A DNA stretch of 39,903 nt from contig SVPK01000007.1 of assembly GCA_015065875.1 (NCBI GenBank), positions 1 to 39,903 on the forward strand. Reading direction: 5' to 3'. This document shows positions 1-39,903 of this stretch, in pieces. How positions within the stretch are numbered: the stretch's first letter is position 1; every line of letters begins with the position of its first letter. The notes under the pieces were generated by a model. The model did no database searches. It was not told where the DNA came from and worked only from the letters and a program-made list of their open reading frames with translations. Both the position numbers and the translations under genes were made by a program. This stretch comes from Oscillospiraceae bacterium. GTDB taxonomy: Bacteria > Bacillota > Clostridia > Oscillospirales > Acutalibacteraceae.

Positions 1-2
1 AT

Positions 3-47
3 CGACTGTTTTTTATTGCCCTTTTCGGTCAAGAATATTATGGGTGA
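3..47 (+). CDS. C-terminal tail of an upstream CDS (possibly FtsW/RodA-type), truncated by the window edge
   Basis: Open frame RLFFIALFGQEYYG* ending TGA at 45-47, just before the PBP start; FtsW/RodA is a guess from usual PBP neighbourhood. Confidence 0.25.
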   Translation, partial: RLFFIALFGQEYYG

Positions 48-52
48 TTTAA

Positions 53-1657
53 ATGATAAAAAAGGCAAGCCTCGAGCAAAGAGGCGCCCTTTGTATGATG
101 GTTTTATTCATTTTAATATTCGTATCGTTGCTACGCATTTGTGCTATCGCAACCGATAAAAAATATAGCGAAACTGCGGCGGGACAAACCTCATATAAAT
201 TAACCGTAAAGCATCAACGCGGAACGATATATGATACCAATATGGTTCCGATTACCAATACCGAAACCGAGATAATAGGCGCGCTAACCCCCGCAAACGG
301 AGCAATAAGCGAGGTTCGCGATTATCTTTATGATGAGCAGGTAGGCTCGCTTGCTCATCGCCTGTCCGAGGGTAAGCCTGTGCTTGTTCGTCTGAAAGAG
401 GAAATAAACGGACAGTTTGTAAAAAGTATAACCGTTAGGACCTCTGCGGGAGCAGAGCAGCTGGCCCCGCATCTTATAGGCTATGTAAACGGAACGGGGC
501 ATGGAGTGAGCGGGGTTGAAGCGGCGTTCGATTCGGTTTTATATAGCGATAAATCGGTAGGCTTCTTATATTCGCGCAGCGCCCTTGGTGACATTTTAGA
601 GGAATATAATGTTATTGTAGAAAACTATGCCCTAGCCGAAACCGACGGGGTAAAGCTTACCATTGATAGTAAAATTCAACAGGCGGTTGAAAGGGCTACC
701 GCCGATATGAAGGCGGGAGCGGTTATCGTTAGCGAGGTTGGAAGCGGTAAAATAAGGGCATTGGCGAGCTACCCAACCTATGATATCTCGAATATATCCG
801 ATTATCTTAATGACCCCGCGGCCCCGCTTATCAATCGCGCCTTTTGCGCCTATAATGTGGGCTCGGTTTTTAAATTATGTGTTGCCGCGGCCGCGCTCGA
901 GGACGAAAGCTTTGGCGAAACGATACATCGCTGCACGGGTAGCATAGAAATAGCGGGCAAAACCTTTGCCTGCCATAAAGCATCGGGTCATGGTGCGGTT
1001 GATATGAATGATGCCATTATGGGCTCCTGCAATACCTATTTTTATACCCTCGCAATGCAAATAGGAGCAGAAAAAATTTATAATATGGCATCCTCGCTCG
1101 GCTTCGGCAACCGATATTTTTTCGCTGATAATCTCTATACAGAGCAGGGCTTTTTGCCAACCGTAGAGGATATCGGAATCTCGCAACAGAGCCTTGCAAA
1201 TTTGGCGATAGGGCAGGGCAGTCTTATGCTAACCCCTATATCGCTTTTGCCGCTCTATGAGGCCATTGCCAACGGCGGGGTATATCATAAACCAACCCTG
1301 GTTGAGGGGGTAATAGAGGATGGGGTTTTGAGCGAAGCAGAGGAAACCTATCCAACCAGGGTTATGAGTAAGAATACTGCCGAATTGCTTAAAAGCTCGC
1401 TTTGCGATGTTATAAATGAGGGAACGGGAACCTCGGCTAAGCCCTCGCGCTGTTCGGCGGCGGGCAAAACTGCTACCGCGCAAACGGGTTGGATTAAGGA
1501 TGGCAGAGCGGTTGACCATTCCTGGCTTTGCGGATTTTTCCCTGCAGAAAACCCAAGGTATGTTGTTGTTATCATAAGCGAGGATACAAGCGGGGAGGGA
1601 ACCCCCTGCGGCCCGCTTTTTTCTGCTGTTTGCGATGCGGTTTTCGCCCTAAATTGA
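53..1657 (+). CDS. Penicillin-binding protein, class B transpeptidase (PbpA/FtsI-like)
   Basis: N-terminal TM; SVFK (SxxK), SCN (SxN) and KTAT motifs in the transpeptidase domain; RGTIYD typical of class B PBPs. Confidence 0.9.
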   Translation: MIKKASLEQRGALCMMVLFILIFVSLLRICAIATDKKYSETAAGQTSYKLTVKHQRGTIYDTNMVPITNTETEIIGALTPANGAISEVRDYLYDEQVGSLAHRLSEGKPVLVRLKEEINGQFVKSITVRTSAGAEQLAPHLIGYVNGTGHGVSGVEAAFDSVLYSDKSVGFLYSRSALGDILEEYNVIVENYALAETDGVKLTIDSKIQQAVERATADMKAGAVIVSEVGSGKIRALASYPTYDISNISDYLNDPAAPLINRAFCAYNVGSVFKLCVAAAALEDESFGETIHRCTGSIEIAGKTFACHKASGHGAVDMNDAIMGSCNTYFYTLAMQIGAEKIYNMASSLGFGNRYFFADNLYTEQGFLPTVEDIGISQQSLANLAIGQGSLMLTPISLLPLYEAIANGGVYHKPTLVEGVIEDGVLSEAEETYPTRVMSKNTAELLKSSLCDVINEGTGTSAKPSRCSAAGKTATAQTGWIKDGRAVDHSWLCGFFPAENPRYVVVIISEDTSGEGTPCGPLFSAVCDAVFALN

Positions 1658-1658
1658 G

Positions 1659-1687
1659 TTGACAAAACGAGTTATAAGATATATACT
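1659..1687 (+). promoter_or_regulatory. SigmaA-type promoter of alaS
   Basis: TTGACA, 17 bp spacer, TATACT. Confidence 0.75.
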
Positions 1688-1726
1688 ATATTATGTATAT
1701 TTATGCGAATAGCGAGGCAGATAAAA

Positions 1727-4354
1727 ATGGAATGGACATCACTAAACGAACTTCGTGAAAAATATCTTTCTTTCTTTGAGTCGAAGGGTCATCTCCGTCT
1801 CAAGAGTTTCCCGCTCGTTCCCAATAACGATAAGTCGCTTTTGCTTATCAACTCGGGAATGGCGCCGATGAAAAAGTATTTTACGGGCGAGGTAACTCCG
1901 CCGAGAACCCGTGTAACCACCTGTCAGAAATGTATCCGAACTCCCGACCTTGAGCGTGTTGGTAAAACTGCGCGCCATGGTACATATTTTGAGATGCTCG
2001 GAAACTTTTCCTTTGGCGATTATTTTAAAGACGAGGCTATTCCGTGGGCTTGGGAGTTTTTAACCAAAACCCTCGAAATCCCCGAGGAGCTTTTATGGCC
2101 CTCGGTTTATGAGAGCGATGACGAGGCATATAACATATGGCTCAATGTTATCGGTGTTCCCGCAGAGCGAATTGTAAAGCTCGGCAAGGCCGATAACTTC
2201 TGGGAGCATGGAACAGGTCCTTGCGGTCCCTGCTCGGAGATTTATTTTGACCGTGGTGAAAAGTATGGCTGCGGCTCTCCCGATTGCAAACCGGGATGCG
2301 ATTGCGACCGTTATATGGAAATCTGGAACAATGTTTTCACCCAGTTTAATAACATGGGTGATGGAACCTATGAGGAGCTTGAGCATAAGAATATCGATAC
2401 TGGTATGGGTCTTGAGCGTCTTGCCTGTGTTATGCAGGGCGTTGATAATATGTTCGAGGTTGATACCGTTCGCAACATTCTCAATAAGGTTTGCGAGATT
2501 GCAGGCTGTGAATACGGAAAGGATGATAAGGTTGATGTTTCGGTTCGCGCCGTAACCGACCATATCCGTGCTTCAACCTTTATGATTTGCGATGGCGTTA
2601 TCCCCTCCAACGAGGGTAGAGGCTATGTTCTCCGTCGTCTGCTTCGCCGCGCCGCCCGTCATGGACGTCTGCTCGGCATCAAGCGCGCATTCCTTTGCGA
2701 GCTTTGCGATACCGTTATTGCCGAAAATAAGTCGGCATATCCCGAACTTGTAGAAAAATGCAACCTTATAAAGAAGGTTATCTCCTTTGAGGAAGAAGCC
2801 TTCAGCAAGACCATTGACCAAGGACTTTCCTTGCTTGCAAACCTCCAAAAGGAGGGCGAAACTCTTGCTGCAGAGGATGCATTCCGTCTTTATGATACCT
2901 ATGGCTTCCCGTTCGATTTAACCAAGGATATCCTTGAGGAAAACGGAATGGCCGTTGACGAAGAGGGCTTTAATCGTCTTATGGATGAGCAGCGCTCTCG
3001 TTCGCGTAACGCGCGTAAAGCAAGCGATGGTGAAAGCTGGAAGAGCGATGGCATCGCATTTGATGATGTTGCCGCAACCGAATTTTTGGGCTATACCGCC
3101 GATACCTGTGAGGCAACCGTTTTAGCTATTGTTGCCGATGGAGAAAAGGCCGAGCTTATGGGCGAGGGCCAAAGCGGAGTTATAGTTCTCGATAAAACCG
3201 TTTTCTATGGCGAAGGCGGCGGTCAGGTTGGCGATACCGGCGTTATTACTTCGGGAAATGCCAGCTTCGCCGTTAAGAATACCGAGAAAAACGGTAGCGG
3301 TGTTTATACCCATATCGGTTCGATTTCGGGCGGAATGATTTCGGTTGGCGATAAGGTTGAGGTTTCTATCGATTCTGCTCGCCGCGCCGCAATCCGCAGA
3401 AACCATACTGCGGCTCACCTTCTCCAAGCCGCGCTTCGCTCGGTTCTCGGCAACCATGTTGAGCAGGCGGGTCAGCTCGTTAACGACCGCGCCGTTCGCT
3501 TCGACTTTACCCATTTCTCCGCCCTTTCGGCCGAGGAAATTGCCGCGGTTGAGAAGTATGTTAACGATGCAATTTTAGCCGGCATCGAGGTTGATAACCG
3601 CGAGATGCCGATTGATGAGGCCAAGGCTATGGGTGCTATGGCTCTGTTCGGCGAAAAATATGGCGATGTTGTTCGTGTTGTAAAAGCGGGCGACCGTTCG
3701 GTAGAACTTTGCGGCGGAACCCATGTTGATAATACCGCAAAGATTGGTCTGTTTAAGATTGTTTCCGAAAGCTCGGTAGCTTCGGGTGTTCGCCGTATCG
3801 AGGGTAACACCGGCTTTGGAGTTCTCGAAATGATAAATAAATACATAGCGCTTGCCGAGGAAACCGCCGCCGCTCTTAAGGCGGGCAACCTTTGGAACAA
3901 TGCCGACCGTGCTCGTCAGCTTGGCGCAGAGCTTAAGGAGAAAACTCAGGTTATCTCCAAGCTCGAAGCCCAGCTTGCCGCAGGTAAAACTGCCGCACTT
4001 TTGGATAACGCAAAGGCTATCGGAAACGTAAAACTCGTTAGTGCCGTTTTAGAGGGCGCAACAAGCGACGATGTTAAGAATATGTGTGAACAGGTTAAGG
4101 CTAAAATGCCCGAATCGGTATCTGTCTTTGCCGCAAAGCAGGGCGAAAAGTTAACCTTCTGTGTTGCTTGCGGAGCCGATGCAGTTAAATGCGGAGCCCA
4201 TGCAGGTAACCTTGTTCGCGAGGTAGCCAAAATAGCGGGAGGAAACGGCGGTGGCCGTCCTGATTTCGCTATGGCAGGCGGAAAGCAGGCTGATAAGGCT
4301 TCGGATGCCGTTGCCGCCGCAGAAGAGTTGCTTGCCGCTCAAATAGGAGGCTAA
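1727..4354 (+). CDS. alaS: Alanine--tRNA ligase
   Basis: Start MEWTSLNELREKYLSFFESKGH; GRGYVLRRLLRRAARHGR; HTAAHLLQAALR and CGGTHV editing motifs. ATG at 1727 preferred over 1703. Confidence 0.98.
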   Translation: MEWTSLNELREKYLSFFESKGHLRLKSFPLVPNNDKSLLLINSGMAPMKKYFTGEVTPPRTRVTTCQKCIRTPDLERVGKTARHGTYFEMLGNFSFGDYFKDEAIPWAWEFLTKTLEIPEELLWPSVYESDDEAYNIWLNVIGVPAERIVKLGKADNFWEHGTGPCGPCSEIYFDRGEKYGCGSPDCKPGCDCDRYMEIWNNVFTQFNNMGDGTYEELEHKNIDTGMGLERLACVMQGVDNMFEVDTVRNILNKVCEIAGCEYGKDDKVDVSVRAVTDHIRASTFMICDGVIPSNEGRGYVLRRLLRRAARHGRLLGIKRAFLCELCDTVIAENKSAYPELVEKCNLIKKVISFEEEAFSKTIDQGLSLLANLQKEGETLAAEDAFRLYDTYGFPFDLTKDILEENGMAVDEEGFNRLMDEQRSRSRNARKASDGESWKSDGIAFDDVAATEFLGYTADTCEATVLAIVADGEKAELMGEGQSGVIVLDKTVFYGEGGGQVGDTGVITSGNASFAVKNTEKNGSGVYTHIGSISGGMISVGDKVEVSIDSARRAAIRRNHTAAHLLQAALRSVLGNHVEQAGQLVNDRAVRFDFTHFSALSAEEIAAVEKYVNDAILAGIEVDNREMPIDEAKAMGAMALFGEKYGDVVRVVKAGDRSVELCGGTHVDNTAKIGLFKIVSESSVASGVRRIEGNTGFGVLEMINKYIALAEETAAALKAGNLWNNADRARQLGAELKEKTQVISKLEAQLAAGKTAALLDNAKAIGNVKLVSAVLEGATSDDVKNMCEQVKAKMPESVSVFAAKQGEKLTFCVACGADAVKCGAHAGNLVREVAKIAGGNGGGRPDFAMAGGKQADKASDAVAAAEELLAAQIGG

Positions 4355-4357
4355 ACT

Positions 4358-4696
4358 ATGGACTGTTTGTTCTGTTCAATAGTAAAGGGTGAAATCCCTT
4401 CAACCAAAATATATGAAAATGAATGGGTATATGCCTTTGCGGATATCGACCCGCAGGCACCATTTCATGCAATAATAATCCCCAAAGAGCATATCGCCTC
4501 TGCCAGTGATATAACCGCTGAAAACAGTTTTCTTGTCGCAAAGGTTTTCGAGGCGGTTGCCGCTATCGCAAAGGCGGAAAATTTAGAAGAAGGCTACCGC
4601 GTTGTTAACAACTGCGGTAAACTTGGCGGTCAAACGGTTGGACATATTCATTTCCATCTCTTGGCCCGCCGCAATCTTGCTTGGCCTCCGGGCTAA
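4358..4696 (+). CDS. HIT-family nucleotide hydrolase/transferase
   Basis: DCLFCSIVKGEIPS start and C-terminal histidine triad GHIHFHLL. Confidence 0.95.
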   Translation: MDCLFCSIVKGEIPSTKIYENEWVYAFADIDPQAPFHAIIIPKEHIASASDITAENSFLVAKVFEAVAAIAKAENLEEGYRVVNNCGKLGGQTVGHIHFHLLARRNLAWPPG

Positions 4697-4719
4697 ACCA
4701 AAAAAGGGGAGATTAAAAA

Positions 4720-5259
4720 ATGGCAAAAACATATAAAATGACCATCGCAGGATGTGAGCGAGAATTGCCGCTTTTTCCTGTCAGCGATTCGCTGGAGATT
4801 GCCGCATTTATTATATTCGGCGATGTTGAATTAACAGTTAAGAGCTGTGCAGAGCTGCTTAAAAAGGTTCCCGAGTTTGATGTTATCATAACTCCCGAGG
4901 CCAAGAGCATTCCGCTTGCTTATGAGATGGCTCGTCAGTCGGGCAAGCCCTATATAGTTGCCCGTAAGGGAGTTAAGGTTTATATGAGAAGCCCGCTTGA
5001 GGTTTCGGTTAACTCCATAACAACCGCATCCCAACAGCACCTATACCTTGGCGAGGATGAGGTTGAACAAATAAAGAATAAAAAGGTGCTTATAGTTGAT
5101 GACGTTATAAGCACGGGCGAATCCCTCGCCGCCGTTCGCAGCTTAATAAACGCCGCGGGAGCCAAGGAAGCCGCCTCTTGTGCGGTTCTTGCCGAGGGCG
5201 ATGCCGCTGACCGTACCGATATTATTTATCTGGAAAAGCTTCCTTTATTCTTTAAGTAA
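4720..5259 (+). CDS. Phosphoribosyltransferase family protein (adenine PRTase-like)
   Basis: PRPP-binding motif VLIVDDVISTGESL; PRTase fold pattern. Confidence 0.85.
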   Translation: MAKTYKMTIAGCERELPLFPVSDSLEIAAFIIFGDVELTVKSCAELLKKVPEFDVIITPEAKSIPLAYEMARQSGKPYIVARKGVKVYMRSPLEVSVNSITTASQQHLYLGEDEVEQIKNKKVLIVDDVISTGESLAAVRSLINAAGAKEAASCAVLAEGDAADRTDIIYLEKLPLFFK

Positions 5260-5262
5260 TGA

Positions 5263-5301
5263 AAAAATCCCCGCCCGGACAAGCCTGACGGGGATTTTTT
5301 T
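5263..5301 (+). terminator. Intrinsic terminator
   Basis: AAAAAATCCCCG ... CGGGGATTTTTT stem with T tract. Confidence 0.9.
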
Positions 5302-5317
5302 AAGGTAGAAACAAAAA

Positions 5318-6799
5318 GTGAAAAGACCTATGCTAATATGCGGTTCGGGAGCGATGCTTTTCGCTATCGCTTTTGGGCTGTTTCCCTCGCATATTGCTCT
5401 TATCGTGTCACTTTCCTTTATTATTGTGGCGGGCTTTGCGGTGTTTTTGCGCGAGAGAAAAAGGGTGTCATATTTTTTACCGCTCTTTGTCGTTTTACTT
5501 TTGGTCTCGGTTTTGTGCTTTAGGGAATACCGTTTTATTGAAGACGCGAGTAGCTTTTGCGGGAACAAAACGGTTTATGGTACGGTTTGTGAAAAGGATA
5601 AAACCGGAGATGTAGTTAAATACATAGTAGATGTCGAAGCGATAGATTCTATCGAGGTTGATTTTAAAATAAACCTAATCTCCGCCGATGGATTTCAATT
5701 CTCGCCGGGCGATACGGTTAAAATGGGAGTAGAGTTTTCGGGCGACCGCGCTCCTACAAAGGCGCAGTTGGCTAATGGAATCAGACTCGTTGGAAAAATA
5801 AGCGAGGTTTACGAGGTTGGGAGTTCCGAATATTCGTTATATCGAATGCGGGATAGAATCAAGGATTTTATATCCGAAAAGCTTAATTTTCGTGAGGCGG
5901 GAACCATTGTAGGCATAATGCTTGGCGATGATTCTGCGGTTTCGGATTCGGTAAGAGAAAGCTTTAGCAGTGTAGGAATTAGCCATATTTTGGTGGTTTC
6001 GGGAATGCATTTTTCGGTTCTCGCGGGCGGAATATATCTTTTGCTTTGCCGCCTAAAGTTTAAAAGCCGCAGGGTTGGTATAATAGGGTTCTTATGCGTT
6101 ATTTATCTGATGGCGCTAACGGGCTTTACCGTTTCGGTTACCCGTGCGGGTCTCGCTTATCTTATAATGTTTTCGGGATTTTTAATAAATCGCCGACCCG
6201 ACCCTGTAAATTCCCTGTTTATGGCCATAACCATTATAATAATGGAAAATCCGTTGGCGATTTTCAGTATATCTTTTCAATTATCGTCGGCCGCAACCTT
6301 CGGGGTTATCGTTATGGCGCCGATGCTTTCCACCAAAAGAGAGAATAGAACACAAAAAAGATTTTTTGGCAGTATTTATAATCACCTAACAGATACCTTG
6401 CTTATGTCGGTTTCGGCCGGCATTATGACCATGCCTATAATTGTCTATAACTTTGGAACCATAAGCCCAATAATGCTGGTGTCCAATCTTGTTGTAGCCC
6501 CGTTATCGGTTGTTGTGCTTTGTCTTGCGGCGATTGCCGTTTTAATGATGTTTATGCCGCCGATATCCATAGTGATGTTATTGTTTGCGGGTATATTTAC
6601 CCGTATAATGATTGTAGCTGCAGAATATTTATCGGGACTGCCATATGCCAATTTTGCATTTTTTGATAGAACCATAGCGGTCCTTATTATGACCGTAATG
6701 GCATTGGGCTTTGTTGTTTTATGCTACTACAGATATGATAAGATTAAAAAAATAAAAAAGGAGGAACAGAAAAAATATGCCGATTGTAACCGAAAATGA
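5318..6799 (+). CDS. ComEC/Rec2-family competence membrane protein (channel domain only)
   Basis: GIMLGDDSAVSDSVRESFSSVGISHILVVSGMHFSVLAGG is the ComEC core; multiple TMs; no C-terminal metallo-beta-lactamase motifs. Confidence 0.85.
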   Translation: MKRPMLICGSGAMLFAIAFGLFPSHIALIVSLSFIIVAGFAVFLRERKRVSYFLPLFVVLLLVSVLCFREYRFIEDASSFCGNKTVYGTVCEKDKTGDVVKYIVDVEAIDSIEVDFKINLISADGFQFSPGDTVKMGVEFSGDRAPTKAQLANGIRLVGKISEVYEVGSSEYSLYRMRDRIKDFISEKLNFREAGTIVGIMLGDDSAVSDSVRESFSSVGISHILVVSGMHFSVLAGGIYLLLCRLKFKSRRVGIIGFLCVIYLMALTGFTVSVTRAGLAYLIMFSGFLINRRPDPVNSLFMAITIIIMENPLAIFSISFQLSSAATFGVIVMAPMLSTKRENRTQKRFFGSIYNHLTDTLLMSVSAGIMTMPIIVYNFGTISPIMLVSNLVVAPLSVVVLCLAAIAVLMMFMPPISIVMLLFAGIFTRIMIVAAEYLSGLPYANFAFFDRTIAVLIMTVMALGFVVLCYYRYDKIKKIKKEEQKKYADCNRK

Positions 6800-7835
6800 T
6801 TTAAAAAAGAATATCGAAAGCGGCAAAATGTTGCCCGTTTATTTTATCTACGGTAATGATGATGGGCTTAAAAAGCTGTATGCCTCCAAAATCAGAAGTA
6901 AGATAGTCCCCGAGGATGATTGCTTCAATTTCCAACGCTTCGAGGGCGATTGCGAGTTGCAGGGTGTATACGATGCCGTTATGCAGTTCCCGATGATGGC
7001 CGAACGCAAATGTGTTGTTTTGGCCGATTATGATTTTGAAAAATGCGGGGAGCATAACCTTGGAAGGCTTGTATCCCTTATCGAGGAAACCCCCGATACA
7101 TCAACCCTTATCCTTTGGTTCGATACCGCGCAGGTTGATGATAAAAAATCAAGCAAAGCAAAAAAACTTTTCGCGGCAGTTGAAAAGGCGGGGGGCATAA
7201 CCGTTCGCCTCGACCATAGAACAACCGCCGACCTGGTTAGAATGCTTTGTGCGGGCGCCGAGCGCAGGGGTTGCAAGATGGAGGGCTCAACCGCCCGATA
7301 TTTAATAGAAACCTGCTCTGCCGATTATAATATTCTAAAAAACGAGCTTGAAAAGCTTTGCTCGTTTGCGGGTGCCGCGCTTATAACCCGCGAAATGATA
7401 GATTCGGTTTGTGTTCGCTCGGTAGAAGCTTCGATTTATAATATTTCGCGCGAGTTAACCGCTAGAAATATAGGAAAAAGCATTAATATGCTTGATGAGT
7501 TGCTTTTTTTGAAGGTAAAACCGCATGTTATCCTCTCGGTATTGTCATCGGCTTTTATCGAAATGTATATCGCAAAAACTGCCGCCGATGCGGGCGTTCG
7601 TCCTGCCGATGCGGCGGCGCATTTTGGATATAAGGGCCGCGAGTTTGTTATAACCCGCGCGCTTGATAATTCGCGAAAAATGAGCGAGCGCCAGATAGGG
7701 CTTTGCCTTTCGGAGCTGCTCCTCGCCGATGAAAAAATTAAGAGCTTTACTTGTGATGAGCAAACGGTTTTAGAGGAACTAATGGTAAAATTGGTTTACA
7801 TAATGTCGGAGGGCGAAAAGATTGATAAAGCTTAA
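6777..7835 (+). CDS. holA: DNA polymerase III subunit delta
   Basis: HolA-like layout (PVYFIYGNDDGLKKLY..., C-terminal LSELLLADEKIKS); GGAGGAAC RBS. Confidence 0.85.
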   Translation: MPIVTENDLKKNIESGKMLPVYFIYGNDDGLKKLYASKIRSKIVPEDDCFNFQRFEGDCELQGVYDAVMQFPMMAERKCVVLADYDFEKCGEHNLGRLVSLIEETPDTSTLILWFDTAQVDDKKSSKAKKLFAAVEKAGGITVRLDHRTTADLVRMLCAGAERRGCKMEGSTARYLIETCSADYNILKNELEKLCSFAGAALITREMIDSVCVRSVEASIYNISRELTARNIGKSINMLDELLFLKVKPHVILSVLSSAFIEMYIAKTAADAGVRPADAAAHFGYKGREFVITRALDNSRKMSERQIGLCLSELLLADEKIKSFTCDEQTVLEELMVKLVYIMSEGEKIDKA

Positions 7836-8394
7836 CGAAGTTATCCTCGTTGAGGGAAAGTATGATAAGATAAGGCTTTCCTCAATCGTTGATGCCCCCA
7901 TTATAACAACAGGCGGCTTTTCGATTTTCAAGGATAAGGAAAAGCTTTCATTCTTAAAAGCAGTTGCCGAAAAAAAGGGGCTTATAATAATAACCGATAG
8001 CGATAGTGCAGGTCAGTTTATAAGAACTCGCCTTAAAGGATATATCGATGACAGGTATATAAAAAATGTATATCTCCCGCCGATTGAGGGTAAAGAGAGG
8101 CGCAAGAGTCGCCCATCTGCCGAAGGCCTTTTAGGGGTCGAAGGAACCGATAATAGTATTATTATTGAGGCGCTTGAGCGTTTTGCGGTTTCAAAAATCG
8201 AGAGCGGCAGAAAAATCGAAAAAGCAGATTTTTATGCTTTGGGACTCGCGGGTGACGGAAGTGTTGCGCGCAGAGAGAAACTGAAGAAAAGGCTATCATT
8301 GCCTTCATCGCTTTCGGCTAAAGCACTTTTGGAAGCAGTTAATATTCTTTATTCTTATGATGAATTTTTAACTCTCATGGGTGAGGTGGAATAA
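7822..8394 (+). CDS. Toprim-domain protein, ribonuclease M5-like with DUF4093-type C-terminus
   Basis: Toprim motifs EVILVEGKYDK and IIITDSDSAGQFIR; TTG start behind GGAGGGCG, overlapping the holA end. Confidence 0.8.
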   Translation: MIKLNEVILVEGKYDKIRLSSIVDAPIITTGGFSIFKDKEKLSFLKAVAEKKGLIIITDSDSAGQFIRTRLKGYIDDRYIKNVYLPPIEGKERRKSRPSAEGLLGVEGTDNSIIIEALERFAVSKIESGRKIEKADFYALGLAGDGSVARREKLKKRLSLPSSLSAKALLEAVNILYSYDEFLTLMGEVE

Positions 8395-9389
8395 TGGGCA
8401 AAATAAAGGGTCAACGAATCAAACTTTTATATTTGGCCGATATCTTTAAAAAATATACCGATGAGGAGCATCCGCTCAATGCATCGGAGCTTATCGAAAA
8501 ACTTGAGGATATGGGTATTCCTGTTGAGCGTAAGGCAATATATGGCGATATCTCGCTTTTGTGCGAATATGGACTTGATATAATCAAAACCCGTGTCCCC
8601 AAACCCGGATTTTATCTTGCGAGCCGCGATTTTGAGGTTCCCGAGATATATCTTTTGGCCGATGCGGTTCAAGCCGCTGATTTTATATCCCATAAAAAGA
8701 GCCGCGAGCTTATAAAAAAGCTTGAGGGAATGCTTTCGGAGAATGAGGCAGGGGAGATAAGCCGCAGGGTTTATATCGATAACCGAGCCAAATGCGAGAA
8801 CGAGGAGATTTTTTATAGCATCGATGCCGCTTCGCGCGCGATATCCGATTCTAAAAAGCTATCCTTTAAATACTGTAAGCGAAGCCTTAAAAACGGCAAA
8901 ATGGAGACAAGCGAAAAACAGATGAAGGTTAGCCCCTATGCGCTTGTTTGGGCAGATGACCATTATTATCTTATCTGCAATTACGAAAAATACGATAACT
9001 TAATGCATCTGCGACTCGATAGAATGAAAAAAGCGGTAATTTCGGATGATGCCGCGCGCGATTTTAGAGAGGTTAGCGAGTATAAAACCGGATTTGATGT
9101 TGCCGATTATGCGAGCAAAGCCTTTAGTATGTTTGGCGGCGAGCAGGGCAGTATAACTCTGCGTTGCGAAAACGATAAGCTTGAGCAGGTTATTGACCGA
9201 TTTGGCGATAAAATTTCAATCCGCGAATCTGATGATAAAAGCTTTTTGTTTGAGGCTAAAGCGCTTATAAGCGAGGGCCTTGTTAACTGGATAATGCAGT
9301 TTGGCGATTCAATAAGTGTTGTAAAACCGGAGTCGCTTCGCGAGGCAATAAAAGAAAAATGCGAAAAAATTTATGCTAATTATAAATAA
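8394..9389 (+). CDS. WYL-domain helix-turn-helix transcriptional regulator
   Basis: N-terminal wHTH (LLYLADIFKKYTDEEHPLNASELIEKLEDMGIPVERKAIYGDI), WYL region VSPYALVWADDHYYLICNYEKYDNLMHLRLDRM. Confidence 0.9.
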   Translation: MGKIKGQRIKLLYLADIFKKYTDEEHPLNASELIEKLEDMGIPVERKAIYGDISLLCEYGLDIIKTRVPKPGFYLASRDFEVPEIYLLADAVQAADFISHKKSRELIKKLEGMLSENEAGEISRRVYIDNRAKCENEEIFYSIDAASRAISDSKKLSFKYCKRSLKNGKMETSEKQMKVSPYALVWADDHYYLICNYEKYDNLMHLRLDRMKKAVISDDAARDFREVSEYKTGFDVADYASKAFSMFGGEQGSITLRCENDKLEQVIDRFGDKISIRESDDKSFLFEAKALISEGLVNWIMQFGDSISVVKPESLREAIKEKCEKIYANYK

Positions 9390-9392
9390 TGC

Positions 9393-9421
9393 TTGCTTTT
9401 CTTAAAATGCTGTGATATAAT
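9393..9421 (+). promoter_or_regulatory. SigmaA-type promoter of rpsB-tsf
   Basis: TTGCTT, 17 bp spacer, TATAAT. Confidence 0.75.
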
Positions 9422-9550
9422 CGTTAGGCTGCCGAAATGTGCCCGGCAGCAAAAATAACACACATTTTGCGAACGGTGCAGGGTGCCGCAATGCGCGGTT
9501 AAACCGGCAAAAAATCGCAAAATGGAGGAAAAACCTTGGAGGTAATAAAA
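9422..9550 (+). ncRNA. Structured 5' leader of rpsB (candidate autoregulatory RNA)
   Basis: Hairpin GCTGCCG/CGGCAGC (9428-9434/9444-9450); loop AAATGTG (9435-9441) complementary to CACATTT (9461-9467); TTTTGCG (9465-9471) complementary to CGCAAAA (9516-9522) beside the SD. Confidence 0.5.
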
Positions 9551-10297
9551 ATGGCAGTAGTATCTATGAAACAGCTGCTCGAGGCCGGTGTTCATTTCGG
9601 ACATCAAACTCGTCGCTGGAACCCGAAAATGGCTGAGTACATTTTCACCGAAAGAAACGGTATCTACATTATCGACCTGCAGAAGACCGTTAAGAAGCTC
9701 AACGAAGCATATCTCTTCGCTCGCGACATTTCCGCAGAAGGCAAGGATATTCTCTTCGTTGGAACCAAGAAGCAGGCTCAGGATTCCGTTAAGGAAGAAG
9801 CTATCCACTGCGAGATGCCCTATGTTAACGCTCGTTGGCTCGGTGGTATGCTTACCAACTTCCGTACCATTCGTCGCAGAATCAATCGTTTAACCCAGCT
9901 TCGCAATATGCGCGATGATGGAACCTTCGAGCTCCTTCCCAAGAAGGAAGTTATTAAGCTCAACCTCGAGATTGAAAAGCTCGAGAAGTTCCTCGGCGGC
10001 ATTGAAAATATGCAGAAGCTCCCGGGCGCTATGTTTATAGTTGACCCCCGCAAGGAAAGAATCGCTGTTCAGGAAGCAAAGAAGCTTGGTATTCCGATTA
10101 TTGCTATCGTTGATACCAACTGCGACCCTGATGAAATCGATGCCGTTATCCCCGGTAACGATGATGCTATCCGTGCAGTTAAGCTCATCGCAGAAACCAT
10201 TGCAAATGCAGTTATCGAAGGCCGTCAGGGCGCTCAGGGAACTGCAGCAGAGGAAACCGAAGAAGTTGCTGAAGAGGCAACCGGCGATGCAGAATAA
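9551..10297 (+). CDS. rpsB: 30S ribosomal protein S2
   Basis: [27 protein letters not shown] signature. Confidence 0.99.
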
Positions 10298-10316
10298 TTA
10301 ATAGGGGGAAATAAAA

Positions 10317-11228
10317 ATGGCTTTTACCGCTAAAGACGTTCAGGCATTACGTGAAAAAACCGGTTGCGGAATGATGGATTGCAAAAAGGCTCTCGTTGAG
10401 ACCGATGGCAACATCGATGCCGCTATCGATTATTTAAGAGAAAAGGGCTTGGCCCAGGCTGCTAAAAAGGCAGACCGTATTGCCGCAGAAGGAACCGTTT
10501 ATGCCGCAGTTATCGATGGCGTAGGCGTTGTTGTTGAGATAAACGCAGAGACCGACTTCGTTTCTAACAGCGATGGATTCAAGGCTCTTGCTGCTCGCGT
10601 TGCAGGTGTTGTTGCAAAGCAGGCTCCCGCTGATATGGAAGCTCTTCTTGCTTGCTCCGAAGATGGCCAGACCGTTGAGGAAATGGTTCAGGAGCTCTTC
10701 CTTGCAGTTCGTGAGAACATCAAGATTCGTCGTTTTGAGCGCTATGAGGGCGCAGTTGTTACCTATGTTCACGCAGGCGGAAAAATCGGTGTTATGGTTA
10801 AGTTCGATACCGATGTTGCTGCTGATAATGCAGAGTTTGTTGCTATGGGTAAGAATGTTGCAATGCAGATTGCAGCTATGAATCCCTCTTACCTCGATAT
10901 CGAGTCTGTTCCTGCAGAGGTTCTCGCTCGCGAGAAGGAGATTCTCGTTGCTCAAATGAAGGAAGACCCCAAAATGGCAGGTAAGCCCGATGCAGTTCTC
11001 GGCAAAATCGTTGAGGGCAAAATCGGCAAGTACTATAAGGAAAACTGCCTTGTTGAGCAGCAGTATGTTATCGATGGTGACCTCACCGTTGGTAAGTATG
11101 TTGAGAATACTGCAAAGGCTCTCGGCGCCGCCGTTAAGGTTGCTGCCTATGTTCGCTTTGAAAAGGGCGAGGGCATTGAGAAGCGCCAGGATAACTTCGC
11201 TGATGAAGTTGCAGGTATGATTAAATAA
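10317..11228 (+). CDS. tsf: Elongation factor Ts
   Basis: VQALREKTGCGMMDCKKAL and ETDFVSN motifs. Confidence 0.99.
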   Translation: MAFTAKDVQALREKTGCGMMDCKKALVETDGNIDAAIDYLREKGLAQAAKKADRIAAEGTVYAAVIDGVGVVVEINAETDFVSNSDGFKALAARVAGVVAKQAPADMEALLACSEDGQTVEEMVQELFLAVRENIKIRRFERYEGAVVTYVHAGGKIGVMVKFDTDVAADNAEFVAMGKNVAMQIAAMNPSYLDIESVPAEVLAREKEILVAQMKEDPKMAGKPDAVLGKIVEGKIGKYYKENCLVEQQYVIDGDLTVGKYVENTAKALGAAVKVAAYVRFEKGEGIEKRQDNFADEVAGMIK

Positions 11229-11242
11229 TCATAAAACAGTTA

Positions 11243-11272
11243 AACACCCGTGGGTTCCACGGGTGTTTTTTA
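11243..11272 (+). terminator. Intrinsic terminator after tsf
   Basis: AACACCCGTGG/CCACGGGTGTTTTTT. Confidence 0.9.
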
Positions 11273-11301
11273 TTGACTTTATTTTGCCGGAGTCATATAA
11301 T
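11273..11301 (+). promoter_or_regulatory. SigmaA-type promoter of the PHP gene cluster
   Basis: TTGACT, 17 bp spacer, TATAAT. Confidence 0.8.
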
Positions 11302-11324
11302 CAAAGCGTAAAGGGGGCAGCACT

Positions 11325-12242
11325 ATGAAACAGTATCTTTTTAATCCCGAAAATAAATTTTATAAAGCCAATATGCATAGCCACTCCAAAGATTCCGACG
11401 GTGTCTTCACCCCTGCGGAACTTAAAGAACACTATATGGCAGAGGGCTATCAAATAATCGCTTATAGCGACCACCGAACCATGATTCCGCATACCGAGCT
11501 TTCGGACGATAATTTTCTTGCCATTACAGCAAGCGAGTTCAACTGTGGAAACCCTGCATATTCCTGGCCTTCCAACCCAACCTATCATCTTAATTTTTAT
11601 GCCAAAAATGAAAATGCCACCGAGTTTATTCCTTTTGTTCGCGAATATACTGTCGAGAATATAAACAAGGTAATCCGAGAGGCAAAGGAAGCAGGTTTTT
11701 TGTGCCAGTATAATCATCCTCGCTGGTCAATGCAGACCCCCGAGGACTATCTGGATCTCGAAAATCTTTGGGGTTTTGAAATTTTCAATTCCGGCAGCGA
11801 AGAACTGAATATGAACGGCAATGCGGATTATGAATACGGTCTTTATTGTCGCTATGGCAAGAGCAAAAACGTTGCCGTAACGGCGGGCGACGATAACCAC
11901 GGCACGGTAGGACGTTTTATGGGCTTTACCATGATAAATGCACCCTCCTTGAAATACGCGGACGTTTTAGATGCGCTCGAAAAGGGCGACTGCTATGCCT
12001 CAACGGGTCCCATTATCGAGGAACTTTATATAGAGGACGGATATTTGAATATAAAGTGCAGTCCTGTTACCCGTATCGCGGTTATGACCGATACCCGCGC
12101 AAGCAACCGCGCATATTCAGAGGACGGCAAGGATTCGCTAACCTCCGCCCGAATACCGCTCAATATAAAAACCAAATATATTCGTGTTATCTTGGTGGAT
12201 TCATATAACCGCCGCGCCTGGACCCGCGCGTATGATATGTAA
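11325..12242 (+). CDS. PHP-domain phosphoesterase, paralog 1
   Basis: HSHSKDSDG, YSDHRTMIPH, QYNHPRW, GDDNH. Confidence 0.85.
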   Translation: MKQYLFNPENKFYKANMHSHSKDSDGVFTPAELKEHYMAEGYQIIAYSDHRTMIPHTELSDDNFLAITASEFNCGNPAYSWPSNPTYHLNFYAKNENATEFIPFVREYTVENINKVIREAKEAGFLCQYNHPRWSMQTPEDYLDLENLWGFEIFNSGSEELNMNGNADYEYGLYCRYGKSKNVAVTAGDDNHGTVGRFMGFTMINAPSLKYADVLDALEKGDCYASTGPIIEELYIEDGYLNIKCSPVTRIAVMTDTRASNRAYSEDGKDSLTSARIPLNIKTKYIRVILVDSYNRRAWTRAYDM

Positions 12243-12254
12243 GGAGTGTGGCTT

Positions 12255-13172
12255 ATGAGAAAGTATTTGTTTAATCCCAATTATAATTTTTATAAAGCCA
12301 ACATGCACTGCCACACCGTTTTATCAGACGGAAAGCGCACGCCCGAGGAGATAAAGGCAGACTATATGCAAAAGGGCTACCAAATCGTTGCCTATACCGA
12401 CCATCGCGTTGTAATTCCGCATAACGACCTCGCCGAGGAAAATTTTCTCCCCATAACCGCGAGTGAGTTTGATTGCAACGAGCCCGACGTTGTGTGGCCT
12501 GCAACCCGCACTTATCATCTTAATTTCTATGCAAAGGATAAAAACAAGTCCGAATTCATCCCCTTTACCCGAGTTCATTCGGTCGAGGGAATAAATAAGG
12601 TTATCGCCGATGCAAAAGCGGCTGGATTTTTGGCGCAGTATAATCATCCTCGCTGGAACAGCCATAAGCCTAAGGACTTTTTGGGGCTTTTGGGTCTTGA
12701 TTCCTTCGAGATGTATAACCACGGCTGCGAGATTGGCGAAACCTTTGATGGTGAGGCAGATTATGAATACGAGCTTTTTGTACGCACAGGCAAGCATTGC
12801 GCCGTAACCGCTAGCGACGATAATCATAGAGAGTGCGAACAGTTTGGCGGTTTTACCATGTTCAGTGCTCCCGCGCTTGAATACGATGCAATTATAAATG
12901 CCCTTGAAAAGGGGGACTGTTATGCTTCAACAGGACCCGTTATAAATGAACTTTACGTTGAAGACGGAGTCCTCCATATCGAGTGCTCGCCCGTATATAA
13001 GGTTTGTGTTTTCTCCGATAGTCGCAACTATGATTGCAAGCTGAATACTACCCGTGAGGACGGAATCGTAAGCGCTGATTTGAAGGTAGATTTCCCGCAT
13101 AAATACCTGCGCGTAATAATCGAGGACGTACATGGCAAAAGGGCGTGGACCCGCGCATATTTTGAGGTTTGA
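12255..13172 (+). CDS. PHP-domain phosphoesterase, paralog 2
   Basis: HCHTVLSDG, YTDHRVVIPH, QYNHPRW, SDDNH; homologous end to end to paralog 1. Confidence 0.85.
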   Translation: MRKYLFNPNYNFYKANMHCHTVLSDGKRTPEEIKADYMQKGYQIVAYTDHRVVIPHNDLAEENFLPITASEFDCNEPDVVWPATRTYHLNFYAKDKNKSEFIPFTRVHSVEGINKVIADAKAAGFLAQYNHPRWNSHKPKDFLGLLGLDSFEMYNHGCEIGETFDGEADYEYELFVRTGKHCAVTASDDNHRECEQFGGFTMFSAPALEYDAIINALEKGDCYASTGPVINELYVEDGVLHIECSPVYKVCVFSDSRNYDCKLNTTREDGIVSADLKVDFPHKYLRVIIEDVHGKRAWTRAYFEV

Positions 13173-13174
13173 TT

Positions 13175-14086
13175 ATGAGAAAGTATTTATTTAGTCCCGA
13201 AAACGAATTTTATAAGGCAAATCTCCATTGTCATACAACCTTTTCGGATGGTTGCTATACTCCTGCCGAGATAAAGGAGCGTTACAAGGAAAAAGGTTAT
13301 AGCGTTGTGGCCTTTTCCGACCATGATAAGGTTGTTCCGCATCCCGAGCTTATGGATGAAAGCTTCATTCCGCTAACGGCGGGCGAATATAGCCTTAACG
13401 ACCGCTCCGATAAGGTTTATCCTTGGTATACAATTCATACATACCACCTGAATTTTATATCAAAAACCATTGATGCAACCGGCTTTGATAATTGGGATAA
13501 GGATTTATACGGGGTAGAGGATACCAACCGCATTATCGCCGCCGCAAAGGAAAAAGGTTTTATCTGCCAATATAACCATCCGCGTTGGTCAATGCAGACT
13601 CCAAAGGATTTTATAGATCTGGATGTTTTTGCGTTCGAGGTTTATAATACCGCCGCCGAGGCCGACCTTTTCTGCGGCGATGGCGAATATGAATATGAGG
13701 TTTTCTGCCGTGCGGGCGGAAAATGCGGCGTATCCGCAAATGATGATAACCATAAACCCGAGCACATGTTTGGCGGATTTACCATGATAAGCGCCCCCGC
13801 TCTTACCTATGATAATATTATAACCGCGCTTGAGAATGGCGATTTTTATGCCTCTCGCGGCCCGATTATAAAGAATGCCTATATTGAGGATGATGTTCTG
13901 CATATCGAAACCTCGCCCTGTTGCCGAATCGGAGTTTTAAGCGATAACCGTTGTCATGGAGTTGCCGAGGGAGAAAACATCGAGAGCGCCGATATTAAAA
14001 TTGATTTTCCGCATGAATATTTAAGAATTGTTGTTTGCGATGATAAGGGTCGTCGCGCATGGACCTGCGCATATTATGAATTATAA
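13175..14086 (+). CDS. PHP-domain phosphoesterase, paralog 3
   Basis: HCHTTFSDG, FSDHDKVVPH, QYNHPRW, NDDNH. Confidence 0.85.
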   Translation: MRKYLFSPENEFYKANLHCHTTFSDGCYTPAEIKERYKEKGYSVVAFSDHDKVVPHPELMDESFIPLTAGEYSLNDRSDKVYPWYTIHTYHLNFISKTIDATGFDNWDKDLYGVEDTNRIIAAAKEKGFICQYNHPRWSMQTPKDFIDLDVFAFEVYNTAAEADLFCGDGEYEYEVFCRAGGKCGVSANDDNHKPEHMFGGFTMISAPALTYDNIITALENGDFYASRGPIIKNAYIEDDVLHIETSPCCRIGVLSDNRCHGVAEGENIESADIKIDFPHEYLRIVVCDDKGRRAWTCAYYEL

Positions 14087-14090
14087 AAAT

Positions 14091-14120
14091 AAACCCCTTC
14101 TATGTGGCGAGAAGGGGTTT
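14091..14120. terminator. Bidirectional intrinsic terminator between PHP3 and the XRE gene
   Basis: AAACCCCTTC/GAAGGGGTTT; A/T tracts on both sides; convergent genes. Confidence 0.8.
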
Positions 14121-14343
14121 ATTTTATGGGGGTTTTGTTTTCGGTTCGGTTTAATATGTAATCAACCGAAACCTCATGAAAATCGGCAAGCCTTATGAGT
14201 ATCTCGGTTGGAATATCGAGCTTGCCGCGCTCGTAATCGCTATAAACCCGCTGACTGCAACAAAGAATCCTGCCCATCTCTTTTTGGGTCATATCCCTGT
14301 CCTCGCGCAGGTTACGTATCTTTTCATAGAGCATATAAACCAC
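14119..14343 (-). CDS. XRE-family helix-turn-helix regulator
   Basis: IRNLREDRDMTQKEMGRILCCSQRVYSDYERGKLDIPTEILIRLADFHEVSVDYIL: HTH_3 pattern. Confidence 0.9.
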   Translation of the reverse strand: MVYMLYEKIRNLREDRDMTQKEMGRILCCSQRVYSDYERGKLDIPTEILIRLADFHEVSVDYILNRTENKTPIK

Positions 14344-14398
14344 CGACCGAAGCGTTTATCCCAATGTATTATATAGCACAAAAAAATATAATATGGAA

Positions 14399-14419
14399 TT
14401 TAGCGGAAAATCCGCTTAA
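14399..14419. promoter_or_regulatory. Palindromic candidate operator in the XRE/ABC divergent intergenic region
   Basis: AGCGGA-AAA-TCCGCT upstream of the ABC -35. Confidence 0.4.
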
Positions 14420-14436
14420 AAAATCGCCAGAATTTA

Positions 14437-14465
14437 TTGACAAGCAGTATAGCGAGGAATATAAT
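14437..14465 (+). promoter_or_regulatory. SigmaA-type promoter of the ABC exporter operon
   Basis: TTGACA, 17 bp spacer, TATAAT. Confidence 0.85.
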
Positions 14466-14494
14466 AATAAAAAATCAGAGGAGTTTTTTATAAC

Positions 14495-14524
14495 AAAAAG
14501 GGTGCGTAAATCGTGCCCTTTTTT
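14495..14524 (+). terminator. Leader attenuator/terminator ahead of the ABC exporter
   Basis: AAAAAGGGTGCG/CGTGCCCTTTTTT, with two G-U pairs, between promoter and ORF. Confidence 0.7.
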
Positions 14525-14547
14525 GTCCCAAAGGGGGAGGGAAAAGT

Positions 14548-16368
14548 ATGAAGAAAAAGCGCGAAAAACGGCTAAAATTACCGCTTCGCCGCATTGCATC
14601 GGATAATATGTTTGTGCTGCGTATGGTGCATAAATCCGCGCCCGGTCTTATCGCCGTTCGTTTAGGGCTTATAGCATTTAGCGCGGCAACCAACTTCCTT
14701 TCGGGTGCATACCTGCTTCGCTATGCCATAAACGGCATCGAGAGCGGAAAAGAGTTTTTTGAGATGGCCGTTTTTGCCATTGCAATGCTCATTGCGAATG
14801 TTATCGTAGAGGTAACTCATAGCATCGTTAATAACGGTTGGATAAAGATAAAAACCAATAATGCTATTCGCCATGTTCATGAAAAGGTATATAGCAAAGC
14901 GGCTTCGGTTGAGCTAGCCCGATATGAAAACCCCGAATATTATAATATCCTTCAAAAGGCGGTTGATGAATGTCAAATCCGCGTTGGTGCCGTTCTTGAT
15001 ACCGTATCGATGACAACCTGGCGCCTCATAACCTTTTCAGCCAACCTCGGCCTTTTAATCGCCATCGACCCATGGCTTTTGCTATTTATAATCGCGCCGC
15101 TTCTTTTAACCCCCTTAACCGCTCGCGCCAACGAGCTTGGCTATAAGCGAACAATGGATACCAAGGAGGTTAATCGCCGTCGCGACTATTCGCGCAGAGC
15201 CTTTTACCTCGCCGATTATGCCAAGGAAATGCGACTTACCCGTATGCCCGAGCTTTTGCTTTCGCGTTATCGCGAGGCGGGCGATGAAAATATAGGCATA
15301 CTTAAAAAATACGGTAAAAAGGTAACCGCCCTTAACTACATAAGCAGTGAGGTTAGGGAGCTTTTCTCCTGCGCTGCCGCGTTTATTTATGCGATTTATA
15401 AAACAGTGGTTAAGAAAACCATGCGCTATGGCGACTGTATTGTTGTTATCGATTCGGTAGGCCAGGTTGCGTATACCCTTGCCGATTCGGCAAATATATT
15501 GCTCCGTTTTCAAGAAAACGCACTCTATATCGAAAATTTGCGCGAATTTTTAGATTACGAAAGCCTTATAAAGGATGGCGAAAAAGCGCCTAAGGATAGG
15601 GGAGAACTCGTTTTAGAGAATGTATCCTTCCGCTATGATGGCGCCAAAAACTATACCTTAAAAAATATAAATATGCGAATAGGTCCCAATGAAAAAATCG
15701 CAATTGTCGGTCATAACGGAGCGGGTAAAACAACCCTCACCAAGCTTCTGCTTCGGTTCTATGATTGCGAGGGTCGCATAACCTACGGCGGCGATGATAT
15801 TAAAGACCTTCGCATTGCCGATTATAGGGCGGGATTTTCCTCAGTTATGCAGGATTATCATATTTTTGCGCTCTCGGTTCGCGAAAATGTTATGCTTCGC
15901 CCGCTTGTTGAGGGTGATGAAAAAACCGCCGGGGAAGCGCTCAAAAAGAGTGGTATCGCCCCGAAAATCGAGTCGCTCTCGCAGGGCGATAATACAGTTT
16001 TAACCCGCGAATTTGATGAGGATGGCGTTCTGCTTTCGGGCGGAGAGCAACAAAAGCTTGCAATATCTCATGTTTATTCAAAGGAAAACCGTTTTGTTAT
16101 ACTCGATGAGCCCTCAAGCGCGCTCGACCCCATAGCTGAATATGAAATGTATAAAACAATGGATAAGGCTTGTGAAAACTGCGGTATGATTTTCATATCT
16201 CATCGTCTTTCCTCGGCCGTTATGGCTGACCGAATCTATCTGCTCGAGAATGGCGAGGTAGCAGAGGTTGGAACCCATAAGGAGCTTATGGAAAGAAACG
16301 GTCGGTATGCCGAAATGTTCCGCCGTCAGGCCGAGAATTATGCGGAGGTGGAAAACGATGCACGGTAG
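14548..16368 (+). CDS. ABC exporter half-transporter (TMD-NBD), subunit 1
   Basis: Walker A GHNGAGKTT, signature LSGGEQQ, Walker B FVILDEP, H-loop ISHRLS. Confidence 0.93.
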   Translation: MKKKREKRLKLPLRRIASDNMFVLRMVHKSAPGLIAVRLGLIAFSAATNFLSGAYLLRYAINGIESGKEFFEMAVFAIAMLIANVIVEVTHSIVNNGWIKIKTNNAIRHVHEKVYSKAASVELARYENPEYYNILQKAVDECQIRVGAVLDTVSMTTWRLITFSANLGLLIAIDPWLLLFIIAPLLLTPLTARANELGYKRTMDTKEVNRRRDYSRRAFYLADYAKEMRLTRMPELLLSRYREAGDENIGILKKYGKKVTALNYISSEVRELFSCAAAFIYAIYKTVVKKTMRYGDCIVVIDSVGQVAYTLADSANILLRFQENALYIENLREFLDYESLIKDGEKAPKDRGELVLENVSFRYDGAKNYTLKNINMRIGPNEKIAIVGHNGAGKTTLTKLLLRFYDCEGRITYGGDDIKDLRIADYRAGFSSVMQDYHIFALSVRENVMLRPLVEGDEKTAGEALKKSGIAPKIESLSQGDNTVLTREFDEDGVLLSGGEQQKLAISHVYSKENRFVILDEPSSALDPIAEYEMYKTMDKACENCGMIFISHRLSSAVMADRIYLLENGEVAEVGTHKELMERNGRYAEMFRRQAENYAEVENDAR

Positions 16369-18184
16369 ACCCCCTCGCGGATATCACTTGCGGGATAAAA
16401 ACGCGCCCAAGCTTTCCCGCAAGAGCGCTGTTAAGAATGTTTTTTGGATGTATGGGCGCATCTGGAAATATACCCCGAGTTACCTTATAATGGTGATTTT
16501 AGAGGGTATAATCCGCGGTGTAAACGGTGCGGTTGAGATTTTATATGTCAAAACCCTTTATGATTTTATAGGACGTAATGTTGATTTTTATGAGGCACTT
16601 CGCCTTATAGCAATTTATACCGTTTATCGCTCGCTTTGGTATTTCTTTAATGCCTGGTTCTGGCAGGTTTATTGGACCGTTTCGCAAGAAAGATTGCATA
16701 TCGAGCTTCATAGCGATATGTTCAAAAAAGCGGTCTCGCTTGACCTTGCGCGGTATGATGACCCAAAATTTTATAACGATTTTATCTGGTCGATGGACCA
16801 AGCATTTCAACATTGCGTTGGTCTTATGAAGGATACGGGAACGCTGGTGTTCAGGGTTGTTTCGGCCCTCGCGATAGCAGGAATTTTGTTTAGCGTTGAC
16901 CCTGTAATTGCCCTAATAATCTGCGCTTTTGCGGGTGTTAGAACTGTTTTTTCCTTCCTTTATAACAAAACCCAACTCGCGTTTTTTGATGAACATAATC
17001 CCATCTGGCGAAAAGAGGGCTATATCCGCCGCGTGTTTATGCTGCCCGATTATGCTAAAGAATTGCGCGCGAGCGAGGTCGCTCTGAATCTTCAGAATGA
17101 GTATGGCTCGGCGGTAGACCAAAAGAACGAAATCGTTAATAAGTATAAGGTTAAAATGACCGTGCTTTCGGTTCTGCTCAATACCATTATGCTTTTTGCC
17201 GAAACAGGAATTTTCATTCTTGTCCTTTATAAGGTTTGCACAGGGCAAACAACCCTCGGCACCTTCTCGGTCGCTATGGGTGCTATCTGGCGCCTTTCTT
17301 GGACAATGCGCGATTTGGTTGCAACAATTCAACTTTTGCATGAGCATGCCGTATTCACCGAAAAGGTTCGTAAATTTACCGAATGTGAGCCTGAAATAAT
17401 AGGCGGCACAGAGGAATGTGAGCCCTTTGAAAGCCTCGAAATCAAAGGGGTTTCCTTTGCTTATAACGATGGCGATAAAAAGGCGCTCGATGATGTTTCG
17501 CTCTCGATAAAACGGGGCGAAAAAATCGCTATAGTCGGCTATAACGGAGCGGGAAAAACAACCCTCACCAAGCTAATCTCCCGCCTCTATGACCCAACCG
17601 AGGGCGAGATAATCTATAACGGCAAAAACCTAAAGGAATATACAATAGATGGCGTGCGTAACCGCATTGCCGCAGTGTTCCAGGATTATCGAATTTTCGC
17701 CTCAACCCTTGCCGAGAATGTTGCGGGAGGGGAATGCTCCGAGGAAAGCGAGGAAAGGGTAATCGAAACCCTTAAAAAATCAACCTTCGGCGCAAAGCTC
17801 GAGCACCTGCCAAACGGTGTTAAAACTCCGCTTACCCGCGAGTTTTACGATGATGGAACCGTTCTTTCGGGCGGCGAGCAACAAAAGGTTGCAATTGCGC
17901 GTGCGTTTTATAAGGATTCCGACCTTATAATCCTCGATGAACCCTCAAGCGCGCTCGACCCCGATGCCGAGTATGAGCTTAATCGTTCCATCGCCGAATA
18001 TGCCGATAAAAAAACCGTTATATTCATATCTCATCGCCTTTCAACAACCCGCCATGCCGACCGTATTTATATGTTTGAGCAGGGAAAGCTAATCGAGGTT
18101 GGAAGCCATGAGGAGCTTATAGCGAAAAACGGAAAATATGCATATATGTTTGAACTTCAGGCCGAAAAATATCGCAAGCAATAA
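16358..18184 (+). CDS. ABC exporter half-transporter (TMD-NBD), subunit 2
   Basis: Walker A GYNGAGKTT, LSGGEQQ, LIILDEP, ISHRLS; ATG 16358 overlaps the previous stop by a few nt. Confidence 0.93.
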   Translation: MHGRPPRGYHLRDKNAPKLSRKSAVKNVFWMYGRIWKYTPSYLIMVILEGIIRGVNGAVEILYVKTLYDFIGRNVDFYEALRLIAIYTVYRSLWYFFNAWFWQVYWTVSQERLHIELHSDMFKKAVSLDLARYDDPKFYNDFIWSMDQAFQHCVGLMKDTGTLVFRVVSALAIAGILFSVDPVIALIICAFAGVRTVFSFLYNKTQLAFFDEHNPIWRKEGYIRRVFMLPDYAKELRASEVALNLQNEYGSAVDQKNEIVNKYKVKMTVLSVLLNTIMLFAETGIFILVLYKVCTGQTTLGTFSVAMGAIWRLSWTMRDLVATIQLLHEHAVFTEKVRKFTECEPEIIGGTEECEPFESLEIKGVSFAYNDGDKKALDDVSLSIKRGEKIAIVGYNGAGKTTLTKLISRLYDPTEGEIIYNGKNLKEYTIDGVRNRIAAVFQDYRIFASTLAENVAGGECSEESEERVIETLKKSTFGAKLEHLPNGVKTPLTREFYDDGTVLSGGEQQKVAIARAFYKDSDLIILDEPSSALDPDAEYELNRSIAEYADKKTVIFISHRLSTTRHADRIYMFEQGKLIEVGSHEELIAKNGKYAYMFELQAEKYRKQ

Positions 18185-18189
18185 TAAAA

Positions 18190-18224
18190 GCCGCCAATCC
18201 AAAAAAACGATTGGCGGTTTATTT
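18190..18224 (+). terminator. Intrinsic terminator after the ABC operon
   Basis: GCCGCCAATC/GATTGGCGG followed by TTTATTTTTTG. Confidence 0.85.
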
Positions 18225-18242
18225 TTTGTTACTGTTTTTTAA

Positions 18243-18271
18243 TTGACTTTATATGGCGCATATAGTAATAT
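18243..18271 (+). promoter_or_regulatory. SigmaA-type promoter of the pyrH operon
   Basis: TTGACT, 17 bp spacer, TAATAT. Confidence 0.7.
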
Positions 18272-18306
18272 AATAATATATAAAATTTAATTAAGGGTGT
18301 GTTGAC

Positions 18307-19011
18307 GTGAAACCGATATATAAGCGCGTTCTTCTAAAACTCAGCGGCGAGGTGCTTGCGGGTCAGAATAAGATGGGATTTGATTTTTCTGTTGTTAATT
18401 CTGTTTGCAAGTGTGTTAAAGAGTGTGTGGATATGGGAGTTGAGGTTGCTATCGTTATTGGCGGCGGCAATTTCTGGCGTGGTCGTTCCAGTGGAAATAT
18501 GGACCGAACCCGTGCCGACCATATGGGAATGCTCGCAACAACCATAAATTCTCTTGCCCTTTGCGATGAGCTCGAGCAGCTTGGCTGTAATGCAAAGGTG
18601 CTTACCGCAATTGAAATGCGCCAAATAGCCGAACCCTTTACCAAGCGTGATGCAGTTCGCTATCTTGAGGATGGCAATGTTGTTATCTTCGGTTGCGGAA
18701 CAGGTAGCCCCTTCTTCTCAACCGATACCGCTGCCGCTCTGCGTGCCGCCGAGATTGGAGCCGATATTATATTTAAGGCAACCAATGTCGATGGTGTTTA
18801 CGATAGCGACCCCAAAAAGAACCCCGATGCTAAAAAGTATGATACCTTAAAGTTTATCGATGTTCTAAAAGATGGCCTTCATGTTATGGATAGCACGGCC
18901 GCATCGCTTTGTATGGATAATAATATCCCGATTCTCGTCTTTAACCTTAACGACCCCCAGAATATCGTTCGCGCCATGCAGGGCGAACATAACGGAACTA
19001 TAGTTTCTTAA
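18307..19011 (+). CDS. pyrH: UMP kinase
   Basis: [25 protein letters not shown]-like motif, [15 protein letters not shown]. Confidence 0.98.
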
Positions 19012-19030
19012 GAAAACGGAGGAAAAAATA

Positions 19031-19585
19031 ATGGATACTATTTTACTCACTTGTGAAGAAAAAATGGAAAAAACTCTTGTTGCGCTTGATGGCAATTTTG
19101 CAACCGTTCGTGCAGGAAGAGCAAACCCCTCGATTCTCGACCGTATTCAGGTTGAATATTATGGCTGCCCGACTCCGCTTAACCAGATGGCTTCCATCTC
19201 GGTTCCGGAGCCCCGCCTCCTTCAGATTCAGCCCTATGATGCTTCAACCCTAAAGGAGATTGAAAAAGCAATCAATACCTCCGATATCGGCATTAATCCT
19301 AACAACGATGGTCGCGTTATCCGTCTTGTTTTCCCGCCGCTAACCGAGGAGCGCCGCCGCGAGCTTGCAAAGGATGTTCGCAAAATGGCAGAGGATGGCA
19401 AGGTTGCAATCCGTTCTATTCGCCGCGATGGTATTGAAAAGATAAAGGCTATGAGAAAAGCCAACGAAATAACCGAGGATGACCAGGCTGCAGGCGAGAA
19501 GGATATGCAGGATTTAACCGATAAGTTCTGCAAGAAAATCGATGTTGCCGCCGAGAAAAAGGAAAAAGAAATATTAGAAATATAA
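19031..19585 (+). CDS. frr: Ribosome recycling factor
   Basis: TVRAGRANPSILDRIQVEYYG and PLTEERRRELAKDVRKMAEDGKVAIRSIRRD. Confidence 0.99.
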   Translation: MDTILLTCEEKMEKTLVALDGNFATVRAGRANPSILDRIQVEYYGCPTPLNQMASISVPEPRLLQIQPYDASTLKEIEKAINTSDIGINPNNDGRVIRLVFPPLTEERRRELAKDVRKMAEDGKVAIRSIRRDGIEKIKAMRKANEITEDDQAAGEKDMQDLTDKFCKKIDVAAEKKEKEILEI

Positions 19586-19590
19586 CTAAA

Positions 19591-19627
19591 AGCCCCATCG
19601 GATGGTAATCGTCCGGTGGGTTTTTGG
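19591..19627 (+). terminator. Terminator-like hairpin between frr and uppS
   Basis: CCCATCGGA/TCCGGTGGG then TTTTTGG. Confidence 0.55.
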
Positions 19628-19639
19628 GAGTGGGAGAAT

Positions 19640-20353
19640 ATGTCACTTTTTAAGAAGAAAAAGTCCGATAGAATTTTGCCGCAGCATGTTGCCATAATTA
19701 TGGATGGCAACGGCCGATGGGCAAAAAAGCGTCACCTGCCGAGAACCGCAGGTCATGCCGCGGGCTCAAAAACCTTTAAGGATATTGCGCGCTATGCCAA
19801 TAAAATAGGCATAAAATATATGACCGTTTATGCCTTCTCAACCGAAAATTGGAAGCGCCCGCAGGCCGAGGTTGATAATATTATGGGTATCCTTCGTCAG
19901 TATTTAAAGGATACCGACCAATTTAAACATGAAAATATTAAGCTTCAGTTCATAGGCGGCAGAGAGCGCCTGCCTGAGGATATCAGAGAGCTTATGGCCA
20001 AGGCCGAGGAGGATTCCAAGGATTTCACCGGAATGCATCTTAATATCGCCGTTAACTATGGCGGTCGCGATGAGATAGTTACCGCGGTTAAAAAAATAAT
20101 CGCCGCCGGAACAAAGCCCGAGAATGTAACCGATGAGCTTATATCGAAAAACCTCTATACCGCAGGCCAACCCGACCCCGATTTTATAATTCGTCCGAGC
20201 GGGGAATACCGCCTCTCGAATTATCTTATTTGGCAGTCGGCCTATGCCGAGTTTTGGTTTTCCGATGTTCTTTGGCCCGAGTTTGGCCCCCGCCATCTCG
20301 AGGAAGCGCTCGATAGCTTTAGCGATAGAAACCGTCGCTTTGGCGGAGTATAA
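19640..20353 (+). CDS. uppS: Isoprenyl transferase (undecaprenyl diphosphate synthase)
   Basis: HVAIIMDGNGRWAKKR, FSTENWKRP, RPSGEYRLSNYLIWQ. Confidence 0.98.
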   Translation: MSLFKKKKSDRILPQHVAIIMDGNGRWAKKRHLPRTAGHAAGSKTFKDIARYANKIGIKYMTVYAFSTENWKRPQAEVDNIMGILRQYLKDTDQFKHENIKLQFIGGRERLPEDIRELMAKAEEDSKDFTGMHLNIAVNYGGRDEIVTAVKKIIAAGTKPENVTDELISKNLYTAGQPDPDFIIRPSGEYRLSNYLIWQSAYAEFWFSDVLWPEFGPRHLEEALDSFSDRNRRFGGV

Positions 20354-20381
20354 AGCTCTTTGAAAGGAAGTTTAATGCCTT

Positions 20382-21212
20382 ATGAAAACAAGAATTATAT
20401 CCGGCGTTGTCGGAATTTTGCTTTTTGCGGGAATACTTATTTTAAGCACTCCCATTGCCCTCGATAAATACTATCCTTGGATACTTACCGCCGCAGTAGC
20501 ATTGCTTGCGGCAATAGGTATTTGGGAGATTCTAAACAACACCAAGATAGTAAAAAATAAAATAATTTCCGGCCTTTCGGCGCTATTCGGCGCAGGCTCG
20601 GTGGTGCTCTTTTCGGGGAATTACGGCGAAAAAGCATTACTTGCATATTTTATATATCTTGCAGTTTTGTTAACCCTTTCGCTCTTTATCCATGATAAAA
20701 CCTCGCCGGCCGAACTTGCGGCGGCGCAGGCATATACTCTTTTTATTTCCTTCTCCTTCGCAAGCATATTGAGATTGCTTGGCGGATATGGAATGTTTGC
20801 CTTTATTCTTATATTTATTTTTGCCTGGGCGAGCGATACATTTGCATACTTTAGCGGAGTATTTCTCGGCAAGCATAAGCTCTGTCCTGCGCTCAGTCCC
20901 AAGAAGACGGTTGAAGGCGCAATAGGCGGAATAGTTGGTTGTATGATAGCGGTTGCCGTTGCCTGCATTATAAACGATATTTCCCTCGGCGATAAAACCT
21001 TCTGGGCGCTAACCCTTTCAACCCCGATTTTCTCTATTATGGGAATGGTTGGCGATATAAGCGCCTCTTATATAAAGCGCCATGCGGGAATTAAGGATTA
21101 TGGCAATCTTATGCCGGGTCATGGCGGTGTTCTTGACCGTTTTGATAGTGTTTTGCTTATTGCCCCGGTTTTCTATTCATTACTTCGGTTCTTCCCGACT
21201 ATAATGTTATAA
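20382..21212 (+). CDS. cdsA: Phosphatidate cytidylyltransferase
   Basis: C-terminal SxxKRxxxxKDxxxxxPGHGGxxDRxD-type signature (SYIKRHAGIKDYGNLMPGHGGVLDRFD). Confidence 0.97.
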   Translation: MKTRIISGVVGILLFAGILILSTPIALDKYYPWILTAAVALLAAIGIWEILNNTKIVKNKIISGLSALFGAGSVVLFSGNYGEKALLAYFIYLAVLLTLSLFIHDKTSPAELAAAQAYTLFISFSFASILRLLGGYGMFAFILIFIFAWASDTFAYFSGVFLGKHKLCPALSPKKTVEGAIGGIVGCMIAVAVACIINDISLGDKTFWALTLSTPIFSIMGMVGDISASYIKRHAGIKDYGNLMPGHGGVLDRFDSVLLIAPVFYSLLRFFPTIML

Positions 21213-21226
21213 TATAGGAGCAAAAA

Positions 21227-22369
21227 ATGAAAACGATATCTATATTGGGCTCAACCGGCTCGATTGGAACACAGGCTCTTGAGGTCGCAAAAGCGGGTAA
21301 TATGCGTGTTGCCGCGATTGCGGCGGGCCGAAATATTGATTTGCTCGAAGCCCAAGCGCGAGAGTTTTGTCCCGACTTGGTTGCGGTTTTTGATACTGCT
21401 TTGGCAGAAAAACTAAAGGATAAATTATCCGATACCTCGATTCGCGTTTTGGCGGGTGAGGAGGGCGTTCTCGCCGCCGCAACCCACCCCGATGCCCAAA
21501 TCGTTCTTAATGCGATAGTAGGCATAGCGGGTCTTCGTTCAACCATGGCAATAATCGAGGCGGGCAAAACCTTGGCGCTTGCCAATAAGGAGTCGCTTGT
21601 AACTGCGGGCGAGCTCGTTATGGCGGCGGCAAAGAAAAAGGGAGTCAGTATTCTTCCCGTTGATAGCGAGCATTCGGCGATTTTCCAAAGCCTTCAGGGT
21701 GTTCCCGAGGGCTCTCTCCAAAAAATTCTTTTAACCGCTTCGGGCGGCCCCTTCTTTGGAAAAACCAGGGCAGAGCTCGAAAAGGTTACTCTTGAGGACG
21801 CTCTTAAGCATCCTAATTGGAGTATGGGTCAAAAAATAACCATCGATAGCGCAACGCTGATGAATAAGGGCCTCGAGGTTATCGAGGCGGCGCATCTTTT
21901 CTCTGTTTCGGCAGATGATATAGAGGTATTGGTTCATCGCCAGAGCATAATTCATTCGGCGGTTGAACTGCGCGATGGCGCCGTAATAGCCCAACTCGGA
22001 ACCGCAGATATGCGCCTTCCGATTCAGTATGCGATAACCTACCCGGAGCGCCTTCCGTGTCCCTGCGGCAGATTATCCTTGGCCGAGATAGGCTCGCTTA
22101 CCTTTGCCCATCCCGATACCGAAACCTTTGAGTGTCTTGCTTTATGTATCGAGGCTTCGCGAAAGGGCGGATTAAAGGCGGCGGCAGTAAACGGCGCAAA
22201 CGAAGCCGCAGTTGCCCTGTTTTTAGAAAAGAAAATTAAATTCCTCGATATCCCGCGCCTTGTTCGTTTGGCATATGAGGCGCAACCCGATGTTGATAGC
22301 TTTACTATCGAAGATGTCTTTGAGGCCGATAAGGCAGCGCGCGAAATTGTTCTTAAAAATTATAAGTAG
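21227..22369 (+). CDS. dxr: 1-deoxy-D-xylulose-5-phosphate reductoisomerase
   Basis: ISILGSTGSIGTQAL, ANKESLV, PVDSEHSAIFQSL, LTASGGPF. Confidence 0.99.
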   Translation: MKTISILGSTGSIGTQALEVAKAGNMRVAAIAAGRNIDLLEAQAREFCPDLVAVFDTALAEKLKDKLSDTSIRVLAGEEGVLAAATHPDAQIVLNAIVGIAGLRSTMAIIEAGKTLALANKESLVTAGELVMAAAKKKGVSILPVDSEHSAIFQSLQGVPEGSLQKILLTASGGPFFGKTRAELEKVTLEDALKHPNWSMGQKITIDSATLMNKGLEVIEAAHLFSVSADDIEVLVHRQSIIHSAVELRDGAVIAQLGTADMRLPIQYAITYPERLPCPCGRLSLAEIGSLTFAHPDTETFECLALCIEASRKGGLKAAAVNGANEAAVALFLEKKIKFLDIPRLVRLAYEAQPDVDSFTIEDVFEADKAAREIVLKNYK

Positions 22370-22377
22370 GTGATTTT

Positions 22378-23418
22378 ATCCTTTCCTTTCTTTCTTCCGT
22401 TTGGCCCTATGTTGTTGCGGTATTGATGTTTTTAATACTCGTTCTTATTCACGAGTTTGGCCATTTTATTGCCGCAAAGGCTATGGGTGTTCGTGTTAAT
22501 GAGTTCGCAATAGGCTTTGGACCGAAACTAGTGCGTTGGCGCTGGGGCGAAACAGAATATAAAATTAATCTTGTGCCATTCGGCGGCTATTGTGCAATGG
22601 AAGGCGAGGAGGAAGCAAGCGAGGATAGCCGTGCTTTTTGCAATAAAAAGGCGTGGCGACGCGCTATTGTTATAGTCGCGGGTGCGGTTTTTAATATTAT
22701 CCTCGGCTTCATAATCATAGGAGCAACCCTTCTTCCGAAGGAGCGCTTTGCAACAACCGTTGTTGCCGAATTTTCCGAAGAGGCAATAAGTAATCAAAGC
22801 GGCCTTGCGGTTGGCGATGAGATAATCGAGGTTGATGGTCGTCGCGTTTTTACAACCATTGACCTTGGCTATATGTTTACAGGAATAAAGGGAAATACGG
22901 TTGACCTAACCGTATTGCGAAACGGCAACGAGGTCTTTCTCGATGATGTTGAATTTAAAACAACGCAGGTTGACGGAATCAATGTAATCAAGAATGACTT
23001 TTGGGTTGCCCCGCAGGCAAAAACCTTCGGAACGGTTATAAGCCAAACCTTTAAAACGGGTCTTTCCTATGGTAGAGTCGTTTGGTTTTCGCTGGTCGAC
23101 CTCATAACGGGCAAATATGGTATATCTGCCGTATCGGGTCCCGTTGGGGTAACCGAGGTTATAGGCTCGGCGGCAAAGCAGAGTCTTTCTAACATTTGGC
23201 CCATTATGGCGCTTATAACCATAAACCTGGGTATATTTAATCTTTTGCCCTTGCCCGCGCTCGATGGCGGCAGGCTATTATTTATCCTAATTGAACTGAT
23301 TTTCAGAAAAAAGGTTCCCGAAAAATATGAATCCTTAATCCATGCGGCAGGCTTTATTTTGCTTATAGTTTTAATGTTGGCCATAACCGCAAAGGATATT
23401 TGGGCTTTGGTGGTGTAA
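22378..23418 (+). CDS. rseP: RIP metalloprotease RseP, site-2 protease; start proposed at ATC 22378 (first canonical start is TTG 22423)
   Basis: HEFGHF zinc motif, PDZ, NLLPLPALDGGR; AAGTAGGTGAT SD at 22364-22374 fits ATC 22378. Confidence 0.92.
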   Translation: MLSFLSSVWPYVVAVLMFLILVLIHEFGHFIAAKAMGVRVNEFAIGFGPKLVRWRWGETEYKINLVPFGGYCAMEGEEEASEDSRAFCNKKAWRRAIVIVAGAVFNIILGFIIIGATLLPKERFATTVVAEFSEEAISNQSGLAVGDEIIEVDGRRVFTTIDLGYMFTGIKGNTVDLTVLRNGNEVFLDDVEFKTTQVDGINVIKNDFWVAPQAKTFGTVISQTFKTGLSYGRVVWFSLVDLITGKYGISAVSGPVGVTEVIGSAAKQSLSNIWPIMALITINLGIFNLLPLPALDGGRLLFILIELIFRKKVPEKYESLIHAAGFILLIVLMLAITAKDIWALVV

Positions 23419-23421
23419 TTT

Positions 23422-24486
23422 ATGTATCTGCGAAAAACAACGCGACAGGTTAAAATAGGAAATAAACTTATGGGCGGCGGAGCCGATGTTCTTATTCAGT
23501 CGATGCTCAATGTTCCTGCCCATGATTTTGAAGGCAATATTGCACAAGCAAAGGCGCTTGAGGCCGCAGGCTGCGAGATAATCCGCGTTTCGGTTCCCGA
23601 TATCGAAACGGTAAAGCTTATCCCGCTTCTTAAGGATGCGGTTTCGGTTCCGATTGTTGCCGATATCCATTTTGACCATCGCTTGGCGCTCGAATCGGTT
23701 GCCGCGGGTGTTGATAAGGTTCGTATTAACCCCGGTAACATCGGCGAGGAGCAGAATGTGAAGAAGGTTGCCGATGCCTGTCGATGTGCGGGCGTTCCCA
23801 TCCGAATCGGGGTTAACTCCGGCTCGGTTGAAAAGGGAATACTCGCAAAGCATGGCGGACCTACTCCGGCCGCATTGGTCGAGAGCGGAAAATATCATAT
23901 CTCCTTACTCGAAAAATATGATTTTAACGATATAGTTTTATCGCTAAAATCCTCCGATACTCAAACTATGTATGATACCTATGTTTTAGCCGCCGAAACG
24001 GTTCCGTATCCGCTCCATCTCGGCGTTACCGAGGCGGGAACGGCGCATATGGGTCTTGTTCGCTCGGCCGCCGGCATAGGAGGACTTTTGCTTCGCGGTA
24101 TAGGTGATACCATTCGTGTTTCCCTAACCGATGACCCCGTAAAAGAAATCGCGGCCGCGAAGGATATTTTATCTGCAACAGGTGTTAGATGCGAGGGCGC
24201 TCGCATAGTTTCTTGTCCTACCTGCGGCAGAACCAAGGTTAACCTTATAGAACTTGCAAACGAAGCCGAGAAGGCGCTTGCAGGCTTTACTAAAAATATA
24301 ACCGTTGCAATAATGGGTTGCGCCGTTAATGGCCCCGGCGAGGCGCGCGAAGCCGATATCGGTATCGCGGGCGGCGATGGTTGCGGTCTTATCTTTAAAA
24401 AGGGTGAGATTATCAGAAAGGTTCCGCAGGATGAGCTTTTTGCGGAGCTTATGAAAGAAATTAAGAATGAATATGGTGAATGGTAA
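23422..24486 (+). CDS. ispG: (E)-4-hydroxy-3-methylbut-2-enyl-diphosphate synthase
   Basis: IQSMLNVPAHD, RINPGNIG, CPTCGRT and MGCAVNGPGE Fe-S motifs. Confidence 0.98.
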   Translation: MYLRKTTRQVKIGNKLMGGGADVLIQSMLNVPAHDFEGNIAQAKALEAAGCEIIRVSVPDIETVKLIPLLKDAVSVPIVADIHFDHRLALESVAAGVDKVRINPGNIGEEQNVKKVADACRCAGVPIRIGVNSGSVEKGILAKHGGPTPAALVESGKYHISLLEKYDFNDIVLSLKSSDTQTMYDTYVLAAETVPYPLHLGVTEAGTAHMGLVRSAAGIGGLLLRGIGDTIRVSLTDDPVKEIAAAKDILSATGVRCEGARIVSCPTCGRTKVNLIELANEAEKALAGFTKNITVAIMGCAVNGPGEAREADIGIAGGDGCGLIFKKGEIIRKVPQDELFAELMKEIKNEYGEW

Positions 24487-27400
24487 ATGCCAAACAGTAG
24501 TTTTATAAATATATTCGGCGATTATCTGTCCTCCGAACTGAAATCGGCTTTGCCGAGCGGTGAGGTGGGGGAGTGCTCATTATCGCTTGAGGAGCGCTCC
24601 TTAAGGCTTTCGGTCGCCTTTGAGGATTACATACCATATAGAACAATACTCGAAACCGAATCCTCAATTAAGAGAGTTTTATCGCTTGAGAGTCTTGATT
24701 TTAAGTATTCTTTTCCGAAGGAGTGCTTAAATCTTGATGCGCTTGTTGATTTGAGCAGTGTTATTAAGAGCAAGAATGCGGCATATAACGGATATTTTAA
24801 CGGTGCCGAATATTCTTATGAAGGCATATTCTTTAATATAGTTTTAAAATTCGGCGGTCTTTCGGCTGTTAAAGGCTTGCATTTCGATGTTGAACTTAAA
24901 AAGCTTGTAAAGGAGCTTTTCGCGGTTGATATCGAGGTAGTGATTTCGGGCGAGGAGGCTCTTTCTGCCCCCGAAACCCCCGAGGCTCCGATAAGCGCAC
25001 CCCCGCGCCCCGAAAAACCTGCTCAAAAGCCTGCGGCGCCCGTAGAGTCAAAGCCTAAAAAGGTGTTTAGCGGAAAACCGGCCGATGGGCTTCCCGTCTA
25101 TCTTGAGAGCGCCGAGCTTTTTTATGGACGAGCCCTCGACCGTAAGGTAAAGCCGCTATCCGAATATATCCCGCTCGGCAGTCCCGATGCGCAGGCCAAG
25201 TTCTGCGGATGGGGAAGGGTGTTTGAGGTTGATTCTCGAACAGTTAACACCAAGCGCGGCCCCATGGTTAGCTGTAAATTCTGCTTTAGCGATAATACCA
25301 ATTCGCTCGAAGCAAGTCTATTTATAGATGCAAAGCGCAAAGAGGAGATAAAGCCGCTTTCGAACGGCGCAGTTTTGCTTGTTAACGGAACCTATGAATA
25401 CGACCGTTGGATGGATAGCTTCATAGTTAAGGTATCCGCGCTTGCAACGCTTGAGGAATATTTCCCCAAGGATGAAGCCGAGCATAAAAGAATCGAGCTT
25501 CATTGCCATACCAATATGTCGGCCAAGGATGCAGTAAGCTCGGCAGGCGATATAATTAAGCATGCCGCCAAGTTGGGTCACAGTGCAATCGCAATAACCG
25601 ACCATGGCGTTGTTCAGGCTTATCCCGCCGCCGCGGCCGCAGTTAAAAAATTGCGTAAGGCAGGCAAGGATTTTAAGGTTATATACGGCGTTGAGGGCTA
25701 TTTGGTTGACGATGAAAAATATGACCTCTCCAAAATGAATTCAAAAGAAATCGGTAAGCTTCGCCGCCATATAATAATGTTGGTTAAGGACTTTACCGGT
25801 CTTAAAAACCTATATAAGCTGGTATCCGAGGCGCATTTAAACGATTTCCATGGTCGCCCCTGCACCCTGCGAAGCAAGCTTAAAGCCCATCGCGAGGGTC
25901 TTATTGTAGGAAGTGCCTGCGAGGCGGGCGAGTTTTATACCGCGATTATCGATGGTAAAACCGATGAAGAGCTTTGTGAGATAGCGAGATTTTATGATTA
26001 TCTCGAAATCCAACCGGTAGGCAACAACGAGTTTATGATTCGTGCTTCGGCCGAACCCGACCATGTTGATAAGCGTAGCGGCGCAGTAACGCCTAACCGC
26101 TTCCGCCGCGTTACCTCGTTTGATGTTATTCGTGATTTCAACCGTAAGGTTGTTGAAATAGCCGATAAGGTTGGTCTCCCCGTTGTTGCAACGGGCGACG
26201 TTCACTTCCTCAAAAAAGAGGATGAGGTAATAAGAAAGATATTGCTTGCGGGTCAGGGCTTTGATGATTTTGACCATCAGGCACCCCTTTGGTTGCATAC
26301 AACGGCCGAAATGCTTGAGGAGTTTTCCTATTTTGGTGACCGCGCCGAAGAATTTGTTGTTACCAATCCTGCCAAGATAAATGAAATGATAAGCGGCGAT
26401 ATAATTCCCGTTCCCGATGGAAATTATCCGCCGGTTATTGAGGGCTCGGATGATGAGCTTCGCGATATCTGTCGCAAGCGCGCCCGCGCTATGTATGGCG
26501 ACCCATTGCCCCCGTATGTTGAGGAGCGCCTTGAAAAGGAATTAAACGGTATTATTAACAACGGATATTCTATAATGTATATGTCGGCTCAACGATTGGT
26601 TAAATACAGCGAGGATAACGGCTATCTTGTTGGAAGCCGTGGTTCGGTTGGTTCATCCTTCGTTGCAACCATGGCGGGTATATCCGAGGTGAACCCGCTT
26701 GCGCCGCATTATTACTGTCCCGAATGTCAGTATAATGAGTTTTTCCTAAAAGGCGAGGTAGGCTCAGGCTTTGATTTGCCCGAAAAGAATTGCCCAAAAT
26801 GCGGGGCGCCGCTATTGCGCGATGGTCATGATATCCCGTTTGAAACCTTCCTTGGCTTTAAGGGCGATAAGGTTCCTGATATCGACCTTAACTTCTCGGA
26901 TGAATTCCAATCCGAGGTTCAAAAATATACCGAGCAGCTTTTCGGTCGCGAGAATGTTTTCAAAGCGGGAACAATATCTACCATAGCCGAAAAAACCGCC
27001 TTCGGTTTTGCAAAGGCCTATGCCGAAAAGAAAAATATTGTTCTCAACAACGCGGAGCTTAAGCGCCTGGCAGGACTTCTCCGTGATAGCGAGGTTAAAT
27101 CAACAACCGGTCAGCACCCTGCGGGTATGATTGTTGTTCCCCGCGATAAAGAAATATATGATTTCTGCCCCATTCAGCACCCCGCCGATGATACCGAATC
27201 GGATATTATAACAACCCATTTCGATTTCCATTCGATTCATGATACCATCCTAAAGCTCGACGAGCTCGGTCACGTTGTTCCTACAACATATAAATATCTT
27301 GAGGAATTTTCGGGCATACCCGTAAACGCTGTTTCGATGAGTGACCCTGCGGTTTATTCGTTGTTTACCTCAACCGAGGCACTGGGCGTTACCCCTGAGG

Positions 27401-28326
27401 AGATTTTCTCCCAAAACGGAACCTTCTGTATTCCCGAATTCGGAACCGATTTCGTTCGCGGAATGCTTCTCGATTGCCGACCCAAGAACTTTGCCGACCT
27501 TTTGCAGATTTCGGGTCTGTCTCACGGAACCGATGTTTACCTCGGCAATGCGAAGGACCTTATCGATAAGGGAATCTGCACCATTTCGGAGGTTATCGGA
27601 ACCCGTGATAATATAATGGTATACCTTATTCATCAGGGCATCGAGAGCGGACTGGCCTTTAAAATAACCGAAACCGTTCGTAAGGGACTTATAGCAAAGG
27701 GTGCCGTTTCAATGGATGAATGGAACTCAATGACCGATGTTATGCGTGAGCATGGAGTTCCCGAATGGTATATTGAGAGCTGCGGAAAGATAAAATATAT
27801 GTTCCCCAAGGCCCATGCCGCAGCATATGTTATTTCTGCGCTTCGTCTTGCTTGGTATAAGGTTCATAAGCCTATTGAGTTTTATTGTGCCTTCTTTACC
27901 GCCCGTCCCGAAGATATCGAGGTTGAAACCGTTATGCGCGGCAAGGAGGCCGTGCGTCAAAGAATTGCATCCATTAAGGCAAAGGGTAAGGAAGCATCGG
28001 TTAAGGAAACCGATGTTCATAATAAGCTTCTTATTATAAATGAGATGTTGAGCCGCGGACTTGAGATACTGCCCATTGACCTCAAGAAATCTCATGCAAC
28101 CCGTTATGAACTTGAGGATGGGAAAATGCGCTTGCCGTTCTGCGCTCTTTCGGGCGTAGGCGATAAGGCGGCCGAAGCAATCTATGCCGCCGCGCAAGAA
28201 GGGGATTATATCTCGAAGGATGAGTTCCAAACCGCCGCAGGCGTTAGTAAAACCATTATCCAGACCCTTTCTGACATAGGCGCGCTGGGCGATTTGCCCG
28301 ATTCTAACCAAATGTCGTTCTTTTAA
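24487..28326 (+). CDS. polC: DNA polymerase III alpha subunit, PolC type, without the internal exonuclease domain
   Basis: PolC N-domain, OB fold, PHP (ELHCHTNMSAKDAVSS), GDKVPDIDLNFS catalytic motif, TTGQHPAGMIVVP, C-terminal HhH. Confidence 0.96.
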   Translation: MPNSSFINIFGDYLSSELKSALPSGEVGECSLSLEERSLRLSVAFEDYIPYRTILETESSIKRVLSLESLDFKYSFPKECLNLDALVDLSSVIKSKNAAYNGYFNGAEYSYEGIFFNIVLKFGGLSAVKGLHFDVELKKLVKELFAVDIEVVISGEEALSAPETPEAPISAPPRPEKPAQKPAAPVESKPKKVFSGKPADGLPVYLESAELFYGRALDRKVKPLSEYIPLGSPDAQAKFCGWGRVFEVDSRTVNTKRGPMVSCKFCFSDNTNSLEASLFIDAKRKEEIKPLSNGAVLLVNGTYEYDRWMDSFIVKVSALATLEEYFPKDEAEHKRIELHCHTNMSAKDAVSSAGDIIKHAAKLGHSAIAITDHGVVQAYPAAAAAVKKLRKAGKDFKVIYGVEGYLVDDEKYDLSKMNSKEIGKLRRHIIMLVKDFTGLKNLYKLVSEAHLNDFHGRPCTLRSKLKAHREGLIVGSACEAGEFYTAIIDGKTDEELCEIARFYDYLEIQPVGNNEFMIRASAEPDHVDKRSGAVTPNRFRRVTSFDVIRDFNRKVVEIADKVGLPVVATGDVHFLKKEDEVIRKILLAGQGFDDFDHQAPLWLHTTAEMLEEFSYFGDRAEEFVVTNPAKINEMISGDIIPVPDGNYPPVIEGSDDELRDICRKRARAMYGDPLPPYVEERLEKELNGIINNGYSIMYMSAQRLVKYSEDNGYLVGSRGSVGSSFVATMAGISEVNPLAPHYYCPECQYNEFFLKGEVGSGFDLPEKNCPKCGAPLLRDGHDIPFETFLGFKGDKVPDIDLNFSDEFQSEVQKYTEQLFGRENVFKAGTISTIAEKTAFGFAKAYAEKKNIVLNNAELKRLAGLLRDSEVKSTTGQHPAGMIVVPRDKEIYDFCPIQHPADDTESDIITTHFDFHSIHDTILKLDELGHVVPTTYKYLEEFSGIPVNAVSMSDPAVYSLFTSTEALGVTPEEIFSQNGTFCIPEFGTDFVRGMLLDCRPKNFADLLQISGLSHGTDVYLGNAKDLIDKGICTISEVIGTRDNIMVYLIHQGIESGLAFKITETVRKGLIAKGAVSMDEWNSMTDVMREHGVPEWYIESCGKIKYMFPKAHAAAYVISALRLAWYKVHKPIEFYCAFFTARPEDIEVETVMRGKEAVRQRIASIKAKGKEASVKETDVHNKLLIINEMLSRGLEILPIDLKKSHATRYELEDGKMRLPFCALSGVGDKAAEAIYAAAQEGDYISKDEFQTAAGVSKTIIQTLSDIGALGDLPDSNQMSFF

Positions 28327-28381
28327 TGTGCCTTTTAACTAATTAGCACATAATCAATGAATAACTTTTGGGCAAAATAAC

Positions 28382-28477
28382 AAAAATCAGTCCTAAAGGT
28401 TGCAATTTTGTAATAACTCGGTATAATAATAGTAACACGAGGTTACAAAATCGTAACTTTTTAAAGGACTGATTTTT
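28382..28477. repeat. Large imperfect inverted repeat around the M23 hydrolase promoter
   Basis: AAAAATCAGTCCT (28382-28394) / AGGACTGATTTTT (28465-28477), plus inner similarity around ATTTTGTAA. Confidence 0.8.
28400..28427 (+). promoter_or_regulatory. SigmaA-type promoter of the M23 hydrolase with WalR-like half-sites
   Basis: TTGCAA, 16 bp spacer, TATAAT; TGTWAH-like half-sites overlap and follow it. Confidence 0.6.
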
Positions 28478-29728
28478 ATTTTAGAAACCCTTAAATCCCT
28501 TTTAGGGCAGGCAAAGGATATCTCGAAAAATACAATATTGTCCCTTCGTAAGGCAAGTGTTCGCGTTAAGCTCGTCGTAGCTGTTGGCGCAGTATTGCTT
28601 ACAGGCTTTGCTGCAGCTAATATCTGCGGCGTTCAGTTTGCTTATCGCGTTACCTATGAAGGAAAAACTGTTGGCTATGTTGAAAGCGCCGATAGCCTTT
28701 CTGCTATCGAGGGTGCAGCCCTTTCGGGTATAAAGGCCGAGGGAGCCGATTCTTATCTTGATAAGGCCGAGCTTTCGCTTTCTTTAACCGTTGGCTCAAA
28801 AATCAATTCGGCCGAAACGGTTGCCGAGAACATATTAGCTGAAGAAGATTCTTTAACTAAAGTTTCCGTACTTATGGTTGATGGCAAGCCCGCTTTTGCG
28901 GTTTGCGAAAACCCCGAGCTCCTCGAAAACGGTCTTTCATATCGTCTTAATGCGTTTACTGCCGATGATGTAGAGGAAGTAAGCTTTGTTTCAAAGCTTG
29001 AGGTTGTTGAGGGCTATGTTCCGCATTCTGCGGTTGTTGATTATTCGCAGGCAGGAAAATATATCTGCTGTGCCGATGTTAAAACCGTTAAAACCGAAGC
29101 TTATATTGATGAGATTCCTTATGGAACCGAAAAAACCGAGAGCAACGATTATCTTAAAGGCTACGTTAAGATAACAAGTGCCGGCGTTCCGGGACAAGCC
29201 GATGTTGTTGCAAAGGTTACCTGCGTTAACGGTATCGAAACCGAACGCAATATTATTAAGAGCACTACTATTACCGAGCCTGTTGCCCAAAAGCAATTGG
29301 TTGGAACCGCAACCGTTTCCAAAACTTCAAGCACCAAATATGCTTCGTCTAACTCGAAGTTTATGTGGCCGCTCGATAAATCCGCAAGAACAACCATAAC
29401 CTCCTATATGGGTGATGGTCGCGGTCATAAGGGCATTGATATCGCTTGTGCAAAGGGAACCGAAATATATGCCTCTATGGGCGGAACCGTTGCCTATGCT
29501 CATTATCGCAGCGATTACGGTAACTTTGTTGTTATCGACCATGGCAATGGTTACAGAACCGTTTATGCCCATGCAAGCAAGCTGCTTGTTACCAAGGGTC
29601 AGGTTGTTGAAAAGGGCGAAACCATCGCACTCGTTGGTTCAACCGGTCAATCAACCGGCAATCATCTCCATTTTGAGGTTCGTATTAATGATGTTGCCGT
29701 TAACCCCTTAAGCTATGTTAAAAAGTAA
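28478..29728 (+). CDS. M23 metallopeptidase with G5 domain; start proposed at ATT 28478 (first canonical start is TTG 28538)
   Basis: GHKGIDIA...NHLHFEVRIN (HxxxD + HxH); G5-like EAYIDEIPYGTEKTES; N-terminal TM. Confidence 0.92.
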   Translation: MLETLKSLLGQAKDISKNTILSLRKASVRVKLVVAVGAVLLTGFAAANICGVQFAYRVTYEGKTVGYVESADSLSAIEGAALSGIKAEGADSYLDKAELSLSLTVGSKINSAETVAENILAEEDSLTKVSVLMVDGKPAFAVCENPELLENGLSYRLNAFTADDVEEVSFVSKLEVVEGYVPHSAVVDYSQAGKYICCADVKTVKTEAYIDEIPYGTEKTESNDYLKGYVKITSAGVPGQADVVAKVTCVNGIETERNIIKSTTITEPVAQKQLVGTATVSKTSSTKYASSNSKFMWPLDKSARTTITSYMGDGRGHKGIDIACAKGTEIYASMGGTVAYAHYRSDYGNFVVIDHGNGYRTVYAHASKLLVTKGQVVEKGETIALVGSTGQSTGNHLHFEVRINDVAVNPLSYVKK

Positions 29729-29730
29729 TT

Positions 29731-29757
29731 AAAAAAGCCGCAGTTATGCGGCTTTTT
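29731..29757 (+). terminator. Intrinsic terminator
   Basis: AAAAAAGCCGCA-GTTA-TGCGGCTTTTTT. Confidence 0.93.
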
Positions 29758-29781
29758 TGCTTTTTATGGTGGTTTTGAAAC

Positions 29782-29810
29782 TTGACATAATACTATATAT
29801 AGTATATTAT
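29782..29810 (+). promoter_or_regulatory. SigmaA-type promoter of the topoisomerase operon with a palindromic spacer
   Basis: TTGACA, 17 bp spacer, TATTAT; ATACTATATATAGTAT palindrome at 29790-29805. Confidence 0.8.
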
Positions 29811-29839
29811 ATAATAGATAATATATGCGAGGTAGAAGT

Positions 29840-31825
29840 ATGGCAAAAAAGACCACATACGATAACGAAAGTATATCCAGCCTGAAAGGCGCCGATAGAG
29901 TTAGAAAAAGACCGGGAGTTATATTTGGATCCGACGGTCTTGATGGTTGTCAACATTCGGTTGTTGAGATTATCTCCAACTCAATCGATGAGGCCCGAGC
30001 AGGCTATGGCAAAAAAATAATAATAACCCGCTATGCCGACCATTCTATTGAGGTAGAGGATTTCGGCCGTGGCGCACCTGTTGATTATAATACCCGCGAG
30101 CAAAAATATAACTGGGAACTTTTATATTGCGAGCTCTATGCGGGCGGAAAATATAACGAGGAGCAGGGAAGCGGCTATGATTTCTCGTTGGGACTAAATG
30201 GTCTCGGTCTCTGCTCAACGCAGTATGCCTCCGAATATATGGATGTTGAGATTAAACGCGATGGCTTTAAATATAACCTCCATTTTGAAAAGGGCGAAAA
30301 TAAAGGCGGTCTTAAAAAGGAAGAGTTTTCGGGCAAAGCAACCGGAACCCGCACCCGTTGGAAGCCCGACCTCGATGTATTTACCGATATTAATATTCCC
30401 GCCGAATTTTTTGTTGATTTTATTAAGCGCCAAGCTATTGTTAACGAGAATATCCTTTTTGTGTTCCGCAATCAGGTTGGCAATAAGTTTGAAACGCAGG
30501 AATTTATGTATGCCGATGGTATCCGTGAGTATGCAACCGAGGTTGCAGGAAGCGATGCGCTAACCGGCGTTCAACTTTGGCAAACCGAGCGAACCGGTCG
30601 CGACCGCGAGGATATGAATGATTATCGCGTTAAGATAAATGCGGCGGTCTGCTTCTCGAACCGCAACCAAATTAAGGAATATTATCATAACTCAAGTTGG
30701 CTTGAGCATGGCGGCTCGCCCGATAAGGCGGTTAGAAATGCCTTTGTTTATCAGATTGATGCCTATATTAAGCAAACGGGTAAATATAACCGCAATGAAA
30801 GTAAAATAACCTTCGCAGATATCGAGGAATGCTTGGTAATAGTTATATCCTCCTTCTCAACCCAAACCTCCTACGAGAACCAAACCAAAAAATCGATAAC
30901 CAATAAATTTATCTATGAGGCGATGAACGATTTCTTCCGCCGTCAGCTCGAGATTTATTTTATCGAGAATAAGGCCGAGGCCGATAAGATTGTCGACCAG
31001 GTTCTTATAAATAAGCGCAGCCGCGAAAAGAGCGAAAAGGAACGCCTAAATATAAAGAAAACGCTCCAAACCTCGGGCAATGATATGCTCAATCGAATTG
31101 AGAAGTTTGTTGATTGCCGCAGTAAGGATAAGGAGATACGAGAACTCTTTATAGTTGAGGGTGATTCCGCGCTCGGTTCGGTTAAGATGGCGCGCAATGC
31201 CGAGTTCCAGGCCGTTATACCTGTTCGCGGTAAGATTCTTAACTGCCTGAAAGCCGAATACGACCGCATCTTTAAAAGCGAAATTATAACTAATCTTATA
31301 AAGGTGCTAGGTTGCGGAGTTGAGGTTAAATCAAAAGCGAATAAGGACCTTTCAACCTTCGACCTTAATGCTCTGCGTTGGAGCAAGGTTATAATTTGTA
31401 CCGATGCCGATGAGGATGGCTTCCAGATTAGAACCCTTATCTTAACCATGATATATCGCCTTATCCCAACCCTTATCGATGAGGGCAAGGTATTCATTGC
31501 CGAAACCCCGCTCTATGAGATAACAACCAAAGAGAAAACCTATTTCGCCTATGATGAAAAGGAAAAGGCCGATATAATGCAAAATATGGTTGGCGACCAA
31601 AAGTGCAGTATTCAGCGCTCCAAGGGTCTTGGTGAAAACCAGGCCGATATGATGAGCCTTACAACCATGAATCCTGAAACCCGCCGTCTTATAAAGGTTA
31701 ATCCCGAGGAAGCCGAGGCAACCGCCCGTATGTTTGATATTCTCCTCGGCGATGATATTGATGGCCGTAAAGAGATAATAACCGAAAAGGGCTATATGTA
31801 TATAGCCGATGCAGATATCAGTTAA
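29840..31825 (+). CDS. Type IIA DNA topoisomerase subunit B (ParE/GyrB-like, divergent)
   Basis: GHKL motifs EIISNSIDEA and VEDFGRG; QTKKSI; EGDSALGSVKMARN; CTDADEDGFQIRTL. Confidence 0.93.
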   Translation: MAKKTTYDNESISSLKGADRVRKRPGVIFGSDGLDGCQHSVVEIISNSIDEARAGYGKKIIITRYADHSIEVEDFGRGAPVDYNTREQKYNWELLYCELYAGGKYNEEQGSGYDFSLGLNGLGLCSTQYASEYMDVEIKRDGFKYNLHFEKGENKGGLKKEEFSGKATGTRTRWKPDLDVFTDINIPAEFFVDFIKRQAIVNENILFVFRNQVGNKFETQEFMYADGIREYATEVAGSDALTGVQLWQTERTGRDREDMNDYRVKINAAVCFSNRNQIKEYYHNSSWLEHGGSPDKAVRNAFVYQIDAYIKQTGKYNRNESKITFADIEECLVIVISSFSTQTSYENQTKKSITNKFIYEAMNDFFRRQLEIYFIENKAEADKIVDQVLINKRSREKSEKERLNIKKTLQTSGNDMLNRIEKFVDCRSKDKEIRELFIVEGDSALGSVKMARNAEFQAVIPVRGKILNCLKAEYDRIFKSEIITNLIKVLGCGVEVKSKANKDLSTFDLNALRWSKVIICTDADEDGFQIRTLILTMIYRLIPTLIDEGKVFIAETPLYEITTKEKTYFAYDEKEKADIMQNMVGDQKCSIQRSKGLGENQADMMSLTTMNPETRRLIKVNPEEAEATARMFDILLGDDIDGRKEIITEKGYMYIADADIS

Positions 31826-31846
31826 GTTTTTAGAAAGGGGTATTAT

Positions 31847-34084
31847 ATGCCTCCGAGAAAGAAAAAAACCGAGATAAAACCGTCTGCCCCCGTGGCAAAC
31901 GCATATATTGCAGGTGCGGGAACCATAGTCGAGCAACCGATAACCGAAACGCTGGAAATCAACTATATGCCCTATGCGATGAGTGTTATTCTCTCGCGTG
32001 CCATACCCGAAATCGATGGATTTAAGCCGTCACACCGTAAACTCCTCTATACCATGTATGGTATGGGACTGTTAAATGGCGCTAAAATCAAATCGGCCAA
32101 CATCGTTGGTCAAACCATGCGCCTCAACCCTCATGGTGATGCCGCGATTTATGAAACTATGGTTCGTCTAACCGAGGGAAATGAAGCGCTTCTCCATCCC
32201 TTTGTTGAATCAAAGGGTAATATGGGTAAGGCCTATTCGCGCGATATGGCATATGCTGCTCCGCGTTATACCGAGGCCAAGCTTGCTCCCATAGCGGCCG
32301 AGCTTTTCCGCGATATCGGAAGCGATACGGTTGATTTTGTTGATAACTATGATGCTTCCATGCAGGAGCCAACCCTTTTCCCCGTAACCTTCCCAACCGT
32401 TTTGGTTAATGCCAATAAGGGTATCGCAGTTGGTATGGCCAATAATATCTGTCCCTTTAATCTCCGCGAGGTTTGCCGAGCCGAGATTGAATATATCAAG
32501 GATGAGGATGTTAATATCGCCGATTATCTAACGGCCCCTGATTTCCCGGGCGGCGGTGAGCTTTTATATAACCGCGCCGAGATGGAAAAAATATATGAAA
32601 CCGGTCTTGGCAGCTTTAAGGTTAGAGCAACCTATGAGTATGATAAATCTCAAAACTGTATAGATATAAAGCAAATTCCGCCTACAACAACCATCGAGGC
32701 CATCATCGAAAAGATAGTTGAACTCGCAAAGCAGAAAAAGATAACCGAAATCAACGATATCCGTGATGAGACTGACCTTTTGGGTCTTAAAATAACGCTT
32801 GACCTCAAGCGCGGAACCGACCCCGAAAAATTAATGCAGAAGCTCTTTAAGATGACTCCGCTGCAGGATAGCTTCTCCTGTAACTTCAATATTCTCGTCG
32901 GCGGAACTCCCCGCGTTATGGGAATAAAGGAGATTCTCTGCGAGTGGACCGCTTTCAGAGTTGAATGCGTAAAGCGCAGAACCTATTATAATCTAACCAA
33001 GGCAAAGGAAAAATACCATCTCCTTAAGGGCCTTCAAAAAATTCTTCTTGATATCGATAAGGCGATAAAGATTGTTCGCGAAACCAAAGAGGAGCGCGAG
33101 GTTGTTCCCAACCTTATGATTGGCTTTGGAATCGATGAGATTCAGGCCGATTATGTTGCCGAAATAAAACTGCGCCATCTTAACCGCGAGTATATTCTAA
33201 AGCGCTTGGCCGATGTTGAGGAGCTCGAAAAGGAAATAGCCGAGCTCGAGTCTATATTGGGCGACCGCCGCAAGGTGCTTCGCATAATCATAAAGGAACT
33301 CGAGGCAGTTGCCGAAAAATACGGAAACGACCGTAAAACCGCCATTATCTCGGCCGAGGAAAATCAAATTACCCTCGAGGAAGAAAAGGTCGCCGATTAT
33401 CAGGTTCACTTGTTCTTTACAAAGGAAGGCTACTTTAAAAAGATAACCCCGCTTTCGCTTCGTATGAGCGGAGAGCAAAAGCTTAAAGAGGGCGATGAGA
33501 TAACCCAAACCTTCGATTCAAATAATACCCATGAGCTTTTGTTCTTTACCGATAAATGTCAGGTTTATAAATCATCGGTCAATGAAATGGCCGACGGAAA
33601 GGCCAGCCAAATGGGCGAATATATTCCGTCAAAGCTCGGCTTCGATGAGGGCGAGGGAACGGTTTATATGGTTGATACCATCGATTATAAGGGATATATG
33701 CTCTTTATATTTGAAAACGGTAGGGTAGCCAAGGTTCCGCTTGAAGCCTATAAAACCAAAACTAAGCGCAAAAAGCTCATAAATGCCTATAGCGATAAAT
33801 TCCCGCTTTCATCAATTCTGTATATTCCCGAGGACTGCGATGTTCTGCTAACCTCAACCAACGGCAGAATGCTCCTTTTGGGAACGGGAATGTTGGCTCC
33901 GAAGGTAACCAAGGATAGCGGAGGAGTCGCAGTTATGACCCAGAAAAAGGGTCAGCGTCTCTATTCGGCCGAGCTCTATTCGGATGGAATGTTATCCGAC
34001 CCGCATAGATATCGCACCCGTAATCTTCCTGCCGCAGGCGCCATTAAGCGCGATGGCATTTCGGGCGAGCAAATGAAAATATAA
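31847..34084 (+). CDS. Type IIA DNA topoisomerase subunit A (ParC/GyrA-like, divergent)
   Basis: NYMPYAMSVILSRAIPEIDGFKPSHRKLLYTM; NPHGDAAIYETMVRL; catalytic APRYTEAKL. Confidence 0.93.
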   Translation: MPPRKKKTEIKPSAPVANAYIAGAGTIVEQPITETLEINYMPYAMSVILSRAIPEIDGFKPSHRKLLYTMYGMGLLNGAKIKSANIVGQTMRLNPHGDAAIYETMVRLTEGNEALLHPFVESKGNMGKAYSRDMAYAAPRYTEAKLAPIAAELFRDIGSDTVDFVDNYDASMQEPTLFPVTFPTVLVNANKGIAVGMANNICPFNLREVCRAEIEYIKDEDVNIADYLTAPDFPGGGELLYNRAEMEKIYETGLGSFKVRATYEYDKSQNCIDIKQIPPTTTIEAIIEKIVELAKQKKITEINDIRDETDLLGLKITLDLKRGTDPEKLMQKLFKMTPLQDSFSCNFNILVGGTPRVMGIKEILCEWTAFRVECVKRRTYYNLTKAKEKYHLLKGLQKILLDIDKAIKIVRETKEEREVVPNLMIGFGIDEIQADYVAEIKLRHLNREYILKRLADVEELEKEIAELESILGDRRKVLRIIIKELEAVAEKYGNDRKTAIISAEENQITLEEEKVADYQVHLFFTKEGYFKKITPLSLRMSGEQKLKEGDEITQTFDSNNTHELLFFTDKCQVYKSSVNEMADGKASQMGEYIPSKLGFDEGEGTVYMVDTIDYKGYMLFIFENGRVAKVPLEAYKTKTKRKKLINAYSDKFPLSSILYIPEDCDVLLTSTNGRMLLLGTGMLAPKVTKDSGGVAVMTQKKGQRLYSAELYSDGMLSDPHRYRTRNLPAAGAIKRDGISGEQMKI

Positions 34085-34115
34085 AAAAAGAGCCGCCCGC
34101 GAAACGCGAGCGGCT
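34083..34115 (-). terminator. Intrinsic terminator oriented on the minus strand
   Basis: Minus strand reads AGCCGCTCGCG-TTT-CGCGGGCGGCT-CTTTTTTT; no T tract follows on the plus strand. Confidence 0.6.
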
Positions 34116-34207
34116 GTCAGCCGAATTACAAACGCAAGCTTATATAAAATTTCGTCTGACAGTATTATTAATGCCCTAAAAAGCAGAGATAATACTGCTG
34201 CCAATGT

Positions 34208-34236
34208 TTGACAAACAACGAAATTTGATATATTAT
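34208..34236 (+). promoter_or_regulatory. SigmaA-type promoter of valS
   Basis: TTGACA, 17 bp spacer, TATTAT. Confidence 0.85.
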
Positions 34237-34267
34237 ATTGAAACAATAACCGTTTTGGGGGATTCTC

Positions 34268-36901
34268 ATGCAAAAAGAACTTGCAAAAACCTACGACCCG
34301 AATGAGGTTGAGGAACGACTTTATAAATTCTGGCTCGACGGAGGCTATTTCCATGCCGAGGTCGACCAAAACAAAAAACCTTATACAATTGTTATCCCTC
34401 CTCCGAATATAACCGGTCAGCTCCATATGGGCCACGCGCTTGACCAAACTCTTCAGGATATCCTTATCCGTCATAAGAGAATGCAGGGCTATAGCACTCT
34501 TTGGATGCCGGGAACCGACCATGCTTCCATCGCAACCGAGGCTAAAATAGTTGAGGCAATGCGTAAAGAGGGAATCTCAAAGGAAGACCTTGGCCGCGAA
34601 AAGTTTTTAGAGCGCGCCTGGGAATGGAAGGAAAAATACGGCGGAACTATAATTTCCCAGCTTAAAAAACTCGGCTCCTCCTGCGATTGGGAGCGCGAGC
34701 GCTTCACTTTGGATGAAGGATGTTCAAAGGCTGTTCGCGAGGTTTTTGTCCGTCTCTACGAGAAGGGACTGATCTATCGCGGCGAACGCATTATAAACTG
34801 GTGTCCCCATTGCCATACTTCGATATCCGATGCCGAGGTAAGCTATGAGGAGCATGACGGCAACTTCTGGCATCTTCGCTATCCGCTTTCGGATGGTAGC
34901 GGTTGGCTTGAGCTTGCAACAACCCGCCCCGAAACCATGCTGGGCGATACTGCCGTTGCAGTTCATCCCGATGATGAGCGTTATAAAAATCTTATCGGCA
35001 AAACCGTAACCCTGCCGCTTGTCGGCCGTGAGATTCCCGTTGTTGCCGATACCTATGTTGAAATGGATTTCGGAACCGGCGTTGTTAAAATCACCCCGGC
35101 TCACGACCCCAACGATTTCGAGGTTGGTCTGCGTCATGACCTGCCCATCATCAATGTTATGACCGATGATGCAAAAATGACCGATGATTGCGGCAAATAT
35201 AGCGGACTCGACCGTTATGAGGCTCGCAAAGAGATAGTAAAAGACCTTGAAGCAGGCGGCTACCTGGTTAAGGTTGAGCCCATGAAGCATAATGTTGGCG
35301 CTTGCTATCGTTGTAACTCGGTTGTTGAGCCCCGCATTTCCAAACAGTGGTTTGTTAAGATGGAGCCGCTTGCAAAACCGGCTATCGAGTCGGTTAAAAA
35401 CGGCGATATAACCTTAATTCCTTCCCGCTTTGAAAAAACCTACTTCAATTGGATGGAGAACATCAAGGATTGGTGTATCTCGCGTCAGCTTTGGTGGGGT
35501 CACCGTATACCTGCTTGGTATTGCGATGAATGCGGCGAGGTTATCGTTTCGCGCGGCGAGCCAACAGTTTGCCCCAAGTGCGGCAATGTTCATCTCCGTC
35601 AGGATGAGGATACCCTCGATACCTGGTTCTCTTCGGCTCTTTGGCCCTTCTCAACCATGGGTTGGCCCGAAGAAACCTTGGAGTATAAATATTTCTACCC
35701 AACCAATACCCTTGTAACCGGTTATGATATCATCTTCTTCTGGGTTTCCAGAATGATTTTCTCCGGCCTTGAGTATACCGGAAAAGCCCCCTTCAATACC
35801 GTTTTGTTCCATGGTATTGTTCGCGATGCCGAGGGTAGAAAAATGTCGAAATCGCTCGGCAACGGTATCGACCCGTTGCTTGAAATTGAAAAATACGGCG
35901 CCGATGCCCTTCGCTTTACCCTCGCAACCGGCAATAGCCCCGGAAATGATATGCGCTATTCGCCCGAGCGCGTAGGTGCAAGCCGTAACTTCGCTAATAA
36001 GATTTGGAATGCCGCTCGCTTCGTTCTTATGAATTTAGGCGAAAACGAGCCCGCTCCCCATATTCCCGAAAACCTCGCAATGGAGGATAAGTGGATTCTC
36101 TCCAAGTATAACGAGGTTGCCGCGGCAGTAACCCAAAACCTCGATAAATACGAGTTGGGTCTCGCCGTTAGCAAGCTTTATGATTTCATTTGGGATGTTT
36201 TCTGCGATTGGTATGTTGAGATTGCAAAGATTCGCCTTAATGGTGATGATGCCGAGGCTAAAGAAACGGTTAAGGCAGTTCTCGTTTACGTATTCTCAAA
36301 TACTATGAAGCTGCTCCATCCCTTTATGCCCTTCATAACCGAGGAAATTTGGCAGTCTTTGCCGCATGAAGGCGAAACTATTATGATTTCCAAGTGGCCC
36401 GAGGCCGATGAGGCGCTAAACTTCGCCGATGAGGTTGCCGAGTTTGAAAAGATTATTGCGGCCGTTAAGGCGGTTCGTAATATCCGCGCCGAGATGAATG
36501 TTGCTCCCTCGCGCAAGGCAAAGCTCTGCGTTGAAACCTCGTCGCCCGAAACCTTCTCTGCGGGCGCCCCCGTTTTAATGAAGTTGGCAAGCGGCTCTGC
36601 CGTTGAGGTTGATATCGAGCTTTCGCTTCCCGATGCAGTTCGCGTTGTAACCGATGATGCAACCATCTATATTCCTATGAATGAATTGGTTGACTTCACC
36701 GCCGAACTCGCTCGTCTTGAAAAGGAGCTTAAAAAGGCAGAGGAAGATAAAGAGTTCTCCGAGCGTAAGCTTGGAAACCCCGGCTTTGTTGCCAAAGCTC
36801 CGCCCGCCCTTATCGAAACCCAACGCGCCCAGCTTGCAAAAACCCTTGATAAGATTGAAATGCTTAAAGAAAGCATCGAATCTATCAAAAAGCAAATGTA
36901 G
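34268..36901 (+). CDS. valS: Valine--tRNA ligase
   Basis: [15 protein letters not shown] (HIGH), [14 protein letters not shown] (KMSKS), C-terminal coiled coil. Confidence 0.99.
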
Positions 36902-36906
36902 TATTA

Positions 36907-36941
36907 AAAGACCGTGTATATTTTTGCACGGTCTTTGATTT
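36907..36941 (+). terminator. Intrinsic terminator after valS
   Basis: AAAGACCGTG/CACGGTCTTT followed by GATTTT. Confidence 0.75.
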
Positions 36942-36956
36942 TAAAGGTATGATATT

Positions 36957-38180
36957 ATGAATTATATTGAAAGCCTTGAATACCTAAAAGGTCTGCCGCG
37001 ATTTCCAACCCATGCGGGACTTGAGCGAATAAAAGAGCTTATGTCCCTTCTCGGCAACCCGCAAAATGATATGAAGTTTATCCATGTTGCGGGAACCAAC
37101 GGCAAGGGCTCGGTCTGCACCATAACCGCAAGTATCCTGTCGTCTGCGGGATATAAAACGGGGCTTTATATTTCGCCATATATTGTTTGCTTTCGCGAGC
37201 GAATCCAAATTGATGGCGAATATATAAGCGAAGAGGATTTTGCCTATCTTGCTTCTCGTGTAAAAGAAACAGGGGTAGAGGTAACCGAATTCGAGTTTAT
37301 AACCGCCGTCGCCTTCCTATATTATAAATATAAAGGATGCGATATTGTTGTTCTCGAAACGGGGTTGGGTGGTCGCTTCGATGCAACCAATGTTTGCGTC
37401 TCTCCGCTTGCCGCCGTTATAACCGGTATAGGTCTCGACCATACTGCCGTTTTGGGCGATAGCATTTCAGCGATAGCGGGGGAGAAGTGCGGCATTATAA
37501 AGCAAGGCTCCCGCGTTTTAACAACCTATAACCAGCATCCCGAAGCGTTGGAGGTTATAAAAAGTCAAGCCGAGGTTATAATACCCGATGTAAACGAATT
37601 AAAGGTTTTATCCTCGGGCCTTACAGGTAACGCCTTTATATATAAAGGTATAGAATATAAAACCTCGCTTCTCGGCGAATACCAAATCGAAAACGCGCTC
37701 CTCGCAATCGAAACCATAAAAGCCATTCCCGTTAAGGTTCAACCTGACCATATAATAGAGGGAGTAGCAAAAGCCCATTTCCCCGCAAGACTCGAACTGA
37801 TTTGCGAAAAGCCTGTCGTCCTGCTCGATGGCGCTCATAACCCGCATGGCGCCGCCGCGCTTGCAAAGGTTCTTCGTGAGCATAAGGGCGCGGCCGCAAT
37901 AATAGGAATGATGGCCGATAAAAATTGCGAAGAGGTTTTATCCAAAACCCTCCCGTATCTATCAAAGGTGATAACCGTAACAGTCGATAACCCTCGAGCC
38001 CTCTCGGCAACTGAACTCGTCCGTATCGCAATAAAGTATTGCCCCGATGTAATGGCCGCCAAAGATACCGACGAGGCATTAGCCCTTACTCGTGGCGAGA
38101 GTGAAGTTTTTATTTTCGGCTCGCTTTATCTCGCATCCGAGATTCGCGAAAAAGCCCGAAAGTTTTATTCATCCCTTTGA
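36957..38180 (+). CDS. folC: Bifunctional folylpolyglutamate/dihydrofolate synthase
   Basis: VAGTNGKGSVCTITASIL, LETGLGGRFDATN, LDGAHNPHGAAAL. Confidence 0.97.
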   Translation: MNYIESLEYLKGLPRFPTHAGLERIKELMSLLGNPQNDMKFIHVAGTNGKGSVCTITASILSSAGYKTGLYISPYIVCFRERIQIDGEYISEEDFAYLASRVKETGVEVTEFEFITAVAFLYYKYKGCDIVVLETGLGGRFDATNVCVSPLAAVITGIGLDHTAVLGDSISAIAGEKCGIIKQGSRVLTTYNQHPEALEVIKSQAEVIIPDVNELKVLSSGLTGNAFIYKGIEYKTSLLGEYQIENALLAIETIKAIPVKVQPDHIIEGVAKAHFPARLELICEKPVVLLDGAHNPHGAAALAKVLREHKGAAAIIGMMADKNCEEVLSKTLPYLSKVITVTVDNPRALSATELVRIAIKYCPDVMAAKDTDEALALTRGESEVFIFGSLYLASEIREKARKFYSSL

Positions 38181-38206
38181 TTCGACAACCGAATATGCCA
38201 AAATCC

Positions 38207-38252
38207 AAAACGGATAAGTCTTATACTAATATGTATAGACTTGTCCGTTTTT
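38207..38252 (+). terminator. Intrinsic terminator between folC and spoIIAA
   Basis: AAACGGATAAGTC/GACTTGTCCGTTTTT, inner TATAC/GTATA. Confidence 0.8.
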
Positions 38253-38270
38253 ATTTTAAGGAGGAATACT

Positions 38271-38606
38271 ATGTCGGTAAAAATAGAAGTAAACGGCGAT
38301 GTAACCGTCGCTTATCTGTCGGGTGAACTCGACCATCATTCGGCAAAACCAATGCGTGAGGAGATTGATGCCGCGATTGAGGCCAATATGCCAACACTGC
38401 TTGTTCTCGATTTCAAGGATATAACCTTTATGGATAGCTCGGGTATCGGTCTCGTTATGGGCAGATATAAGGCGGTATCTAAAAACGGCGCCGAGCTTGC
38501 CATAACAAATCCTTCTCCTCAAATATATAAGGTAATGCAGCTTGCGGGACTTACCCGATTAGCCAAAATAGAAAAAGGCGGTATGAAATATGAAACAACT
38601 AAATAA
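38271..38606 (+). CDS. spoIIAA: Anti-sigma F factor antagonist SpoIIAA (STAS domain)
   Basis: DITFMDSSGIGLVMGRYK phosphorylatable-Ser motif; next to spoIIAB and sigF. Confidence 0.95.
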   Translation: MSVKIEVNGDVTVAYLSGELDHHSAKPMREEIDAAIEANMPTLLVLDFKDITFMDSSGIGLVMGRYKAVSKNGAELAITNPSPQIYKVMQLAGLTRLAKIEKGGMKYETTK

Positions 38607-39033
38607 ATTTACCATGAATCTGCTCTCGCGTTCCTCAAACGAAAGCTTTGCCCGTGTGGCGGTAACCGCGTTTGTAGCGCAACTCGACCCAACCGTCGAG
38701 GAAATCAACGATATAAAAACCGCCGTAAGCGAGGCGGTAACCAACTGCATTGTTCATGCCTATAAAAATGAAATCGGAAAGATATACATATCGGTTCGTA
38801 TTCTTGAATGCAATGTTGTTGAAATTAAAATTCGTGATAAGGGCTGCGGCATTGCCGATATCGAAAAAGCAATGACTCCGCTCTATTCCTCCGAAGGCGG
38901 CGAGCGTGCAGGTCTCGGCTTTACCGTGATGCAAAGCTTTATGGATACCCTCCGCGTCACCTCCCATGTCGGAAAGGGAACAACCGTAACAATGAAAAAA
39001 CGCATAAGCGTTCGTGTAGGTAAAAATGTGTGA
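38590..39033 (+). CDS. spoIIAB: Anti-sigma F factor SpoIIAB (GHKL kinase)
   Basis: DIKTAVSEAVTNCIVHAY, DKGCGI, GLGFTVMQSFMD. Confidence 0.96.
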   Translation: MKQLNKFTMNLLSRSSNESFARVAVTAFVAQLDPTVEEINDIKTAVSEAVTNCIVHAYKNEIGKIYISVRILECNVVEIKIRDKGCGIADIEKAMTPLYSSEGGERAGLGFTVMQSFMDTLRVTSHVGKGTTVTMKKRISVRVGKNV

Positions 39034-39682
39034 GCGCGATGTATTCCTTTCAAACAATATGGGGCTTGTTCATTCCTGCTGTAAACATTTTTTAGGCAAG
39101 GGAATAGAATATGATGATATTTTTCAAGCCGGATGTATCGGCCTTATAAAAGCCTATGACGGTTTCGATGCTTCACTTGGCTTTTGCTTTTCAACCTATG
39201 CGGTCCCCGTAATCTTGGGTGAGATAAAAAGAATGTTTCGCGATGGCGGGAGCATAAAGGTCTCTCGCGGTATAAAGGAGCTTTCTTTAAAAATTAAAAA
39301 CGAATGCGAAAAGGCGATAAAGCGCGGCGAAGGTGAACCGAGCGTGTCAACCTTGGCCGAAAGCCTCTCGGTTTCACCCGAAGAAATAACCGAGGCTATC
39401 TGTGCAACCCAACCAACAGTGTCGCTCACCTATGAAAGTGATGACGAGATTCACGAGCTCGATTTAGCCGTCTCGGATAACGGCGATATGCTAACCGACC
39501 GCCTCATGCTCGATGATGTGTTGTCGCGTTTGCCCAAAAATGATAGTCTTCTTATAAAACTTCGCTACTTTGAAGGCAAAACCCAACAAGAAACTGCATC
39601 GGTATTATCTATGACACAGGTCCAGGTTTCGCGCAGTGAAAAGAAAATTCTGGGTCAACTTCGGCAAATGCTTTGTGAATAA
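39026..39682 (+). CDS. sigF: Sporulation sigma factor SigF
   Basis: Sigma region 2 DIFQAGCIGLIKAYDGFD...FSTYAVPVILGEIKR, region 4 GKTQQETASVLSMTQVQVSRSEKKIL. Confidence 0.96.
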   Translation: MCERDVFLSNNMGLVHSCCKHFLGKGIEYDDIFQAGCIGLIKAYDGFDASLGFCFSTYAVPVILGEIKRMFRDGGSIKVSRGIKELSLKIKNECEKAIKRGEGEPSVSTLAESLSVSPEEITEAICATQPTVSLTYESDDEIHELDLAVSDNGDMLTDRLMLDDVLSRLPKNDSLLIKLRYFEGKTQQETASVLSMTQVQVSRSEKKILGQLRQMLCE

Positions 39683-39767
39683 TGATAAGTTTTTTGGGGA
39701 ATAATTTCCACGTAATAAAACAATTTACCCAAAGTCGAAAAATTTTAAAAATATTTGTAAAAAAGTG

Positions 39768-39796
39768 TTGACAAGAGGGAATGGTTGTGGTATTAT
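39768..39796 (+). promoter_or_regulatory. Strong SigmaA-type promoter, probably of an rRNA operon
   Basis: TTGACA, 17 bp spacer, TATTAT, preceded by A/T tracts (UP-element-like). Confidence 0.8.
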
Positions 39797-39799
39797 AAT

Positions 39800-39903
39800 C
39801 GGGCGCCCTGAAGAAGGAGCGCGGTTGAACCTTGAAAATTAAACAACGATAAGAAACAAAAGGACCCGACAATTCCAAAGAGATTTTGGAGTAAACAAGG
39901 ACA
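39800..39903 (+). other. Probable 16S rRNA precursor leader; the 16S gene would start just past the window
   Basis: ACCTTGAAAATTAAACA resembles sequence commonly found just upstream of Firmicute 16S genes; no ORF. Confidence 0.55.

Follow-up and report, generated by a model that had tools for sequence, protein, structure and literature searches.

PolC-type DNA polymerase III alpha subunits of the Bacillus subtilis and Enterococcus faecium type (9QPC) carry a DEDDh exonuclease between the third and fourth strands of the PHP domain. The loop into which the PolC exonuclease is inserted forms the lining of the PHP substrate groove in Mycobacterium tuberculosis DnaE1; it is 29 residues long there and 18 in Taq (PMC5636811). 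In a survey of about 2000 genomes, 6% of PolCs (16% within the PolC + DnaE1 set) were devoid of the exonuclease, nearly all of them from Clostridia and Negativicutes (Timinskas et al. 2013; PMC3919608). The same survey called the PolC + DnaE1 set experimentally uncharacterised, asked whether it is DnaE1 that replicates the genome in bacteria with an exonuclease-less (exo-less) PolC, and already noted Clostridia that possess DnaE1 only (PMC3919608).

The polC locus and its product

The window, i.e. the whole stretch of 39,903 nucleotides analysed here, is contig C26 of the draft genome of an uncultured gut clostridium (1.32 Mb, 79 contigs, 80% complete). It encodes a PolC that, judging from its sequence, is a genuine and functional-looking enzyme whose DEDDh exonuclease appears to have been deleted from within the PHP domain in evolution. 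The gene order at the locus is dxr, rseP-like, ispG, polC, and the features are as follows.

21227..22369, + strand: dxr, upstream neighbour of polC (Pfam DXP_reductoisom)
22423..23418, + strand: RseP-like M50 peptidase, upstream neighbour of polC (Pfam Peptidase_M50)
23422..24486, + strand: ispG (GcpE), directly upstream of polC and marker of the polC locus in relatives (Pfam GcpE, E 4.9e-141)
24487..28326, + strand: polC, exonuclease-less PolC-type DNA polymerase III alpha subunit, 1279 aa (single ORF; PRK00448, TIGR01405)
25501..26205, + strand: PHP domain with nine metal ligands, H339, H341, D372, H373, E403, H428, C478, D571 and H573, all present (family alignment; Pfam PHP 337-503)
25696..25767, + strand: junction, the 24 aa (residues 404-427) that separate PHP ligands E403 and H428; exo+ PolCs have the DEDDh insertion of about 190 aa here (family alignment; no PF00929 match)
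26878..27261, + strand: palm catalytic triad D798, D800 (PDIDLNFS) and D925 (LKLDELGH), invariant across all aligned PolCs
28309..28323, + strand: C-terminal sliding-clamp-binding motif QMSFF (sequence; consensus end QxSFF / QxSLF in relatives)

The protein scores 1327.8 bits against NCBIfam PRK00448 (cut-off 873) and 1230.6 bits against TIGR01405 (cut-off 1043). A Pfam scan recovers PHP (337-503), DNA_pol3_alpha, the finger domain and HHH_6. The N-terminal domain NI stays below the cut-off (PF14480, E 0.039); the N-terminal domains of PolC are known to be poorly conserved (PMC3919608). An OB domain precedes PHP, as the alignment to 3f2b starts at residue 245 and the structural model has a beta-rich domain N-terminal to PHP. 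The first-pass annotation had listed the PHP metal-site motifs HCH, TDH, GVE, RRH, SAC and TGDVH as intact and the polymerase motif PDIDLNFS as present; all were found, the former making up the nine ligands HHDHEHCDH and the latter belonging to an intact palm triad. Elsewhere in the window, a gene for the delta subunit of the DNA polymerase III clamp loader lies at 6777-7835 (+), beside one for a ComEC-like competence protein.

The junction left by the exonuclease

No match to PF00929/RNase_T was obtained in a Pfam scan of all 1279 residues, which together with an 18-residue join bears out the earlier reading that the polypeptide contains no exonuclease domain. The junction sequence quoted in the first-pass annotation lies at residues 401-441, with GVE at nucleotide 25687, within 3 bases of where it had been placed before. 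In the family alignment the segment between E403 and H428 comprises 18 residues in the window PolC against about 207 (180-220) in exo+ relatives. This puts the missing piece at about 190 aa, somewhat more than the roughly 170 aa proposed earlier, although the loss itself stands. The E-to-H spacing of 25 residues equals the median among exo-less PolCs, which range from 14 to 45. It can be surmised that removal of the exonuclease restores a loop of DnaE-like length. An AlphaFold model of residues 200-1279, built from 21 sequences, has a mean pLDDT of 87 and about 90 across the PHP join; its best structural matches are Geobacillus kaustophilus PolC (3f2b/3f2c, TM 0.85/0.92), followed by E. faecium PolC and M. 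tuberculosis DnaE1.

In a draft genome of 79 contigs and 80% completeness, the domain might have been removed by an error of assembly or binning. The reading frame however continues unbroken through the junction, and independent assemblies share this join, among them both congeners (G002 and G001, 86% and 75% identity to the window PolC), dozens more, and the named isolates Anaerovibrio lipolyticus LB2005, Desulfosporosinus fructosivorans 63.6F and Cuneatibacter sp. NSJ-177. The join is thus neither a chance event nor an assembly deletion; its recurrence already refutes an artefact, the probability of which is negligible. Nor does the assembly hold a second, exonuclease-containing polC, as its PF07733 matches are the window gene and a DnaE gene on contig C72.

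Distribution and repeated loss

Exo-less PolCs are encoded by 46 of the 135 PolC-bearing genomes among 151 drawn from the family, a count made by hand in which a single alignment segment had to cross the junction; the remaining PolCs either aligned as separate segments flanking the insertion or were too fragmentary for a call. These figures, and the join in the two congeners, support a clade-wide loss. The RNase_T model independently locates the exonuclease within the long PolC frames listed. Outside the family, exo-less PolCs turn up in roughly nine families of the same class (about 23 of the 183 sampled genomes with PolC, alignment spans having been judged by hand). Among the named records are Cuneatibacter sp. 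NSJ-177, D. fructosivorans, Selenomonas ruminantium and A. lipolyticus, while the closest named records to the window PolC (60-65% identity) come from uncultured ruminant-gut Clostridia, Oscillospiraceae and Ruminococcaceae.

When mapped onto an RpoB tree covering 100 family genomes, exo-less status changes 16 times, at least eight of which are forced by well-supported branches; when exo-less and PolC-absent genomes are pooled there are 11 changes, at least seven of them forced. A tree of the PolC core (130 sequences, exonuclease columns excluded) has nine changes of exonuclease state, at least eight of them forced. Such counts by themselves carry no direction, but the insertion site is identical across PolCs and decaying intermediates exist, which argues that the domain was probably lost, many times among the relatives. 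The widely differing linker lengths also fit independent deletions. An association of exo-less lineages with smaller genomes (p = 0.0006, uncorrected) was discarded, as phylogenetically independent pairs did not support it.

Some genomes additionally encode short accessory PolC-like polymerases of 703-841 aa (L270:3969-6494 (-) in G163, L271:4230-6545 (-) in G090 and G031:C2:64669-66630). The two that were scanned comprise PHP and the polymerase core with no exonuclease or HhH match. Their neighbours are a SNF2-type helicase and a phosphoesterase, or a DUF2779/Cas4-like protein and a PD-(D/E)XK nuclease, and they may belong to mobile or defence loci.

Inactivated exonucleases and loss of PolC

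The DEDDh residues are complete in 71 of 73 insert-bearing PolCs. In G018 (L019) and L116 the insert is kept at 180-185 residues while the DEDDh residues are lost and the PHP site retains nine of nine ligands. In G163 (L266), a congener of G018, the PolC has no RNase_T match among the matches listed; its sequence diverges after the PHP strand and only weak residual similarity is left. PolCs that combine a dead exonuclease with an intact PHP site, as read in G018 and L116, are exceptions to the general statement of a 2026 survey (PMC12926913).

Eight family genomes that are at least 90% complete have no PolC match. PolC is absent from both the ispG locus and the whole assembly in six of the same family (G010, G061, G062, G074, G093 and G097, 95-99% complete) and likewise in G033, which belongs to the same order; in all seven ispG lies within its contig and is followed by other sequence. 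This count omits G125, where ispG is at a contig edge, and G054, which has no ispG match. In the class-wide sample, all five genomes of family f22 (0.8-1.1 Mb, 98-100% complete) and both of f75 likewise gave no PolC match at E <= 1e-100.

These stages may be arranged as a stepwise loss within the family, from death of the active site (G018/G163, L116) through deletion of the domain (the window) to, sometimes, loss of PolC itself. The PolC exonuclease would then be dispensable and, in a cell devoid of DnaQ, fidelity would depend entirely on PHP sites, amounting to a natural PHP-only replisome with two polymerases. This extended proposal is tentative and has somewhat less than an even chance of being right.

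Candidate proofreaders

To account for the missing proofreading, the first-pass annotation had offered a separate exonuclease, an active PHP site or tolerance of higher mutation rates; it mentioned neither a second replicase nor the 2013 report of exo-less clostridial PolCs. The PHP site finds indirect support. All nine ligands and the three palm aspartates are present in 58 of 58 aligned exo-less PolCs, and nine of nine are also retained by DnaE1 in each of the nine genomes inspected, among them the window genome. The ligands are equally intact in 72 of 72 exo+ PolCs of the same set, so that their conservation is compatible with PHP proofreading and not diagnostic of a takeover. No measured PHP exonuclease activity was found in the literature for any clostridial PolC. 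The likeliest remaining proofreader would be the PHP site of PolC, of DnaE1 or of both.

It is improbable that the exonuclease moved out of PolC into a stand-alone DnaQ-like protein that works in trans. In its favour, some exo-less or PolC-less genomes (G025, G081, G093, G097 and G108) encode a strongly scoring stand-alone DEDD protein. These stand-alone proteins are however unlike one another and include Cas2-fusion-like (G065, G163) and BRCT-fusion-like forms (G061, G166, G041). A consistent trans exonuclease is unlikely because 11 exo-less genomes of at least 90% completeness (G002, G020, G058, G060, G064, G103, G109, G110, G133, G145 and G148) contain no PF00929 protein at E <= 1e-4. No recognisable DnaQ was found in the window genome, at its completeness of 80%; its sole PF00929 protein is a KapD-like DEDD protein of 297 aa with weak scores (35 bits), encoded next to a gene for a BipA-like GTPase (named by eye), and matches of similar size are also found in exo+ genomes. 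A separate exonuclease is thus not supported as the compensation. The Pol I 3'-5' exonuclease model gave a sub-threshold match only, in a 708-aa frame.

No DEDD gene common to the exo-less genomes emerged from a search for one: the candidates were unrelated singletons, BRCT-like fusions, and Cas2-DnaQ-like fusions with a Cas1-sized ORF next to them. The DEDD protein of G025 was considered as a split-off PolC exonuclease and dropped, a high score having been all that suggested it. Fusions of a Cas2-like domain to a DnaQ-like exonuclease are located at L250:945-1907 (+), L252:1084-2001 (+) and L257:851-1819 (-), each beside a Cas1-sized ORF of 315-320 aa (Cas calls by eye).

Higher mutation rates are not indicated either, in what is a weak test. 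RpoB branch lengths give no sign that exo-less lineages evolve faster (p = 0.15 for root-to-tip distances and p = 0.27 for terminal branches), and MutS is present in the window genome.

The second PF07733 gene, on contig C72, is of the DnaE type, with nine of nine PHP ligands and the clamp motif QLDLF. From these features and its clostridial relatives, in place of a tree, it is probably DnaE1 rather than DnaE3. DnaE1 could copy most of the genome and proofread through its own PHP site, with PolC reduced to an auxiliary function for which proofreading is irrelevant, so that its exonuclease decays and the gene is sometimes lost. The survey that raised this idea (PMC3919608), the intact PHP and clamp-type motif of DnaE1, the dead exonucleases of G018/G163 and L116 beside intact PHP sites, and the absence of PolC from locus and assembly in the seven genomes named above all speak for it. 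Against this, exo-less PolCs retain the palm triad, the PHP ligands, the zinc cysteines and the clamp motif; the lack of any sign of decay suggests a continued demanding role, and a large share for DnaE1 would in any case be compatible with PHP proofreading by PolC. Such a demotion is considered unlikely, albeit a good deal less so than a trans exonuclease.

The explanation preferred here, with moderate confidence, is that an exo-less PolC works with DnaE1 in a replisome that has no DnaQ. The DEDDh exonuclease would have been deleted and the PHP strands rejoined through a short DnaE-like hairpin, with OB, PHP, palm, fingers, HhH and clamp motif kept. The two polymerases would presumably share the fork, the trinuclear-metal PHP site of PolC and/or its DnaE1 partner would excise mismatches, and mismatch repair would serve as a backup.

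These genomes bear on whether PolC proofreads through PHP and on what it does alongside DnaE1. Exo-less PolC genomes that have no DnaQ-type protein isolate PHP as the only known replicative proofreader and so make PHP-only proofreading directly testable. As PolC inhibitors are in clinical development (PMC12592400), the absence of PolC from some gut clostridia also matters.

Comparison with known systems

Once its exonuclease is removed, G. kaustophilus PolC (3F2B/3F2C; 1026 bits) is like the window PolC in its domains. The 3F2B construct had the exonuclease removed for crystallisation (PMC12592400), so that the window protein is by nature similar to an engineered enzyme for which a complex with DNA and dGTP is known. 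The two differ in the PHP site, where the alignment reads GNVH in G. kaustophilus and GDVH in the window. The substitution appears to be the one meant by the report that one of the nine PHP ligands of G. kaustophilus PolC is mutated and that the enzyme has no PHP exonuclease activity (PMC5636811).

M. tuberculosis DnaE1 shares with the window PolC a nine-ligand PHP site and a polypeptide devoid of a DEDD domain. It is of the DnaE type with a different domain order, and its PHP exonuclease has been measured (PMC5636811), whereas the window PolC is known from sequence. B. subtilis and E. faecium PolC (9QPC) belong to the same PolC family and share OB, PHP, palm, HhH and clamp motif, but differ in carrying the DEDDh insertion.

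The closest counterparts are the exo-less PolCs of Clostridia and Negativicutes (PMC3919608), which likewise have no Exo insertion, a DnaE1 partner and a conserved PHP site. The window PolC belongs to this variant reported in 2013 and is known in kind. Set against the survey of that year, its family adds 46 exo-less genomes out of 135, dead-exonuclease intermediates and loss of PolC; possibly new are the frequency of exo-less PolCs within the family, the lineages with a catalytically dead exonuclease and the loss of PolC from six near-complete genomes.
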